Translations under genes and position numbers: made by a program | Part shown: positions 1 through 64,000 of the stretch, in pieces | How positions within the stretch are numbered: position 1 is the stretch's first letter | Layout of the letters: the number at the start of each line of letters is the position of its first letter | The notes under the pieces: generated by a model | What the model was told of the DNA's origin: nothing | Database searches by the model: none | Seen by the model: only the letters and a program-made list of their open reading frames with translations | Assembly: GCF_000730165.1 (NCBI RefSeq) | Contig: NZ_CP022110.1 | Location: 2,177,501-2,241,500 of the forward strand | Direction: 5' to 3' | Source of the DNA: Nitrospirillum viridazoti CBAmc | GTDB lineage: Bacteria > Pseudomonadota > Alphaproteobacteria > Azospirillales > Azospirillaceae | Length of the DNA stretch: 64,000 nt

Positions 1-720
1 GCCGCGGCCGGCAACGCGGTGGACGCCGCCTTCCTGGACGTGACCGCACGCGGCGGCCTGCAGGTACAGGAGGTGCTGGTCAAGGGCCGCAAGGAAACCG
101 ATGGCGCCCAGGTGCTGGCGGCCCTGGGGGTGGAGCGCGGGTCGCCCATCCTGGGCTTCGACCCGCACGCGGCGCGCAAGCAGCTGGAGCAGATCCCCTG
201 GATCGCCAGCGCCCGCATCGAGCGGCGCCTGCCCGACACCCTGTTCGTCGTGCTGACGGAACGCCAGCCCATGGCCATCTGGCAGCACGAGCAGAAGCTG
301 GCCCTGGTGGATGCCGAGGGCACGGTGTTGACCGACCATAACCTGGACCACTTCCCCAACCTGCCCATCCTGGTGGGCGATGGCGCGCCCAAGCAGGGCC
401 GCGCCCTGCTGGCGGCGCTGGCGTCCGAGCCCACCATCCAGTCCCGCGTCGACGCCGCCGTGCTGGTGGGCGCCCGCCGCTGGGATCTGCACCTGAAGGG
501 CGGCCTGGAAGTGCGTCTGCCGGAAATGAATTTCGAGGCGGCCGTGCACCAGCTGGCCGCGCTTGAGGCATCGGATAAGATTTTAGAGCGCGACGTGGTC
601 GCCATCGACCTGCGCGTGCCCGACCGGCTTGTTGTCCAATCCTCGCCCGCCGCCCTGGCGGCCAAGGCGGCGGCGAAGGCCGCGGACAAGAAGCGCCAGG
701 CGGCGGCGAAAAAGAACTGA
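1..720 (+). CDS. ftsQ: Cell division protein FtsQ (5' end outside the window)
   Basis: FtsQ is the bitopic divisome protein that links early and late division proteins through its periplasmic POTRA and beta domains. The reading frame is open from base 1, so the cytoplasmic tail and membrane segment are missing. What remains starts at the POTRA domain (GGLQVQEVLVKG, then the IPWIASARIERRLPDTL motif typical of FtsQ/FtsW-cluster POTRA domains), runs through the beta domain and ends in an Ala/Lys-rich tail. The GTG at 19 lies inside the protein and is not taken as a start. ftsA follows after 13 bases, as in other dcw clusters. Identification rests on the domain pattern and position. Confidence 0.93.
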   Translation, partial: AAAGNAVDAAFLDVTARGGLQVQEVLVKGRKETDGAQVLAALGVERGSPILGFDPHAARKQLEQIPWIASARIERRLPDTLFVVLTERQPMAIWQHEQKLALVDAEGTVLTDHNLDHFPNLPILVGDGAPKQGRALLAALASEPTIQSRVDAAVLVGARRWDLHLKGGLEVRLPEMNFEAAVHQLAALEASDKILERDVVAIDLRVPDRLVVQSSPAALAAKAAAKAADKKRQAAAKKN

Positions 721-733
721 GGCGGACCAGACC

Positions 734-2011
734 ATGGCATTCACCGTAACCGGCCGGTCCAAGCCCAAGCGCGTGGCGCGCGGCGGAACCATCGCGGCCC
801 TGGACGTAGGCAGCAGCAAGGTCGTGTGCTTCATCGCCCGGGTGGAGGAACCCGGCTCCATCCGTGTGGTCGGCATCGGCCACCAAGTGTCACGCGGCGT
901 GCGCGCCGGCGCCATCGTGGACATGGAGGCGGCAGAGACCGCCATCGGCACGGCGGTGCATGCGGCCGAGACCATGGCGGGCGAGCAGATCCGCGAGGTG
1001 CTGGTGGGCCTGTCGGGCGGCCAGCCGGAAAGCCAGACCCTGACGGTGGAAACGGGCATCTCCGGTTCCGAGATCACCGACCACGACCTGCGCCGCGCCT
1101 TGGCCCATGCCCGCAACCTGAACGTCTCGGCGGATGCGGAGCTGATCCATTCCATCCCCGTGGGCTACACGGTGGATGGGTCCAGCGGCATCCGCGACCC
1201 GCGCGGCATGGTGGGGGAGCGGCTGGGCGTGCGCCTGCACGTGGTCACGGCCGCCGCCGGCCCGGTGCGCAATCTGAATTCCTGCGTCGGCCGCTGCCAC
1301 CTGGGCGTGGAAGGCTTCGTCATGTCCCCCTTCGCCGCGGGCCTGTCCTGCCTGGTGGAGGATGAGATGGACCTGGGCGTCACCCTGATCGACATGGGCG
1401 GCGGCACCACCAGCATCTCCGTCTTCTTCGACGGCAAGATGGTGTGGACGGACAGCGTGCCGATCGGCGGCAGCCACGTCACCAGCGACATCGCCCGCGG
1501 CCTGACCACGCCGCTGGCCCATGCCGAGCGGTTGAAGACCCTGTACGGCAGCGCCCTGCCCGCCCCGTCGGACGAGCGCGAGATCATCGACGTGCCGCAG
1601 ATCGGGGAAGAGGACCGGGCCCAGGCACACCACGTGCCGAAGTCCCTGCTGGTCGGCATCATCCAGCCCCGGCTGGAGGAAGTGTTCGAGTTCGTGCGCG
1701 GCCGCCTGGACGCCTCGGGCTTCGCCAAGCTGGCCGGCCGCCGCGTGGTGCTGACCGGCGGCGCCAGCCAGCTCCCCGGCATGCGCGAGCTGGCGCAGCA
1801 GGTGCTGGACAAGCAGGTGCGGCTGGGCCGCCCCTTGCGTATCGGCGGTCTGGCGGAGTCCGTGGGCGGCCCCGCCTTCTCCGCCGCCGCGGGCCTGCTG
1901 GCCTACGCCGTTCAGCAACATGCCGAGGCCCCGGCCCTGGCCCCCCTGATGGAGGCCAGCGGCAGCGGCTGGCTGGGCCGCATGGGCAACTGGCTGAGGG
2001 ACAATTTATGA
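734..2011 (+). CDS. ftsA: Cell division protein FtsA
   Basis: Actin-like ATPase that tethers FtsZ filaments to the inner membrane. The protein has 425 residues, the usual FtsA length. The phosphate-1 loop ([14 protein letters not shown]) lies near residue 17, the phosphate-2 loop (IDMGGGTTS) near 220, and the adenosine motif ([12 protein letters not shown]) near 340. The C-terminus ends in an amphipathic membrane-targeting helix ([14 protein letters not shown]). The ATG at 734 is chosen because it gives the normal N-terminus and follows a purine-rich GAGGCGGA; the frame is open further upstream but that stretch overlaps ftsQ and reads as basic noise. Confidence 0.97.
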
Positions 2012-2141
2012 CCCCGGCAACCGCCCTCAAGAGATTCAGGCCCCCGCCATCGCGAACGCGATGTCCCGGCCGAAGACCGACGAACCCGACCCAAGACCTA
2101 ACCGCACCGTATTCCGGACGCTCCGCAGAGGGGACAACGCC

Positions 2142-3905
2142 ATGACCATCAAAGTCACCATTCCGCCGGTGGAAGTGCTGACCCGCCCGCGCATCACCGT
2201 GTTCGGTGTCGGCGGCGCCGGCGGCAACGCCGTCAACAACATGATCCGCTCCAACCTGGAAGGGGTGGAGTTCGTGGTCGCCAACACCGACGCGCAGGCG
2301 TTGACCGGCAGCGAGGCGACCAAGCGCCTGCAGCTGGGCAGCACCATCACCCGCGGCCTGGGCGCCGGCTCGCGCCCCGACGTGGGCCGCGCCGCCGCCG
2401 AGGAGCAGCTGGAGGAGATCCTCTCCTACCTGGAAGGCACCAACATGTGCTTCATCACCGCCGGCATGGGCGGTGGCACGGGCACGGGTGCCGCCCCGGT
2501 GATCGCGCGCGCCGCGCGGGAACAGGGCATCCTGACCGTGGGCGTGGTGACCAAGCCCTTCCACTTCGAGGGCGCGCACCGCATGCGCATCGCCGAGGCC
2601 GGCATCAATGAGCTGGCCGGCTATGTCGACACGCTGATCATCATTCCCAACCAGAACCTGTTCCGGGTGGCGAATGAGAAGACCACGTTCGCCGACGCCT
2701 TCAAGATGGCCGACGACGTGCTGCACTCCGGCGTGCGCGGCGTGACCGACCTGATGGTCATGCCCGGCCTGATCAACCTGGACTTCGCCGACATCCGCAC
2801 CGTGATGACGGAGATGGGCAAGGCCATGATGGGCACGGGCGAGGCCACCGGCGAGCGCCGGGCCGTGGAGGCCGCCGAGGCCGCCATCAGCAACCCGCTG
2901 CTGGACGACGTGTCGATGAAGGGCGCCCGCGGCGTCCTGATCAACATCACCGGCGGCTACGACATGACCCTGTTCGAGGTGGACGAGGCGGCCAATCGCA
3001 TCCGCGACGAAGTCGATCCCGACGCCAACATCATCTTCGGCTCCACCTTCGACGCCCAGCTGGACGGTAAGATGCGCGTCTCCGTGGTGGCGACGGGCAT
3101 CGAGACCCTGGCCGGCCAGCAGCCGCGCCAGCAGCCGGCCGCCCCGCAGCTGTCGGTGGTCAGCACCAGCGCCGTGCGCCGTGCGCCCGCCCCGGCGGCC
3201 ACGCCCTCGGTGAGCACCCCCGTGCGCCCGGCCGGCGCCAGCTACCACGCCGCCCTGACCCCCGCGCCGGTGGCGCCGACGGCTGCCGCCCCGGCGGTCC
3301 CGGCCCCCATGGCGGCGGCGCAGATGGCGCAGGCCGCGCCGCAGATGGCCGTTCCCGCCCCGGCGCCCTTCACCCCGGCAGCCGAGCCGGCCCCTGCCCC
3401 GGTGATGGCCCCGGCCGCCGAGATGGCGCCGGAGCCGGTGGCCGAGCAGCCGGCCCCGCGGACGGAGGTGCCGATGCGCGCCCCCGCCCCCGGCGCCCTG
3501 CGGGGTGAGCGCAGCGGCGCCGGCTTCATCCCGCCGCGTCCCGCCGATGCCGGTCCGCGCCTGGGCGCGCCCAACCCCGAGCGCTACAGCCCGCCGCAGG
3601 CGGAGCCGCGCAAGAAGGGTATCTTCCAGCGCATGTTCGGTTTCGGCGGCGATGAGCCGGCCCCGGCCCCGCAGGTCCAGCACCCGCAGCCGGCGCCGCG
3701 CCAGCCCGCCCCCGCCGCGCATTACGCCCCGCAGCAGCATGCGCCGCAGGTTCAGCATCCGCAGCCGGCGCAGCAGCATGCCCCGGCCCCGCAGGCGGCC
3801 CCCCGCCAGCAGCCGGCCGTGCATCAGGAGCCCGGCCTGGGCCGCGCCCCGGGTGAGGACAGCTCGTTGGACATCCCGGCGTTCCTGCGCCGCCAGGCGA
3901 ACTGA
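2142..3905 (+). CDS. ftsZ: Cell division protein FtsZ with long C-terminal linker
   Basis: Tubulin-like GTPase that forms the Z ring. 587 residues, far longer than E. coli FtsZ. The GTP-binding core is complete: [11 protein letters not shown] near residue 24, the tubulin signature GGGTGTG near 109, and the T7-loop catalytic region NLDFADI near 211. After about residue 320 comes a roughly 250-residue Pro/Ala/Gln linker that carries a short internal repeat ([10 protein letters not shown], twice). The protein ends with the conserved C-terminal peptide [12 protein letters not shown] that binds FtsA and other partners. Start ATG at 2142 follows GAGGGGACA. The 130-base gap from ftsA may hold an ftsZ promoter, but no consensus was seen. 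Confidence 0.97.
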
Positions 3906-3959
3906 CGGTGTCGAATTGCCGGCACGCGTGTGACTGACGTCACTGCATTGCATCATGTG

Positions 3960-3994
3960 AAGGGCCGCTTCCCACCGGAAAGCGGCCCTTTTCA
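3960..3994 (+). terminator. Rho-independent terminator after ftsZ
   Basis: Perfect 11-bp stem AAGGGCCGCTT / AAGCGGCCCTT (3960-3970 with 3980-3990) with a 9-base loop, followed by TTCATTT. It ends the ftsQAZ transcript and implies that lpxC has its own promoter. Confidence 0.85.
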
Positions 3995-4401
3995 TTTGCG
4001 GCGGAAAAAAGGCGAATTTGCATTTGTGCTCAAGTAGATACGCATGGCTTCACGTAACATTCGGTAACAAAGAGTGATTTGAAGCCTGGCGCCTACGTTG
4101 TTACTTAGGCAGCGTGACGTTCGGCTTTGGATGCACCGCAACACGCGGTTAAACACCGGGGCCAGCGTTACAGCCCAAGGCGGCAAGGCGGCAGGGTCGT
4201 TCATTCGACCGCAAGCCGGACCGGTCGCCGGACGTGGATGGTAGGCTCGCACATCGCGATTGAGGTGGTCACGGTTGGACCGCCCCGCCCGCCTCCCCCC
4301 GTCCGAACGCAAAGTCCCCAGTGGATATAACCCTGGGGCGTACGTGATGCAGGAAAGGCCCCGGCCCGACCGTATCACGGCCGAATAAGGAAGTTGGAAC
4401 C
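3995..4401 (+). other. Long lpxC upstream region without genes
   Basis: About 400 bases between the ftsZ terminator and lpxC. No convincing ORF was seen; the short frames here lack ribosome sites and have no recognisable homology. It must hold the lpxC promoter and leader. A TATAAC box lies about 75 bases before the start codon, but no clear -35 partner was found. AAGGAAG at about 4387 is the likely lpxC ribosome-binding site. Confidence 0.4.
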
Positions 4402-5355
4402 GTGTACGCCGATCGTGAACCCATCACCACCGCCCGCCAGCAGACGCTGAAGGCCCCCATCAATTGCACCGGCGTCGGCCTGCATTCCGGCCTGCCCGTT
4501 GCCATGACGATGCGCCCGGCGCCGGTGAACACCGGTATCGTCTTCCGCCGCGTGGATCTGTTGCGCGGTGGCGCCACTGAAGCCCAGGCGGCCGTGCCGG
4601 CCCGTTGGGATGCGGTGGTTGATACCCGCCTGTGCACGGTGATCGCCAACGCCACCGGCGCCACGGTGGGCACGGTTGAGCATGTCATGTCCGCCCTGCG
4701 CGGCTGTGGCATCGACAACCTGTTCATCGACCTGGACGGGGCCGAGGTTCCCATCATGGACGGCAGCGCCGCCCCCTTCGTTTTCCTGATCGAGTGCGCC
4801 GGCATCACCCAGCAGGAAGCCGCGCGCCGCGTCATCCGCGTGCTGCGCCCCGTGTCGGTGGTGGAGGGCGAGAAGGTCGCCACCCTGACCCCGGCCTCCG
4901 GCTCCAGCTTCGCGTTCGAGATCGACTTCGCCAGCGCCGCCGTCCGCCGCCAGGAAGGGTTCGTCCGCCTGGAAGCCGACAGCTTCAAGGATGAGGTGGC
5001 CGAGGCCCGCACCTTCGGCTTCCTGCAGGAAGTGGACATGCTGCGCCGTGCCGGCCTGGCCCGGGGCGGCTCCATGGACAACGCCATCGTCATCGATGGC
5101 GACCGCGTCCTGAACGAGGGCGGCCTGCGCTTCGATGACGAGTTCGTGCGCCACAAGATCCTGGACGCCGTGGGCGACCTGTACATGGCGGGCTACGCCA
5201 TCGTCGGCCACTACTCCGGCATCCGCTCCGGCCACGCGCTGAACAACAAGCTGCTGCACGCCCTGTTCGCCGACGCCTCCGCCTATGAGATCGTCGAGGA
5301 GATGGACGCCGCCTTCGTCCCGGCCTGGGAGCAGCCGCTGCTGGCCACCGCCTGA
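4402..5355 (+). CDS. lpxC: UDP-3-O-acyl-N-acetylglucosamine deacetylase LpxC
   Basis: Zinc deacetylase that performs the committed step of lipid A synthesis in the cytoplasm. 317 residues, normal for the family. The metal ligands are visible: His94 in HVMSALRG, His251 and Asp255 in [10 protein letters not shown]; the catalytic His278 lies in SGHALNN. The N-terminus [16 protein letters not shown] is the classic LpxC opening. Translation starts at GTG 4402 after AAGGAAG. Position after ftsZ is typical, but the gene is separated from it by a terminator and a long leader. Confidence 0.97.
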
Positions 5356-5450
5356 TACTCGAATACCCGACACTGAATAGACGAACCACGCCGCCGTCCG
5401 TCCGGCCAACAAGCACCAAAAACCAAACACAACACCAATCACTGAGCCTC

Positions 5451-5497
5451 AAACGAAAAGGCCTTCTTCCCCATCCGGGAAGAAGGCCTTTTCCGTT
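5451..5497. terminator. Bidirectional terminator T1, lpxC and micropeptide unit 1
   Basis: Long stem GCCTTCTTCCC / GGGAAGAAGGC (5461-5471 with 5477-5487), with A-rich sequence before and T-rich sequence after, so it works in both directions. It sits between the convergent lpxC and unit 1. Nearly the same sequence recurs at 6664, 8112 and 8799. Confidence 0.88.
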
Positions 5498-5547
5498 TCC
5501 GGCCGGGAAACCCGGCCGTCAGGTCTGGTCTGGACAGTATCGGCGCC

Positions 5548-5679
5548 TCACAGCATGGCGTTGATGCACAGAGCCATGACGGCGGCGACGGACAGCATGC
5601 CGGCGGCCTCGACGAAAGCGGACAGGCGCGCGGCAAAACCGGTGGTGACGGCGGTTTCGGTGGCGGTAACGGTGGTCAT
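5548..5679 (-). CDS. Micropeptide P2, unit 1 (second gene of the pair)
   Basis: Unrecognised 43-residue peptide, too short for routine gene calling. The Thr/Ala-rich N-terminus (MTTVTATETA) leads into FAARLSAFVEAAGML and a hydrophobic segment from about residue 27, ending MALCINAML. The start has a good ribosome site (AAGGGG, 8 bases upstream). Support for a real gene comes from conservation of length, frame and C-terminus in four tandem copies, while the N-terminus varies. It follows P1 after 77 bases in the same transcript and is followed by terminator T1. A membrane-inserted peptide is inferred; no function is known. Confidence 0.8.
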   Translation of the reverse strand: MTTVTATETAVTTGFAARLSAFVEAAGMLSVAAVMALCINAML

Positions 5680-5756
5680 GATCTTAATCCCCTTCTGAAT
5701 GATGATCGCTGGTCGGGCGATGGTCGTTGATGGAAGCGCGTGAGGTCCGGGTCGGC

Positions 5757-5894
5757 TTACAGCATGGCGTTGATGCTGGCGGCGATCAGCAGGGCCACGG
5801 CCATCATGGCCACGCCCTCGACAACGGCGGTGTCGGGCAACACCTTGAAAAAGCGGAAGGAAGCGGTGCGGCTGGCAGCGGCGAAGGCGGTCAT
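5757..5894 (-). CDS. Micropeptide P1, unit 1 (first gene of the pair)
   Basis: Unrecognised 45-residue peptide. The N-terminal half holds the invariant basic-aromatic motif RTASFRFFK (residues 9-17) followed by LPDT. Residues 25-45 are hydrophobic and end in AASINAML, the same tail as the partner peptide. The start ATG at 5894 is preceded by GGAGAGAG. It is the first gene behind a sigma-54-type promoter about 45 bases upstream. The basic amphipathic front and hydrophobic C-terminus suggest a small inner-membrane protein, possibly signal-anchor-like. A bacteriocin-like, holin-like or complex-subunit role cannot be told apart from sequence. Confidence 0.82.
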   Translation of the reverse strand: MTAFAAASRTASFRFFKVLPDTAVVEGVAMMAVALLIAASINAML

Positions 5895-5937
5895 TTCTCT
5901 CTCCATCAGGATCGTTGGTCGGTGATGTCCCTATAAG

Positions 5938-5953
5938 AGCAAGGGCCGTGCCA
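5938..5953 (-). promoter_or_regulatory. Sigma-54 promoter of unit 1
   Basis: Read on the minus strand: TGGCACGGCCCTTGCT, preceded by T. It matches the -24 (TGGCACG) and -12 (TTGCW) elements with exact spacing. The predicted start of transcription is near 5927, giving a leader of about 30 bases to P1. Confidence 0.88.
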
Positions 5954-6086
5954 ACTCATCAAAATGGCGGAAATCCTGGAACCTAGGCCTTCACGCACCG
6001 CCGCCGCGCCATCACGCCGCCAGAATTCGGCCGCAATGGCGATTTAGTATTAAAATAGGCGATTTTATACTGCGCGACAGCGACAC

Positions 6087-6127
6087 TGTCCGTTTGCGTA
6101 CATCACCCACCTGTCCGCTGACGTACG
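6087..6127 (-). promoter_or_regulatory. Upstream activator sites of unit 1 (TGT-N10-ACA)
   Basis: Main site TGTCCGTTTGCGTACA at 6087-6102, an inverted repeat with one mismatch. It lies 134 bases beyond the -24 end of the promoter. A weaker half-matching copy, TGTCCGCTGACGTACG, begins at 6112. The distance, symmetry and recurrence suggest a binding site for a sigma-54 enhancer-binding protein. Confidence 0.75.
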
Positions 6128-6199
6128 GTTTAAGGCGGGGCGCCGAGCGCTGTCACGGGTAAGCTGCTTGATCCCAAAGGCCGCGCGGGAACCGCCGTG

Positions 6200-6658
6200 A
6201 TGAATACCAAGCGCTCCATGATCAAGCTCACCATTCCCACCGACCCGACCGACGGGCACGGCGTCGCCATGGAGCATGTCTGGGCCACGCCTTTGGGTGG
6301 CGATCTCTACGTCCTGGAGAACTCCCCGGGCAGCGCCTATGGCCTGAGCTATCAGGACATCGTCGTCGCTCAGCCGGAGGATGGCCTGCTGCTATTCCGG
6401 CGCGTCCATGCCCGCCAGGGCCATTCCACCTATCGCATTCGCCTGGCCCAGAAGACGACGATTCAGGACTTCCTGCGTCATTGGCAAGCCATCCAGGCGC
6501 TGGGCTGCACCTTTGAAGGCGAGGTCGGTGGGCGGGGATACATCGTCGATATTCCCCCAGCCACAGATGCGCATGCCGCCTACGCCCTGATGATGGAGGG
6601 CGAGGACCGGGGCATCTGGATTTTTGAAGAAGCTCACTACGGCGGCCCGGATACGTAA
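6200..6658 (+). CDS. DUF4265 domain-containing protein
   Basis: 152-residue soluble protein of the DUF4265 family; biochemical function is unknown. Family features seen are the N-terminal EHVWATPLGGDLYVLENSP, the AYGLSYQDIVVAQ block and the central HARQGHSTYRI motif. ATG 6200 is preferred over the adjacent GTG at 6197; MIKLTIP a few codons later is a third choice. The gene lies alone on the plus strand between micropeptide units 1 and 2. It starts about 70 bases beyond the unit 1 activator sites and is convergent with unit 2, sharing terminator T2. Whether it belongs to the micropeptide system or was caught in the duplication is unclear. Confidence 0.8.
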   Translation: MNTKRSMIKLTIPTDPTDGHGVAMEHVWATPLGGDLYVLENSPGSAYGLSYQDIVVAQPEDGLLLFRRVHARQGHSTYRIRLAQKTTIQDFLRHWQAIQALGCTFEGEVGGRGYIVDIPPATDAHAAYALMMEGEDRGIWIFEEAHYGGPDT

Positions 6659-6663
6659 TGTCC

Positions 6664-6709
6664 CAAAAGCGAAAGGCCCTCTTCCCACGGGAAGAAGGCC
6701 TTTTCGTTT
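6664..6709. terminator. Bidirectional terminator T2
   Basis: Hairpin of the same family as T1: AAAGGCCCTCTTCCC paired with GGGAAGAAGGCCTTTT, one internal mismatch. It sits six bases after the DUF4265 gene and ends unit 2 from the other side. Confidence 0.85.
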
Positions 6710-6767
6710 ATGCCGGAACCCGGCCGGCGCGCCCCATCACGGCAGGGCGCGCAGATGATCTCAGGCA

Positions 6768-6905
6768 TCACAGCATGGCGTTGATGCACAGGGCCATGAC
6801 GGCGGCGACGGACAGCATGCCGGCAGCCTCGACGAAGGCGGACAGGCGAGCGGCAAAACCGGTGGTGACGGTAGCGGCGGTCTGGTTGGCGGTGACGGTG
6901 GTCAT
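6768..6905 (-). CDS. Micropeptide P2, unit 2
   Basis: 45-residue copy of P2. From TTGFAARLSAF to the end INAML it is identical to the unit 1 copy. The N-terminus differs by two inserted residues and a few substitutions (MTTVTANQTAATV). An AAGGGG ribosome site precedes the ATG at 6905. The near identity of units 1 and 2, including the promoter, points to a recent duplication. Confidence 0.8.
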   Translation of the reverse strand: MTTVTANQTAATVTTGFAARLSAFVEAAGMLSVAAVMALCINAML

Positions 6906-6984
6906 GATCTTAATCCCCTTGGGTATGATGATCGCTGGTCGGGCGATGGTCGTTGATGGGAAGCGCGTGAGGTTTGGGTTCGGC

Positions 6985-7122
6985 TTACAGCATGGCGTTG
7001 ATGCTGGCGGCGATCAGCAGGGCCACGGCCATCATGGCCACGCCCTCGACGGCGGCGGTGTCGGGCAACACCTTGAAAAAGCGGAAGGAAGCGGTGCGGC
7101 TGGAAGCGGCGAAGGCGGTCAT
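6985..7122 (-). CDS. Micropeptide P1, unit 2
   Basis: 45-residue copy of P1 that differs from unit 1 at two positions only (Ala7 to Ser, Val24 to Ala). RTASFRFFK and the AASINAML tail are kept. The start ATG at 7122 is preceded by GGAGAAAG. It is the first gene of its transcript, with a 79-base gap to P2. Confidence 0.82.
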   Translation of the reverse strand: MTAFAASSRTASFRFFKVLPDTAAVEGVAMMAVALLIAASINAML

Positions 7123-7165
7123 TTCTTTCTCCATCAGGATCGTTGGTCGGTGATGTCCCTATAAG

Positions 7166-7181
7166 AGCAAGGGCCGTGCCA
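7166..7181 (-). promoter_or_regulatory. Sigma-54 promoter of unit 2
   Basis: Minus-strand TGGCACGGCCCTTGCT, identical to the unit 1 promoter and placed at the same distance from the P1 start codon. Confidence 0.88.
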
Positions 7182-7315
7182 ACTCATCAAAATGGCGGAA
7201 ATCCTGGGGTGCGGGCCTTCACGCACCACCGCCGCGCCATCACACCACCAGAATTTGGCCGTAATGACGATTTAGTGTTTAAATAGGTGATTCCATCTTG
7301 TGCGTTGGCGGACAC

Positions 7316-7355
7316 TGTCCATTTCCGGACACCCGCAACCGTCCACTCCCGGACA
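7316..7355 (-). promoter_or_regulatory. Upstream activator sites of unit 2
   Basis: Main site TGTCCATTTCCGGACA at 7316-7331, 135 bases beyond the -24 end. A second near-copy, CGTCCACTCCCGGACA, lies at 7340-7355, 24 bases further on. The same 24-base spacing of two sites is seen in unit 4. Confidence 0.75.
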
Positions 7356-7459
7356 CCCACGCCCCTGGCCAATTGGAAGCCGGCCGCCCTACCAACAGGC
7401 GGGCGGGCGAGGAAAAGAACAGGCGACATGTATAGCCCAACAACACGGAACGCCAAGAA

Positions 7460-8111
7460 TCGGGTAGGGAGAGGCCTCACGGCCTCCCCCTCCCACACCA
7501 CCGTACGTACGGTTCCGTATACGGCGGTTCCTGTCATCCTCTGCGTTGTGGTCCCCAGTGCCTGCCGCCCTATAAGCGCCCAGCCTTACCTCGCGGATTC
7601 CGTCCGCTACTTCCAGCTTCAGGCCCCCTTGCGGGGCATCTGCTCAGGGCGAGCAGAAAAGCGGCTCTGCTTCGCATGACAGGTTCAGCCCTTCACCGAC
7701 CCGGTACGCCGGCTACTACGGCTTCTGCTGACTTCTGCCACCCCATCCCGGCGCCTCGCGACGCCGGTAGCACACCTGTCGCCAGAGGCAGGACGGCAGA
7801 CCTCCCAGGGTAAGACGCGTGACCTCCATGCCATATACCCGCCGCATCTACGCCCGCACCCTCCGGGTGATATCGGGCTTCGGGGGCCTTTGCACCCTCG
7901 CCCGGATGCGGACGCCTCATATGCGGTTCCTGTTCGTCAGGCCGGCACTTTGCTTACAGCTTCCTCCAGACACCACCTCGCGGTGACGCCCTTGCTGTTC
8001 GGCTAACGGTTCCCATCACCAGGGCCCGTAGAGGACTTCAACCTCCAAGTCACAAGCCGGTTACCAACCCGGCTCTCGGTGCTTACGCACCTCGCGCCAT
8101 GCCTGGCGCAC
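7460..8111 (-). mobile_element. ORF-less group II intron (class C-like)
   Basis: Read on the minus strand, the element begins GTGCGCC (8111), the GUGYG start of group II introns. It runs through the conserved-looking 5' intron region that contains GAACCGTTAGC and a GGAAGCTG segment. Near the 3' end is a 34-35 base domain V hairpin (7497-7531, with CCGTACGTACGG read on the plus strand), then a domain VI hairpin (about 7466-7495). The exact 3' end is uncertain by a few bases. No reverse transcriptase is present: only a short frame at 7693-7920 remains, so the maturase part is deleted. The intron begins directly after the terminator of unit 3 in the same orientation, the insertion habit of class C introns. 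It could move only with a maturase supplied in trans. Confidence 0.75.
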
Positions 8112-8157
8112 AAAGCGAAAGGCCCTCTTCCCGTCTGGAAAGAAGGCCTTTTCGATT
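8112..8157. terminator. Terminator T3 of unit 3, abutting the intron
   Basis: Hairpin of the T1 family (AAAGGCCCTCTTCCC / GGAAAGAAGGCCTTTT). On the minus strand its T-tract CGCTTT is followed at once by the intron's GTGCG. The sequence diverges from the other three terminator copies exactly at this junction. Confidence 0.8.
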
Positions 8158-8216
8158 GCGCCGGAACCCCGGCCGGCGCGCCCATCACAGCGGGGCGCGC
8201 GTTCCAATCAGCGATG

Positions 8217-8360
8217 TCACAGCATGGCGTTGATGCACAGGGCCATGGCACCGGCGACGGCCAGCATGCCGGCAGCCTCGACCAGGCTGGTCAGGCGGGC
8301 CATCAGGCCGGCGGTGGCGGTGCGGCGGGTGGCGGGCCGGCTGGCGGTAACGGTGGTCAT
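8217..8360 (-). CDS. Micropeptide P2, unit 3
   Basis: 47-residue, more divergent P2 copy. The N-terminus is richer in Arg (SRPATRRTATAG). The VEAAGML core and the MALCINAML end are kept. The ATG at 8360 follows AAGGGG. Gap to P1 is 64 bases. Retention of the hydrophobic end despite a changed front suggests selection on the C-terminal half. Confidence 0.78.
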   Translation of the reverse strand: MTTVTASRPATRRTATAGLMARLTSLVEAAGMLAVAGAMALCINAML

Positions 8361-8424
8361 GATTGCTATCCCCTTCTCTTATGGACGGCCGCTGGTCAGA
8401 CGGCAGCGATTGAATGGTGCCGGC

Positions 8425-8562
8425 TTAGAGCATGGCATTGATGCTGGCGGCGATCAGCAGGGCCACAGCCGTCATGGCGACGGTCTCGATGGCGTCAATG
8501 CTGGGCAAGCCCTTGAAGAAGCGGAAAGAAGCGGTGCGGCTGGCGGTGGCGTAGGCGGTCAT
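8425..8562 (-). CDS. Micropeptide P1, unit 3
   Basis: 45-residue P1 copy. RTASFRFFK and LLIAASINAML are unchanged, while the middle differs (GLPSIDAIETVAMT). The ATG at 8562 is chosen over the in-frame ATG at 8568 because GGAG then stands at a normal distance and gives the same length as the other copies. Confidence 0.8.
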   Translation of the reverse strand: MTAYATASRTASFRFFKGLPSIDAIETVAMTAVALLIAASINAML

Positions 8563-8605
8563 TGTCATCTCCATCAGGATCGGTGTTTGGCGATGTCCCC
8601 ATAAG

Positions 8606-8621
8606 AGCAAGGGGCGTGCCA
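8606..8621 (-). promoter_or_regulatory. Sigma-54 promoter of unit 3
   Basis: Minus-strand TGGCACGCCCCTTGCT, preceded by T: full match to the -24/-12 consensus. Only the non-conserved spacer differs from units 1 and 2. Confidence 0.88.
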
Positions 8622-8755
8622 ATACATATGAATCTATGGATTTCAATGACTTATGCTGGAACTCATTGGCCAATGACGGCGTCATCGCCATTAAATGGCG
8701 GCATTTGCAATTTATTGCCAAAATACGCGACACCACTTTGTTCGCCACCGAACAC

Positions 8756-8771
8756 TGTTCATTTACGGACA
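8756..8771 (-). promoter_or_regulatory. Upstream activator site of unit 3
   Basis: TGTTCATTTACGGACA, 135 bases beyond the -24 end of the promoter. It keeps TGT-N10-ACA, but the inner palindrome has two mismatches. No convincing second site follows; terminator T4 begins 28 bases further on. Confidence 0.7.
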
Positions 8772-8798
8772 CTCATTACGATCCGCACCAGCGACCCC

Positions 8799-8845
8799 AA
8801 AAGCGAAAGGCCCTCTTCCCCGCGCGGGAAGAAGGCCTTTTCGGT
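8799..8845. terminator. Terminator T4 of unit 4
   Basis: Hairpin of the T1 family with stem CTTCCCCGCG / CGCGGGAAG region and flanking A and T tracts. It separates unit 4 from the activator site of unit 3. Confidence 0.82.
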
Positions 8846-8915
8846 TGTGCCGGCGATCCGGCCAGCGCCGCCCCCTTTGTGACGCACGGGGCGGCGCGCG
8901 TAGTCCTGCCAGGCT

Positions 8916-9074
8916 TTACAGCATGGCGTTGATGCACAGCGCGATGACGGCGGCGACGGCCAGCATACCGGCGGTTTCGACCACGGCGGCGGCACGGGGC
9001 AGGATGGCGGCGAGGCGGTCGGCCAGGCTGGCGGTCTCAGTGCTGCGGGCGGCGGTGACGGTCCGGGTGGTCAT
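8916..9074 (-). CDS. Micropeptide P2, unit 4
   Basis: 52-residue P2 copy, the longest and most divergent. The N-terminus carries an extra stretch (DRLAAILPRAAAVV), but the last 20 residues still read AGMLAVAAVIALCINAML-like. ATG at 9074 follows AAGGGA. It lies 33 bases after P1, closer than in the other units. Confidence 0.75.
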   Translation of the reverse strand: MTTRTVTAARSTETASLADRLAAILPRAAAVVETAGMLAVAAVIALCINAML

Positions 9075-9107
9075 GATTTTCGTATCCCTTCGTGCGATAT
9101 GGTCGGT

Positions 9108-9245
9108 TCAAAGCATCGTGTTGACGCTGACGCTGATCACCAGCGCCACGGCCAGCATGGCAACGGTTTCAACCATCTCGGTGCTGGGCAGATACTTGAA
9201 GAAGCGGAAGGAAGCGGTGCGGGGCGCGGCATTGAAGGACGACAT
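9108..9245 (-). CDS. Micropeptide P1, unit 4
   Basis: 45-residue P1 copy. The RTASFRFFK motif is intact. The tail has drifted to SVSVNTML, the only unit without INAML on P1. ATG 9245 is preceded by GGAG at 7 bases; an upstream ATG gives MEIKMSS but would overlap that ribosome site. Confidence 0.77.
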   Translation of the reverse strand: MSSFNAAPRTASFRFFKYLPSTEMVETVAMLAVALVISVSVNTML

Positions 9246-9288
9246 CTTGATCTCCATCGGAGGGTGGTTGGCTGATGCCTGCCTTATC

Positions 9289-9304
9289 AGCAAGGGGTGT
9301 GCCA
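9289..9304 (-). promoter_or_regulatory. Sigma-54 promoter of unit 4
   Basis: Minus-strand TGGCACACCCCTTGCT; one departure from the full consensus (A for G after the -24 box). Spacing and distance to P1 match the other units. Confidence 0.85.
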
Positions 9305-9385
9305 ACCGCCGAAAGCCGCGGAATTCGGTCGTTCTTGGTTAAGGGTTTATAGGTCGTTGACCAGGCGGCGCCACTAATTGGCCGC

Positions 9386-9405
9386 ATTCGCCACATTTGG
9401 CGAAT
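9386..9405. promoter_or_regulatory. Perfect palindrome between activator site and promoter of unit 4
   Basis: ATTCGCCA-CATT-TGGCGAAT, 8-bp perfect arms. It lies between the -24 box and the activator sites, where a DNA-bending protein or repressor could act. Units 1-3 have AT-richer but less symmetric sequence here. Confidence 0.4.
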
Positions 9406-9438
9406 ATGACTACCATTTCAGCGTCCGGAATCGCCCAC

Positions 9439-9478
9439 TGTCCGTTTGCGGACAGGCGGAACCGTTCATCGCCGGACA
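9439..9478 (-). promoter_or_regulatory. Upstream activator sites of unit 4
   Basis: Main site TGTCCGTTTGCGGACA (9439-9454) is a perfect palindrome with a 4-base spacer, 135 bases beyond the -24 end. A second site, CGTTCATCGCCGGACA, lies at 9463-9478, again 24 bases away. This is the best version of the motif in the window. Confidence 0.78.
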
Positions 9479-9498
9479 GCGGGCCGCGGCGACAGCCG

Positions 9499-10422
9499 TC
9501 AGCCGCCGAACCATACCTTGGTGTCAAGATAGCGCGACGCCAGGAAACGATAGAGGCGGCCAATCTCCAGCATCGCCTCATCCTTGGCCGGGTCCAGGGT
9601 CTTCCAGCGCTGGGGAAGATCCTCCCAGGCCAGGGTTTCGAAATGCAGGTTGTCCCGATGCCGGCGCAGCATGGCGACCGTGCCCTCGAACTGCTTCAGC
9701 GCCGCCACGGCCTCGCCGGTGCCGGCCTCAACCTCATCGAACCAGGCGCGGTACTTTTCCACCGGCACCTTCAGCAGCGACTGGATGCGGCGCAACTGGT
9801 GGTCCAGCTCGCGATCGCCGCGCGCCAGCTTCTGCATCTCGCGCAGCTTGCGGCCGATGTCGAACACCGGCTTGAAATACTCCCGCAGCGCCTCCAGGAA
9901 GGCCAACTCGTTGGCCAGCACCTCCACCCTGTCCACCACTTCCTGCTTGCGCTCGGCGGCGACGCCGACCAGGGCGGCAATCTCGGCCGCCTGCTCGCGC
10001 ATGCGGCGCTTGGCCTCCTCGCTCTCATCCAGGGCGGCGGTCGCGTCGGCGCGGGCGCCGGCGATGGCCTTCAGCAGCGAGCCGCCGATCTTGATGAAGG
10101 CCAGGTCGCGGTGGCGGGACTCGATGGTCCAGGAGGCCGTTCCGTCCACGATTTCCGACGGGATGCGATCCCCATTACGGATGATGCGCACGAAGCGCAG
10201 GCTCTGCGCGATCATGCCCAGCAGTTGGCCGTCACCGCTTTCCGGAGAGATGGTGAACATCTGCGCCACCTGCCGCAGGGGAATGGCGCCCCGGGCATCG
10301 CCCAGGTCGATCTGCAGCACCGGCTCGCCATGGCTGAGCGTGAAAAAGGAATTGGGCAAGCACAACGCCGGATGCGCGAAGTTGAATTCCGTGATGCTGA
10401 GCTTGGCCGTCTTGTCGAGCAT
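9499..10422 (-). CDS. Conserved-looking coiled-coil protein of unknown function
   Basis: 307-residue soluble protein that I do not recognise. The first 130 residues look like a folded beta-rich domain (MLDKTAKLSITEFNFAHPA, later FVRIIRNGDRIPSEIVDG). Residues 145-250 are charged and helical with heptad-like spacing, suggesting a coiled coil. The end is Trp/Tyr-rich. No signal peptide or membrane segment is seen. The start at 10422 gives a plausible N-terminus, but its ribosome site is weak and the frame is open upstream to 10488. It lies between the micropeptide block and bamD, divergent from bamD. Confidence 0.7.
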   Translation of the reverse strand: MLDKTAKLSITEFNFAHPALCLPNSFFTLSHGEPVLQIDLGDARGAIPLRQVAQMFTISPESGDGQLLGMIAQSLRFVRIIRNGDRIPSEIVDGTASWTIESRHRDLAFIKIGGSLLKAIAGARADATAALDESEEAKRRMREQAAEIAALVGVAAERKQEVVDRVEVLANELAFLEALREYFKPVFDIGRKLREMQKLARGDRELDHQLRRIQSLLKVPVEKYRAWFDEVEAGTGEAVAALKQFEGTVAMLRRHRDNLHFETLAWEDLPQRWKTLDPAKDEAMLEIGRLYRFLASRYLDTKVWFGG

Positions 10423-10706
10423 GGCGGTGTATAGAGTGTCCTGGAAAGGCGACTTAATAAAGTATCTAGCGGTTGCCCTGCCGTACATCCACCCCGAACG
10501 CGGTCGGGTGTCGATGCAAAAATGCCCCGCCAGCCCCCATCCTATACACCCGTGTAGGATAGGCGCGCTGGGGGCCGAGGTTCCCGGCGGGGCCGGTTTT
10601 AGAGAAATTTCGCTGTCAGGCCGACAATGTGCCGCTTGGCGACGGGCGGTTGACCCGTGCTATAACACGCCGTCGCGCATCCCGCCGCCTATTCCGCTCC
10701 GAGAAG
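10423..10706. other. Divergent intergenic region with a nested inverted repeat
   Basis: No gene seen. The outer arms GCCCCGCC (10524-10531) and GGCGGGGC (10586-10593) enclose ATCCTATACACCCGTGTAGGAT, itself nearly self-complementary (written here as one site of 22 bases broken by ta and cc bulges: arms ATCCTA and TAGGAT). The region must contain the bamD promoter; TATAAC at about 10661 is a possible -10 box without a clear -35. Confidence 0.45.
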
Positions 10707-11750
10707 ATGCCCTTGTCCTTCCCTCGCATTGCCTTGTCGCCCCGTCGCCTCCGCCGCCTGGTCCCGCTCGCCGCCCCCCTGGCGCTGTTCGCGGTCGCGG
10801 CTTGCTCCAGCGATGAGAAGGAGGCGCCCTACATCGAACGCCCGGTGGAGCAGATCTACTCCGAAGCCGGCAACGCCATCGATCGCGGCGAATACCAGAA
10901 GGCGGCCCTGCTGTTCGGCGCCGTGGAACAGCAGCACCCCTATTCCACCTGGGCCATGCGCGCCGAGCTGATGGCCGCCTACGCCTATTACCAGGCCAAC
11001 AAGTATGAAGAGGCCATCGGCTCGCTGGACCGCTTCATCAGCCTGCACCCCGGCAACCCCAACGTCGCCTACGCCTATTACCTGAAGGGCCTCTGCTATT
11101 ATGAGCAGATCTCCGACGTGCGGCGCGACCAGACCCCGACCGTGCAGTCGCTGAAGGCCCTGGAAGAGGTGATCCGCCGCTTCCCCACCAGCCCCTACGC
11201 CCGCGACGCCAAGCTGAAGATCGACCTGACCCGCGACCATCTGGCGGGTAAGGAGATGGACATCGGGCGCTATTACCAGAGCGTGGGCCTGAACCTGGCC
11301 GCCATGAAGCGTTTCCGCCAGGTGGTGGATCAGTACCAGAGCACCAGCCACGTGCCGGAGGCCCTGCACCGCCTGGTGGAGGTCTACCTGTCGCTGGGCA
11401 TGCTGGATGAGGCGCGCAAGGCCGCCGCCGTGCTGGGCTACAACTACCCGGGCAGCGACTGGTACCAGAACACCTACGACCTGGTGAAGGACCTGCCCAA
11501 ACCGCGCGTCATCCCTGTCAACCTGACGGCTCAGCCCGCCGACACGCCGACGGCCACCCCGGCGGCCGGCCCCCGCGCCGGCGCGCCGGTCGCGGCCCCC
11601 GAGGGCCAGACGGCACCGGCTGGGGACAAGCCGGCCGACCTGAAGGCGCCGGACCAGAAGACGACGGACCAGAAGGCCGACGACAAGGGCGAGAAGCCCC
11701 GCCAGGAAAGCAAGGACCGTGGCTTCTTGGGTTGGCTTTTCGGCGATTAA
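10707..11750 (+). CDS. bamD: Outer membrane assembly lipoprotein BamD
   Basis: TPR lipoprotein of the BAM complex that folds outer-membrane proteins. 347 residues. A lipoprotein signal peptide ends in LFAVAAC, with Cys33 as the lipidation site. TPR-type helices follow (PVEQIYSEAGNAIDRGEYQKA, then YAYYQANKYEEAI, LKGLCYYEQI), as in the YfiO/ComL family. The C-terminal 85 residues are an Ala/Pro/Lys-rich extension ending in DRGFLGWLFGD, longer than in E. coli. ATG 10707 is chosen because it gives the normal signal peptide; an upstream start at 10629 would add an Arg-rich leader. recN and ligA follow on the same strand. Confidence 0.95.
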   Translation: MPLSFPRIALSPRRLRRLVPLAAPLALFAVAACSSDEKEAPYIERPVEQIYSEAGNAIDRGEYQKAALLFGAVEQQHPYSTWAMRAELMAAYAYYQANKYEEAIGSLDRFISLHPGNPNVAYAYYLKGLCYYEQISDVRRDQTPTVQSLKALEEVIRRFPTSPYARDAKLKIDLTRDHLAGKEMDIGRYYQSVGLNLAAMKRFRQVVDQYQSTSHVPEALHRLVEVYLSLGMLDEARKAAAVLGYNYPGSDWYQNTYDLVKDLPKPRVIPVNLTAQPADTPTATPAAGPRAGAPVAAPEGQTAPAGDKPADLKAPDQKTTDQKADDKGEKPRQESKDRGFLGWLFGD

Positions 11751-11879
11751 GTCCTAGAAAAATCATATCCCGACAGCGGGGCTCCGGATCGGCGACAGAC
11801 CAGTCCGGGGCCCTTGTCGTCTAAAGAGCGCCGTCTGAAGAGTATCGTCCCCAAGGCTCGCAAAACCGGGTGAGTTGCC

Positions 11880-15880
<4,001 letters not shown>

Positions 15881-15926
15881 TGGCAAAATTCGCCACCCAC
15901 CTGGCGCAAACGACGATTAAATTGCC

Positions 15927-15943
15927 GTTCGCGTTGGGCGAAC
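15927..15943. promoter_or_regulatory. Inverted repeat upstream of the GIN-domain gene
   Basis: GTTCGC-GTTGG-GCGAAC, 6-bp perfect arms. It lies 37 bases before the -24 box of the promoter below, so it could be an operator. A looser ATTCGCCA/TGGCGCAA pair lies at 15888-15909. Confidence 0.4.
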
Positions 15944-15979
15944 AACATCTCCCCCTAGGGTTTGCGCCGCGCCGGCATT

Positions 15980-15995
15980 TGGCACACCTCTTGCG
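15980..15995 (+). promoter_or_regulatory. Sigma-54-type promoter of the GIN-domain gene
   Basis: TGGCACACCTCTTGCG keeps the -24 GG and -12 GC at the right distance. It lies about 110 bases before the start codon at 16106. No TGT-N10-ACA site was found upstream, so its activator would differ from that of the micropeptide units. Confidence 0.65.
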
Positions 15996-16105
15996 AAAGA
16001 GGCCGTAACCGGCCCGGCACGTTGGGCCGGACCGATCCGGAAGCGCCGTCCTGACACCAGTGGGGGCTGACGCTTCCCGCCTTAATCGTCAGGGAGACCC
16101 CGCTT

Positions 16106-16918
16106 ATGTTCCGCATGCCCCACCGCCTGGCCACCCTGTCCCTGGCGCCGCTGGCCGCCGCCCCCTTGGCCGCCGCACTCATCGCCTTCACCGCGGCCCC
16201 GGCCTACGCCGGCACCATCGGCCCGCAGACCCTGCACGGCCGCACGCTGGAGCTGGAAGGCCTGGTGGCCAATGTCGAGATCACGGTGTCGTCCTCCGCC
16301 AAGGAGATCACCGTCACCGCCACCGGCGACGACGATCAGGTCAACCGCCTGTCCTTCCACAGCGAGGGCGACAAGGCCAAGGTGGAGCAGGAGCATCGCC
16401 ACCACGAGCATTACAGCGACCGCGACTTCATGAAGGTCAGCGTCACCATGCCCGCCGGCACCAGCCTGGCGATCGACGATTTCGTCGGTGACCTGACCGC
16501 GGGCGACCTGAACGCCGACCTGGCGATCGAGGATCTGCATTCCGGTTCCGTCACGGTCGGACGGGTGCAGTCGGCCGCCCTGGACGTGACCGGCAGCGGC
16601 AACATCACCGTGGGCGACGTCGCCAAGGCTGTCTCGGTGGAGATCAAGGGCTCCGGCAAGGTGCGCACCGGCAAGACCAATGGCGAGGTGTCGCTGGAGA
16701 TCAGCGGCTCCGGCAATGTCGACATGGCCTCGGTCAACGGCGCGGTGTCGGCCGAAATCCACGGCAGCGGCAACGTCACCATCCATGCCGGCAAGGCCGA
16801 CCCGCTGTCGGTGGATATCGCCGGCTCGGGCGACTTCACCATGGACGGCGTCGCCACCAACCAGTCCATCAGCCAGCACGGCTCCGGCCAGGTACGCATC
16901 CGCAACGCCGGGCACTAA
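16106..16918 (+). CDS. Exported GIN-domain (DUF2807) protein
   Basis: 270-residue secreted or surface protein with an N-terminal signal peptide ending at PAYA-G (about residue 36). The rest is a right-handed beta-helix of the DUF2807 'putative auto-transporter adhesin head GIN' type: repeated turns VTGSGNITVGD, IKGSGKVRTG, ISGSGNVDMA, IHGSGNVTIH and IAGSGDFTMD are spaced about 20 residues apart. A His-rich stretch (EHRHHEHY) lies near residue 95. GGGAGAC-like ribosome site precedes the ATG. Function is unknown; envelope stress or adhesion roles have been suggested for the family. Expression from a sigma-54 promoter is inferred. Confidence 0.85.
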   Translation: MFRMPHRLATLSLAPLAAAPLAAALIAFTAAPAYAGTIGPQTLHGRTLELEGLVANVEITVSSSAKEITVTATGDDDQVNRLSFHSEGDKAKVEQEHRHHEHYSDRDFMKVSVTMPAGTSLAIDDFVGDLTAGDLNADLAIEDLHSGSVTVGRVQSAALDVTGSGNITVGDVAKAVSVEIKGSGKVRTGKTNGEVSLEISGSGNVDMASVNGAVSAEIHGSGNVTIHAGKADPLSVDIAGSGDFTMDGVATNQSISQHGSGQVRIRNAGH

Positions 16919-16990
16919 TCGCCGCGTCGGTGGGGTGGCCGAGCGGGCCGCCCCCTCGACAGCGGCACAGTCCGATGCCATCTTATCCCT

Positions 16991-17185
16991 ATGATGACTG
17001 AGCGTGACCCGACCACATTGATCTTGGAAGACTGGATCGCCGACCTTGATGCCGCTGACGCGGAAATCGAGGTGGGCCTTTCCGTGCCAGGCGAAGAGGT
17101 CCGGGCCAAGCTTGAAGCTGCCTTGGACCGCATGCGATCAGGCCAGCAGCCAACGGTATCGCCCAGGTCCGCCCTCACCCGTTGA
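16991..17185 (+). CDS. Putative antitoxin of a ParE-type pair
   Basis: 64-residue acidic protein (WIADLDAADAEIEVGLSVPGEE) that resembles the small antitoxin/stabiliser partners of RelE/ParE toxins. The assignment rests mainly on the operon: its TGA overlaps the TTG start of the toxin. It probably binds the toxin through its acidic helices; no DNA-binding domain is obvious. ATG 16991 or 16994 could be the start. Confidence 0.65.
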   Translation: MMTERDPTTLILEDWIADLDAADAEIEVGLSVPGEEVRAKLEAALDRMRSGQQPTVSPRSALTR

Positions 17186-17478
17186 TTCCGTTCTCTCCAA
17201 GAGCCGATCTGCAAGTCACTCGGCTGATCACGCATTACGAGCGATTGAACCGCTATGAAGCGGCCTGGCGGCTCGCTGAAGCCTTGGCAGAGGCCTCGGA
17301 AAAGATTGCGCGGAATCCGGAGGCCGGCCTGCCGTCGCCACGTCCCTATCCCCACTTAGCCAGACCAGGGCAAGCATGGGTAAAGGCTGGCCCCTACTGG
17401 ATCGCTTATCGCACCAGCCCTCATCTCATCATCGCCGCCGTCTTCTACGAAACAGCTAACATTCCCAGACGTCTGTGA
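17182..17478 (+). CDS. RelE/ParE family toxin
   Basis: 98-residue type II toxin of the RelE/ParE superfamily, expected to block gyrase (ParE) or cut mRNA (RelE). Family features are the helical front with YEAAWRLAEALAEASEKIARNPEAG and the C-terminal strands WVKAGPYWIAYRTSPHLIIAAVFYETANIPRRL-like, here cited in parts: WIAYRT and IAAVFYE. The start is TTG at 17182, overlapping the antitoxin stop by four bases, which suggests translational coupling. Confidence 0.8.
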   Translation: MIPFSPRADLQVTRLITHYERLNRYEAAWRLAEALAEASEKIARNPEAGLPSPRPYPHLARPGQAWVKAGPYWIAYRTSPHLIIAAVFYETANIPRRL

Positions 17479-17561
17479 GGCGGAGGAAGTGGCAGGCTTT
17501 CGTCTTTTGCGACAAAGGCCTAAGGTCCAGGTCCCACACGACATCACCCGGGACTGCGCCG

Positions 17562-17981
17562 ATGAAATACCTGCACACCATGGTCCGCGTCACCGACCTG
17601 GACGCCTCGCTGGACTTCTACGTCAACAAGCTGGGGCTGGAACTGGTGCGCCGCCGCGACTACGAGAAGGGCCGTTTCACCCTGGTCTACCTGGCGGCCC
17701 CGGGCTCGCCGGAGTCGGAGGTGGAGTTGACCTGGAATTGGGATCCGGAGGTTTATACCGGCGGCCGCAACTTCGGCCACATGGCCTTCGCCGTGGACGA
17801 CATCTACGCCACCTGCCAACGGCTGATGGACGCGGGCGTCACCATCAATCGCCCCCCGCGTGACGGTCACATGGCCTTCGTCCGCTCCCCCGACCAGATC
17901 TCCATCGAGCTGCTGCAGGCCGGCGACGCCCTGCCCCCGCAGGAGCCTTGGGTCTCCATGTCCAACACCGGCACCTGGTAA
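17562..17981 (+). CDS. gloA: Lactoylglutathione lyase (glyoxalase I)
   Basis: VOC-fold metalloenzyme that isomerises the methylglyoxal-glutathione hemithioacetal. 139 residues. Metal ligands correspond to His5, Glu55 (EVELTWNW), His73 (FGHMAFAV) and Glu116 (SIELLQ), the same pattern as E. coli GloA. DLDASLDFYVNKLGLELVRRRDY is the standard N-terminal VOC repeat. ATG 17562 is preferred over longer starts that add basic noise. The second step enzyme, GloB, lies at 34014. Confidence 0.92.
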   Translation: MKYLHTMVRVTDLDASLDFYVNKLGLELVRRRDYEKGRFTLVYLAAPGSPESEVELTWNWDPEVYTGGRNFGHMAFAVDDIYATCQRLMDAGVTINRPPRDGHMAFVRSPDQISIELLQAGDALPPQEPWVSMSNTGTW

Positions 17982-18050
17982 ATCACGTCACCGCGGCCCG
18001 CCCCGCAGCGCACGGTTGCGGGGCCGGCCCGTTCATTCTATCCCTACCCC

Positions 18051-18452
18051 ATGCTGCTGCTGATCGTCCTGGCTGTGATGGGGGTGGGCCTGGCCCTGGC
18101 GCTGGTCGCCTGGCTGGCCACGCGCGGCCCGTCCGAAGCCGAAATCTTCCGCCGCTTCGACGCGCTGGAAGGCTTCACCATCACCGAACGCCACGCCCAT
18201 GAGGGCACCGGCATCGCCGCCGACGAGGCACGCGGCCGCGTGGCCGTGATCGGCAAGGGCCTGGACAAGCGCCCGCCCGTGCTGCTGGCCGCCAGAGACC
18301 TGACGGCCTGGCGCTACCAGGCCAAGGACCAGCATTTCGAAATGACGCTGAAGACGCGCCGCTTCCCGCAGCCCCTGGTCGTCAGTTTCCGCAAGCGCGC
18401 CACCGCCGACGAATGGCTGAAGATTTTCCGCAACATCGTCGAGGAGCGTTGA
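18051..18452 (+). CDS. Small membrane-anchored protein of unknown function
   Basis: 133 residues: one N-terminal membrane helix (residues 1-24, very Leu/Val/Ala-rich) followed by a cytosolic or periplasmic domain of about 105 residues that I do not recognise. It shows a patterned FEMTLKTRRFPQPLVVSF segment and a helical end. It lies between gloA and the GGDEF-EAL gene; no functional hint comes from the neighbours. Confidence 0.7.
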   Translation: MLLLIVLAVMGVGLALALVAWLATRGPSEAEIFRRFDALEGFTITERHAHEGTGIAADEARGRVAVIGKGLDKRPPVLLAARDLTAWRYQAKDQHFEMTLKTRRFPQPLVVSFRKRATADEWLKIFRNIVEER

Positions 18453-18572
18453 CCTATCCCACAGCGCGGCCCGTACGGAAGTGCGAGACTCTGGGACCCC
18501 ATACGTCTTAAGGTCATGATGAGGCGGTTGTACCGCCCGCTGTTTTGAACGCCCCGCGACCTAAAGGTTGGC

Positions 18573-21566
18573 ATGACGCCCCCACCGTCCTCCGAGGCAT
18601 CGTCGTCGTCCCGTACCCTGGCACAGTTCGGGAACGCATCGTCCATCACTGGTGGAACGCCCCGCGACGGGAACGGCCAAGGAGGCGGCGCCCAGGCGCC
18701 GGGCATGGGGCCGGAGGATGGCAAGGCGGCCGCACGTAAGAAGGTGCGGCTGCCGCTGCGCAAGCGCCTGTCCTACAAGCAGGCGCGCAACACCGCCCTG
18801 CTGACCCTGGCGCTGGGCATCATCCTGAACACCGCCCAGATCACCTACGACCTGTTCAATGTCGAGCAGCAGACCGACCAGCTGGTGCAGCAGGTGCTGA
18901 GCACGGCGCGCCAGCCGGCGGCGGAGGCGGCCTACGCCTTCGACCAGGCGCTGGCGGAACGGGTGCTGACCGGCCTGTTCGAGTACCGCCCCCTGTACCA
19001 TGCCGTGATCTATGAGGATTTCGGCAACCAGCTGGCCGCCAAGGACCGACCTGAGACGGAAGGCGGCCTGAAGTGGCTGGCGGAAATCCTGCTGCCCCAG
19101 GAAAAGACCTTCTCCATCCAGCTGGTCATCGAGCGCCACCACCAGAACGTGGGCGTGCTGAAGGTCAGCGTCGACCGCTACCTGATCGCGCTGGACTTCT
19201 TCCGCCGCTCGGCCATCGTGCTGGGCGTGGGCCTGGTGTGGACGGTGGCGCTGGCCCTGATCCTGGTCGTGGTCTTCTACATCTCGCTGTCCAAGCCCTT
19301 CCTGCGACTGACGCGCGGCATCGCCGCCGTGGACGCCCGCCGCCCGGCCGACCTGCTGCTGACCGTGCCGCCGCAGCATGCGGACGACGAGCTGGGCCTG
19401 CTGGCCAGCACCACCAACGAGTTGCTGCTGGAATTCGACCGCGCCCTGGTGGAGCGCGAGCGGGTGGAGGCCCGCCTGCGCGAGCGCGAGACACACCTGT
19501 CCGGCATCATGGACAACGTGGCCGATGGCATCATCACCCTGGACGAGGATCTGCGCGTCGCCACCATGAACCGCGCCGCCCACCAGCTGTTCGGATATGA
19601 GCCCGGCCAGGCCGGGGGACAGCCCTTCGTCAGCTTCATCGCCGACGAGGACTGGCCGCGGGTATCAATGGAGCTGATGACCAGCCTGCGGCGCCAGGGC
19701 GGCAGCCACAGTGGGGAGCAGCGGTCGGAGGTGCAGGGCCGCCGACGCGACGGCACCGTCTTCGCCATGGCCTTCAGCGTCAGCCAGATGCGCCTGGGCG
19801 CCCGCCGCACCGCCATCTGCGTCATCCAGGACATCACCCAGCGCAAGCGGTCGGAACGCGCCGTGCGCGAAAGCGAGGAGCGGCTGAAGCAGGCCGTCAG
19901 CGCCACCCGGTCCGGCGTGTTCGACGCCGACTTCGCCACCGGCCTGACGTGGTGGAGCCCCGAGTTCCTGGAGATGCTGGGCTACCCCGGCGGCGCCAGC
20001 CCCTGGCATGACAAGCCGCTGGAGGCCCTGCTGCACCCCGACGACGCGCCCGCCACCATGAGTACCATCGAGCGTTACCTGTCGGGCGAGAGCGGCGACT
20101 ACCTGAGCGTCTTCCGCCTGCGCAAGAACGACGGCAGCTGGCTGTGGATCGAAGCGCGCGGCTTGGCCATCCGGGATGAACGGGGCCGCCCCCTGCGCTT
20201 CACCGGCACCATGACCGACGTGACCGACCGCAAGCGCTTCGAGGAGCAGCTGCTGTATGTCAGCACCCACGACCCGCTGACCGGCTTGGCCAACCGCACC
20301 CTGCTGCAGGACCGTCTGCAGCACGCCATCGCCCATGGCGCCCGGAAGGGCACCTCCGTCGCCGTGCTGGTCATGGATTTGGACCGGTTCAAGCTGGTGA
20401 ACGACAGCCTGGGCAGCCAGGTGGGCGACAAGCTGCTGCGCGCCCTGGGGCAGCGCCTGGTGTCCTGCGTGCGCGCCGCCGACACCGTGGGCCGCATGGG
20501 CGCCGACGAGTTCATGGTGATCGCCGAGGATCTGCCGGAGCCGCAGGTGGCCGCCCGCATCGCCGAGGCCATCCTGGTGGGGCTGACCCGGCCCTTCGCC
20601 ATCGACGGCCAGCAGCTGTTCATCACCACCTCCATCGGCATCAGCCTGTTCCCCGGCGACGCGTCGGACACCGACGCCCTGCTGCGTGACGCCGCCACCG
20701 CCATGGACAACGCCAAGGCGGCGGGCGGCAACAGCTACCAGTTCTTCACCCCCCGCATGAACGAGGAGGCCGTGGCGCGGCTGTCCATGGAGCACGCGCT
20801 GCGCGAGGCCCTGGACCTCAACCAGTTCACGCTGCACTACCAGCCCAAGATCGACCTGGAGACGCTACAGCCGGTGGGGACTGAGGCGCTGATCCGCTGG
20901 CACCATCCAGAGATGGGCTCCGTCTCCCCCGCCCGCTTCATCCCCATGGCGGAGGAGAACGGCCTGATCGTCCCCATCGGCGAATGGGTGATGCGCACCG
21001 CCCTGACCCAGATCCGCGCCTGGCAGGAACAGGGGCTGCAGCCGCTGCCCGTGGCCGTCAACGTCTCCGTCCGCCAGGTCTCCTCCGGCCAGTTCGCGGA
21101 ACGGGTGCGTCAGCTGTTGCAGGAATACGGCGTGGGTCCGGAATTCCTGGAGCTGGAGATCACCGAGACGGCGATGATGTCCAACCTGGCCTACATCGCC
21201 GACACGCTGGCGGAACTGCGCTCCCAGGGCATCTCCATCGCCATCGACGACTTCGGCACGGGCTATTCCTCGCTGTCCTACCTGCGGCGCCTGCCCATCA
21301 CCACGCTGAAGATCGATCGCTCCTTCGTGTCGGAGGCGACCTCCAACACCGACACGGCCGCCATCGCCGCCACCATCATCGCCATGGGCCGGCAACTGGG
21401 CCTGACCGTGGTGGCGGAGGGAATCGAGACCGAGGAGCAACTGGACTTCCTGCGCCGGCACCAGTGCGACCAGCTTCAGGGCTTCTTCTTCTCAAAACCC
21501 CGCCCGGCGGACGACTTCTGCAAAACTTTTTTGAAGCCGACAAAGATGCACGCGGTGGCCTCCTGA
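18573..21566 (+). CDS. Membrane PAS-GGDEF-EAL cyclic-di-GMP protein
   Basis: 997 residues. A Ser/Gly-rich start is followed by a membrane helix near 70, a periplasmic sensor region, a second helix near 210-235, a HAMP-like linker, two PAS domains (about 305-420 and 430-555), GGDEF (about 560-720) and EAL (about 735-985). The GGDEF motif reads GADEF (residues 643-647), so cyclase activity is doubtful. The EAL domain looks complete: EALIRW at 771, NVSVRQ, ELEITE, IDDFGTGYSS, VAEGIE and QGFFFSKP. The likely role is a sensory phosphodiesterase for cyclic di-GMP, with the degenerate GGDEF perhaps as a GTP-sensing regulatory domain. Confidence 0.92.
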   Translation: MTPPPSSEASSSSRTLAQFGNASSITGGTPRDGNGQGGGAQAPGMGPEDGKAAARKKVRLPLRKRLSYKQARNTALLTLALGIILNTAQITYDLFNVEQQTDQLVQQVLSTARQPAAEAAYAFDQALAERVLTGLFEYRPLYHAVIYEDFGNQLAAKDRPETEGGLKWLAEILLPQEKTFSIQLVIERHHQNVGVLKVSVDRYLIALDFFRRSAIVLGVGLVWTVALALILVVVFYISLSKPFLRLTRGIAAVDARRPADLLLTVPPQHADDELGLLASTTNELLLEFDRALVERERVEARLRERETHLSGIMDNVADGIITLDEDLRVATMNRAAHQLFGYEPGQAGGQPFVSFIADEDWPRVSMELMTSLRRQGGSHSGEQRSEVQGRRRDGTVFAMAFSVSQMRLGARRTAICVIQDITQRKRSERAVRESEERLKQAVSATRSGVFDADFATGLTWWSPEFLEMLGYPGGASPWHDKPLEALLHPDDAPATMSTIERYLSGESGDYLSVFRLRKNDGSWLWIEARGLAIRDERGRPLRFTGTMTDVTDRKRFEEQLLYVSTHDPLTGLANRTLLQDRLQHAIAHGARKGTSVAVLVMDLDRFKLVNDSLGSQVGDKLLRALGQRLVSCVRAADTVGRMGADEFMVIAEDLPEPQVAARIAEAILVGLTRPFAIDGQQLFITTSIGISLFPGDASDTDALLRDAATAMDNAKAAGGNSYQFFTPRMNEEAVARLSMEHALREALDLNQFTLHYQPKIDLETLQPVGTEALIRWHHPEMGSVSPARFIPMAEENGLIVPIGEWVMRTALTQIRAWQEQGLQPLPVAVNVSVRQVSSGQFAERVRQLLQEYGVGPEFLELEITETAMMSNLAYIADTLAELRSQGISIAIDDFGTGYSSLSYLRRLPITTLKIDRSFVSEATSNTDTAAIAATIIAMGRQLGLTVVAEGIETEEQLDFLRRHQCDQLQGFFFSKPRPADDFCKTFLKPTKMHAVAS

Positions 21567-21804
21567 ACCCGGCTTGACGCCTACTGGCAACCCGGCAAAC
21601 ACCCCCTCGGAACGCCCCCGAATCCGAGTTGAACGGCGTTGCAGATTTGCCCTATCGGCCGCGGAATCCCTTGATCCTGTTCATCAATGCTTGACGGCAA
21701 CGCCCGGAAAACCGAGGCTTGGCGACAGAGGCTGGACGCGAGTCCCAGGCAGGAATGCCAGGAACGGTCGTGTCTTAAAAAAAACGTACAGGGAGGAAAG
21801 ACGC

Positions 21805-24030
21805 ATGGTGGCGAACGTCTTTGGGAAGTCGTGCCTGAAATCTCGTATTCTGGCGGGTGTCAGCGTCGCGGCGCTGGGCACATCGCTGTTCACTTCAGCG
21901 CCGGCGCGCGCCCTGGACTTCAACAGTGGCGATCTTCAAGGCAGCTTCAACACCACCTTGACCTTCGGCGGCCTGATCCGCGTTCAGGAGCGTGACAAGA
22001 ACCTGGTGGGCAAGGCCAACGGCGGCAACGCCTCCTCCATCAACCAGGACAACGGCGACCTGAACTATGGCACCGGCCTGGTGTCGGCGACCGGCCGCAT
22101 GACCAACGAACTGAAGCTGGACTACGACAACATCGGCTTCTTCGGCCGCGCGACCTTCTTCTACGACCCGATCAACAACGACGCCAACAGCACCTCGGCC
22201 GCCCGCACCGGCGCCTTCACGCTGAGCTCCACCGCCCGCGACCAGTCGGCGGCCTACGCTCGGCTGCTGGATGCCTACGCCTACGGCAACTTCGACCTGG
22301 GTGGCGGCACGTCGCTCAGCATGCGCGTGGGCAACCAGGTGCTGAGCTGGGGTGAAAGCACCTTCATCCCCAACGGCATCAACGCCATCAACCCGGTGGA
22401 CGTCTCCGCCCTGCACCAGCCGGGCACGGAACTGAAGGAAGTCTTCCTGCCGGTGCCGATGATCAGCGCCAACCTGGGCCTGACCAACAACCTCAGCGTG
22501 GAAGCCTTCTACCAGTTCAAGTGGGAGAAGACGCTGCTGGATCCGGCCGGCACCTATTTCAGCAGCGACGACGCGCTGTCGCCGGGCGCCCGCTACCTGT
22601 CCCTGCCCTTCGGCAACCCGCTGGCCAAGGACAGCCCTTTCCAGGGCGCCATCGAGGCCAACGGCACAGTCAAGAACCCCATCCTGGGCCAAGTCACGCC
22701 CATCGCGCCCTTCGGCACCAACGTGCCGCGCCTGAACGATCACAACGGCCGCGACGACGGCCAGTTCGGCTTCGGCGTCCATTATTCCGTGCCGGAACTG
22801 GACGACACCGACTTCGGCATCTTCTTCCTGAAGTACAACAACCGGGTGCCGGACCTGTCGGTCAAGGTGGGTAGCTTCGGCGACTTCGCATCCAACCCGG
22901 AGACGTTCAGCAACCACAGCGGCTACTTCGCCGATTACGTCAACGACATCAAGATGTATGGCGTCAGCTTCAGCACCAGTGTTGAAGGCGTCGCCATTCA
23001 GGGTGAGTATTCATATCGTCAGGGCCAGCCCCTGCAGTACGACGCCGTGGACGTCCTGCAGGCCATGCTGGCCGCACCCTCGGTCTTCGGCTTCATCCAG
23101 ACCGGGACGCAGCAGGGCGCAGCCTTGGGGGCCGCCCAGGGGGCCGCCCAGGGCACTGCCGCAGCTACCACCGCCTATCAGACGGCCGTGAACCGCGTCC
23201 TGTCCGTCGCTGCCCCGGCACTGGTCGGCACCAGCTTCACCGCGCTGCCGGCCCCGGTCCAGGCCGCCGTCCAGGCCGCCATCGCCGCCGCCGGCGGTCC
23301 CGCTTCGCTGGCCGCGGCCCAGGCCGCCGGTGCCACCCAAGGGGCCGCCGCCGGCCGCACCGCCGGCGCCACCGCCGGCGCGCAACAGGCCGCCACGGCC
23401 GCCGCCCATATCTTCAACACCAATGCGCTGATCCAGCGCCTGGGCGGCATCCAGGGCACCACCACGGCGCAGATCGAGCAGAGCGCGTCCCGCCTGTTCG
23501 GCACCACCATCCAGGGCTATGGCCGCTACGACATCAGCCAAGTCCAGATGACCTTCACCAAGGACCTGCCGCCTATGATGGGTGCCAATCAGGTCATCCT
23601 GGTGGGCGAAGTCGGTGCCGATATCGTGCACAACATGCCGGACGGCGTACACTTCAGCGGCACGGGCACCAACGTGGGCGGCAACGCCAACTTCCTGGGC
23701 CTGGGCGGTATGGAGAGCGTGGCCACCAGCGGTTTCGGCACCGAGTTCTCATGGGGCTACCGCCTGGTCGCCCGCTTCGACTACCTGAACGCCATCGGCG
23801 GCATCAACCTGATGCCCCGCGTCGTCTGGGAACATGACGTGCACGGCACCACGCCGCTGCCCGTCGGCACCTTCATCGATGGCCGCAAGGCCGTGTCGGT
23901 GGGCCTGACCGCCACCTTCCTGGACAAATGGTCGGCCGACGTGAACTACACCAACTTCTTCGGCGGTGGTGACTTCAACCTCATCAACGATCGTGACTTC
24001 ATCAGTTTCAGCGTGAAGTACTCCTTCTAA
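21805..24030 (+). CDS. DUF1302 outer-membrane protein
   Basis: 741 residues with a signal peptide (cut near ARA-LDF). The family is predicted to form an outer-membrane beta-barrel; many strands alternate Tyr/Phe and polar residues, and the last residues VKYSF end in Phe as barrels do. A low-complexity Ala/Gln/Gly insert (AAQGAAQGTAAATT onward) lies near residues 430-545. ATG 21805 is chosen because GGGAGGAAAG lies just upstream and a signal peptide follows; the longer frame is not plausible. The YCF48-like and RND genes come next on the same strand, a combination that suggests an envelope-spanning export route. Confidence 0.88.
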   Translation: MVANVFGKSCLKSRILAGVSVAALGTSLFTSAPARALDFNSGDLQGSFNTTLTFGGLIRVQERDKNLVGKANGGNASSINQDNGDLNYGTGLVSATGRMTNELKLDYDNIGFFGRATFFYDPINNDANSTSAARTGAFTLSSTARDQSAAYARLLDAYAYGNFDLGGGTSLSMRVGNQVLSWGESTFIPNGINAINPVDVSALHQPGTELKEVFLPVPMISANLGLTNNLSVEAFYQFKWEKTLLDPAGTYFSSDDALSPGARYLSLPFGNPLAKDSPFQGAIEANGTVKNPILGQVTPIAPFGTNVPRLNDHNGRDDGQFGFGVHYSVPELDDTDFGIFFLKYNNRVPDLSVKVGSFGDFASNPETFSNHSGYFADYVNDIKMYGVSFSTSVEGVAIQGEYSYRQGQPLQYDAVDVLQAMLAAPSVFGFIQTGTQQGAALGAAQGAAQGTAAATTAYQTAVNRVLSVAAPALVGTSFTALPAPVQAAVQAAIAAAGGPASLAAAQAAGATQGAAAGRTAGATAGAQQAATAAAHIFNTNALIQRLGGIQGTTTAQIEQSASRLFGTTIQGYGRYDISQVQMTFTKDLPPMMGANQVILVGEVGADIVHNMPDGVHFSGTGTNVGGNANFLGLGGMESVATSGFGTEFSWGYRLVARFDYLNAIGGINLMPRVVWEHDVHGTTPLPVGTFIDGRKAVSVGLTATFLDKWSADVNYTNFFGGGDFNLINDRDFISFSVKYSF

Positions 24031-24143
24031 TCCTGCCTCCCCGTCACGGGACCGCTGACTTTCCCCCAGCGGCCCGTGACAGGGTCAGCATCCCTTTCCC
24101 GGTTTTATGGGCGCCGGCCACCGAGAGGCGGTCCGCGACTTGA

Positions 24144-25196
24144 ATGATGAAATGCCGCCCCCTCGCCGCCCGGCTCGCCGCCGGCGCCCTGTCCCTGGCC
24201 CTGGCCTCCAGCCTCGCCCCCGGAGACAACCTAAGAGCGAGGGAGATGGCGGCCGGCGACACCCCCTCATCATCCGACATCAAGGTCACCGCGCCCATCG
24301 CCGGGAAGACCCCGGCCACCAACGCTCCCATCCCGGCGCTGCTGGCCCCTCTCGCCCCGCGCTCGCTGATCCTGGCCGGCACGCTGGCGGGCACGCGGCT
24401 GGTGGCGGTGGGGGAACGCGGGCATATCCTGCTGTCCGACGACAATGGCCACAGCTGGCGCCAAGTGCCCGCCCCAGCCAACGCCACCCTGACCGGCGTG
24501 CGCTTCATCGACGCCAAGCAGGGCTGGGCCGTGGGCCATGACGCCACCATCCTGCACACCACCGATGGTGGCGAAAGCTGGACCCTGCAGAATTTCGCGC
24601 CCGACTGGGAACAGCCCCTGATGGATGTGCTGTTCGACGACGCCGACCACGGCATTGCGGTGGGCGCCTACGGCCTGTTCCTGGAGACGGCCGACGGTGG
24701 CAAGACCTGGACCAAGCGCCGCATCACCGATGACGACCTGCACCTGAACGCCATCTTCGCCACCGGCGGCGACACCCGCATGGTGGTGGGCGAGGCCGGC
24801 GGCGTCTACACCAGCGCCGACAGGGGCCGCACCTGGACCAAGCGCCCCCTGCCCTATGAGGGCTCGCTGTTCAGCGGCGTGACGGTGGGCGACGGGACCG
24901 TGGTGGTCTTCGGCCTTCAGGGCCACGCCTTCCGCTCCACCGATGGCGGCCAGAATTGGCAGACCATAGACACCGGCACCAAGGCCGGCCTGATGGGCGG
25001 CGTCGCCACCCCCGATGGCCATGTCGTCCTGGTGGGCGCGTTGGGCACCGTGCTGAGCAGCAGCGACGGCGGCGCCAGCTTCAAGCTGACCTACCGCCCC
25101 GACCGCCTGGCCCTGGCCGATGCGGTCCGCGGCGCCGATGGCACCTTGATCCTGTTGGGCGATGAGGGCCCCAAGCTGATGGGCGCGCTGCCCTGA
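24144..25196 (+). CDS. YCF48-like exported beta-propeller protein
   Basis: 350 residues. A signal peptide covers about residues 1-28. The rest carries repeated Asp-box/BNR turns (SDDNGHSW, TDGGESW, ADGGKTW, ADRGRTW, TDGGQNW, SDGGASF) about 45 residues apart, a six- or seven-bladed propeller as in the Ycf48/Hcf136 photosystem assembly factors. No photosynthesis gene is near. Its place between the DUF1302 barrel and the RND pump suggests a periplasmic adaptor. ATG 24144 or 24147 could be the start. Confidence 0.85.
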   Translation: MMKCRPLAARLAAGALSLALASSLAPGDNLRAREMAAGDTPSSSDIKVTAPIAGKTPATNAPIPALLAPLAPRSLILAGTLAGTRLVAVGERGHILLSDDNGHSWRQVPAPANATLTGVRFIDAKQGWAVGHDATILHTTDGGESWTLQNFAPDWEQPLMDVLFDDADHGIAVGAYGLFLETADGGKTWTKRRITDDDLHLNAIFATGGDTRMVVGEAGGVYTSADRGRTWTKRPLPYEGSLFSGVTVGDGTVVVFGLQGHAFRSTDGGQNWQTIDTGTKAGLMGGVATPDGHVVLVGALGTVLSSSDGGASFKLTYRPDRLALADAVRGADGTLILLGDEGPKLMGALP

Positions 25197-25254
25197 CCGC
25201 CAGCGCCGCCCCTGACCGCCTTTTCCCGGTTCCCCCGTTTCCCCCGAGTGCCCG

Positions 25255-27633
25255 ATGACGTCCCTGCCCCGCTTCCTCGACGCCCTGATCTTCCGCCACC
25301 GGCAGGTGGTGCTGGTGCTGTTCGCGCTGGCCACGGCCTTCTTCGCCTGGCAGGCCAGCCACCTGGCGGTGGACACGGCCTATGAGAAGCAGCTGCCGCA
25401 AGAACATCCCTATATGAAGACCTTCCTGCAGTATCAGAAGGAATTCGGCGGGGCCAACCGGGTCGTGGTGGCGCTGAGCGTCAAGAAGGGCGACATCTAC
25501 ACGCCGGAATTCTTCACCAAGCTGAAGCAGGTGACGGATGAGGTATTTTTCATCCCCGGCGTGGACCGGGCCAGCGTTACCTCCCTGTTCACCCCCAATG
25601 TCCGCTTCATCGAGATCGTTGAAGATGGGTTCAGCGGCGGCAACGTCATCCCGGCGGAGTTCAAGGCCACGCCGGACTGGCTGAACGTGGTGCGCGGCAA
25701 CGTGCTGAAGTCCGGTCAGGTGGGCCGCCTGGTGGCGGAGGACTTCACCGCGGCCTTGGTCAGCATCCAGCTGCTGGACCGCGACCCCAGCACCGGCGCC
25801 AAGCTGAACTACATGGACGTGGCCAAGAAGCTGGAGGCCATCCGGGGCAAGTACGGCGATGACGCGGTGGACATCCACATCATCGGCTTCGCCAAGGCCA
25901 TGGGCGACGTGGCCGACGGCACGGTGGGCGTCATCGGCTTCTTCGGCGTCGCCTTCGTCATCACCGCCATCCTGGTCTATGTCTACGGGCGGTCGTTCCG
26001 CATGACCGCCGTGCTGCTGGCCCTGTCGGTCGTCACCGTCATCTGGCAGTTAGGCCTGCTGGTGCTGATGGGCCTGGCCATGGACCCCATGTCCATCCTG
26101 GTGCCCTTCCTGGTGTTCGCCATCGCCATCAGCCATGGCGTGCAGAACGTAGGCACCATCACGCAGGAGATCGGCAAGGGGGCCGACGCCTTCTCCGCCG
26201 CCCGCATCAGTTTCCAGCGCCTGCTGGTGCCCGGCGCCAGCGCCCTGGTGGCCGATGCCATCGCCTTCCTGACCATCCGCATCGTCAAGATCCAGATGAT
26301 CCAGGAACTGGCGCTGTCTGCCTCGGTCGGCATGGTCATCATTGTCATCACCCACCTGATGATCCTGCCGGTGGCCCTGTCCTTCCTAACCTTGGGTGAC
26401 AGCTACCGCCGCCGCGTTTCCGGCCAGGTGGACCGTTTCGACGCCGTGTGGAAGGTCTTCACCGTCTTCGCCCGGCCCAAGGGCGCCATCCCGGCCCTGA
26501 TGATCGGCCTGGCCGTCTTCGCCTGGGCGCACCATGAGTCCGGCCGCCGCGTCATCGGCGATGCCGAGGCCGGCGTGCCCGAACTGTGGCCGGACAGCCG
26601 CTATAACAAGGATGCGGATTTCATCGCCGCCCATTTCGCCATCGGCGTGGACATCATCCAGGTCATCGCCGAGGCGCCGGCCAATGGCTGCATCGATTAC
26701 AATGTCGCCTCCCAGGTGGACGACTTCGCCTGGCAGATGCGCAATGTGGACGGCGTGCAGTCCACGCTGTCGCTACCCCAGGTGATGAAGACCGTCAACA
26801 TGGGCTGGAACGAGGGCAACCTGAACTGGCGGGTCCTGCCCCGCAACAGCCAGGTGCTGGTGCGCGCCGTCTCACCCGTCGAGACCTCAACCGGCCTATT
26901 GAACGCCGACTGCTCCGTCATGCCCATCATGATCTTCACCAAGGACCATAGGGCGGAGACCATCGACCGCGTGGTCAAGGCGGTGGAGACCTACAACAAG
27001 GCCCATGGCACCGGCGCCAAAGATAAGGGCGCCATCCGCTTTCGCCTGGCCACCGGCAATGTCGGCGTCATGGCCGCCACCAACCAGGCGGTGACGGCGG
27101 CCGAGACGCCCATGCTGCTGTGGGTCTACGGCACCGTGCTGGTGTTCTGCGCCCTCACCTTCCGTTCCGTCGTCGGCACCATCGCCACCGTGCTGCCCCT
27201 GGTCGTCGTCTCGGTGCTGTGCGACGCGCTGATGGCCGAGCTGAAGATCGGCCTGAAAACCAGCACCCTACCGGTCACCGCCCTGGGCGTGGGCATCGGC
27301 GTGGACTACGGCCTCTACATCTTCAATCGTCTGCAATCCTATCTGAAGCATGGCCTGGGCTTCGCCGAAGCCTACTACAAGACCCTGCAGGAAACCGGCA
27401 GCTCCATCCTGTTCACCGCGCTGACCCTGGCGGTGGGCGTCGCCACCTGGTCCTTCTCCGCCCTGAAGTTCCAGGCCAACATGGGCGAGCTGCTGACCTT
27501 CGTCTTCATCGCCAACATGTTGGGCGCCATCATCCTGCTGCCCGCCATCGCCGCCACGCTCTACCGCCTGTTCCCCCGACTGTTCGAGAGCGAGGTCAAG
27601 CGGGCGCAGAAGCGGACGTTTGCCGCGCATTGA
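25255..27633 (+). CDS. RND superfamily (MMPL-type) transporter
   Basis: 792-residue inner-membrane protein with two repeats. Each has one helix, a large periplasmic loop and a five-helix bundle (the first bundle starts near VIGFFGVAFVITAILVYVYG, the second near LLWVYGTVLVFCALTF). This is the layout of the MMPL/HAE2-HAE3 exporters that move lipids or other hydrophobic compounds by proton motive force. GVGIGVDYGLYI and ISHGVQNVG are the membrane motifs of this branch. No membrane-fusion protein is encoded nearby. It follows the YCF48-like gene after 58 bases. Confidence 0.9.
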   Translation: MTSLPRFLDALIFRHRQVVLVLFALATAFFAWQASHLAVDTAYEKQLPQEHPYMKTFLQYQKEFGGANRVVVALSVKKGDIYTPEFFTKLKQVTDEVFFIPGVDRASVTSLFTPNVRFIEIVEDGFSGGNVIPAEFKATPDWLNVVRGNVLKSGQVGRLVAEDFTAALVSIQLLDRDPSTGAKLNYMDVAKKLEAIRGKYGDDAVDIHIIGFAKAMGDVADGTVGVIGFFGVAFVITAILVYVYGRSFRMTAVLLALSVVTVIWQLGLLVLMGLAMDPMSILVPFLVFAIAISHGVQNVGTITQEIGKGADAFSAARISFQRLLVPGASALVADAIAFLTIRIVKIQMIQELALSASVGMVIIVITHLMILPVALSFLTLGDSYRRRVSGQVDRFDAVWKVFTVFARPKGAIPALMIGLAVFAWAHHESGRRVIGDAEAGVPELWPDSRYNKDADFIAAHFAIGVDIIQVIAEAPANGCIDYNVASQVDDFAWQMRNVDGVQSTLSLPQVMKTVNMGWNEGNLNWRVLPRNSQVLVRAVSPVETSTGLLNADCSVMPIMIFTKDHRAETIDRVVKAVETYNKAHGTGAKDKGAIRFRLATGNVGVMAATNQAVTAAETPMLLWVYGTVLVFCALTFRSVVGTIATVLPLVVVSVLCDALMAELKIGLKTSTLPVTALGVGIGVDYGLYIFNRLQSYLKHGLGFAEAYYKTLQETGSSILFTALTLAVGVATWSFSALKFQANMGELLTFVFIANMLGAIILLPAIAATLYRLFPRLFESEVKRAQKRTFAAH

Positions 27634-27707
27634 CCGGGGCTGCGGCGGCCTTTCGTCATGACAATGTCGGGCGGTTTTGCCATACTTGGACGTCAAGGAG
27701 ATGCCCG

Positions 27708-27998
27708 ATGGCCAAAACCGCCCCGCGTACTCAGAAGCTTGATCTGAGGCTGACGCCCAGCGCCAAGCACACCCTGCAACTGGCGGCCGTCGCCACCTCA
27801 CGGTCCGTCAGCGAATTCGTGATCGAGAGCGCGCTGGCGCGCGCGGCGGAAACACTGCCGGATAGGACACGGTTCGATCTCGATACCGAGCAATGGCAGG
27901 CCTTCCAGGACGCCCTGGATGCGCCGGCAAAGCCCATCATGGAACTCAAGGCGCTTCTGGCCGAGCCCAGCGTGTTCGAGCAATCCCGAGCCAAATGA
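27708..27998 (+). CDS. DUF1778 antitoxin (TacA-like)
   Basis: 96 residues. An N-terminal ribbon-helix-helix domain (KLDLRLTPSAKHTLQLAA, SVSEFVIESAL) should bind the operon promoter. The C-terminal helix (DTEQWQAFQDALDAP) is the toxin-binding part known in TacA. The stop overlaps the start of the GNAT toxin. ATG 27708 follows CAAGGAG. Autoregulation by the pair is expected from the family. Confidence 0.88.
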   Translation: MAKTAPRTQKLDLRLTPSAKHTLQLAAVATSRSVSEFVIESALARAAETLPDRTRFDLDTEQWQAFQDALDAPAKPIMELKALLAEPSVFEQSRAK

Positions 27999-28492
27999 GC
28001 GCACCGCGCATCGAGAAGCTCGGCCGTACCCACGCTGTCGAGGGGTTCGACTGCGGCAAGGAAGCACTCAACCGCTTCCTGGTCCGCCACGCCTTGCAGA
28101 GCCAGCAATCCGGCGCGTCCAACACCTACCTCGCCTTGAAGGGCGATCGTGTCGTCGGCTTCTACAGCCTTGCCGTCGGCGAAATCGCCCATGCGGACGC
28201 CGGCGAACGTCTGACCAAGGGCATGGCACGCCATCCGGTGCCCGTCATGCTGCTGGCACGGCTCGCCATCGCCGTGGACTGCCAAGGCCAGAAGCTTGGT
28301 GCCGGGCTGCTGAAGGACGCGATGGTGCGGACACTGCAAGCGGCGGACCTGGCAGGCATACGCGCTCTGGTGGTCCATGCCAAGGATGACGAGGCCCGTG
28401 GCTTTTATGAGCGTTATGGCTTCGCCCCGTCACCCAGCGATATCTATCACCTACACATCCTACTGAAGGACGTGCGACAGACGGTCGCCTGA
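27995..28492 (+). CDS. GNAT acetyltransferase toxin (TacT-like)
   Basis: 165-residue GNAT enzyme. TacT-type toxins acetylate aminoacyl-tRNA and stop translation. The pattern IEKLGRTHAVEGFDCGKEALNRFL, GFYSLAVG, LLARLAIAVDCQGQKLGAGLL (acetyl-CoA binding loop) and FYERYGF fits the family. It starts at ATG 27995, overlapping the antitoxin stop. The stop lies 15 bases from the convergent gene at 28508. Confidence 0.88.
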   Translation: MSAPRIEKLGRTHAVEGFDCGKEALNRFLVRHALQSQQSGASNTYLALKGDRVVGFYSLAVGEIAHADAGERLTKGMARHPVPVMLLARLAIAVDCQGQKLGAGLLKDAMVRTLQAADLAGIRALVVHAKDDEARGFYERYGFAPSPSDIYHLHILLKDVRQTVA

Positions 28493-28507
28493 CACTACAA
28501 GGCGCTG

Positions 28508-29032
28508 TCACGGCCCCTTGGGCTGCGCCGCTTCCCATTCCGGGTCCACGGTGCCGCCATCGAAGATGAAGCGCCAGGGGGCGTCCTTGGTGGCGCGGCG
28601 CCAGATGGTGACGTAGCGGACGGGTGGACGCTCCACCACGGTGCCGTCGGGCTTTTTGAGGCGGGAGCGGGCCTTGCCCCAGCTGTAGCCCAGCGTGCCG
28701 TCGGCCGAGACCGAGGCATCCTCCGGCGCCCATTCCAGCTCCAGCCCCGCTGGGAACAGGGTGGCGAGCGCCGCCCGGTCCACCTTGGCCTGCGGACGGT
28801 TCAGCAGGGTGACCTCATCGGCGGCAAAGGCCTGGAAGGCGGCCCCCACGCCCACCTCCTGGGCCTTTGCGGCGAAGGCGCGATCAGTGTCCAGGATGGC
28901 CTGAGCGGGGTTGGTCGCGGCGGGGTTAACAGCGGCGGGGTTGCCGGGGCTGGGCAGCGGGCCGGCGCCCATCAGCAAGGGTGCCGCCAGGACGCAGGCG
29001 GCCAAGCCCGAGGGGAAACGCAAACGGGACAT
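28508..29032 (-). CDS. Exported DUF4440 / NTF2-like protein
   Basis: 174 residues. A signal peptide (cut near MGAGPLPSP) is followed by an Asn/Pro/Ala-rich spacer and an NTF2-like fold of the DUF4440 group (ILDTDRAFAAKAQEVG, YVTIWRRATKDAPWRFIFDGG). Such domains bind small ligands or act as subunits; no activity can be assigned. ATG 29032 has a strong GGAGGAT ribosome site, which decides the start over the longer frame to 29116. Confidence 0.82.
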   Translation of the reverse strand: MSRLRFPSGLAACVLAAPLLMGAGPLPSPGNPAAVNPAATNPAQAILDTDRAFAAKAQEVGVGAAFQAFAADEVTLLNRPQAKVDRAALATLFPAGLELEWAPEDASVSADGTLGYSWGKARSRLKKPDGTVVERPPVRYVTIWRRATKDAPWRFIFDGGTVDPEWEAAQPKGP

Positions 29033-29176
29033 GATCTTATCCTCCCTCGCGTCGTTATTCTTGGCCACCAGGATAGCAACAAAAGGGGCGCGGGAATATC
29101 CCGCGCCCCCAGTCAACCTTGCACTGTTGTTTATGGCCTTATACGTGCGGCATTTGATCGTGACCTCTCAAATGCC

Positions 29177-29270
29177 CCTCAGGCGCCGGGCGCCAGCATC
29201 CGCTGGCTTCTCCTCGGTTTCCAGTTCGCCTTCGGCTCTCCAGAAATCTCCGGCACCCGCAGTCGCGGGC
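29177..29270 (-). repeat. Intergenic hairpin repeat, copy a
   Basis: Shares CCTCAGGCGCCGGGCGC, GCATCCGC and the hairpin CCCGCAGTCGCGGGC, in the same order, with 37111-37195. Internal spacers differ. Both copies lie in gene-free gaps, so this looks like a dispersed REP-like element. Confidence 0.6.
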
Positions 29271-29272
29271 TA

Positions 29273-29303
29273 CAGCGGCACGAGTCACTATCTCGTGCCG
29301 CTG
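29273..29303. terminator. Hairpin after the GDSL autotransporter gene
   Basis: Perfect 12-bp stem CAGCGGCACGAG / CTCGTGCCGCTG with a 7-base loop, 3 bases beyond the autotransporter stop. It lacks a T-run on the minus strand, so it may stabilise mRNA rather than terminate. Confidence 0.5.
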
Positions 29304-29306
29304 GTA

Positions 29307-31166
29307 TTAAAAGCCGACGCGGATGTGGCCCATGACGGCGTGGTCGGTGCGGTCGCCGTTGTCGAACGTCCCCTGGTAGGAGACGGCAACGTTGAAGCCG
29401 TTGGCCTGGATGGCGATGCCGCCACCGCCATAGTAGGAGGTGCGCTTGCCGGCCCCCGCGTCCGTCTCCGCCACCTGGCCGCCCGGCAGGGTGGCCTGGA
29501 AGACGCGGCCGGAGTTCAGGAACTCATGCTGCACGCCGGCCTGGATCTGCGGCGCCACCACCACGTCGCCCATGACGAAGGGGATGGCTAGCTGGCCGCC
29601 CGCCTGGGCGCGGAAGCTTTCGGCGTCAAAGTCCGGCACGCTCAGCGCCAGGGCGCCCGCATCCTTTTCCGTATAGCTGTGGATGCTGGCGCGGGTGTAG
29701 CGCAGGCCCGCCGTAGGGCCCAATGCCACATTGCCCAGCGTCACATTGTAGCCGCCGGACAGGCTGGCGCCATAGGTGCTGCCGTTGGGCGTGGCGTTGC
29801 CCCAGGGCTGCGGCGCGAAGCCGGTCTGGCGCTGCATCTGGGTGAACTCGTCATAGCCGTAGCTGATCATACCGTCAGCATAGAAGGCGCCCATGTTGGC
29901 CGTAGCATAGGCCATCAGGTTGTAGGCGTGCAGTTCGTCCTTGCCGAAGCCACCCTGGAAGCGCATGCGGTTGTCGCCATAGCCCAGGGCGACACCGGTG
30001 GTGACATAGTCGGATACCCGATAGTCCACACCCAGGGCGCCGGTATAGCTGTCGTAAGTGTAGCCCATCTGGCCGGCAATGGCGTCGCGGTCGCCGGTGC
30101 CGTAGTTGCCATAGAGGAAGATGCCGACGCGGCCGTCGCGGCCCGTCGAGGTGCCGGTCCCCATGCCGCCGCCCACGCCGGCGACAGCGGTGCCGGAGCG
30201 GATGCCGTTCAGGCGGGCGCGGACGGAACCCGTCATGCCGTCATCAGCGATGAAGTTCAGCTGCGTGGCCGCGACCGCCGCCTGCGGCGCCTGCAGCACG
30301 GTGGTGAGGGTGCCCGCCACATATTCCGCCACCAGGGTGTGGCCGGTGGTGGTGGGATGCACGTCGTCCCAGAACAGCATGGTGTTGATGTTGGCGGGGG
30401 TGCAGTAGCCCGTGGCCTTGCCGCCCAGCAGGCAGGAATGGGTGGCGTCGGTGATGCCGTAGGCCGACGGGTTGGCCTGGATCATGCTGAAGATGGTGTT
30501 CACGTCCACCAGGATGACCCGGGCGCCACTGGTGCCGTTCAGGCTTTTGGTCAGGGCCAGCACGTCGGCGTTGTGGATGGCGGTCAGCTGGTTGGCCTGC
30601 AACGAGGCATCCGCCCCTTCCGCCGAGATGGACGGGGTGTTGCCCAGGTTGGGCAGGTTGAAGACCAGGAAATTGCGGGCGCCGGCAGCGATCAGCTTGT
30701 TGGCGCCAGTGCCGATGTTGCCCACGACGGTGGCCGCCTCCGTCGCCGCGTCCACCGATGAACCGCTGGTGGCGTACTGGAAGTAGTCGTTGGCGCCGAT
30801 CCACAAGGAATACAGCTGGCTGCTGGTGATGGTGGGCTTGGCCGCCAGGAACGCGTTGATCTGGTTCAGGAAGTCGATGGGCCGTTCCGCCGTGGAGCGG
30901 GCGCCGCCATAGGCGTAGCTCTTGAACGGTACGCCACCGATCAGCGCGCCCACCTTCTCATCCCACAACGGGCCGTTGGAGAAGCGGCCGTTGTAATAGG
31001 GCGGCGGCGGCGCCAGGCCCAGGGGCACCAGATTGCCCGGGTCGCTGAGGCTGTCACCGAAGACGATACCGGCGGAATATTGCTGCGCGTGCGCGGTGAA
31101 ACCGACGAAAGACGCCATCAGCGCCACCGCCATGGCGGTGGTCGTGCGTAACATCCGGCTGGTCAT
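29307..31166 (-). CDS. GDSL esterase autotransporter
   Basis: 619 residues. A signal peptide (cut after AHA) leads to an SGNH/GDSL hydrolase passenger: block I GIVFGDSLSDPGN with the catalytic Ser, block III IGANDYF, block V DDVHPTTTGH with Asp and His. After about residue 330 a 12-stranded autotransporter beta-barrel follows and ends in RVGF. The architecture matches EstA/EstP-type surface lipases that cleave short- and medium-chain esters. No lid or extra passenger repeats are seen. Confidence 0.93.
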   Translation of the reverse strand: MTSRMLRTTTAMAVALMASFVGFTAHAQQYSAGIVFGDSLSDPGNLVPLGLAPPPPYYNGRFSNGPLWDEKVGALIGGVPFKSYAYGGARSTAERPIDFLNQINAFLAAKPTITSSQLYSLWIGANDYFQYATSGSSVDAATEAATVVGNIGTGANKLIAAGARNFLVFNLPNLGNTPSISAEGADASLQANQLTAIHNADVLALTKSLNGTSGARVILVDVNTIFSMIQANPSAYGITDATHSCLLGGKATGYCTPANINTMLFWDDVHPTTTGHTLVAEYVAGTLTTVLQAPQAAVAATQLNFIADDGMTGSVRARLNGIRSGTAVAGVGGGMGTGTSTGRDGRVGIFLYGNYGTGDRDAIAGQMGYTYDSYTGALGVDYRVSDYVTTGVALGYGDNRMRFQGGFGKDELHAYNLMAYATANMGAFYADGMISYGYDEFTQMQRQTGFAPQPWGNATPNGSTYGASLSGGYNVTLGNVALGPTAGLRYTRASIHSYTEKDAGALALSVPDFDAESFRAQAGGQLAIPFVMGDVVVAPQIQAGVQHEFLNSGRVFQATLPGGQVAETDAGAGKRTSYYGGGGIAIQANGFNVAVSYQGTFDNGDRTDHAVMGHIRVGF

Positions 31167-31373
31167 GGGCTCCCTCTATCCCTTCACGGCGGACCGTTCA
31201 GGCGGCCCGCTCGTTCTTGACGCGAGGGCAGAGTCCCACGAAAGCATCCCCCGCCGTCAAGGGCCCAAAAGTCACAAGACGGCGAATGTCACCGGTTGTG
31301 TCGTGACGGCAGCAGGTGGGGGATTGCAACGATCCGGCCCCACACTTGGGGGCGAGGCCGGATCCTAAAGCGC

Positions 31374-31748
31374 TTACTTCAAGCCGGACAGGTAGGCGAT
31401 GACATCGGCCCGGTCCTGGGCGGAGGGGATGCCGGGGAAGGCCATGCGGGTGCCGGGCACCAGGGCCGCCGGCTTGGTCAGGTAGACGTCCAGCGTGGCG
31501 GCGTCCCAGGTCTTGTTGGCGGCCTTCATGGCCGGGGAATAATTGAAGCCGTCCTCGCTGGCCGACTTGCGGCCGACCACACCCCACAGGTTGGGGCCCA
31601 GCTTGTCGGCGCCCTCCTTCTCGGCGCTGTGGCAGGCCTTGCAGCGCTGGAACACCTTTTCCCCCTTCACAGGGTCACCGGCCGTCTGGGCGGCGGCGGT
31701 GCCAGCGACGGCGATGGCCAGGACGGTGATGGCGGCGGCAATCTTCAT
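31374..31748 (-). CDS. Small soluble c-type cytochrome
   Basis: 124 residues with a signal peptide (cut near AAAQ-TAG). The haem site CKACH lies near residue 40 and the methionine ligand in TRMAFPG near 100. The pattern GEKVFQRCKACHS and NLWGVVGRKS is that of class I cytochromes c2/c552 that carry electrons from bc1 to oxidases. ATG 31748 is chosen for the signal peptide. It is monocistronic here. Confidence 0.93.
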   Translation of the reverse strand: MKIAAAITVLAIAVAGTAAAQTAGDPVKGEKVFQRCKACHSAEKEGADKLGPNLWGVVGRKSASEDGFNYSPAMKAANKTWDAATLDVYLTKPAALVPGTRMAFPGIPSAQDRADVIAYLSGLK

Positions 31749-31946
31749 GGAACGACCCCTGTTGTTCTTCGTGTGACCACATTTCCCGAAGCCATGCGGG
31801 ACCCGGGCTGAAGTGGCGCGACGGTAGGGGGCGGCCGATGACGCTGTCAATCGGACGGACTGTCCCGATTCGTAAAAAGGCGGGCCAAATTAGGGGGATA
31901 ACACAGCCAGGGGAGGACGGCGGCGCGCCGTCCTCCACCCCAGGCT

Positions 31947-32498
31947 TCAGTCGCCCACATCCAGGGTGGGCTGGCCGGGCAAGGCGCCGCCGTTGAAGCG
32001 CCCACCATTGAGGCGACCCCCGTTGAGGCGGCCCATGTGGTCGGCGGCGCGCTGAGCCGCCTGGGCGCCCCGCTGCACCAGGGTGGTCTTGGCGGGCTGG
32101 GCCAGGGGCGCCGCATAGACCCGCACCGGGCGGTTGGGCCGCAGGACCCATAGCACCGCCAGGGCCGCAACCGCGCCCACCGCCGCCGGCAGCAGCGAGA
32201 CGGCGGCGGCTACCAGCCCGGAAACCACGGTCAGGTCGAACAGCATGCCAGGCCGGGCGGGGGTGACCACGTGGGCCAGCAGCACGCCCACGCCGATGAC
32301 CAGAACCCAGACACCCCACTGGCGGGGGGCGGCGACCGACAGCAGGAAACCGGCGATGGCCAGCATCACCAGGGTGCCGTCCAGACTGGCGGAGGTCAGG
32401 TCCCACAAGCCGGCGGCGGCACCGAAGCCGGCGGCCGTCAGGGGGAGAAGGACAGTCTTGAGCAACATGGCGACACGCTGATCCCGAGGGAGGAACAT
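31947..32498 (-). CDS. Polytopic membrane protein of unknown function
   Basis: 183 residues. About four or five hydrophobic helices fill the first 120 residues. The cytoplasmic-looking tail ends in tandem RLNGG-RLNGG-RFNGG units. I do not recognise the family. ATG 32498 and 32468 are both possible starts, and neither has a strong ribosome site. Confidence 0.6.
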   Translation of the reverse strand: MFLPRDQRVAMLLKTVLLPLTAAGFGAAAGLWDLTSASLDGTLVMLAIAGFLLSVAAPRQWGVWVLVIGVGVLLAHVVTPARPGMLFDLTVVSGLVAAAVSLLPAAVGAVAALAVLWVLRPNRPVRVYAAPLAQPAKTTLVQRGAQAAQRAADHMGRLNGGRLNGGRFNGGALPGQPTLDVGD

Positions 32499-32703
32499 CC
32501 GTCCGGTGCCCCCTACCCCGATTGGCAGCTGCCATCGGGGGAAAGGCGTCCGGCGATGGTGCTATTCAACACCGGGATTACGGCGGAAGCCGGGCAACGC
32601 TGGGACCATGACGGGGCGATTGCCGCCAAATGCCACGTGTCACCATGCGGCGGCAGCCTCTTGAACAGGCGCCCAGGCCGCCCATGGAGGCGGCCATCGC
32701 GGC

Positions 32704-33240
32704 TCACAACTCCTCGGGATCGGAGGGGTAGGGGTCGCCGCCCTTGACCACGTAGCCACGTTCAGGGGGAAAGCGTTGCAGGGTCTTGGACACGGCCAGC
32801 TTGGTGCTGGAGGCCCACACCAGATAGCGCCGGCCCATGCGCCACGACGACACCACCGGCTCCGGCGCGCCGCGCGACACCGTCTGGAAACTGGAATGGG
32901 TGATGGTGACGGTGAAGGCGCTGTCGTTGGGCATGCGGCGCTCGTCATAGACGTACAGCAGCGCCTCGTCCGCGCGGCGCGCCTCGGCCAGGCGATCATG
33001 CTCGGTGACGCTGCTGCGCAGCTCCTCCAGCTCCGCCGTCATCTTGCGCTCCTCGCGCTTCAAATCCAGGGTCAGCTTGGCCTTGTCCCGCACCGCCTGG
33101 AACAGCTCATCCACCTGGCGGCGGCGGGCGCGGGTATCGCGGCGCATGCGGCGGATACGCCGGGCGGTGGAGCTGGCGACCTGCCCCGCGGCGGTGAGGC
33201 CGGCAGCGATGCCGAACAGCAGGGAAAAGCTGATGGCCAT
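32704..33240 (-). CDS. Membrane-anchored coiled-coil protein, second of a pair
   Basis: 178 residues. A short N-terminal membrane segment (residues 1-18) is followed by a strongly basic stretch (ARRIRRMRRDTRARRR) and a charged coiled coil to about residue 85, then a compact C-terminal domain. No family recognised. It starts five bases after the gene at 33246-33881, so the two form an operon and the proteins may interact. Confidence 0.72.
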   Translation of the reverse strand: MAISFSLLFGIAAGLTAAGQVASSTARRIRRMRRDTRARRRQVDELFQAVRDKAKLTLDLKREERKMTAELEELRSSVTEHDRLAEARRADEALLYVYDERRMPNDSAFTVTITHSSFQTVSRGAPEPVVSSWRMGRRYLVWASSTKLAVSKTLQRFPPERGYVVKGGDPYPSDPEEL

Positions 33241-33245
33241 GGCGC

Positions 33246-33881
33246 TCAGCCCCGTGGGGCGGAGGTGTCGGCCTCCGCCAGATGGATATCGCCGTCATCC
33301 ATGCCCGGGCCATCGCCCCCCGGGCCGTCTTGCGAGGGCTCGCGAATCTCGATGATGTGGAAACCCATGGAGTGGGGGTAGTAGCTCTCCACCAGGGTCT
33401 TGGCGTCACCGACATTGGGCGCCCAGGCATGGACGTTCTGGGTGCGCGCCCAGCTGCGCGACAGGCCCATCACGTCCTTCTGCTCCATCACCGCGCGCTG
33501 CACATGGCGGTTGATCACGGCCGCCACGAAATGGCGCGCGGGCCGGCCGGGGCGGGTAAAGGCGTCCTCCTCCCCCAGCACGCGGATCAACTGGTCGCGC
33601 TTGGCCTCCAGGTCGGCCACGCGGCGGGTGGACATATAGTTCTGCCGCCGGGCGGATTTCAGCGCATTGTCCAGGCGGGCCACACGCGGCATGATCTTGC
33701 CGCCCCGGTCCTCAAACTTGCGGAACAGGATGTTGGCCTCCTGGAAGCGCTCATCCACCCGGTCCACGCCTTCGCTCATGTGCAGATGCCGCTCAACCAG
33801 ATGCGAAATGGCCAGGGCGGCGAGGTAGGACAGCCCCGCCACCATCATAAAGATCGCCACCGCCGTCAGCAGATCGCTCAT
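33246..33881 (-). CDS. Membrane-anchored coiled-coil protein, first of a pair
   Basis: 211 residues. Residues 1-28 form a membrane helix. A coiled-coil region (about 35-100, RVDERFQEANILFRKFEDRG) precedes a domain of unknown fold and an acidic tail (MDDGDIHLAEADTS). The overall plan, anchor then coiled coil then small domain, mirrors the downstream gene. No function can be assigned. Confidence 0.72.
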   Translation of the reverse strand: MSDLLTAVAIFMMVAGLSYLAALAISHLVERHLHMSEGVDRVDERFQEANILFRKFEDRGGKIMPRVARLDNALKSARRQNYMSTRRVADLEAKRDQLIRVLGEEDAFTRPGRPARHFVAAVINRHVQRAVMEQKDVMGLSRSWARTQNVHAWAPNVGDAKTLVESYYPHSMGFHIIEIREPSQDGPGGDGPGMDDGDIHLAEADTSAPRG

Positions 33882-34013
33882 AAGCCCGTTTTTAACCGGA
33901 TATGGTTGGTGAACTCCCCCACCCGCAAGGCAATCCCGGAGATCGGGGCGCTGTCAAGCGATGGTGGATCCAACCATTAGCATTACCCCCGCCGCTGCGA
34001 TAGGTTTGCCGCC

Positions 34014-34814
34014 ATGACCCCGCCCGCCCCCACCGCCCCCCGGCGCCTCGACGTGACCCTGGTCCCGGCGCTCAGCGACAACTACATCCACCTGCTGCGC
34101 TGCGCCGCCACGGCCAAGGTCGCCGTTGTGGACCCGGCCGAGGCCGCCCCGGTGGTGGCCGCGCTGGAGCAGCGGGGCTGGAGGCTGGACCTGATCATCA
34201 ACACCCACCACCATGGCGACCATGTCGGCGGCAATCTGGAACTGAAGGCCCGTTACGGCGCCGCCATCGTCGGCCCCGCCGCCGACCGCGACCGCATCCC
34301 CGGCATCGACCGCGCCGTCGCGGATGGGGAAAGCTTCACCCTGGGCGCCTGCCCCCTCACCGGCATCGACGTGCCCGGCCACACGCGCGGCCACATCGCC
34401 TTCCATGGGGCTGAGGACGCCGTGCTGTTCTCCGGCGACACCCTGTTCTCCATGGGCTGCGGCCGCCTGTTCGAAGGCACGCCGGACCAGATGTGGCATT
34501 CCCTGAACCGCCTGCGCGCCCTGCCGGATGATACCGCCGTCTATTGCGGCCACGAATACACCGCCGGCAACGGCCGTTTCGCCCTGACCTTGGAACCGGA
34601 CAACGCCGACCTCGTGGCCCGCATGGCGGAGGTCACGGCCCTGCGCGCCCAGGACCGCCCCACCCTGCCCACCACCATCGGCGTGGAGCGCGCCACCAAC
34701 CCCTTCCTGCGGGCCGACCTGCCGGCGCTGGCCGCCGCCGTGGGCCTGGACGATCAGGATCCGGTGGCCGTCTTCACCGAAATTCGCCGCCGGAAAGACA
34801 ATTTCCGGGGATAA
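34014..34814 (+). CDS. gloB: Hydroxyacylglutathione hydrolase (glyoxalase II)
   Basis: Metallo-beta-lactamase-fold enzyme that releases D-lactate and glutathione from lactoylglutathione. 266 residues. The binuclear metal site is visible: NTHHHGDHVGG, then GHTRGHIAF, FSGDTLFSMGCGR, and the C-terminal CGHEYTAGNGRFA that marks GloB. It completes the glyoxalase pathway with the gene at 17562. The GST gene follows after 44 bases, perhaps in one operon. Confidence 0.95.
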   Translation: MTPPAPTAPRRLDVTLVPALSDNYIHLLRCAATAKVAVVDPAEAAPVVAALEQRGWRLDLIINTHHHGDHVGGNLELKARYGAAIVGPAADRDRIPGIDRAVADGESFTLGACPLTGIDVPGHTRGHIAFHGAEDAVLFSGDTLFSMGCGRLFEGTPDQMWHSLNRLRALPDDTAVYCGHEYTAGNGRFALTLEPDNADLVARMAEVTALRAQDRPTLPTTIGVERATNPFLRADLPALAAAVGLDDQDPVAVFTEIRRRKDNFRG

Positions 34815-34858
34815 ACAATCCTTGGCTCCCCCGCGTCTCTCGAAAGCCTGACCGTCCC

Positions 34859-35464
34859 ATGAAGCTATTCTACAGCCAGACCTCCCCCTTCGTGCGCAAG
34901 GCGCTGATGGTCGCCCATGAGCGGGGCCTGGTTTCCCGGATCGAGCTGTCGCCCACCGATGTCTGGTCGCCGGACACGGTGGTGCCCACCCTGAACCCCC
35001 TGGGCAAGATCCCCACCCTGGTGACCGATGACGGCATGACCCTGTTCGACAGCCCGGTCATCGCCGAGTACCTGGACAGCCAGGGCACCCAGGGCCAGCC
35101 CCTGTTCCCCGCCGCCGGGGCGGAGCGCTGGCGCGCCCTGCGCCAGCAGGCCATCGCCGACGGCATCTGCGACGCCGCCATCCTGCGCCGGCTGGAGGGT
35201 TTGCGGCCGGAGAACCTGCGCTCCGCCAACTGGACGGACCGCCAGCGCCAGGCCATGACCCGCGCCGTCGAGCTGCTGGAGGCGGAGGCCGACCAGCTGC
35301 AAGGTCTGACCATCGGGACGATCTCGGTCATGATCGCGCTGGCCTACCTGGACCTGCGGTGGGAGTGCGATCACTGGCGCCAGCGGGCACCCAAGCTGGC
35401 CACCTGGTTCGCCCAGGCCAGCGACCGGGAGAGCTTCCGCCTGACCGTGCCGCCGCGGGGCTGA
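34859..35464 (+). CDS. Glutathione S-transferase family protein
   Basis: 201 residues. Thioredoxin-like N-terminal domain (MKLFYSQTSPFVRKALM with Ser in the catalytic loop; NPLGKIPTLV and DSPVIAEYLD bind glutathione) and an all-helical C-terminal domain. It resembles the beta/YibF-type bacterial GSTs. ATG 34859 restores the normal N-terminus. Its place after gloB suits glutathione-linked detoxification. Confidence 0.9.
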   Translation: MKLFYSQTSPFVRKALMVAHERGLVSRIELSPTDVWSPDTVVPTLNPLGKIPTLVTDDGMTLFDSPVIAEYLDSQGTQGQPLFPAAGAERWRALRQQAIADGICDAAILRRLEGLRPENLRSANWTDRQRQAMTRAVELLEAEADQLQGLTIGTISVMIALAYLDLRWECDHWRQRAPKLATWFAQASDRESFRLTVPPRG

Positions 35465-35467
35465 GCG

Positions 35468-35905
35468 ATGGACGCTGACGCCATCATCCACCTGCTGGGC
35501 CTGCGGCCCCATCCCGAGGGCGGGCACTATGTGGAAACCTTCCGCCATACGCCGGCGGATGGCGGCCGGGGCGATTCCACCGCCATCTACTTCCTGCTGA
35601 AGGCGGGGGAGCGGTCGCACTGGCACCGGGTCCGCGACGCGGACGAGGTGTGGCACTGGCATGCTGGCGCGCCCCTGCGGCTGTCCCTTTCCGCCGACGG
35701 CGTTACCGCCACCCATCTGACCCTGGGTGCGGACCTCGCTGCCGGGCAGCGGCCCCAGGGCGTGGTGCCGGCCGGCCAGTGGCAGGCGGCGGAGTCCTTG
35801 GGTGACTGGACCCTGGTGGGTTGCACGGTGGCCCCGGCCTTCGAGTTCCGCGCCTTCGAGATGGCGCCGCCGGCCTGGGCGCCGGGGGCGGGTCATCCGG
35901 CCTGA
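35468..35905 (+). CDS. Cupin DUF985 protein
   Basis: 145 residues. Double-stranded beta-helix of the cupin_5/DUF985 family: HPEGGHYVETFR, SHWHRV.DADEVWHWHAG (metal-binding His/Glu cluster, cited in parts) and GCTVAPAFEFRAFE. Sugar epimerase-like folds are close relatives, but no activity is established. It begins three bases after the GST stop and is likely co-transcribed. Confidence 0.88.
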   Translation: MDADAIIHLLGLRPHPEGGHYVETFRHTPADGGRGDSTAIYFLLKAGERSHWHRVRDADEVWHWHAGAPLRLSLSADGVTATHLTLGADLAAGQRPQGVVPAGQWQAAESLGDWTLVGCTVAPAFEFRAFEMAPPAWAPGAGHPA

Positions 35906-36008
35906 TGGCGGACCCCTGATGGCGGACCTGCATAACGGCGGTTTGCAATCCGGCCGTCTTTGCCCGATAAACGCGGCCAAAGCGGCCCCTTAGACCTAGA
36001 GTATTCCC

Positions 36009-37106
36009 ATGGGATTCAATTGCGGCATCGTCGGCCTGCCCAACGTCGGCAAATCGACCCTGTTCAACGCGCTGACCAGCACGGCGGCGGCGGAAGCGGC
36101 CAACTACCCCTTCTGCACCATCGAGCCCAATGTGGGCCGCGTCGGCGTGCCCGACCCACGCCTGGACAAGCTGGCGGCCATCGCCAAGTCGCAGAAGACC
36201 GTCCCCACCCAGCTGGAGTTCGTGGACATCGCCGGGCTGGTGCGCGGCGCGTCCAAGGGTGAAGGCCTGGGTAACCAGTTCCTGGCCAACATCCGCGAGG
36301 TGGACGCCATCGTCCACGTGCTGCGCTGCTTCGAGGACGGCGACATCACCCACGTGGAAGGCTCCATCCACCCCACCCGCGACGCGGAGACGGTGGAGAC
36401 CGAGCTGATGCTGGCCGACATGGACAGCCTGGAAAAGCGCCTGCCCGCCCTGCAGAAAAAGGCCAAGGGCGGCGACAAGGAATCCAAGATTTTCGCCGAC
36501 CTGATCGAGCAGGCCCTGGTCGTGCTGCGCGACGGCAAGCCGGCCCGCGTGGTCCAGGTGTCGGATGAGGACCGCCCCTACTGGCGCCAGCTGCAGCTGC
36601 TGACCGCCAAGCCGGTGCTGTACGTCTGCAACGTGGAGGAAGCCTCCGCCGCCACCGGCAACAGCCTGTCGGCCCAGGTGGCCGAGATGGCCAAGGCCCA
36701 GGGTGCCGTGTCCGTCGTCATCTCCGCCGCCATCGAATCGGAACTGGCCCAGCTGAGCGATGAGGACAAGACCGAGTACCTGTCCTCCCTAGGGCTGGAG
36801 GAGCCGGGCCTGAACCGCCTGATCCGCGCCGGGTATGGCCTGCTGAACCTGCTGACCTTCTTCACCGTCGGCCCGAAGGAAGCCCGCGCCTGGACCGTGC
36901 GCCGCGGCGCCAAGGCCCCCGAGGCCGCCGGCGTCATCCACACCGACTTCGAACGCGGCTTCATCAAGGCCGAGACGGTGGACTTCGACAGCTACGTCGC
37001 CCTGGGCGGTGAGGCCGGCGCCAAGGATGCCGGCAAGCTGCGCATCGAAGGCAAGGAATACGTCGTCCAAGACGGCGACATCTTCCATTTTAGGTTTAAT
37101 GTTTGA
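36009..37106 (+). CDS. ychF: Redox-regulated ATPase/GTPase YchF
   Basis: 365 residues, the standard length of this Obg-family P-loop protein that binds ribosomes and prefers ATP. G1 is GLPNVGKST (residues 8-16), the switch region NYPFCTIEPN, G3 DIAGLVRGASKGEGLGNQFL, then the coiled-coil insert and the C-terminal TGS domain (FFTVGPKEARAWTVRRGAKAP, DGDIFHFRFNV). ATG 36009. Confidence 0.97.
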   Translation: MGFNCGIVGLPNVGKSTLFNALTSTAAAEAANYPFCTIEPNVGRVGVPDPRLDKLAAIAKSQKTVPTQLEFVDIAGLVRGASKGEGLGNQFLANIREVDAIVHVLRCFEDGDITHVEGSIHPTRDAETVETELMLADMDSLEKRLPALQKKAKGGDKESKIFADLIEQALVVLRDGKPARVVQVSDEDRPYWRQLQLLTAKPVLYVCNVEEASAATGNSLSAQVAEMAKAQGAVSVVISAAIESELAQLSDEDKTEYLSSLGLEEPGLNRLIRAGYGLLNLLTFFTVGPKEARAWTVRRGAKAPEAAGVIHTDFERGFIKAETVDFDSYVALGGEAGAKDAGKLRIEGKEYVVQDGDIFHFRFNV

Positions 37107-37110
37107 TTTC

Positions 37111-37195
37111 CCTCAGGCGCCGGGCGCGGGCATCCGCCCGCTTGGCTTCCTCGCTGCGCCCTGCGGTACTCGCTCCGGGGCCCGCAGTCGCGGGC
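37111..37195 (+). repeat. Intergenic hairpin repeat, copy b
   Basis: Second copy of the element at 29177-29270: CCTCAGGCGCCGGGCGC, GCATCCGC and CCCGCAGTCGCGGGC in the same order. It begins four bases after the ychF stop. Confidence 0.6.
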
Positions 37196-37221
37196 CATAA
37201 TTTCGGTAGCGGAATTAAATG

Positions 37222-37255
37222 AAAAAGGCGGCCAGGGTGACCCGGCCGCCTTTTG
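37222..37255. terminator. Bidirectional terminator between ychF and the aldo/keto reductase
   Basis: AAAAGGCGGCC-A-GGG-TGA-CCC-GGCCGCCTTTT: long stem with A and T tracts, serving both convergent genes. Confidence 0.87.
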
Positions 37256-37260
37256 CTTTA

Positions 37261-38271
37261 TCAGCGCTCGCTGTCCAGCGAGGCCATGGCGTGCGCGTTG
37301 TAGCGGTCACCGGCGGCGCTGTCCTTGGGCACCGCCCGCTCGATCGCGGCCAGGTCGTCGGCCGTCAGCGTCACGTCCAAGGCGCCCAGAGATTCCGCCA
37401 GCCGGTCGCGGCGGCGGGCGCCGATCAGGGGAACGATGTCCTGGCCCTGGGCCAGCACCCAGGCGATGGCGATCTGGGCGACTGTGACGCCCTTTTCCGC
37501 CGCCACCCGGCGCAACTCCTCCACCAGCGCCAGGTTGTGGTCCAGGTTTTCACCCTGGAAGCGCGGGCTGTGGGCGCGGAAGTCGGCACCCTTGCCCTGC
37601 CCTTTGCTCCAGTGACCACTAATCAGCCCGCGCGACAGCACGCCATAGGCGGTGATGCCGATGCCCAGTTCCCGGCAGGTGGGCAGGATGTCCCGCTCCA
37701 ACCCGCGCGAGATCAGCGAGTATTCGATCTGCAGGTCGACGATGGGGTGCACGGCCGCCGCCCGGCGCAGGGTGTCCGACCCCACCTCGGACAGGCCGAT
37801 GTGGCGGACATAGCCGGCCTTCACCAGGTCGGCGATGGCGCCCACCGTGTCCTCGATGGGCACATTGGGGTCCAGGCGGGCGGGACGGTAGATGTCGATA
37901 TGGTCCACCCGCAGGCGCCGCAGGGTGTAGGACAGCGCGGTCTTCACCGCCGACGGCCGGGCGTCAAAGCCGATCCAGTTGCCGGCCGGGTCGCGCTGGG
38001 CCCCGAACTTCACGCTGATCTGCACATCGTCCCGCTTGTGGGACCGGGTGAACCCGGCATCGGCCAGCGCGTCGCCGATTAGCATTTCGTTATGGCCCAT
38101 GCCGTAGAAGTCGCCGGTATCCAGCAGGACCACGCCGGCATCCGCCGCCGCGTGCAGGGTGGCGATGCTCTCTGCCCGGTCGCTGGGGCCGTACATGTCG
38201 GACATGCCCATGCAGCCCAGGCCCAGGGCGGAGGTGGCGGGGCCTTTGGCGCCTAACATACGCTGCAGCAT
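37261..38271 (-). CDS. Aldo/keto reductase
   Basis: 336-residue NADPH-dependent reductase with a TIM-barrel. LGLGCMGMSDMYGP, Asp and Tyr of the tetrad in DTGDFYGMGHNE, Lys in ISVKFG, and the cofactor site PLIGARRRDRLAESL are present. The usual catalytic His (QHR) is Ala in DIYRPARLDP, a substitution that I believe recurs in one AKR branch. The start MLQRML at 38271 is decided by family alignment. The gene is divergent from a LysR regulator, which probably controls it. Confidence 0.92.
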   Translation of the reverse strand: MLQRMLGAKGPATSALGLGCMGMSDMYGPSDRAESIATLHAAADAGVVLLDTGDFYGMGHNEMLIGDALADAGFTRSHKRDDVQISVKFGAQRDPAGNWIGFDARPSAVKTALSYTLRRLRVDHIDIYRPARLDPNVPIEDTVGAIADLVKAGYVRHIGLSEVGSDTLRRAAAVHPIVDLQIEYSLISRGLERDILPTCRELGIGITAYGVLSRGLISGHWSKGQGKGADFRAHSPRFQGENLDHNLALVEELRRVAAEKGVTVAQIAIAWVLAQGQDIVPLIGARRRDRLAESLGALDVTLTADDLAAIERAVPKDSAAGDRYNAHAMASLDSER

Positions 38272-38379
38272 CGTTTTTTCCTCAAATGGCGGGAAGCTTG
38301 GAAACGGCGTCGGGCCGTTGGTGAGGTGGACTATGCCGCCGAAGGGACCGCGTGATAATCTGGGCAATCATCAATGTGC

Positions 38380-38397
38380 TGTTCGATATTTCGAACA
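38380..38397. promoter_or_regulatory. Likely LysR-type operator
   Basis: TGTTCGATATTTCGAACA, 18 bp with one mismatch in the dyad. It lies 10 bases before the LysR gene and about 110 bases from the divergent reductase. The inner T-N11-A form fits LysR-type sites. Confidence 0.55.
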
Positions 38398-38407
38398 ATG
38401 GTGCCCC

Positions 38408-39319
38408 ATGCCCGCCCCCAATCTCGCCGACCTGGACCTTTTCCTGGCAGTGGCCCGCCACCGCAGTTTCCGCCGCGCCGCCAAGGAACGGGGCGTGGCG
38501 CCCAGCACCCTCAGCCTGGCGCTGAAGCGGCTGGAGGAGGATCTGGGCGTTCGCCTGCTGAACCGCACCACCCGCAGCGTCACGCCCACGGAGGCCGGAC
38601 AGCGCCTGGTGGCACGGCTGGCGCCGGTGTTCAGCGAGGTGGCGGAATCGCTGGACGAGGTGAACAGCTTTCGCGACACGCCCACCGGCCTGCTGCGCCT
38701 GAACGTTCCCATCGTCGTGTCCTGGCTGATCCTGACGCCCCTGGTGCCGCGCTTCCTGGCGGCCTACCCCGGCATCACGCTGGAGATCATCGAGAACAAC
38801 GCCTTCGTCGACGTCTTCGCCCAGGGCTTCGACGCCGGCATCCGCTATGGCGAGGCCCTGGCCCAGGACGTGGTGGCCGTGCCCATCAGCCCGCCGCAGC
38901 GTTACGTGCTGGCGGCTTCGCCGGAGCTGATCGCGCGCGAGGGCATGCCCGGCCATCCGCGGGACCTGATCGGCCGCCCCTGCCTGTGCCACCGCTTCGC
39001 CGACAGCGCCGTGCAGCCCTGGGAGTTCGAGCGGGGGGATGAGGTGGTGCGCATCCAGCCCGACGGCCGCCTGGTGGGGAACGGCGTGCATATCGCCATC
39101 AGCGCGGCGGAGGCGGGTCTGGGCTGGTTCTGCACCTTCGAGGGTTTCCTGGCACCTTCGCTGGCCGCCGGGCGGCTGGTTCCGGCGCTGCAGGACTGGC
39201 TGCCCCCCTTCCCCGGCCCCTATCTCTACTACCCCAGCCGCCGTCACGTGCCGGCGCCGCTGCGCGCCTTCATCGACTTCATGAGGGCCCACTATGAGGC
39301 GGAGATGGGCGCCCGGTAG
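38408..39319 (+). CDS. LysR family transcriptional regulator
   Basis: 303 residues. N-terminal winged helix-turn-helix (LFLAVARHRSFRRAAKERGVAPSTLSLALKRLEEDLGVRLLNRTT, cited as the standard LysR opening) and a periplasmic-binding-like effector domain from about residue 90. It is divergent from the aldo/keto reductase, the usual arrangement for a LysR regulator and its target. Its last 28 bases overlap the convergent AraC gene. Confidence 0.93.
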   Translation: MPAPNLADLDLFLAVARHRSFRRAAKERGVAPSTLSLALKRLEEDLGVRLLNRTTRSVTPTEAGQRLVARLAPVFSEVAESLDEVNSFRDTPTGLLRLNVPIVVSWLILTPLVPRFLAAYPGITLEIIENNAFVDVFAQGFDAGIRYGEALAQDVVAVPISPPQRYVLAASPELIAREGMPGHPRDLIGRPCLCHRFADSAVQPWEFERGDEVVRIQPDGRLVGNGVHIAISAAEAGLGWFCTFEGFLAPSLAAGRLVPALQDWLPPFPGPYLYYPSRRHVPAPLRAFIDFMRAHYEAEMGAR

Positions 39320-40053
39320 CGCGCCGGCGTCACGCCCAGGCGGCGGCGGAACGCGCTGACGAACGCGCTGGTGCTGCTGTAGCCGGCCTCCAGCCCGGCT
39401 TGCGTCACCGACAGGCCGGTGCCCAGCAGGCTGGCCGCGTGCAGCAGGCGCAGTTGCTGGCGCCATTCACCGAAGCGCAGGCCCGTCTCCTCCTTGAACA
39501 GGCGCTGCAGGGTGCGGGCGCTGGCGCCCACGGCGGCGCCCAACGCCTCCAGGTCCGACTCGTCCGCCGGGTCCTGGCGCAGCCGCTCCGCCAAGGCCAG
39601 GGCGCGGCGGTCGCGCGGCCAGAGAAGCGACAGGGGCAGCCGCTCCGCCGCCGCCAGACGATCCATCAGCACGCCGGCCAGCCGCGCCTGGTCCACCTTG
39701 TCGGCCCGCAGCATGCCCACCGCCACGACATGCAGGATCAGCTCACGTAGCAGCGGCGCCACGCCCAGCACCTGGCAGCCGGCGGGCATGGTGCCCGTTG
39801 CAGCGGCCAGCGCCGGCGCGATGTAGAGGGTGCGCATGGCGACCCCGCCCCGCATCTCCACCGTGTGCGGCGCGCCGGGCGGCAGCCATACCGCCTGGGC
39901 GGGCGGCACCAGCCAGGCGACCCCATCGGCCACCACCCGCATGACGCCGCGCGCGGCGTACAGCAGCTGGCCCCACTCGTGTTTGTGACTGTGCAGCCGA
40001 TGGCCGTCGCTGAAGGTCAGCGCCAGGCTGCGGATGAGGAAAGGATCGGCCAT
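39292..40053 (-). CDS. AraC family transcriptional regulator
   Basis: 253 residues. N-terminal cupin sensor domain (HSHKHEWGQLLYAARGVMRV, WLVPPAQAVWLPPGAPHTVEM) and two C-terminal helix-turn-helix motifs (LGASARTLQRLFKEETG-like and AGYSSTSAFVSAFRRRLGVTPARYR). This layout fits the one-component AraC group with a cupin fused N-terminally. It is divergent from the VOC gene at 40160, a possible target. Confidence 0.93.
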   Translation of the reverse strand: MADPFLIRSLALTFSDGHRLHSHKHEWGQLLYAARGVMRVVADGVAWLVPPAQAVWLPPGAPHTVEMRGGVAMRTLYIAPALAAATGTMPAGCQVLGVAPLLRELILHVVAVGMLRADKVDQARLAGVLMDRLAAAERLPLSLLWPRDRRALALAERLRQDPADESDLEALGAAVGASARTLQRLFKEETGLRFGEWRQQLRLLHAASLLGTGLSVTQAGLEAGYSSTSAFVSAFRRRLGVTPARYRAPISAS

Positions 40054-40159
40054 CTTGACGCCTTTGCGACAAAGGTCGTCATCCTAGCGCAAGACGGCCA
40101 TGGGCCGATACGGCATCATCCGGTCATTCACCACCACGCCCCCTGCCACGGAGGTCCCC

Positions 40160-40555
40160 ATGGCCAACCACCTGCGCTTCTTCGCCGTCCATGCCGAGGA
40201 TGTGGAGCGCGCCAAGACATTCTATGAGGCGGTATTCGACTGGCGCATCACCCCCTGGGGGCCGCCGGGCTTCTACCTGATCCAGACCGGGGCTGAGGGC
40301 GAGAGACATGTGGGCGGCGCGCTGCAGCAGCGGCACGAACCCGTGACCGGCACGGGCATGAAGGGCTTCGAATGCACCGTGGGCGTGGACGATTTGGACG
40401 CCATCATGGCCAAGGTCACCGCCAACGGCGGCACCATCGTCATGCAGCCCTACACCATCGACGGGGTGGGCCGCCTGATCTACCTGCACGATACGGAAGG
40501 CAACCGGGTCGGCGCCATGCAGTACGACCCGGCCTATGCGGCGGCGTTCTTCTAG
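40160..40555 (+). CDS. VOC family protein
   Basis: 131 residues of the vicinal-oxygen-chelate fold. The opening LRFFAVHAEDVERAKTFYEAVF and the repeat ECTVGVDDLDAIMAKVTANGG mark the glyoxalase/bleomycin-resistance superfamily. The two halves are short, as in CFP32-like members; substrate unknown. A GGAGG site precedes ATG 40160. Confidence 0.88.
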   Translation: MANHLRFFAVHAEDVERAKTFYEAVFDWRITPWGPPGFYLIQTGAEGERHVGGALQQRHEPVTGTGMKGFECTVGVDDLDAIMAKVTANGGTIVMQPYTIDGVGRLIYLHDTEGNRVGAMQYDPAYAAAFF

Positions 40556-40580
40556 TGTGCCCGGACGCCGCGCGCGGCAC

Positions 40581-41450
40581 TTACCAGCTGCTGTTGTCGC
40601 CGCCGGAGCTGCCGCTGTCGAAGCTGCTGGACGATGACCCGCCGTCGGACGAGCCACCCCAGCCGTCGTTGGATGATGAGCTGCTGCCGGAATCGTAATC
40701 CGGATCGGGGCGGCGGTCGTTCTCGTACACCCGGTTCTCGGTGACGTTGTTGATCACCGTCTCGTGCACCACGGTGTCGCGATGGCCGCCGCCGGCCATC
40801 AGCTCGCCCGCCAGCACGCCGGTGAGGAAGCCGGTGCCCAGGCCCGGCTCCTGTACCACCACCGGGGCGTAGCCGGGCTGCCCATAGGCCGGCGGGTAGG
40901 GCGGCGGTACCGGTCCAGCGGGAGCGGGACGATAGCCGCCGCCGTAAGCCGGATTGGCGCGTCGAAAGACCAGATAGATGGCCAGGGCCGCCAGCAGCAG
41001 GCCGCCCACGACCAGGATGACGGTCAGGCCGCTGTCCCCCTCCGCGCGCGGGGGCGGTGCGGCCTGCACGGCGGCGTGGGATGGCGGCGCGGGTTGGGCC
41101 GGGACCGTCTGGGCGGCGGGCTTCAGGAAGGACTGCTCGCGCGCCAGATGCTGCTGGAAGGTGTCGGGGCTACGGGCAAAGTGCAGGCTGGGGTCGATCT
41201 TGCGCGCCAGCTCCAGCTCGCCCACCGCGTCCTGATGGCGGCCTTCCAGGCCCAGCACCTCACCCAGGTCGTAATGGGCGCGGGCGCTGTCGCCATGCTC
41301 CCGCACCACCTCGCGCAGCATGTGCTCGGCGGCGGGCAGGTCACCGGCATCCACCGCCTTCTTCACTTGCTCCGGCGACGGGGCTGCCATGGCCGCCGTC
41401 ACCGTCAGCGTGGCGAGAACCGCCATCGCACCACACAGCCGCATTAACAT
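40581..41450 (-). CDS. TPR membrane protein with Ser/Gly tail (paralogue A)
   Basis: 289 residues. A signal peptide, then a TPR pair (VKKAVDAGDLPAAEHMLREVV, ARAHYDLGEVLGLEGRHQDAV), a Pro/Ala linker, one membrane helix near residue 155 and a Pro/Tyr/Gly-rich stretch. The C-terminus is strongly Ser/Gly/Asp-rich and ends GGDNSSW, like the tails of YgcG/TPM-type membrane proteins. The next gene encodes a clear paralogue. Function unknown; assembly or scaffolding in the periplasm is inferred from the TPR. Confidence 0.78.
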   Translation of the reverse strand: MLMRLCGAMAVLATLTVTAAMAAPSPEQVKKAVDAGDLPAAEHMLREVVREHGDSARAHYDLGEVLGLEGRHQDAVGELELARKIDPSLHFARSPDTFQQHLAREQSFLKPAAQTVPAQPAPPSHAAVQAAPPPRAEGDSGLTVILVVGGLLLAALAIYLVFRRANPAYGGGYRPAPAGPVPPPYPPAYGQPGYAPVVVQEPGLGTGFLTGVLAGELMAGGGHRDTVVHETVINNVTENRVYENDRRPDPDYDSGSSSSSNDGWGGSSDGGSSSSSFDSGSSGGDNSSW

Positions 41451-41560
41451 TTTACTGCCCCCCCCGTCTCATGTCACCCGGCATGAAAATCAATAGGATG
41501 CTAATGCGTCCCACCGGAACGCGAAAGCTCCACTTACGTGATCCCCGCTCGGCCTCTTTC

Positions 41561-42307
41561 CTACCAGGTGGAGTTGCCGCCGCTTCCGCCATCGAACGAC
41601 GACGACGTGGCGGCGCCATCGCTGCTACCACCCCAGTCTCCGCCGCCCGAACCGCCACCAGAGCCAGAGTCGAACGCCAAGCCCGATGACGTACCGGAAT
41701 CGGTGGTGCCGGTGATGGACAACTGACCGACGATGACGACCTGGCTGCCGCGGCGGCGCTGGCCTCGAACGCCCTCTTTCATCGCGACCACGAAGAACAG
41801 GATAGACGTCAGGATTAACAAGGTAACCATGACGAAGATTTGGATCAGGTCCGGATCGATTTGACTTTCCGTTGCCTGGACGACTGGGGAAGAAGGCAAA
41901 ACGCGGGCCGTCTCTTGGACGACGGGTGCTGGCGGCGGGCTCGGCGCCGGTGGTGGCGGCACCAACGCCAGTTCATGGTCCAGGCGCTCCTGGAAAGCCG
42001 CAGGCTTGGCGAAATGCAGGGCGGGATCGATTTGCCGAGACAGCGTCAGTTCCTGGACCGCCTCCAGATGGTGGCCTTCCAGGCCCAACACCTGGCCCAG
42101 TTGGTAATGGGCCCGCGCGCTGTCGCCACGACGCCGAATGACTTCGCGCAGTAGGCGCTCCGCCTTGGGCAAATCGCCCGCATCGACCGCGGCCTTCACT
42201 TGGCGGGCGCTAGGGATGGCGGCATCGGATGCCGCCCGCGACGGGCAGGGCGTCAGCAGCAGGGCCAATGCCATGGCCATCACCAGAAAAGACCACCGCC
42301 CACCCAT
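41561..42307 (-). CDS. TPR membrane protein with Ser/Gly tail (paralogue B)
   Basis: 248 residues. Same plan as the downstream gene: signal peptide, TPR (VKAAVDAGDLPKAERLLREVI, ARAHYQLGQVLGLEGHHLEAV), Pro-rich linker, membrane helix (IFVMVTLLILTSILFFVV) and a Ser/Gly tail ending GGNSTW. The TPR parts are nearly the same while linkers and tails have diverged, so this is an old tandem duplication. ATG 42307 is set by a GGAGGTG site. Confidence 0.78.
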   Translation of the reverse strand: MGGRWSFLVMAMALALLLTPCPSRAASDAAIPSARQVKAAVDAGDLPKAERLLREVIRRRGDSARAHYQLGQVLGLEGHHLEAVQELTLSRQIDPALHFAKPAAFQERLDHELALVPPPPAPSPPPAPVVQETARVLPSSPVVQATESQIDPDLIQIFVMVTLLILTSILFFVVAMKEGVRGQRRRGSQVVIVGQLSITGTTDSGTSSGLAFDSGSGGGSGGGDWGGSSDGAATSSSFDGGSGGNSTW

Positions 42308-42414
42308 GCCGCACCTCCAAGTCCAGGAGGCGGACTGTACCATGCGCACTCCGGGTTGTAATGGCATCAACCAACGCCATCATCCCGCCGCTTGCTTGTC
42401 TTGGGTTGTGAGCG

Positions 42415-42966
42415 CTAGAAGCCCGCTCCCGGTTGGGCCAGATACTCTTGCTCCGCAGCTGTGCAGGTACGACCCAGGATGCCGTTGCGGTGGGGGAAGC
42501 GGCCGAAGCGGCGGATGACCTCGCGGTGGCGCTCGGCATAGTCCAGGTGCTGGCCGGCGCCGATGCGCTCCGCCACCAGGGCGACGCAGCAATCCTGCAG
42601 CACGATCTCCTCCGCGTGCTCGAACGGCAGATAGAAGAACAGGCGCCGGTCCACCGGCTGTTCCAGGTCCTGCGCGCGGGCCACCGCCCGCGTCGCCAAT
42701 TCCTGCGCCCGCGCGTCGGTGGCGAAGGCCAGGGCGTCGCCCCGGAACAGGTTGCGCGGCACCTGGTCCAGCAGGATCAGCAGGGCCAGCGCCCCGTCCG
42801 AGGTATCGGCCCAGGCGTCCAGCACCCCTTCGGCCGCGGCGTGATAGCTGTCGGCCAGCCGGTCGCGGATGCGCGCGTCGATGTCCGCCCCGCCGCTGAA
42901 CCAATCGCCCGGCGTCAGTTCCCCGAACCAGAAGGCCAGAACCTCCGCTGCCGTCACCACGCCCAT
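42415..42966 (-). CDS. DUF924 family protein
   Basis: 183-residue helical protein of the DUF924 family (VLAFWFGELTPGDWFSGG, LALLILLDQVPRNLFRG, FFYLPFEHAEEIVLQD, GRFPHRNGILGR). The fold is TPR-like; function is unknown. ATG 42966 fits the family start; the frame is open to 43008. Confidence 0.88.
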   Translation of the reverse strand: MGVVTAAEVLAFWFGELTPGDWFSGGADIDARIRDRLADSYHAAAEGVLDAWADTSDGALALLILLDQVPRNLFRGDALAFATDARAQELATRAVARAQDLEQPVDRRLFFYLPFEHAEEIVLQDCCVALVAERIGAGQHLDYAERHREVIRRFGRFPHRNGILGRTCTAAEQEYLAQPGAGF

Positions 42967-43096
42967 GCCGCCCACCCTTGACGAATTGCCAAATCCGCAA
43001 CATCGCATCCGTTGCGTGTATCGTTTGCCAAAATTTCAGCTACAGTAATGACGCGGCCCTACCGGGGAACAGGCCGCGCTATCGCATGGGGGAACA

Positions 43097-44182
43097 ATGC
43101 CTGACTCTGTCGATGTGTCCAACGCCGCGGACAGCCCAGCGCATGGTGGTTCGCACGCCTTCCGTTTCCACGGCACGGGCCGTGAGTATTTTCCGATCTG
43201 GATCGTGAACCTGCTGCTGACCATCGTTACCCTGGGCATCTATTCGCCCTGGGCCAAGGTCCGCAGCCAGCGCTATTTCCATGAGGCGACGGAGCTGGCG
43301 GGCGCTCGATTCGGTTATCATGCCCGCCCGCTGTCCATCCTGATCGGGCGCATCATCGTCCTGGTCCTGTTCGTGCCCTACGCCATCCTGGCCAAGATCC
43401 AGTCGCCCTACGCGCTGGTGTACGTCCCCGTCCTGCTGGTGGCGGGCCCTTGGATCATCGTCAAGGCGCTACGCTTTCGCCTGCGCGTCACCTCCTACCG
43501 GGGCGTGCGCTTCAGCTTCTCGCATGAGGCCGGCGTCATGGCCGGGGCTTACATCAACTTCCTCGGCCTGCCCATCCTGGGCGGCATAACCCTGGGCCTG
43601 CTCTATCCCTACGTCCTGCACCAGCAGTACCGCTGGATGGTGGACAACAGTCGCTATGGCGCCACGCCGCTGCGCATGGCGCCCGCTGTGGGCCGTTTCT
43701 ACCTGCTGGGCCTCATCCTGGCCGCGGCTCTCCTGGCGTTCGCCGCCGCGGCGTTCGCCATGCTCTATCCCTTGATGGACGCGGTGGCCAATCACCGGCC
43801 GGCGCCGGCCAGCGCGCAGATGGCCCCCTTCCTGATGTTGGTGCTGTACGCCGGGCTTTTGCTGGTGACCCTTCTGGTCGCCCTGTGGCTGGCCAAGACG
43901 GTGGTGCAGCGCCTGTCCCTGGCGGACGTCACCCTGTCCGCCGGCTGGCAACTGGGCCCGGTGCTGTGGCTGTACGTCAGCAACGGCCTGCTGCTGCTCT
44001 TCACCCTGGGCTTCGCCTACCCCTGGGTCCGCTGCCGCACTGCCCGCTATGTGCTGGAACATCTGACGGTCCACGCCCCGACGGGACTGGACAGCTTCGT
44101 CGCCGGTGCGCAGAGCGACGCCGGCGCGTTTGGCGACCAGGCGGCGGCCTTCTTCGACATCGACGTCGGGATCGGTTTTTGA
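43097..44182 (+). CDS. DUF898 (YjgN-like) membrane protein
   Basis: 361 residues with about eight membrane helices. The N-terminal FRFHGTGREYFPIWIVNLLLT and the repeat LGIYSPWAKVRSQRYF / LGFAYPWVRCRTARYV identify DUF898. The stop overlaps the start of the M48 peptidase gene, so the two are translated together and may act together in the membrane. Confidence 0.88.
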   Translation: MPDSVDVSNAADSPAHGGSHAFRFHGTGREYFPIWIVNLLLTIVTLGIYSPWAKVRSQRYFHEATELAGARFGYHARPLSILIGRIIVLVLFVPYAILAKIQSPYALVYVPVLLVAGPWIIVKALRFRLRVTSYRGVRFSFSHEAGVMAGAYINFLGLPILGGITLGLLYPYVLHQQYRWMVDNSRYGATPLRMAPAVGRFYLLGLILAAALLAFAAAAFAMLYPLMDAVANHRPAPASAQMAPFLMLVLYAGLLLVTLLVALWLAKTVVQRLSLADVTLSAGWQLGPVLWLYVSNGLLLLFTLGFAYPWVRCRTARYVLEHLTVHAPTGLDSFVAGAQSDAGAFGDQAAAFFDIDVGIGF

Positions 44183-45246
44183 CGGCCGACGCCCCACACG
44201 CCACCGGGACGGGCCGGCTGTACCGCGCCGGCCTGTCGCGGGCGGAGACGGTCACCGTGCGCGCCGGCCCCCAGGGGCTGGTCCTGTCCGGCACGGACGG
44301 GGATGAGGCGCGCACGGTGCCACGGCATACCCTGACCATCGTCCCGCCGATCGGCGGCGACTGTTGGCGGTTCGACTTCGCCAATGGCGACACGCTGGAG
44401 GTCATCGGCGGCGGCCCGCTGGCAGCGGCGCTGGGCCACAAGCCCGGCCTGCTGTCCCGGCTGGAGGGGTCGTGGCACCTGGCGCTGGCCAGCGTGCCCG
44501 TGCTGCTGGGCCTGGGGGCCGCCACCTGGTACTGGGGCGTGCCTAAGGCCGCCGACCTGGCGGCGGCGCACACACCGCCCTGGGTGGAGCGCAAGCTGAC
44601 CGACGCCGGGCTGGCCCTGATCTTCCGGGATGAGAAGGAGCGGACGACCGTCGACCCCGTCCGCCAGCAGCGGTTGACCAGCATCCTGGCCGACATGGTG
44701 GGTGCCCAGGATGGCGAGGCCTACCGCCTGCATTTCCTGAACAGCCCCCTGATCGGTCCCAACGCCTTCGCCCTGCCCGGCGGCGACATCATCGTCACCG
44801 ACCAGCTGCTGAAGATCCTGGACGATGAGGAGGTGGCGGCCGTGCTGGCGCATGAGGTGGGCCACGTGCGCCACCGCCACGGCCTGCGCCTGGCCTTGCG
44901 CGCCAGCGGCCTGTCCGTACTGGCCGCCGTGGCCGTGGGCGATGCCAGCACCGCCGGCCATTTCCTGGTGGGGGCGCCCGTGCTGTTGCTGAACCTGCGC
45001 TTTACTCGGGAATTCGAGGCGGAGGCCGACGCCGACGCCCTGGCCTGGCTGTCGCGGGACCCGGGCTCACACGGCCCCCCTCGCAGCCCCTGCGCCTTCG
45101 CCCGCGCCCTGCGCAAGATCGTGAACAGCCCGGAGGTGAAGCAGGCGGCGGCCATCGCCGGCCACATCCCCAGCTGGCTGGCCACCCACCCCATGACGGA
45201 GGAACGGCTGCGCCCCTTCGACGCCGCCTGCCCCGCCAAGATCTGA
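44179..45246 (+). CDS. M48 family metallopeptidase
   Basis: 355 residues. Zinc site HEVGHVRHRH (HEXXH) near residue 230, with the third ligand Glu in EFEAEADADAL. An N-terminal beta-rich domain and one membrane helix near residue 105 precede it. The start is TTG 44179, which overlaps the DUF898 stop (TTGA); no ATG lies before the conserved region. M48 enzymes of this layout (HtpX/Oma1/BepA relatives) do quality control in the envelope. Target unknown. Confidence 0.85.
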   Translation: MTADAPHATGTGRLYRAGLSRAETVTVRAGPQGLVLSGTDGDEARTVPRHTLTIVPPIGGDCWRFDFANGDTLEVIGGGPLAAALGHKPGLLSRLEGSWHLALASVPVLLGLGAATWYWGVPKAADLAAAHTPPWVERKLTDAGLALIFRDEKERTTVDPVRQQRLTSILADMVGAQDGEAYRLHFLNSPLIGPNAFALPGGDIIVTDQLLKILDDEEVAAVLAHEVGHVRHRHGLRLALRASGLSVLAAVAVGDASTAGHFLVGAPVLLLNLRFTREFEAEADADALAWLSRDPGSHGPPRSPCAFARALRKIVNSPEVKQAAAIAGHIPSWLATHPMTEERLRPFDAACPAKI

Positions 45247-45267
45247 TCGATATCACGCCAAACAGGA

Positions 45268-45300
45268 AGGGCGCCCCGGTCATCCCGGAGCGCCCCTTTC
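45268..45300. terminator. Bidirectional terminator, M48 gene and petC
   Basis: GGGCGCCCCGG-TCAT-CCCGGAGCGCCC with a one-base bulge, AAGG before and CTTTC after. It lies between two convergent genes. Confidence 0.8.
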
Positions 45301-45323
45301 ATGCCCTGATGGGGGAAACCGGC

Positions 45324-46106
45324 TTAGTGCTGGTCCGCCCACACGGCGCGCTTGGCGGCATAGAGGATGCCGGCCAGCACGATCAGGAAGATCATGACCT
45401 TCAGGCCCATCTGGTGGCGGGCCTCCAGGTTGGGCTCGGCCGCCCAGGCGAGGAAGGTCGCCACATCCTTGGCCTGCTGCTCCACCGTGGCCTTGGTGCC
45501 GTCGGCGAAGGTCACGCCGCCGTCCGACAGGGGCGGCGGCATGGCGATGACATGGCCGGGGAAGGCCTTGTTGTAGTTGCCACCCGACGGGACGGTGAAG
45601 CCGGCGGGGGCCGGTTCGAAGCCGGTCATCAGGGCGACGATGTAATCCTCACCCCCCTTGCGCGCCTTCACGATCAGCGACAGATCGGGCGGGGCCTTGC
45701 CGCCGTTGGCGGCGGCGGCGGCCTTCTCGTTGGGGAACGGGGCCTTGAAGTGGTCGGCCGGCACGCCCTTGCGGGTGAACATCTCACCCTCGTCATTGGG
45801 CCCGTCGGTCATGTCGTAGCCGGCGGCGATGGCGGTGATCTCCGCCTCGTTGTACCCCAGCGCGCTGAGGTTGCGGTACGACAGCAGGTTCATGGAATGG
45901 CAGGCGGAGCAGACTTCCTTGTAGACCTGGAAGCCGCGCTGCAGCGCCTTGCGGTCGAAGGTGCCGAAGATGTTGCTGAAACCGCGGGTGACGCCACCGT
46001 GGCTCCATTCGTTCTTCGGGTACTCCATCTCTTCGCTGGCGACCGCGGGGGCGGCCGCAGCGACGGCGACGAGACCGGCGAGGATCAGGGACCGAAGACG
46101 GCGCAT
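45324..46106 (-). CDS. petC: Cytochrome c1 of the bc1 complex
   Basis: 260 residues. A cleaved signal peptide (AVASEE), haem site CSACH in VYKEVCSACHSMNLLSYRNL, the methionine ligand in AMPPPL, and a C-terminal membrane anchor (MGLKVMIFLIVLAGILYAA). This subunit accepts electrons from the Rieske protein and passes them to cytochrome c. Its ATG shares the A of the petB stop TGATG. The longer in-frame extension into petB is an artefact. Confidence 0.97.
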   Translation of the reverse strand: MRRLRSLILAGLVAVAAAAPAVASEEMEYPKNEWSHGGVTRGFSNIFGTFDRKALQRGFQVYKEVCSACHSMNLLSYRNLSALGYNEAEITAIAAGYDMTDGPNDEGEMFTRKGVPADHFKAPFPNEKAAAAANGGKAPPDLSLIVKARKGGEDYIVALMTGFEPAPAGFTVPSGGNYNKAFPGHVIAMPPPLSDGGVTFADGTKATVEQQAKDVATFLAWAAEPNLEARHQMGLKVMIFLIVLAGILYAAKRAVWADQH

Positions 46107-47437
46107 CAGGCTTTCTCCATCGGCTTGGCGGTAGCACCGGCGGCCGAGGCCCCACCGCCCAGAACGGGCTTGGCGATGCTGGCCGGCAGCGGCAGGGGCT
46201 TCTCGATCAGGCCGACGAACGGCAGCGACAGGAAGAAGCCGAAGTATACGAGGGTGGCGAACTGGCCGACATAGACCAGCGGGATTTCCAGGCCGCCCAG
46301 GTGCCAGGCGGCGTCGGCCGTCTGAGCGCCCACGTACATCAGCAGGAAGAAGGCGACCAGGAAGGCCAGGATGCCCTTCTTGAAGATGGGACGGAAGCGG
46401 GCGCTGCGCACCGGCGAGGTGTCCAGCCAGGGCAGGATGAACAGGATGGCGATGGAGCCGAACATGGCGATGACGCCGCCCAGCTTGGCCTCGATCAGCT
46501 TCAGCCCGGTGAAGGGGATGGAGATGTCGAAGGTGATGGAGCGCAGGATCGCGTAGTAAGGCAGGAAGTACCACTCCGGCACGATGTGCGGCGGGGTCAC
46601 CATCGGGTTCGCCTGGATGTAGTTGTCCGGCTCACCGAAGAAATTGGGGGCGTAGAACACGAAGGCGGCGAAGATGGCCAGATACACCACCGTGCCGAAG
46701 CTGTCCTTCACCGTGTAGTAGGGGTGGAAGGGCAGCGTGTCCTGCGGGCCCTTGGGCTCCACCCCCAGCGGGTTGTTGGACCCGGTGATGTGCAGGGCCG
46801 CGACATGCAGGAACACGACGGCGGCGATGACGAAGGGCAGCAGGTAGTGCAGGGCGAAGAAGCGGTTCAGCGTCGGGTTGTCGACGGAGAAGCCGCCCCA
46901 CAGCAAGGTCACGATGTCCTGGCCCACCAGCGGCAGGGCCGAGAACAGGTTGGTGATGACGGTGGCGCCCCAGAAGCTCATCTGGCCCCACGGCAGCACG
47001 TAGCCCATGAAGGCCGTGGCCATCATCAGCAGGAAGATCACCACGCCGATGATCCACAGCAACTCACGCGGCTTCTTGTAGGAACCGTAGTAGAGGCCGC
47101 GGAAGATGTGGATGTAAACGGCGATGAAGAAGAACGACGCGCCGTTCATGTGGATGTAGCGGATCAACCAGCCGAAGTTCACGTCGCGCATGATGCGCTC
47201 GACGGAGTTGAAGGCCAGGTTGGTGTTGGGCGTGTAGTGCATCGCCAGCACGATGCCGGAGACGATCATCGTCACCAGCATGATCATGGCGATGGCGCCG
47301 AAGTTCCAGAAGTAGTTGAAGTTACGCGGGGTGGGAAACACCCCGTATTCCTTCTGGATCATCGTGAAGATCGGCAGCCGCTGGTCGAGCCAGTTGACCA
47401 CCGGATTCTTGAAAGAGGATGAAGGGCCGTGAGCCAT
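46106..47437 (-). CDS. petB: Cytochrome b of the bc1 complex
   Basis: 443-residue membrane protein with eight helices. The two bis-His haem sites lie on helices B and D ([22 protein letters not shown] and [23 protein letters not shown]), and the Qo loop has [14 protein letters not shown]. It oxidises ubiquinol in complex III. A short Ala/Gly/Lys tail after residue 425 is extra. petA lies 23 bases upstream, petC directly downstream. Confidence 0.97.
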
Positions 47438-47460
47438 TTCTCGCTCCCTGGGGGTCCGGC

Positions 47461-48033
47461 TTAGCCGATACGGATCGAAGTGTCGGTCTTGAACGCGTAG
47501 CTGGGCACTTCCAGGTTACGCGGCGCGGGACCCTTGCGGATGCGGCCGGACGTGTCATAGACCGAACCATGGCAGGGGCAGAACCAGCCGCCGTACTCGC
47601 CGCGGGGATCGGAATTCTTCTGCCCCAGCGGGATGCAGCCCAGGTGGGTGCAGATGCCGACGACCACCAGCCATTCCGGCTTCTTCGCGCGGTCCGCATC
47701 CTTCTGCGGGTCGCGCAATTCAGAGACGTTCACGTCCGTGGCGGACTTGATTTCCTCGGGCGTCCGGTGGCGGATGAACACCGGCTTGCCGCGCCAGGTC
47801 ACGGTGATGGACTGCCCCACCTGCACCGGCGCCAGATCCACATCGGTGCTGGCCAGCGCCAGGGTGTCGGCCGCGGGGTTCAGGCTGTCGATGAAGGGCC
47901 ACACGGTGACGGCAGCGCCCACGACACCGGTCGCGGCGGCAGCCAAGTATATGAAATCGCGGCGCGAGGGATCCCCGCCGCTGTGAGAGCCGCTCCCCGG
48001 CCCATGCCCGGCCGTCTGGGTCGTGTCCGCCAT
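47461..48033 (-). CDS. petA: Rieske iron-sulfur subunit of the bc1 complex
   Basis: 190 residues. A Tat-type signal anchor ([19 protein letters not shown]) and the 2Fe-2S ligands in CTHLGC and CPCHGS, with the [12 protein letters not shown] region intact. First gene of petABC. A Gly/Ser/His-rich leader ([13 protein letters not shown]) precedes the Tat motif. Confidence 0.97.
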
Positions 48034-48321
48034 ACCAAGCTTCTCCTCGAAGTCAGGGGCACCTGAAACGCCCCGGCGCCCGCCTCACAAGGGTTTCCCA
48101 ATGTTCTTATATCCTTACCCAAGCGGACCAGCCTTGCGCAGGCCCGCGGCGAATAAGGTTGACGGCCGGCGTCTTGTCCGGTCGCGGTAAATCCATATAC
48201 ATGCCCCCCAAGGCCTTGGGAAGCGTATGAATGTGCCCTCAACGCTATTCTTAGCTGCACAAGCGAAAGGTTTGGCGGCTTAAGAGCTAGTCTTTCCAAT
48301 AACTTATCGGACTACTTTCCC
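48034..48321. other. Divergent promoter region of petABC and trmL
   Basis: 288 bases without a gene. It must hold promoters for both directions. No consensus pair or clear operator was recognised. A TTTCCC track precedes the GTG start of trmL. Confidence 0.4.
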
Positions 48322-48831
48322 GTGCGGATCGCCCTTTACCAACCCGATATCCCCCAGAACGCCGGCACCCTGATGCGCCTTGGCGCCTGCCTGAATGTGG
48401 GCATCGACATCATCGAGCCGTGCGGATTCGTTCTGGACGATAAACGCCTGCGCCGGTCGGGCATGGACTACCTGGAGGGTGTGGATCTGGTACGCCATAC
48501 CTCCTGGACCGCGTTCGAGACGCGTCGGCGGGCGAACGGTCAATCCCAGGGCGACGCAGGGCAGCCTTCCCCGGGGCGGGGTGGGCCCACGCCCCGCCTG
48601 CTGCTGCTGACCACCCGCGCAGCCTTGTGCTACACCGATTTCGTCTTCCGGCCGGACGACATCCTGCTGCTGGGCCGGGAATCGGCCGGTGTGCCGGAGG
48701 AGGTGCACGCCGCCGCCGACGCCCGCCTCGCCATACCCTTGCGCCCAGGCTTGCGCTCGCTCAACGTTGCCATGGCCGCCGCCATGGTGGTGGGCGAGGC
48801 CGTCCGCCAGTTGGACGCCTGGCCCCGTTGA
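48322..48831 (+). CDS. trmL: tRNA (cytidine(34)-2'-O)-methyltransferase
   Basis: 169-residue SPOUT enzyme that methylates the wobble base of certain leucine tRNAs. [18 protein letters not shown] opens the fold; the knot is formed by [14 protein letters not shown] and [18 protein letters not shown] Gly/Pro/Arg-rich insert ([17 protein letters not shown] region) lies at about residues 68-90, where shorter family members have a tight turn. Start GTG 48322. Confidence 0.92.
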
Positions 48832-48862
48832 CCTCTGGAACCTGCCTACCTGGAACCCATCG

Positions 48863-49804
48863 ATGACCGACATTCCCCTGTCCTCGAGCCTGCTGCCCGC
48901 CGAAGCGCTGGCCGGCGACGCCCCTCTGGCGGAGGAGCGCAAGGCCCGGGCATCCGCCTGGTTCCAGGATCTGCGCGACCGCATCTGCGCCGCCTTCGAA
49001 GCCATCGAGGATGAGGCGGCCGCCCTGCCCGCCTATGGCGAAGGCGCGCCGGGCCGGTTCGAACGCAAAAGCTGGGATCGACCGGATAGCGATGGCGAGA
49101 CCAGGGGCGGCGGCGGCATCATGTCGCTGATGCGCGGCCGGGTGTTCGAGAAGGTGGGCGTCAACATCTCCACCGTCCACGGCACCTTCTCCGAGGAATT
49201 TCGCGCCCAGATTCCGGGGGCGGCCGCCACCGGCCGCTTCTGGGCCAGCGGCATCAGCCTGGTGGCGCACATGCGCAGCCCTCTGGTGCCGGCGGTGCAC
49301 ATGAACACCCGCCACCTGGTGACGGAGCAGGCCTGGTTCGGCGGCGGCGCCGACCTGACGCCCATGTTCCTGGACAGTGCCGAGACGGCGGAGGACGCCG
49401 CCACCTTTCACGCGGCGCTGAAGGCTGCCTGCGATGCGCACGGCGCCGACTACTACGCCCGCTTCAAGGAGTGGTGCGACCGCTACTTCTTCCTGCCCCA
49501 CCGCAACGAGCCGCGCGGCGTGGGCGGCATCTTCTACGACCGGCACGACACCGGCGACTGGGAGGCCGACTTCGCCTTCACCAAGGCCGTCGGCCAGGCC
49601 TTCCTGGACATCTACCCCCTGATCGTGCGCCGGCGCCTGGGGCTGCCCTGGACGGACGCGCAGCGCCACCATCAGCTGGTGCGCCGGGGCCGCTACGTGG
49701 AGTTCAACCTGCTGCACGACCGGGGCACGCTGTTCGGCCTGAAAACCGGCGGCAACATCGAGGCCATCCTGATGAGCCTGCCGCCCGAGGTGAAGTGGCC
49801 TTGA
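48863..49804 (+). CDS. hemF: Oxygen-dependent coproporphyrinogen III oxidase
   Basis: 313 residues, normal length. Makes protoporphyrinogen IX with O2 in haem synthesis. Conserved blocks include [53 protein letters not shown] and [20 protein letters not shown]. Its 32-base gap from trmL suggests co-transcription. Haem supply suits the neighbouring bc1 genes. Confidence 0.97.
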
Positions 49805-49829
49805 TGCGGTGACGGACGGCGAGCGGATC

Positions 49830-50234
49830 ATGAAAAATGTGATGGGCGCCGTCGCGGCGATCTTTACGTTTTCACCGCTGGCCGCCTTGGCGTGGGTGAT
49901 TGTCTGCGCCCCGAACTGGCCCATGGTCGGCACAATGCCACTGCCTCTCCTGGTGGCGATGTCCTGCGTGCCGTTGGGTATAATCGGCTTCACGCTGGCT
50001 TGGACTGGCGGTCCGTTCGTCAAGCGGACGGCAGACACCAGTGCGGTATTGTTCGCCGTCTCGCCCTTCTGTGCCCTCATCTGGTTGCTTGCCGGCGCCC
50101 CGGACTGGCCCATGGTCGGCAGAACGCCGCTTCCCGTGATCATGGCGGTCTGCTGCCTGCCGCTTTTCGTGATTGGCTTGTCTTGGGCCATATCCAGGGC
50201 CATCGTTTTGAATCGGCCAGTTTCCCCCAATTGA
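49830..50234 (+). CDS. Four-helix membrane protein with internal duplication
   Basis: 134 residues, family not recognised. Two halves repeat the same unit: FTFSPLAALAWVIVCAPNWPMVG followed by MPLPLLVAMSCVPLGIIG, then FAVSPFCALIWLLAGAPDWPMVG followed by TPLPVIMAVCCLPLFVIG (each cited in parts). Each half gives two membrane helices joined by an AP(N/D)WPMVG loop. ATG 49830 is preferred over GTG 49809. It follows hemF by 25 bases. Confidence 0.72.
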   Translation: MKNVMGAVAAIFTFSPLAALAWVIVCAPNWPMVGTMPLPLLVAMSCVPLGIIGFTLAWTGGPFVKRTADTSAVLFAVSPFCALIWLLAGAPDWPMVGRTPLPVIMAVCCLPLFVIGLSWAISRAIVLNRPVSPN

Positions 50235-50450
50235 GCCTGGCTTCGGGGAAAAAACTGAGGCCCCGAGGACATCACCCCGGGGCCCGATAAAAAGAGCCGG
50301 TCGACGGAAGGGGAAAGGAGGCCGCCATTCCGCCCGTCGCGCCACACGACTAGCGCGCCGCCGACCGGCTGTACGGTGCCCTGTCTGAACGGGGGCGAGG
50401 ACTCCGCATCGCCCAGGCCCCAGGCACCGAACTCTCAAACTCACCGAAAT

Positions 50451-50984
50451 TCAAGGCGCCTTGCCGGCCGCCTCCGCCGTCCTGTCGGACTGGGCCTTGT
50501 CCAGCAGAGGTTTGAAGGACGCGGCCAGGGCCACGTCGGCCTGGTCCACCTTCTGGTCACCGTTCTTGTCGTGGAAGCCGAACATGCGCCAGCCGGACGC
50601 CATGAACTCCTCCCGCGACATCTTCTGATCCCCATCCAGGTCGATGGCGACGAAGCGGATGTGGGTCTGCTTCAGCTGCTGGGCCTTGCGTTCCGGCGTC
50701 CCGTTCTCCTTGTTCAACCGCGCCTCGAACTCGGCGGTATATTCCGCCTCGCTCACCCAGCCGTCACCGTTGGTGTCCAGCGCTTTGAACTGCTGGTCGC
50801 GCACGGCCTGGTATTCCTGGGCGGTGACCACGCCGTCGCCGTTCCGGTCATGCTCCTTGATGAAGCTGGCGATGTCGTGCGAGGCCGCACGAGCGACGCC
50901 GATGGGGGCCAGACCAGCGGCCAGGAGGGCAGCGCCGACCAGGGCGGTGGCGGCGAGACGAGCGGGACTGCGGGTGTAGGCCAT
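50451..50984 (-). CDS. Exported EF-hand calcium-binding protein
   Basis: 177 residues. A signal peptide (cut near ARA-ASH) and four EF-hand loops: DRNGDGVVTAQE, DTNGDGWVSEAE, DLDGDQKMSREE and DKNGDQKVDQAD. All have the Asp/Asn/Asp pattern for calcium. A Lys/Gln-rich linker separates the second and third. A periplasmic calcium sensor or buffer is likely. ATG 50984 gives the signal peptide; the frame is open to 51041. Confidence 0.88.
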   Translation of the reverse strand: MAYTRSPARLAATALVGAALLAAGLAPIGVARAASHDIASFIKEHDRNGDGVVTAQEYQAVRDQQFKALDTNGDGWVSEAEYTAEFEARLNKENGTPERKAQQLKQTHIRFVAIDLDGDQKMSREEFMASGWRMFGFHDKNGDQKVDQADVALAASFKPLLDKAQSDRTAEAAGKAP

Positions 50985-51241
50985 GGCGGAAAATCCTTGG
51001 AAGAAGGGGGTGTCGGTAACGGGTGTCGGGGCGTCCCACACCGGCCCCCACGCCGCGTCCGTCGGCGCCTGCAGTATCAGTAATGATAGTCATTCGCATT
51101 TGCAAGTCGAAAAACGATCCTTTGAGGCGGGCGGCGGCGGCGCATTCCAGCAAAGATCACTTGCTATTCTTAAGAGAAAATCTACATCCAACGCGCTCGT
51201 GTATATGTCCTACGGAAAAGCAACCTTTGGAGGAGATATCC

Positions 51242-52225
51242 ATGGCAAGCCCAACCATCACCTACAACGACATCCTGCCGCCCAACTCCTTCGTGACCGG
51301 CATCCGCCAGGATGGCGGCGACGGCCAGCCGGTGGTGCTGTCCGGCAATTACCAGCCGACCGGCGGCGGCAAGCCGCAGGCGATGCTGTATCGCGGGCCG
51401 CTATATCCCACGGACGGCAACGGCATCTTCCCGTTCTTGCCCGCCTTCCCCGGGCAGATCATCGTCACCTCGACCTTCTACGGCCCCAACACCGCCCTGT
51501 TCGACCCGAGCCTGGGCCAGGGCAACGTGCGGGCGGTTGGCAGCTATCAATATGAAGGCGGCCAGGGCGACCATGGCATGATCTACCAGGGGCCGCTGGA
51601 CGGGTCGGGCACTTGGACCCAGATCGACGTGCCCGCCGACGTGGCCGGCGGCACCGTGGCCAACACGCTGGCGCACAGCACCATGGGCGACCTGGTGGTG
51701 GGCAACTACGACCTGGCGGACAAGCCCGGTTCCGGCAACGGTTTCATCTACAACGTGAAGACCGGCACCTTCCAGGTGCTGGACATCGGCGCCCTGGCCA
51801 CCCTGTACGGCATCTGGCAGAACGGCCCCAAGGACCCGGCCCCCTACACGCTGGCCGGCGGCTACAAGCAGGGACACGACCTGAACACCGGCCTGCTGGC
51901 AGACTACGACCCCGTCACCGGCCAACTCAGCCGCCTCACCCCGCTCAGCTATGAGGGGAAGCCCGGCGTGGTCACCCATTTCGAGGGCATCAGCGGCGTA
52001 CCCGGCGGTTATGCCCTGGCGGCCACCACCGACGCCGGCGGCGCGTTCGTCTATGTCGACCGCCTGGCCGACGGCGGTTTCGGTCCGGCGCGCTGGTTGG
52101 CGGCCGCCAACCCGGCCAGCACCAGCATCAGCACCGCCAACTCCATCCTGCGCAACAATCTGGTCGGCATCTACCGCCCCGCCAGCGGTGGCGTGCAAAG
52201 CTACGTGGCCACGCTGGCGGACTGA
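51242..52225 (+). CDS. Repeat-containing protein of unknown function
   Basis: 327 residues with no signal peptide. The sequence is Gly/Asp/Tyr-rich with repeated short strands (AMLYRGPLYP, GMIYQGPLDG, GFIYNVKTG, ALFDPSLGQG) that suggest a beta-propeller or similar repeat fold. I do not recognise the family. ATG 51242 follows a strong GGAGGAG site. A 257-base AT-richer gap lies upstream. It is followed closely by the insertion sequence. Confidence 0.72.
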   Translation: MASPTITYNDILPPNSFVTGIRQDGGDGQPVVLSGNYQPTGGGKPQAMLYRGPLYPTDGNGIFPFLPAFPGQIIVTSTFYGPNTALFDPSLGQGNVRAVGSYQYEGGQGDHGMIYQGPLDGSGTWTQIDVPADVAGGTVANTLAHSTMGDLVVGNYDLADKPGSGNGFIYNVKTGTFQVLDIGALATLYGIWQNGPKDPAPYTLAGGYKQGHDLNTGLLADYDPVTGQLSRLTPLSYEGKPGVVTHFEGISGVPGGYALAATTDAGGAFVYVDRLADGGFGPARWLAAANPASTSISTANSILRNNLVGIYRPASGGVQSYVATLAD

Positions 52226-52259
52226 CCCACGGCTGAGTGGCGCCCAGACGGAATGGCGC

Positions 52260-53492
52260 CCAGGGGAATCGCTTGAAGGGGGTTATGCGGACTGTGTGAT
52301 GACGGCGTGAAGGTATTGGGTATCCCATGCGGCGGATTTTCTTCGGACTTTGAGGCTGTGCTTATCCTTTGCGCCGCGCAGGAGGTTCAAGGCCATGTGT
52401 CGGATGGTTGCCATGTTGTGGGGGCCGTTGCCGGATCTGAGACGGCTCAAGTCTTCATGGAAGACGACATCGAGGACCCAGTGGAGCCGGTTTTCGATAT
52501 GCCAGTGGGCTCGGACGGCATGAGCGAAGAGGCGCGTGTCGAGTTTTTGAGATGACAGGTAGTATCGGCGTTCCCGGCTGGTTTTGCCGTCACGCTCGAT
52601 CTCGGCTTCGACCATGGCGATGGCCTTGAGGCCGGGGAAGCGGGGCTCGCCGGGGAAGCGGCGGTCTGTGGTAAGCCAGTCAACTTCGTGGCTGACGACA
52701 TGGCGGCGCACCTCGATGCGGCCGTGCTCGCCATCGGTCGTGTCGAACGTGTCGGCGGCAGGCAGATCGTCGAAGTGGCGGATGACCTCGCTGTGCAGGT
52801 TGGGCCAGTTCTCTTTGATGGCCAGCAGGTAATCGGCGCCTTTATCGAGAATCTTCTGGGCGATCTTGGTCTGGCAGCCCATCGCATCGATGGTGACGAG
52901 CGCCCCGGTCAACGCCAAGCGGTCGAGCAGCAACGGAATGGCCGTAATCTCATTCGACTTGGCCTCGCAAGCTTGCTGGCCCAGCACCAAGCGCTGCCGG
53001 CTGGCCCAGGCTGAAACGAGATGCAGCGGATTGCGATCCTTCGCCCGGTCATGCGTCCGCCGCGAGGTCTTACCGTCGATCGCGACGATGTCGGGCTCGG
53101 CCTCGCGCAGCCCCTCGACCCAGTCGCCGAAGCATCGCGCAAAAAGATCGCCGTCGAGCGCGTTGAGGATGTCGTTCAGCGTATCGTGGCTCGGAATCCC
53201 GCCCGCATAGGGCAAAAACCGCCGCAGGAAATCCCGGTTCATCGTGCCCCAGCGCCGAATCTCGACGAAATCCTCAGCCCCCGCGATCGTTGCGCAGAGC
53301 ACCACAAGCAGAATCTCCGGCAGTGGATAAATGACCTTCCAGGATTGCCGCGGATCGCTGAGCGCCGCAAAATGGTCGAGAAGCGAACCGGCCATCGAGA
53401 ACTCCAGATCAATGGAGCCTCCTACGAATCACAGATCGCCACCGCTCCGAAAGCCCCGTCTTGTCAAGACCCGCTTCAAGCGATTGCCGTGG
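52260..53492 (-). mobile_element. ISAs1-type insertion sequence, apparently intact
   Basis: 1233 bp. Imperfect 24-bp terminal inverted repeats: CCAGGGGAATCGCTTGAAGG at 52260 on the left and, read inward, CCACGGCAATCGCTTGAAGC on the right end at 53492. Both ends are flanked by the 8-bp direct repeat AATGGCGC (52252-52259 and 53493-53500), a target duplication. One full-length transposase gene lies inside. The perfect flanking repeat and intact frame suggest a recent insertion. Confidence 0.85.
52283..53395 (-). CDS. ISAs1 family transposase
   Basis: 370 residues, full length. N-terminal DUF4277/H_repeat-type domain (FAALSDPRQSWKVIYPLPEIL) and a DDE catalytic core: IVAIDGKTSRRT, TIDAMGCQTKIAQKI, HWHIENRLHWVLDVVFHED. 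These are the motifs of the ISAs1/H-repeat transposases. No stop or frameshift is seen, so it may be active. Confidence 0.93.
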   Translation of the reverse strand: MAGSLLDHFAALSDPRQSWKVIYPLPEILLVVLCATIAGAEDFVEIRRWGTMNRDFLRRFLPYAGGIPSHDTLNDILNALDGDLFARCFGDWVEGLREAEPDIVAIDGKTSRRTHDRAKDRNPLHLVSAWASRQRLVLGQQACEAKSNEITAIPLLLDRLALTGALVTIDAMGCQTKIAQKILDKGADYLLAIKENWPNLHSEVIRHFDDLPAADTFDTTDGEHGRIEVRRHVVSHEVDWLTTDRRFPGEPRFPGLKAIAMVEAEIERDGKTSRERRYYLSSQKLDTRLFAHAVRAHWHIENRLHWVLDVVFHEDLSRLRSGNGPHNMATIRHMALNLLRGAKDKHSLKVRRKSAAWDTQYLHAVITQSA

Positions 53493-53500
53493 AATGGCGC

Positions 53501-53794
53501 CCATCGGATTGACAGCCCCGCCGGCCCATGCAACGCTGATTGGCCTTCGGTTGATCACGGTTTCACCGGACCGGCGGGGCATCAAACAACGGGCAGTTAC
53601 GTCAACAACTTCAATCAACTGACTGGGGAATCCGAATTGGACCCGCGCCGTCGCGCGTGGGACAATGGAACGGGTGGCCTCAATCACTTTCGGGTCGGTT
53701 TTCGCAAGAACAGGGAACCGGCGCCACCAAGGCCGCCGGAGCGATAAAACGGGGAGACTCGCCGCACTTCAAAAATAATGGAGGCGGAACGGGC
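53501..53794. other. Gene-free region with an inverted repeat
   Basis: Between the insertion sequence and the amine oxidase gene. GCCCCGCCGG (53515-53524) and CCGGCGGGGC (53571-53580) form a 10-bp perfect dyad around a 46-base loop. It may end an upstream transcript. The amine oxidase promoter was not recognised. Confidence 0.4.
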
Positions 53795-55381
53795 ATGGGT
53801 TTTAGGGACATGAAAAGGCGCGACCTGCTGAGCCTGATCGGCACGGTGGCGGGCAGCGCCGTGATGTATCAGGCGGCCACCAGCCTGGGCCTGGCGGCGG
53901 AGACCACCTATAAGGGCCCCATCAAGCTGGACGGCGACGCAAAGGGCGCGTCCATCCTGATCCTGGGCGCCGGCGTGGCCGGCCTGGTGGCGGCGATCGA
54001 GCTGCGCAAAGCGGGCTACAAGGTCCAGGTGCTGGAGTACCGGGAGAAGGCCGGTGGCCGCAGCTGGTCCCTGCGCGGCGGCGATACGTACACCGAGCTG
54101 GGCGGCTTCAAACAGACGGTGGGCTTCGACACGGGGCTTTACATCAACCCCGGCCCCTGGCGCATCCCCTATCACCACCGCGCCGTGCTGGATTACTGCC
54201 ACCGCTACGGCGTGGCGCTGGAGCCGTTCAACCAGGTCAACTACAACGCCTATCTTCATTCCGCCAAGGCCTACGGCGGCAAGCCGCAGCGCTTCCGGGA
54301 GATCCAGGCCGACTATCACGGCCACGTGGCGGAGCTGCTGGCCAAGCTGACCCACCAGAACGCCCTGGACGGCACGGTCACCAAGGAAGACCAGGAAAAG
54401 CTGCTGGAATCGCTGCGTGCCTGGGGCGGGCTGGACAAGAACTACGCCTATGCCGCCAGCCTGGATTCCAGCAACGTGCGCGGCTACGAGAAGGCGCCCG
54501 GCGGCGGCGTGAACGGCGCGCCGGTGCCCTCCACCCCCGCCAGCCTCAGCGACGTCATGCAGGGTGGCCTGTGGCGTTTCCTGGGCATGGGCCTGAGGGA
54601 CGAGTTCCAGTCCACCATCTTCCAGCCGGTGGGCGGCATGGACCAGTTCCCCGCTGCCCTGGCGCGGCAGGTGAAGGACCTGATCCGCTTCAACACCAAG
54701 GTGACGGAGATCCACCAGGACGACCACGGCGTCACCGTCACCTATACCGACACCGTGAAGGGCGGTGCGCCGCAGACGGCCAAGGCGGACTGGTGCCTGT
54801 GCACCATCCCCCTGTCGGTGCTGAGCCAGATCAAGCTGAACGTGGGGCCCAAGATGGCCAACGCCATCAGCGCCGTGCCCTATGAGGCCGCCGCCAAGGT
54901 GGGGCTGCAGTTCAAGCGCCGCTTCTGGGAACAGGATGAGGCCATCTACGGCGGCATCAGCTTCACCGACCTGCCCATCGCCATGATCGGCTACCCCAAC
55001 AGCGGCTATGGCAGCCCGGGCAAGGGCGTCCTGCTGGGCACCTACGTCTTCGGCGCCTACGCCATGGAATACACCGCCATGCCGCCGGAGGAGCGGATCA
55101 AGCGCGCCCTGGCCTATGGCGCCCAGATCCATCCGCAATACACCAAGGAGTTCGACACCGGCGTGGCCGTGGGCTGGCATCGCGTGCCCTGGACCCTGGG
55201 CTGCCACGCCTCATGGACCGAGGAGACGCGGGCCGCGCATTACCAGGACCTGTGCCAGGTGGATGGACGCATCGCCCTGGCGGGCGAGCACGCCAGCTAC
55301 ATCACCGGCTGGCAGGAGGGGGCGGTCCTGTCCTCCCTCGATGCCATCAGTCGCCTGCACCAGCGGGTCGTGACGGCCTGA
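53795..55381 (+). CDS. Tat-exported flavin amine oxidase
   Basis: 528 residues. A Tat-type signal (KRRDLLSLIGTVAGS) leads into an FAD Rossmann fold (ASILILGAGVAGLVAAIELRKAGY, then EYREKAGGRSW) and the C-terminal FAD contact GRIALAGEHASYITGWQEGAVLS, here cited in parts. The family oxidises amines. The next gene encodes a c-type cytochrome, so cytochrome c rather than oxygen may be the electron acceptor, as shown for NicA2 of Pseudomonas. Substrate unknown. ATG 53795 follows GGAGGCGG. Confidence 0.9.
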   Translation: MGFRDMKRRDLLSLIGTVAGSAVMYQAATSLGLAAETTYKGPIKLDGDAKGASILILGAGVAGLVAAIELRKAGYKVQVLEYREKAGGRSWSLRGGDTYTELGGFKQTVGFDTGLYINPGPWRIPYHHRAVLDYCHRYGVALEPFNQVNYNAYLHSAKAYGGKPQRFREIQADYHGHVAELLAKLTHQNALDGTVTKEDQEKLLESLRAWGGLDKNYAYAASLDSSNVRGYEKAPGGGVNGAPVPSTPASLSDVMQGGLWRFLGMGLRDEFQSTIFQPVGGMDQFPAALARQVKDLIRFNTKVTEIHQDDHGVTVTYTDTVKGGAPQTAKADWCLCTIPLSVLSQIKLNVGPKMANAISAVPYEAAAKVGLQFKRRFWEQDEAIYGGISFTDLPIAMIGYPNSGYGSPGKGVLLGTYVFGAYAMEYTAMPPEERIKRALAYGAQIHPQYTKEFDTGVAVGWHRVPWTLGCHASWTEETRAAHYQDLCQVDGRIALAGEHASYITGWQEGAVLSSLDAISRLHQRVVTA

Positions 55382-55406
55382 CGCCCCCTATCCCGAGAGA
55401 CAATCC

Positions 55407-55847
55407 ATGACGATCTTCAAGTCTTTCACGGTGAAGGCGGCCGGCCTGACGGCGCTGCTGACCGGCCTTTATGTTGCGGCGGGCAGCCTGCCCCACGCCG
55501 CCCATGCCCAGGCGTCGGACGCCAGCTCCGCCGCCTTCGCCAGCCCCCGCCATTTCGGCCAGAAGGACGGCGCCGCCCTGTACCAGGCCATTTGCCAGGG
55601 CTGCCACATGCCGGACGCCAAGGGCGCCACCGGGGCCGGCACCTACCCCGCCCTGGCCGGCAATGCCAACCTGGAGGCGGCGGGCTATCCCGTCGCCATG
55701 GTGGTGCACGGACAAAGGGCCATGCCGCCCATCGGGGAGTTCCTGGATGACGACCAGGTGGCGGCGGTGGTGAACTATGTCCGCACCCACTTCGGCAACC
55801 ACTACACCGACACGGTCACGGCCGCCGATGTGAAGGCGGCCAGATGA
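55407..55847 (+). CDS. c-type cytochrome partner of the amine oxidase
   Basis: 146 residues. A signal peptide (cut near AHA-QAS), haem site CQGCH in YQAICQGCHMPDAKG, and a methionine ligand in AMPPIGEF. A single-haem cytochrome of the cbb3/alcohol-dehydrogenase subunit III kind. It starts 25 bases after the amine oxidase stop and is probably its periplasmic electron acceptor (inference). Confidence 0.9.
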   Translation: MTIFKSFTVKAAGLTALLTGLYVAAGSLPHAAHAQASDASSAAFASPRHFGQKDGAALYQAICQGCHMPDAKGATGAGTYPALAGNANLEAAGYPVAMVVHGQRAMPPIGEFLDDDQVAAVVNYVRTHFGNHYTDTVTAADVKAAR

Positions 55848-55906
55848 GGTTACGGGGCCGGGATCGGGCCGTTCGATCCCGCCTCCTTCCCTATTGTTCC
55901 CGGCCC

Positions 55907-57166
55907 CTACTGTTCCCCGGTGGAGGCGGCGGAGGCCAACCGCCGCTCCAGCTCCGCCAGGCAGGCGTCGCGGTCGGGCTGGAAGTCGTGGGCGATCCAC
56001 CAGCGCTCCAGCTCGCCCATCAAGCGGCCGACCTCCGGCCCCGGGGGCTGGCCCCGGTCCAGGATGTCCTGGCCGCGCAGGGGGAAGGGGATTTCCCGCC
56101 AGGCCGACGCCTCGGCCAGGGGTTCGAACAGCTCGAAGGCCGGCGTGCCCATGGCGGCCGCCGACAGCAGCAGAACGGCGCGGTAGATCTCCGGCCCCAG
56201 GCGGTGCAGAGCGATGCGCCGCGACTTGAACGGCAGGTCGGGGTGCACGTCCACCACCGGGGCGGCGATGGCCGCCAGCCGGTCGCGCTGGAAGTTGGAG
56301 AAGCGCAGCCGGTCGGCCACCGCCTCCACCGCGCTGTGAGCCAGGGGACCGGCCGGGAGTAGCGCCGCCAGGCGGGCCAGCGGCTCCGTCTCCCCCACCA
56401 TCCATTCCAGCCGGTCCAGCGCCGCCAGGCGGTCCACCGCCACGGCCTGGGGCAGCACGTGCTCCATGATCCCCTGGTCGACCATGATGCGCCAGACCTC
56501 GGCGGCGCGGTCGGTGGCCAGCAGCTTCAGCAGCTCTTCCCGCACGCGCTCCCCCGACAGGCCGCCGACCAGGGGGGCCAGGCGGGTGCAGGCGTCCAGC
56601 GCCGCCGTGTCCGGCGGGCCCTTGCCCAGGCGGGCATAGAAGCGGAAGAAGCGCAGCAGGCGCAGCACGTCCTCGCGGATGCGGGTCTCGGCATCGCCGA
56701 TGAAGCGCACGCGCCCCGCCGTCAGGTCGGGCACGCCGCCGAAGGGGTCGTACAGCTCGCCATCCACGGTCAGCGACATGGCGTTGAAGGTGAAGTCACG
56801 GCGGGCGGCGTCGGCCAGCCAGTCATCGGTGAAGGCCACCCGCGCGCTGCGCCCGAAGGTTTCCACATCCTGGCGCAGGGTGGTGATCTCGAACGTCTCG
56901 TTGCCGATGATGGCGGTGACGGTGCCATGCTTCAGGCCGGTGGGCACGACCCGGATGCCGTCGGCCTTCAGCCGCCGCATCACCTCCTCCGGCGGCAGGG
57001 GGGTGGCGATATCGATGTCGGCCGCCTGGATTTCCAGCAGGCAATCCCGCACGCAACCACCGACGAATCGCGCCTCCTGCCCCGTGCGCATCAGGGATTG
57101 CAGGACACGGCGGCTGGCCACGGAAGCCAGCGGGCCTGTGGGTACCAGGGAGCGGACGGAAGTCAT
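55907..57166 (-). CDS. cca: CCA tRNA nucleotidyltransferase
   Basis: 419 residues. Adds or repairs the 3' CCA of tRNA. The class II head shows FVGGCVRDCLL, the metal pair in DIDIAT, RRDFTFNAM and DPFGGVPDL; the neck contains IREDVLRLLRFFRF. The body and tail are helical. No HD phosphohydrolase domain is seen. It is last in a minus-strand set with the Nudix and DUF1285 genes. Confidence 0.95.
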   Translation of the reverse strand: MTSVRSLVPTGPLASVASRRVLQSLMRTGQEARFVGGCVRDCLLEIQAADIDIATPLPPEEVMRRLKADGIRVVPTGLKHGTVTAIIGNETFEITTLRQDVETFGRSARVAFTDDWLADAARRDFTFNAMSLTVDGELYDPFGGVPDLTAGRVRFIGDAETRIREDVLRLLRFFRFYARLGKGPPDTAALDACTRLAPLVGGLSGERVREELLKLLATDRAAEVWRIMVDQGIMEHVLPQAVAVDRLAALDRLEWMVGETEPLARLAALLPAGPLAHSAVEAVADRLRFSNFQRDRLAAIAAPVVDVHPDLPFKSRRIALHRLGPEIYRAVLLLSAAAMGTPAFELFEPLAEASAWREIPFPLRGQDILDRGQPPGPEVGRLMGELERWWIAHDFQPDRDACLAELERRLASAASTGEQ

Positions 57167-57257
57167 GACGCCTTAAAGTTGTATTTTATCGCAATTTTAT
57201 CAAGGGTCCGCACCCGAGGCAACGACCGCGCCCAGGACATACGACATGTCGCCGGCG

Positions 57258-57911
57258 TCAGCCGGGCAATCCCAGCACCTCACACAGGTTCACCAGCATC
57301 CCGGCCGTGGCCCCCCAGATGTAGCGGTCGTCATAGGGGAAGACCCAGAAGTGCCGAAGGGCGCCCTTGAACTCGCGGGACTGCCGCTGGCGGCTGCCGG
57401 GATCCAGGATGAAGCTGAGCGGAACCTCGAACACCTCCTGCACCTCGAACGGGTCGGGCTGCAGAAAAAAGGGCGGGTTGACCAGGCCCACCACCGGCAC
57501 CACGCGGAAGCCGGTGCGGGTGTAGTAGGTGTCCAGCCGACCCACCACCTCCACCTGGGTGGGCGCCAGCCCCACCTCCTCCTCCGTCTCGCGCAGCGCG
57601 GTGGCGATGGCGTCGGTGTCCTCAGGCTCCACCCGGCCGCCGGGGAAGCTGATCTGGCCGCCATGCGCCGCCAGGTGGGCGCTGCGCTGGGTCAGCAGCA
57701 CGGTCATGCCCTCCGGCCGGTCAACCAGGGGCACCAGCACGGCCGCGTCGCGCACCGTCGGCGGCGGATCGAACACGCCGCCCACATCAACCTCGTTGCC
57801 GTCGCGGTCGCCCCGGGCGCCGATGCCCGGCCCCTCGAACGCGAAGGCCCCCTCGTGCCGGCCCCCTTGGGGGCCTTGGGCGAAGGCGCGGCGGATCGCC
57901 GCCGCCGTCAT
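57258..57911 (-). CDS. Nudix hydrolase, probable CoA pyrophosphatase
   Basis: 217 residues. The Nudix box is GGRVEPEDTDAIATALRETEEEVGL, with the Glu and Arg ligands in place (given here as its core, REtEEEVG). The preceding AHLAAHGGQISFPGG and the LDTYYTRTGFRVVPVVG block are typical of the CoA pyrophosphatase (NudL) group. Start ATG 57911 overlaps the stop of the DUF1285 gene (ATGA). Confidence 0.9.
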   Translation of the reverse strand: MTAAAIRRAFAQGPQGGRHEGAFAFEGPGIGARGDRDGNEVDVGGVFDPPPTVRDAAVLVPLVDRPEGMTVLLTQRSAHLAAHGGQISFPGGRVEPEDTDAIATALRETEEEVGLAPTQVEVVGRLDTYYTRTGFRVVPVVGLVNPPFFLQPDPFEVQEVFEVPLSFILDPGSRQRQSREFKGALRHFWVFPYDDRYIWGATAGMLVNLCEVLGLPG

Positions 57912-58558
57912 GCCGGCTCCAATGGGAAGAACACGCCCTGGCTCCATACCCCGGCCGGGCCGGTGCCGGCCCCCTCTTCAGCCCCCTCTTCGGCCCCCCT
58001 TTCGGCCAAGGCCATGCCGGCCAGCTCATAGAACACCGGGCGGTTCAAGCGCGCCTCCAACCCGCGGCCGATGTCGCCGCGCACGTGAATGTAGGGGCTG
58101 GGCTCCCCCGTCGCCGGATCGATCACCACCCGAATCGGATGCTCCGCCCCGGCCGTGATCCAGTGGTCCAGGTTGGTGCGGAAGGACAGGGCCTGGCCCC
58201 GCCCCTCACCCTCGCGCCGCATCTCCACCGCCACGAAGGGTGCGTCGTCGACGCGGATGCGGCCCCGCTCCGCCGGGGTGATCAGCCAATAGTCCCCCGC
58301 CTCGTCCCGCCGCAGGACGGTGGAGAACAGCTTGACCAGGGGCAGCCGGCCGATGGGGCTGCCGTGATAGAACCAGGTACCGTCGCGGGCGATGCGGATG
58401 TCGTAGCCTTCGTCCGGCCGGGTGTCGGGCGTACCGTCGCCGGGCGCGCGCGCCGCCCGCAGGCCGGCCAGATCGGCGGGACCTTCCGAGGCGGTGGCGG
58501 GTTTGTCCGCGGCGTCCTGGCCGGTTCCAGGACCGGCATCGGGCTTGCTTTCCGTCAT
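57908..58558 (-). CDS. DUF1285 domain-containing protein
   Basis: 216 residues. DUF1285 core: YDIRIARDGTWFYHGSPIGRLPLVKLFSTVLRRDE (cited as the family opening), YWLITPAERGRIRVDDAPFVA and FRTNLDHWITAG. A disordered Pro/Ala/Asp-rich leader precedes it. Function unknown; PH-like folds were found in family members. It is first in the set with the Nudix and cca genes, divergent from the MoxR operon by about 175 bases. ATG 58558 matches the family start. Confidence 0.88.
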   Translation of the reverse strand: MTESKPDAGPGTGQDAADKPATASEGPADLAGLRAARAPGDGTPDTRPDEGYDIRIARDGTWFYHGSPIGRLPLVKLFSTVLRRDEAGDYWLITPAERGRIRVDDAPFVAVEMRREGEGRGQALSFRTNLDHWITAGAEHPIRVVIDPATGEPSPYIHVRGDIGRGLEARLNRPVFYELAGMALAERGAEEGAEEGAGTGPAGVWSQGVFFPLEPA

Positions 58559-58734
58559 GACGCAATTAACCATCAAGCCAAAGGTCCGTCCCCTCAGCCT
58601 ATCGGCCGATGCGGGGGGACCGGAAATTTTTCCGATTTCGGCCACAAAGCTAGCATAAAGGGGGCTGGCATAAAGGCCCGGAGCCGGCGTTCTGGCATCG
58701 CTGGTGAACAATTGCATTCTTGGGAGACCCCGCG

Positions 58735-59751
58735 TTGAGCATCACCGACCTGCCCCGTGACCAGGTTTACCCGGATGCGAGCCTGGCTTTGGACATCGAA
58801 AACACGGGCCTGAAGCTGGCCAGCGTGCGCGCCATGATCGGCCAGGCCATCTTCGGTCAGGAAGAGGTGATCGACCTCAGCCTCGTCACCCTGCTGGCGG
58901 GCGGCCACTTGCTGCTGGTGGGCGTGCCGGGCCTGGCCAAGACCCGCTTGGTGGAAACCCTGGGCATCGTGCTGGGCCTGGACGAACGCCGGGTGCAATG
59001 CACCCCCGACCTGATGCCCGCCGACATCCTGGGCTCCGAAGTGCTGGAGGAGGGGGAGCACGGTCGCCGCGCCTTCCGCTTCATCCCCGGCCCCGTCTTC
59101 GCCCAGCTGCTGATGGCGGATGAGATCAACCGCGCCAGCCCGCGCACCCAGTCGGCCCTGCTGCAGGCCATGCAGGAAGGCCGGGTTTCGGTGGCCGGTC
59201 AATACCATCCCCTGCCCCGCCCCTTCCATGTGCTGGCGACCCAGAACCCACTAGAGCAGGAGGGTACCTATCCCCTGCCGGAGGCGCAGCTGGACCGATT
59301 CCTGCTTCAGGTGGATGTCACCTATCCCGAGCGTGACGCCGAGCGGCTGATGATGATCGCCACCACCGGCGCCACCGCCGCCGCCGTGCGCCCGGTGCTG
59401 ACGGCGGCGGAACTGCAGGCGGCGCAGGAGCTAGTGCGCCGGGTGCCGGTGGGCGACAGCGTGGTTGACGGCATCCTGGACCTGGTGCGCAGCGGCCGGC
59501 CCGAGACCAGCGACGTGGCGGAGGTGCGCCGCCACGTCGCCTGGGGGCCCGGCCCCCGCGCCGCCCAGGCCCTGATGCTGGCCAGCCGTGCCCGCGCCTT
59601 GATGGACGGGCGCTACACCCCCTCCCTCGACGACGTGGTGGCCCTGGCCAAGCCGGTGCTGCGCCACCGCATGGCGCTGAACTTCAGCGCGCGGGCCGAG
59701 GGCGTCACGCTGGACGCCGTCATCGACCGCCTGTGCGCGCCGCTGGCCTGA
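58735..59751 (+). CDS. MoxR family AAA+ ATPase
   Basis: 338 residues. Walker A GVPGLAKTR, Walker B LLMADEINRA, sensor 1 ATQNPLEQEGTYPLPEAQLDRF, cited in parts. MoxR ATPases act with DUF58 and vWA proteins as chaperones that load metals or cofactors or control the envelope. The start is placed at TTG 58735 because GGGAGA lies eight bases before it; an upstream TTG at 58720 would overlap that site. The stop overlaps the DUF58 start (TGATG). Confidence 0.93.
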   Translation: MSITDLPRDQVYPDASLALDIENTGLKLASVRAMIGQAIFGQEEVIDLSLVTLLAGGHLLLVGVPGLAKTRLVETLGIVLGLDERRVQCTPDLMPADILGSEVLEEGEHGRRAFRFIPGPVFAQLLMADEINRASPRTQSALLQAMQEGRVSVAGQYHPLPRPFHVLATQNPLEQEGTYPLPEAQLDRFLLQVDVTYPERDAERLMMIATTGATAAAVRPVLTAAELQAAQELVRRVPVGDSVVDGILDLVRSGRPETSDVAEVRRHVAWGPGPRAAQALMLASRARALMDGRYTPSLDDVVALAKPVLRHRMALNFSARAEGVTLDAVIDRLCAPLA

Positions 59752-60749
59752 TGTCCGCCGCCATCCCCAAGGCTCCCCAGAATCCAACGGATCCCGCGCC
59801 GGCGGCCAGCCGCCTGCGCGACCGCGCCGACGCCCTGGCCCAGCGCCTGCCGCCGCTGCTGGTGGCGGCGGAGCGGGTGGCCGCCGCGGTGACGCCCGGC
59901 CTGCACGGCCGCCGCCGTGTGGGCACGGGTGAGGCCTTCTGGCAGTTCCGCCGCTATCAGCAGGGCGACGACACCGACCAGATCGATTGGCGCCAGTCGG
60001 CCAAGGGCGATCATGTCTATGTGCGGGAAAACGAGTGGGAGGCGGCCCAGACCGTCTGGCTGTGGCGCGACGCCGGCCCGTCCATGGACTGGCGGTCGGA
60101 CCGTGAGCTGCCGCTGAAGCGGGAGCGTGCCGACCTGCTGGCCCTGGCCCTTGCCTGCCTGCTGGTGCGCGGTGGCGAGCGCGTGGGTCTGATGGGCGGC
60201 CCCCGCCCGCTGCCCGGCCGCCCGGCGCTGGAGCCCCTGGCCCTGGCGCTGACGCGGGTCCCCTCCGCGCCGCCCCCGCCGGTGCCGCCGGCACAGCCTT
60301 TGGCCCGCCACGCGCGGTTGGTGGTGATGGGCGACCTGCTGGCCCCCCTGGACGACATCCAGGCCGCTGTCGCCTTCCACGCCGGGCATGGCGTGCGCGG
60401 GCATCTGCTTCAGATTCTGGACCCGGCGGAAGAGACCCTGCCCTATGAAGGACGCGTCGAATTCCGTGCCGTCCGTGGGGCTGTCGAAGGTGAACAGCGC
60501 CTGCTGGTGCCCCGGGTGGGCGGCCTGCGCGGCGCGTACCAGGAACGACTGGCCGCCCACCGTGCCGGCTTGGCCCAGATCGCGCGCGCCAGCGGCTGGT
60601 CCTTCTCCCTGCACCACACCGACAAGCCGCCGCAGGCCGCGCTGCTGGGCCTGTGGGGCGCCCTGTCGCAGGAAAGCGTGAGGACCGCGGCCGCCCATTC
60701 CGGCGTCAGCCACGCGCCCACCAGTTGGACAAACGAGGGGGGCATCTGA
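59751..60749 (+). CDS. DUF58 domain-containing protein
   Basis: 332 residues. DUF58 core: GLHGRRRVGTGEAFWQFRRYQQGDDTDQIDWRQSAKGDHVYVRENEWE (cited as one motif in parts: RRYQQGDD, IDWRQSAK, VRENEWE). Partner of MoxR in this operon type. It has no membrane helix. The ATG overlaps the MoxR stop; the TGA overlaps the next ATG, so the operon is tightly coupled. Confidence 0.92.
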   Translation: MSAAIPKAPQNPTDPAPAASRLRDRADALAQRLPPLLVAAERVAAAVTPGLHGRRRVGTGEAFWQFRRYQQGDDTDQIDWRQSAKGDHVYVRENEWEAAQTVWLWRDAGPSMDWRSDRELPLKRERADLLALALACLLVRGGERVGLMGGPRPLPGRPALEPLALALTRVPSAPPPPVPPAQPLARHARLVVMGDLLAPLDDIQAAVAFHAGHGVRGHLLQILDPAEETLPYEGRVEFRAVRGAVEGEQRLLVPRVGGLRGAYQERLAAHRAGLAQIARASGWSFSLHHTDKPPQAALLGLWGALSQESVRTAAAHSGVSHAPTSWTNEGGI

Positions 60750-63520
60750 TGGCCTTCGCCAGCCCGCTGGTGCTGTGGGCCCTAGTCCTGCTGCCGGGGC
60801 TGTGGTGGCTGTTGCGCCTGACGCCACCGGCACCCAAGCGCGTCACCTTTCCGGCCTTGCGCCTGCTGCTCGGACTGACCGCGAAAGAGGAGACGCCGGC
60901 GCGCACGCCCTGGTGGCTGCTGGTGCTGCGCCTGGCGCTGTGCGCCCTGCTGATCATCGGCCTGGCCCGGCCGCTGCTGCACCCCGACGCCACGTCGGCC
61001 GCCGGCACCGCCCCCTTGCTGCTGGTGGTGGACACCGGCTGGGCGGCGGGGCGTGACTGGCCGGAGCGGCAGCAGGCGCTGGACCGGCTGGTGACCCAGG
61101 CGGAACGCCAGGACCGCCCCGTCCTGCTGCTGGCCACCGCCGCCGGCGCCGGCGGCGAAGCGCCACAGGTGCAGGGCCCCATGAACGCCACGGCCGCGCG
61201 CCGGCTGGTGCAGGCCCTGGCACCGCAGCCCTGGCCCACCGACCGCGCAGCGGCCCTGGGCGCCCTGGATATCGCACAGAAAAGCGGCCCCCTGGCCGGG
61301 AGCGCCGCCGACAGCTATTGGCTGGCCGATGGTCTGAACGACGGCAGCGTGGCCACGCTGGCCGGCCGCCTGCGCGCCCTGGGCCGTGTCACGGTAATGA
61401 CGGCCGGCGCCGACCATGGCCCCCTGCTGCTGCGGACGCCCAACAGCAACGCCAGTGGCAGCGACGGGGGCACGCTGATGGTGCCGGTGGAGCGGGCCGA
61501 AGGGGCCCAGGCCCAGCCCATCGCCGTGGAGGCGCTGGGTGAGGACGGCCGCGCCCTGGGCCGGGCGGACGGCATCTTCGCCCCCGGCCAGCGCCAGCTG
61601 ACCCTGCCCCTGACGCTGCCCGGCGAGCTGCGCAACGCCGCCGTCCGCCTGCACCTGGAGGACCGCGCGGGCGTGGGCGCCAGCCTGTTGCTGGACGACC
61701 GCTGGCGCCGCCGCCCCGTGGGCCTGGCCACAGCCGGCCCCGGCGGCGACAACCAGCCCCTGCTGTCCAGCCTCTACTACCTGGACCGGGCCCTGGCCCC
61801 CTATGCCGAGGTGCGGCGCGGTACCATTTCGGCGCTGCTGGACGGCGGCGTCTCCATCCTGGTGCTGCCCGACAGCGGCGCCCTGAGCGACAGCGACACC
61901 TCCCGCCTGGCCCGCTGGATAGACCAGGGCGGCGTGCTGGTGCGTTTCGGCGGCACCCGCCTGGCCCATGAGTCGGAGCCCATCGGCGCGGAGACCCTGC
62001 TGCCCGTGCGCCTGCGCGGCGGCGACCGCTCCCTGGGCGGCGCCCTGTCCTGGACCACGCCCGCCCACCTGGCGCCCTTCGACGACAAGAGCCCCTTCGC
62101 CGGCCTGGCGGTGCCGCCCGACGTGACCGTCAGCCGCCAGGTGCTGGCGGAACCCGGGCCCGACATGGGCGACAAGGTCTGGGCGCGGCTGGAGGACGGC
62201 ACGCCCCTGGTGACGGGCGAGCGGCGGGGCAAGGGCTGGCTGGCGCTGGTGCACACCAGCGCCGACCCCGCCTGGTCCAACCTGGCGCTGTCGGGGCTCT
62301 ACGTCGACATGCTGCGCCGCCTGGTGGCCCTCAGCGACGGCTTGCCCGGCGGCATCGGCGGCAATGCCGGCGGCGCCCTGCCGCCCCTATCGCTGCTGGA
62401 CGGCCAGGGCCGGCTGGTCGCCCCCTCCGCCGTGGCCCAGCCGCTGGAGCCGGAGGGCAAGGATGAGGCCGCCGGCACCCCGGTGGGGCCGCTGCACCCG
62501 CCTGGCTATTACGGCGTGGGCGACCGGCGCCGCGCCCTGAACCTGGCTGGCTCCGTGGCGCCGCTGGTGCCCATGGAGCCGCTGGCCGGCGTCGCCTACC
62601 AGGGCTTCGGCGGCACGCGGGAAACGGACCTGCGCCCCTGGTTCCTGGGCCTCGCGGCGGCGCTGTGGGTGGCCGACCTGCTCCTGTCGCTGCTGGTACG
62701 GGGCCTGCTGCCCACCTCGCTGCGGCCCAAAGCGCGCTGGCGCCGGGGCGCCGCCGCGGCGGCACTGGCGCTGGCAACGGTGCTGGCCGCCCCGCGCGGG
62801 CATGCCGCCACGCCGGACGATGAGATCGTGAAGGCCACCACCGCCAACTGGCTGGCCTATGTCGAGACGGGCGACCGCGCCGCCGACGCCACCACCAAGG
62901 CCGGCCTGCTGGGACTGGGCGAGCAGCTGAACCGCCGCACGGCGGTGGAGGTGGCGGGCGCCATGAGCGTGAACGTGGAAAAGGACGACCTGGCCCTGTT
63001 CCCCCTGCTGTACTGGGTGGTGACGCCGGGCCAAGCCGCCCCGTCCGACGCGGCGGTGGCCAAGCTGAACCAGTACCTCCACGCCGGCGGCATGATCCTG
63101 TTCGACACCCGCGACCAAGGCGCCCCGGACGCCGGCATCCAGGCGCGCCTGCGCGACCTGACCCACGGCCTGGACATCCCGCCCCTGGCCCCGGTGGGGC
63201 CGGAGCACGTGCTGGGCCGCACCTTCTTCCTGATGCAGGACTTCCCCGGCCGCCAGGCGGGGGGCCAGGTATGGGCGGAAGCCTCCGAGGGCCGTGTGAA
63301 CGATGGCGTCTCACCCGTGCTGGTGGGCGGTAACGACTGGGCCGGCGCCTGGGCCATCGACGGCCAGGGCCGGCCGCTGAACGCCGTGGTGCCGGGTGGG
63401 GAGCGCCAGCGCGAGATGGCCTACCGCTTCGGCATCAACCTGGTGATGTACGCCCTGACCGGCAATTACAAGGCCGACCAGGTGCACGTGCCGGCCATTC
63501 TGGAGCGGCTGGGCCAATGA
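60749..63520 (+). CDS. DUF4159 membrane protein with BatA-type N-terminus
   Basis: 923 residues. The N-terminal BatA-like membrane region (PLVLWALVLLPGLWWLLRLTPPAPKRVTFPAL) has two helices within the first 75 residues. A long extracytoplasmic part with vWA-like and amidotransferase-like features follows, another membrane helix near 640-660 (WFLGLAAALWVADLLLSLLV), and the DUF4159 domain to the end (FPLLYWVVTPGQAAPS, GGMILFDTRDQG). Third gene of the MoxR set. The stop overlaps the next start. Confidence 0.88.
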   Translation: MAFASPLVLWALVLLPGLWWLLRLTPPAPKRVTFPALRLLLGLTAKEETPARTPWWLLVLRLALCALLIIGLARPLLHPDATSAAGTAPLLLVVDTGWAAGRDWPERQQALDRLVTQAERQDRPVLLLATAAGAGGEAPQVQGPMNATAARRLVQALAPQPWPTDRAAALGALDIAQKSGPLAGSAADSYWLADGLNDGSVATLAGRLRALGRVTVMTAGADHGPLLLRTPNSNASGSDGGTLMVPVERAEGAQAQPIAVEALGEDGRALGRADGIFAPGQRQLTLPLTLPGELRNAAVRLHLEDRAGVGASLLLDDRWRRRPVGLATAGPGGDNQPLLSSLYYLDRALAPYAEVRRGTISALLDGGVSILVLPDSGALSDSDTSRLARWIDQGGVLVRFGGTRLAHESEPIGAETLLPVRLRGGDRSLGGALSWTTPAHLAPFDDKSPFAGLAVPPDVTVSRQVLAEPGPDMGDKVWARLEDGTPLVTGERRGKGWLALVHTSADPAWSNLALSGLYVDMLRRLVALSDGLPGGIGGNAGGALPPLSLLDGQGRLVAPSAVAQPLEPEGKDEAAGTPVGPLHPPGYYGVGDRRRALNLAGSVAPLVPMEPLAGVAYQGFGGTRETDLRPWFLGLAAALWVADLLLSLLVRGLLPTSLRPKARWRRGAAAAALALATVLAAPRGHAATPDDEIVKATTANWLAYVETGDRAADATTKAGLLGLGEQLNRRTAVEVAGAMSVNVEKDDLALFPLLYWVVTPGQAAPSDAAVAKLNQYLHAGGMILFDTRDQGAPDAGIQARLRDLTHGLDIPPLAPVGPEHVLGRTFFLMQDFPGRQAGGQVWAEASEGRVNDGVSPVLVGGNDWAGAWAIDGQGRPLNAVVPGGERQREMAYRFGINLVMYALTGNYKADQVHVPAILERLGQ

Positions 63521-64000
63521 TGAACCTGTTCGCCGGCCTCAGCATCAGTTTCGAACCCTTGCTGCCCGCCTGGCTGTTGATCCTGCTGGGCGCGCTGTCG
63601 CTGCTGGGCCTGGCGCTCATGGCCTGGCGCCGAGCGCGCGGGCTGACCTGGCGCGTGGGGACCCTGGCGGCGCTGACCCTATTGTTGCTGGACCCCGCGC
63701 TGGTGCGGGAGGACCGCCACCCGCTGAAGGACGTGGCCGTGGTGGTGGTCGACACCTCCGCCAGCCAGAACGTGGGCCACCGCAAGGAGCGCACGGACGC
63801 GGCCCTGGCCGCCCTGAAGGCCAAGCTGTCCCAGATGCCCGACCTGGATCTGCGGGTGGTGGAAACAGGCACCTCCACCGCCGGCGGCAAGGGGGAGGAG
63901 ACACGGGCCATCGACGCCCTGACCCAGGCTGTGGCCGACGTGCCCCGCCGCCGTCTGGCCGGCGCCATCCTGCTGACCGACGGCCAGGTGCACGACGTGC
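63517..64000 (+). CDS. Membrane protein of the MoxR operon (3' end outside)
   Basis: 161 complete codons are visible. Two membrane helices (about residues 14-36 and 47-62) precede a vWA-like start DVAVVVVDTSASQ, whose DTSAS resembles a metal-ion-dependent adhesion motif. It then runs through an Ala/Lys-rich helix to the window end in ILLTDGQVHDV. ATG 63517 overlaps the DUF4159 stop; ATG 63520 is also possible. Probably the large vWA/amidotransferase-like membrane protein that ends such operons. Confidence 0.8.
   Translation, partial: MMNLFAGLSISFEPLLPAWLLILLGALSLLGLALMAWRRARGLTWRVGTLAALTLLLLDPALVREDRHPLKDVAVVVVDTSASQNVGHRKERTDAALAALKAKLSQMPDLDLRVVETGTSTAGGKGEETRAIDALTQAVADVPRRRLAGAILLTDGQVHDV

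Follow-up and report, generated by a model that had tools for sequence, protein, structure and literature searches.

Background

Stress-induced small membrane proteins are common, yet it is often unknown what they interact with, which signals call them up and what regulates them. The Psp and Lia envelope-stress responses, of which the Psp response is sigma-54-dependent, provide the closest described parallels to the locus reported here, in that small inner-membrane proteins are made on demand. A second point of comparison is offered by the single-helix proteins that Escherichia coli induces under stress, among them YohP (27 aa), which is described as reducing membrane fluidity and potential and as being linked to the stringent response (PMC12719787).

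We report an analysis of four tandem cassettes from Nitrospirillum viridazoti CBAmc, which appear to encode a new and previously undescribed family of membrane micropeptides. Like YohP and its E. coli counterparts (PMC12719787), these are peptides of under about 50 aa that would reside in the membrane and carry no enzyme domain; they are set apart from YohP, by description, in being encoded in arrays of sigma-54-controlled cassettes, each of which specifies one to three homologous peptides. The genome also contains two operons that read as pspA, whose first ORFs (48-56 aa) have a hydrophobic end and lie behind sigma-54 promoters. Unlike the Psp system, the cassettes have a different upstream site and no PspA, and the 9 matches of our peptide profile in this genome exclude the small ORFs of the pspA operons, with which there is no detectable homology. 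We propose, with about even confidence, that the cassettes supply tail-anchored micropeptides as outputs of an exporter-linked, sigma-54 two-component envelope-stress regulon.

Results and discussion

The window, by which we mean the whole 64,000-nt stretch of DNA analysed (GCF_000730165.1, NZ_CP022110.1 positions 2,177,501 to 2,241,500), carries four cassettes between 5.45 and 9.48 kb, all on the minus strand and each comprising one or more palindromic activator sites, a sigma-54 promoter, two small ORFs (P1 and P2) and a terminator-like hairpin. The initial annotation had described these units, with a P1 of 45 aa (4/4 cassettes) and a P2 of 43-52 aa (52, 47, 45 and 43 aa in cassettes 1-4), and every one of these elements was recovered. 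In window coordinates, with ORFs given including the stop codon, the features are:

9439..9454, minus strand, cassette 1 activator palindrome TGTCCGCAAACGGACA, 12/12 half-site letters, start 150 nt before the promoter
9289..9304, minus strand, cassette 1 sigma-54 promoter TGGCACACCCCTTGCT, strict TGGCACN5TTGC at 9290-9304
9108..9245, minus strand, cassette 1 P1 ORF, 45 aa
8916..9074, minus strand, cassette 1 P2 ORF, 52 aa
8795..8845, minus strand, cassette 1 terminator-like hairpin region, fold -30.3 kcal/mol, z -3.5
8739..8771, minus strand, cassette 2 palindromes, 8756-8771 TGTCCGTAAATGAACA and 8739-8754 TGTTCGGTGGCGAACA
8606..8621, minus strand, cassette 2 sigma-54 promoter TGGCACGCCCCTTGCT, strict TGGCACN5TTGC at 8607-8621
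8425..8562, minus strand, cassette 2 P1 ORF, 45 aa
8217..8360, minus strand, cassette 2 P2 ORF, 47 aa
8115..8160, minus strand, cassette 2 terminator-like hairpin region, fold -25.5 kcal/mol, z -4.7
7299..7355, minus strand, cassette 3 palindromes, 7340-7355, 7316-7331 and 7299-7314
7166..7181, minus strand, cassette 3 sigma-54 promoter TGGCACGGCCCTTGCT, strict TGGCACN5TTGC at 7167-7181
6985..7122, minus strand, cassette 3 P1 ORF, 45 aa, the copy with an AlphaFold model
6768..6905, minus strand, cassette 3 P2 ORF, 45 aa
6665..6710, minus strand, cassette 3 terminator-like hairpin region, fold -25.2 kcal/mol, z -5.4
6087..6127, minus strand, cassette 4 palindromes, 6112-6127 CGTACGTCAGCGGACA and 6087-6102 TGTACGCAAACGGACA
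5938..5953, minus strand, cassette 4 sigma-54 promoter TGGCACGGCCCTTGCT, strict TGGCACN5TTGC at 5939-5953
5757..5894, minus strand, cassette 4 P1 ORF, 45 aa
5548..5679, minus strand, cassette 4 P2 ORF, 43 aa
5450..5500, minus strand, cassette 4 terminator-like hairpin region, fold -34.6 kcal/mol, z -7.2

Two details of the original description required qualification. Folding finds a strong hairpin at the end of each cassette (z -3.5 to -7.2), where terminators had been annotated, but a consensus terminator scan listed none of the four (it found 2 other sites against 3.7 expected by chance), and we therefore call the hairpins terminator-like only. Similarly, an activator palindrome is present in every unit, starting 149-150 nt before the promoter, but the sites are unequal, matching 12, 10, 11 and 11 of 12 half-site letters in cassettes 1-4, with extra sites in copies 2-4. 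A group II intron without an ORF separates cassettes 2 and 3 (Rfam matches within 7459-7987) and is the only family that an Rfam search of 4000-11000 returned; a plus-strand DUF4265 gene (6197-6658) lies between cassettes 3 and 4.

The P1 and P2 ORFs look like real conserved genes and, from their arrangement, the peptides of a cassette are probably co-transcribed. Strong profile matches are free of internal stops, although the search reads through stops, and a ribosome-site motif, loosely defined and without a control, precedes 91/97 copies. Selection on the peptides, as first suggested from the comparison of copies, is borne out in that pooled pN/pS comes to 0.59 in P1 and to 0.61 across the final 25 codons of P2. 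Values near 0.6 are moderately below 1 and point to purifying selection that is only moderate outside the RTASFRFFK stretch (P1 codons 2-8, 0.75; codons 9-20, 0.24; codons 21-45, 0.71).

The two ORFs were initially taken for a pair; there are indeed two in each window cassette, but one, two or three occur per cassette across the carriers, and P1 and P2 are homologous: they align with each other, and in six genomes a profile built from P1 only also picks up P2 (E 9.6e-6 to 0.008). Family members are mostly 41-55 aa long, and their hallmark is a glutamate at position -20, counted from the C-terminus, after which an uncharged helix runs to the end of the protein. Among 87 distinct peptides this glutamate stands at -20 in 84 and at -21 in 3, Asn or His occupies -4 in 83, and the last 19 residues contain no charged residue in any (0/87). 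A single uncharged helix at the extreme C-terminus, as expected of a tail anchor, is thus found by sequence in 87/87 and in one structural model, that of cassette 3 P1 (AlphaFold; helix 22-44, block pLDDT 91-97). The hydrophobic C-terminal helix agrees with the earlier description of the peptides as membrane-type; the short N-terminal segment, probably cytoplasmic, leads into this fixed 19-residue helix after the near-invariant Glu. The RTASFRFFK and INAML sequences fare less well as signatures, since they mark one genus and not the whole family, and even within the window P1 of cassette 1 ends in VNTML. The peptides were correctly described as unrecognised: searches of Pfam and NCBIfam with four window peptides, and of PHROGs and Pfam with 21 family members, gave nothing above cut-off (best E 0.021).

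Conservation beyond this genome is clear. Mixed profiles detect the family in 20/82 genomes of the bacterial family at E<1e-6 and in 21/82 at E<=0.001, the additional genome (G076; E 0.15 with the genus-only profile) being a tentative member. The carriers comprise 7/7 genomes of the window's genus and members of three other genera. Matches to the P1-only profile are confined to the window's genus (7/82 genomes), and a peptide profile built from that genus only, run against 2448 ORFs from the loci of the other genera, recovers 31/51 member ORFs at E<=1e-3 and 50/51 at E<=1; the looser threshold also lets in a single non-member (E 0.87). A 385-genome sample of the class gave no convincing carrier outside the bacterial family.

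All four cassettes have a -24/-12 promoter with upstream activator sites, the arrangement of a sigma-54 operon. The strict pattern TGGCACN5TTGC occurs at 25 sites in the whole 7.38-Mb genome against 12 for a reversed control pattern, and the combined palindrome and promoter pattern matches 22 of the 82 genomes, its reversed control none. The sigma-54 promoter is likewise kept in relatives, and exact TGT-N10-ACA accompanies it at 44/47 cassette promoters read. The consensus of the palindrome is about TGTYCRN4YGRACA.

This palindrome is best explained by one two-component sigma-54 activator, a proposal that the sequence data support well. An orthologue was found in 17/82 genomes, namely in 17/21 peptide carriers (the tentative G076 counted) and 0/61 others; for many genomes no more than 47 candidates were scored in this search, such that an absence could be a miss. 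The palindrome TGTACGN4CGGACA lies just upstream of the activator gene in 16/17 (the exception being at L171). Two 100% complete genomes in which no activator orthologue was found, G071 and G075, retain the peptides and a full sigma-54 promoter and have no TGT-N10-ACA site, and the tentative G076 resembles them in having no activator found, no palindrome and a retained promoter. G071 and G075 seem to be close relatives, so that the losses of activator and site may represent one or two events only. The correspondence has exceptions: G072 (93% complete, 860 contigs) has the palindrome and no activator was found, and one promoter (L212) of the activator-bearing G065 is without a palindrome. The activator has response-regulator, sigma-54 AAA+ and Fis-type HTH domains, and the adjoining gene encodes a histidine kinase that, judged by its sequence, has two N-terminal membrane helices and a very short loop between them. 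The closest NCBIfam model for the activator is the PEP-CTERM response regulator PrsR (TIGR02915) at 360 bits, under the curated cut-off of 502.6 bits, and it was not assigned to PrsR.

Palindrome-like sites are also found ahead of genes for HlyD/MacB-type exporters. In 3/6 activator loci read (L220, L221, L223), exporter genes preceded in this way are neighbours of the activator; in L222 and L224 they are not adjacent to it, and L219 is ambiguous; in the window's genome, three exporter loci, with domains checked for part, have the site and a weaker sigma-54 match. The site stands about 60-104 nt from the promoter at the exporters as against 130-174 nt in the cassettes. The proposed regulon would thus include an HlyD adaptor, an ATPase and MacB/FtsX permeases. 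Its best-named relatives, judged from the exporter set of G055, are DarBCD and ADOP: among NCBIfam models, the adaptor scores best against DarC (205 bits, cut-off 450), the ATPase against DarD (278 bits, cut-off 375), and the permease reaches 326 bits with ADOP and 117 with DarB (cut-off 700). All Dar scores are below the curated cut-offs, and identity with the darobactin exporter DarBCD is not supported.

It is conceivable, if unlikely, that the peptides are the cargo of these transporters, as precursors or signals, and the Dar resemblance together with the small ORFs of 50-55 aa that precede HlyD genes in four genomes would suit such a role. The failure of every Dar score to reach its cut-off argues against it, as do the location of the cassettes elsewhere in the genome, apart from the exporter genes, and the nature of the conserved part of the peptides, a C-terminal helix devoid of charge such as a protein that stays in the membrane would have.

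Somewhat less probable still, and disfavoured by us, is a place for the cassettes in a nitrogen-fixation regulon, with the palindrome as a NifA site and peptides that serve nitrogen-fixing cells. The NifA consensus is TGT-N10-ACA, exactly the form seen at nearly all cassette promoters; the genome has genes reading as nifA and nifH, and in genus g3 the pattern also picks a promoter that serves an EtfB/FixA-like gene (loci L100 and L103). However, C5 and G12 are invariant in 42/42 distinct cassette sites that were chosen only as TGT-N10-ACA, whereas the two TGT-N10-ACA sites before the nifH-like gene of the same genome (L042) misfit TGTYCRN4YGRACA. Moreover, 0/45 g3 genomes have the peptides or the activator, and the site accompanies exporter genes and the gene for an activator other than NifA. 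The initial annotation had suggested tests under low nitrogen and low oxygen; the regulon does not suggest such a signal, as the palindrome tracks the exporter-linked two-component activator instead.

Returning to a regulon of micropeptides and exporters, we infer envelope stress as its signal and suggest the following course. The histidine kinase would sense a disturbance of the membrane or envelope and, judging from gene pairing and domains, phosphorylate the neighbouring NtrC-type activator. The activator would then bind TGTYCRN4YGRACA-like sites at the cassettes, at exporter genes and at its own gene, a step supported by co-occurrence, co-loss and the placement of the sites. Sigma-54 RNA polymerase could fire several cassettes together and so supply the related peptides, one to three in kind, in large amounts; bulk production is plausible from the cassette copy number. 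The peptides would enter the inner membrane and either change its properties or associate with proteins of the envelope; the exporters would meanwhile remove the compound that caused the disturbance. By analogy, the peptides would take the part that small membrane proteins play in the Psp or Lia responses. A more elaborate version, which we put forward as a doubtful though not negligible conjecture, sees the arrays as a gene-dosage device for a membrane complex of several micropeptide components, whose homologous tail-anchored helices, co-expressed from each cassette, assemble via the Glu/Asn-bracketed helix into an envelope-guarding inner-membrane structure when an exporter-linked intramembrane sensor fires, as a functional counterpart of the Psp and Lia guards that originated separately within this bacterial family.

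The size, single helix and multiple tandem copies seen here would also suit toxin-like peptides which, as TisB or YohP would do, depress the membrane potential and hold back growth during stress. YohP is a precedent for lowered fluidity and membrane potential (PMC12719787). We nevertheless consider a toxin-like function improbable: a consensus scan of 5300-9600, itself a weak test, found no sigma-70-like promoter for an antisense antitoxin on either strand, control is by an activated sigma-54 promoter, Pfam and NCBIfam give no toxin match, and a Glu at the helix start would be out of keeping with an ordinary pore-forming peptide.

Paired single-helix peptides in several tandem copies also recall the alpha/beta antennae of light harvesting, and subunits of an ordered membrane assembly of that kind are a very improbable reading, since light-harvesting alpha/beta peptides require a pigment-binding His in the helix and the 62 non-redundant peptides have no conserved helix His (at -4, Asn in 50 and His in 9), nor a Pfam match. 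That the transcripts act as RNAs with incidental short ORFs, as the hairpins well conserved within the window and the moderate pN/pS might suggest, is scarcely credible given stop-free profile matches, ribosome-site motifs, the recognition of other genera by the protein profile of one genus, and an Rfam result limited to the intron.

Conclusions

Loci of this type, with micropeptide genes amplified behind sigma-54 promoters, may escape automated annotation. For the undescribed family reported here there are a predicted activator, a DNA site, a few exporters that are probably under the same control, and species for natural comparison that lack activator and site but keep the peptides, which together make the function of the peptides directly testable. 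The host bacterium is plant-associated and can be grown in the laboratory. The apparent control of the cassettes and the exporters by one regulator may reflect a means, so far unrecognised, by which these bacteria deal with problems at the cell envelope.

Organisation of the cassette array

The window covers bases 2177501-2241500 of contig 1 in a genome of 7.38 Mb on four contigs. Its four minus-strand cassettes are present as the initial annotation stated, each with a strict sigma-54 site and a palindrome of about TGTYCRN4YGRACA, and they are set among the following features:

4402-5355: lpxC (name read from the sequence), one flank of the array
6197-6658, plus strand: DUF4265 gene (family search), between cassettes 3 and 4 and convergent with cassette 3
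7459-7987, minus strand: three Rfam matches to an ORF-less group II intron, shortly after the cassette 2 hairpin
9499-10488: ORF of 329 aa, the other flank of the array

Both flanks are retained in all six other genomes of the same genus (g1), and an extra cassette lies on a separate contig in genomes G062 and G063 (loci L095 and L098). In every window cassette the palindrome starts 149-150 nt before the sigma-54 promoter and P1, the first small ORF, starts 59 nt past the beginning of TGGCAC. The near-identical terminators claimed earlier stand in so far as a strong hairpin ends each unit, although a consensus terminator scan listed none of the four. Cassettes 3 and 4 are near-identical (96% and 95%), and on account of this identity a recent duplication or conversion is likely.

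The group II intron probably extends over about 7460-8090, if GTGCG near 8090 is, as we assume from the consensus, its start. No other Rfam family was found in window 4000-11000, and the eight relative loci scanned gave no match at gathering scores, to the intron or to any other family. The DUF4265 gene is near full-length in locus L092, with a 23-residue fragment match in L093. The third cassette of G064 carries an insertion between the sigma-54 promoter and P1 (L099:7200-8280), which presumably encodes an IS630-like transposase. Elsewhere in the window, a strict sigma-54 site at 15980-15994 (plus strand) lies upstream of an ORF of 270 aa whose N-terminus resembles a signal peptide.

The peptide family

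The small ORFs P1 and P2 had been described as unrecognised, and no Pfam, NCBIfam or PHROGs model matches them above cut-off. Because the two align over their C-terminal half, and because a P1-only profile recovers P2 copies in six genomes (E 9.6e-6 to 0.008), the eight window ORFs are, on sequence evidence, one family; the same profile matches counter the notion of two unrelated peptides.

Among 82 genomes of the bacterial family the P1-only profile is confined to g1 (7 of 82, none outside the genus), and relatives in other genera were first spotted via the pattern of palindrome plus promoter. A mixed 21-member profile detects the family in 20 of the 82 (E<1e-6), comprising 7/7 genomes of g1, 11/11 of g11 and one each of g6 and g7; a 45-member profile detects it in 21 (E<=0.001), the addition being G076 of genus g12 (1.1e-4). 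Conservation beyond this genome, which the initial annotation had called for, is therefore found. Independence from the seeds was checked with a profile of 42 g1 peptides, without outside seeds, against 2448 ORFs from other loci: it recovered 31/51 member ORFs at E<=1e-3, 42/51 at E<=0.01 and 50/51 at E<=1, with one non-member only (E 0.87). The G076 peptide reaches just E 0.15 with this g1-only profile and its membership is therefore tentative. In a class sample of 385 genomes three carriers of the family match strongly, and weak matches in four genomes outside the bacterial family (E 3.4e-4 to 7.3e-3) are taken as chance. A phage origin was rejected, the P1 profile having found no relatives in viral contigs, and one g11 peptide had no match in plasmid records.

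The loci read hold 97 peptide copies (47 in g1, 50 elsewhere) with 87 distinct sequences. The last 19 residues are uncharged in all 87, a Glu stands at position -20 in 84 and at -21 in three, and Asn or His occupies -4 in 83. AlphaFold, applied to one P1, gives a high-confidence helix at residues 22-44 and a low-confidence helix at 3-17. A light-harvesting pair was dismissed, as the peptides have no conserved His. The proposed pair per cassette holds in most of g1, though there is one peptide in g6, g7 and some g11 cassettes and three in some g11 cassettes and in one of G060. Substitution ratios, which would count against selection on the peptides if near neutral, are moderately below 1: pooled pN/pS is 0.59 for P1 (0.75 in codons 2-8, 0.24 in 9-20 and 0.71 in 21-45), and the C-terminus of P2 gives 0.61. 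Comparison of the loci shows conserved ORFs, and the same applies to the promoters and sites considered below.

Promoters, sites and the candidate activator

The pattern of palindrome plus promoter occurs in 22 of the 82 family genomes, and a reversed control pattern in none. Peptide cassettes stand at the pattern site in ten of these; the other 12 all belong to g3, a genus we take to be Azospirillum, and their matches were rejected as relatives, since of three read two lie upstream of an EtfB/FixA-like gene and one appears to be due to chance. The former two (L100 and L103) have a TGTCCGGTAGSCGACA site and a sigma-54 promoter before this gene, which is a probable NifA target.

An exact TGT-N10-ACA stands upstream of 44 of the 47 promoters read. 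Since TGT-N10-ACA is also the NifA consensus, which the cassette sites fit, control by NifA is the main regulatory rival, yet the evidence speaks against it. Among 42 distinct sites selected by the TGT-N10-ACA rule alone, position 5 is always C and position 12 always G (42/42), with a pyrimidine at 4 in 41, a purine at 6 and a pyrimidine at 11 in 42, and a purine at 13 in 36; the sites before a nifH-like gene do not fit this palindrome; and both the peptides and the activator described below are missing from all 45 g3 genomes. A site common to cassettes and psp promoters was likewise discarded, there being no TGT-N10-ACA in the 300 nt upstream of the pspA-like operons L038 and L054 of the window's genome. 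These operons have sigma-54 promoters and a first ORF of 48-56 aa with a hydrophobic end.

A second conserved element, TATTTTCCAGAAT-like, lies roughly 20-50 nt before the promoter in g11 cassettes (L205-L209, L213-L218) and also in L199 and L200, which have no palindrome and carry a variant of it; its 7-mers occur in 17-23 of the 47 promoters, and many g1 cassettes have a CCAGGATTTCCGCC-like form.

The window's genome encodes 13 strong sigma-54 activator domains, and in loci of roughly 3.5 kb around all of them a palindrome of at least 11 letters is found near only one, L141, just upstream of the gene, which lies at C2:1412400. The product combines response-regulator, sigma-54 AAA+ and Fis-type HTH domains, and the next gene encodes a histidine kinase (family search), whose N-terminus, by our reading, consists of two hydrophobic segments separated by a short loop. 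An orthologue of the activator was found at E<=1e-20 in 17 of the 82 genomes, all 17 carriers of the peptides, in a search that scored at most 47 candidates in many genomes and so may have missed some. The palindrome stands directly upstream of the activator gene in 16 of the 17, L171 being the exception. Four carriers yielded no orthologue. In G071 and G075 (both 100% complete), and likewise in the tentative G076, peptides and sigma-54 promoter are kept and TGT-N10-ACA is absent; the palindrome is present in G072 (93% complete, 860 contigs), where the missing activator may reflect an assembly gap. One promoter (L212) of the activator-bearing G065 lacks the palindrome. A simple Fisher test over the 21 carriers, with G076 included and no correction for relatedness, gives p 0.003. 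In these genomes both co-occurrence with a single activator and co-loss are apparent, and we consider it quite probable that the cassettes are controlled by this activator, with binding predicted.

Exporter genes in the putative regulon

The reading covered six activator loci. In G055 (L220) a palindrome, a sigma-54 site and genes for HlyD, an ATPase and three permeases run divergently from the activator; in G054 (L221) the divergent gene is permease-like, and after it come palindromes, a sigma-54 site and HlyD-, ATPase- and permease-like genes; and in G066 (L223) an HlyD-like gene with palindrome and promoter lies a few kilobases away. No exporter gene adjoins the activator in L222 or L224. 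Within the window's genome, three exporter loci have a palindrome upstream together with a less perfect sigma-54 match (9-10 of 12 letters): an HlyD/ATPase-like operon (L132), tandem permeases of 799 and 804 aa (L130) and a permease of about 800 aa (L131). In a phylum sample of 398 genomes, one besides the window's, G727, has such a site; it stands 79 nt upstream of a sigma-54 match and precedes an HlyD-like ORF, with no micropeptide between. Sites like those of the cassettes are accordingly placed, by sequence comparison, at exporter genes as well.

Pfam assigns the G055 proteins to HlyD, ABC ATPase and MacB_PCD/FtsX, and the first L130 permease to MacB_PCD/FtsX. In NCBIfam the closest named models are DarC, DarD and ADOP/DarB, with all Dar models and ADOP below cut-off; the adaptor passes that of RND_mfp. 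Family searches covered the activator, the kinase, the G055 adaptor, ATPase and first permease, one L130 permease, DUF4265 and small ORFs; elsewhere the names nifA, nifH, pspA, HlyD and lpxC are sequence readings.

Small ORFs of 50-55 aa with a common VNPDxWL lie upstream of four HlyD-like genes in four genomes:

L132:9514-9672
L220:1997-2164
L221:10117-10281
L223:11785-11937

They are a candidate second micropeptide family; the two searched had no Pfam or NCBIfam match.

Implications

Among the matches listed in a literature search of titles and abstract openings, neither the peptides nor a TGTCC-type site with exporters was described. We file the cassette peptides as a new family, carried in amplified sigma-54 cassettes and apparently tied to an exporter-linked two-component system. 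In kind they resemble stress-induced small membrane proteins such as YohP (PMC12719787). The activator would bind the palindromes in response to an envelope signal, and the peptides, anchored by their C-terminal tails, may then act on the membrane. Taken whole, this model, of tail-anchored envelope peptides placed with exporters under one activator, seems to us evenly poised between right and wrong.
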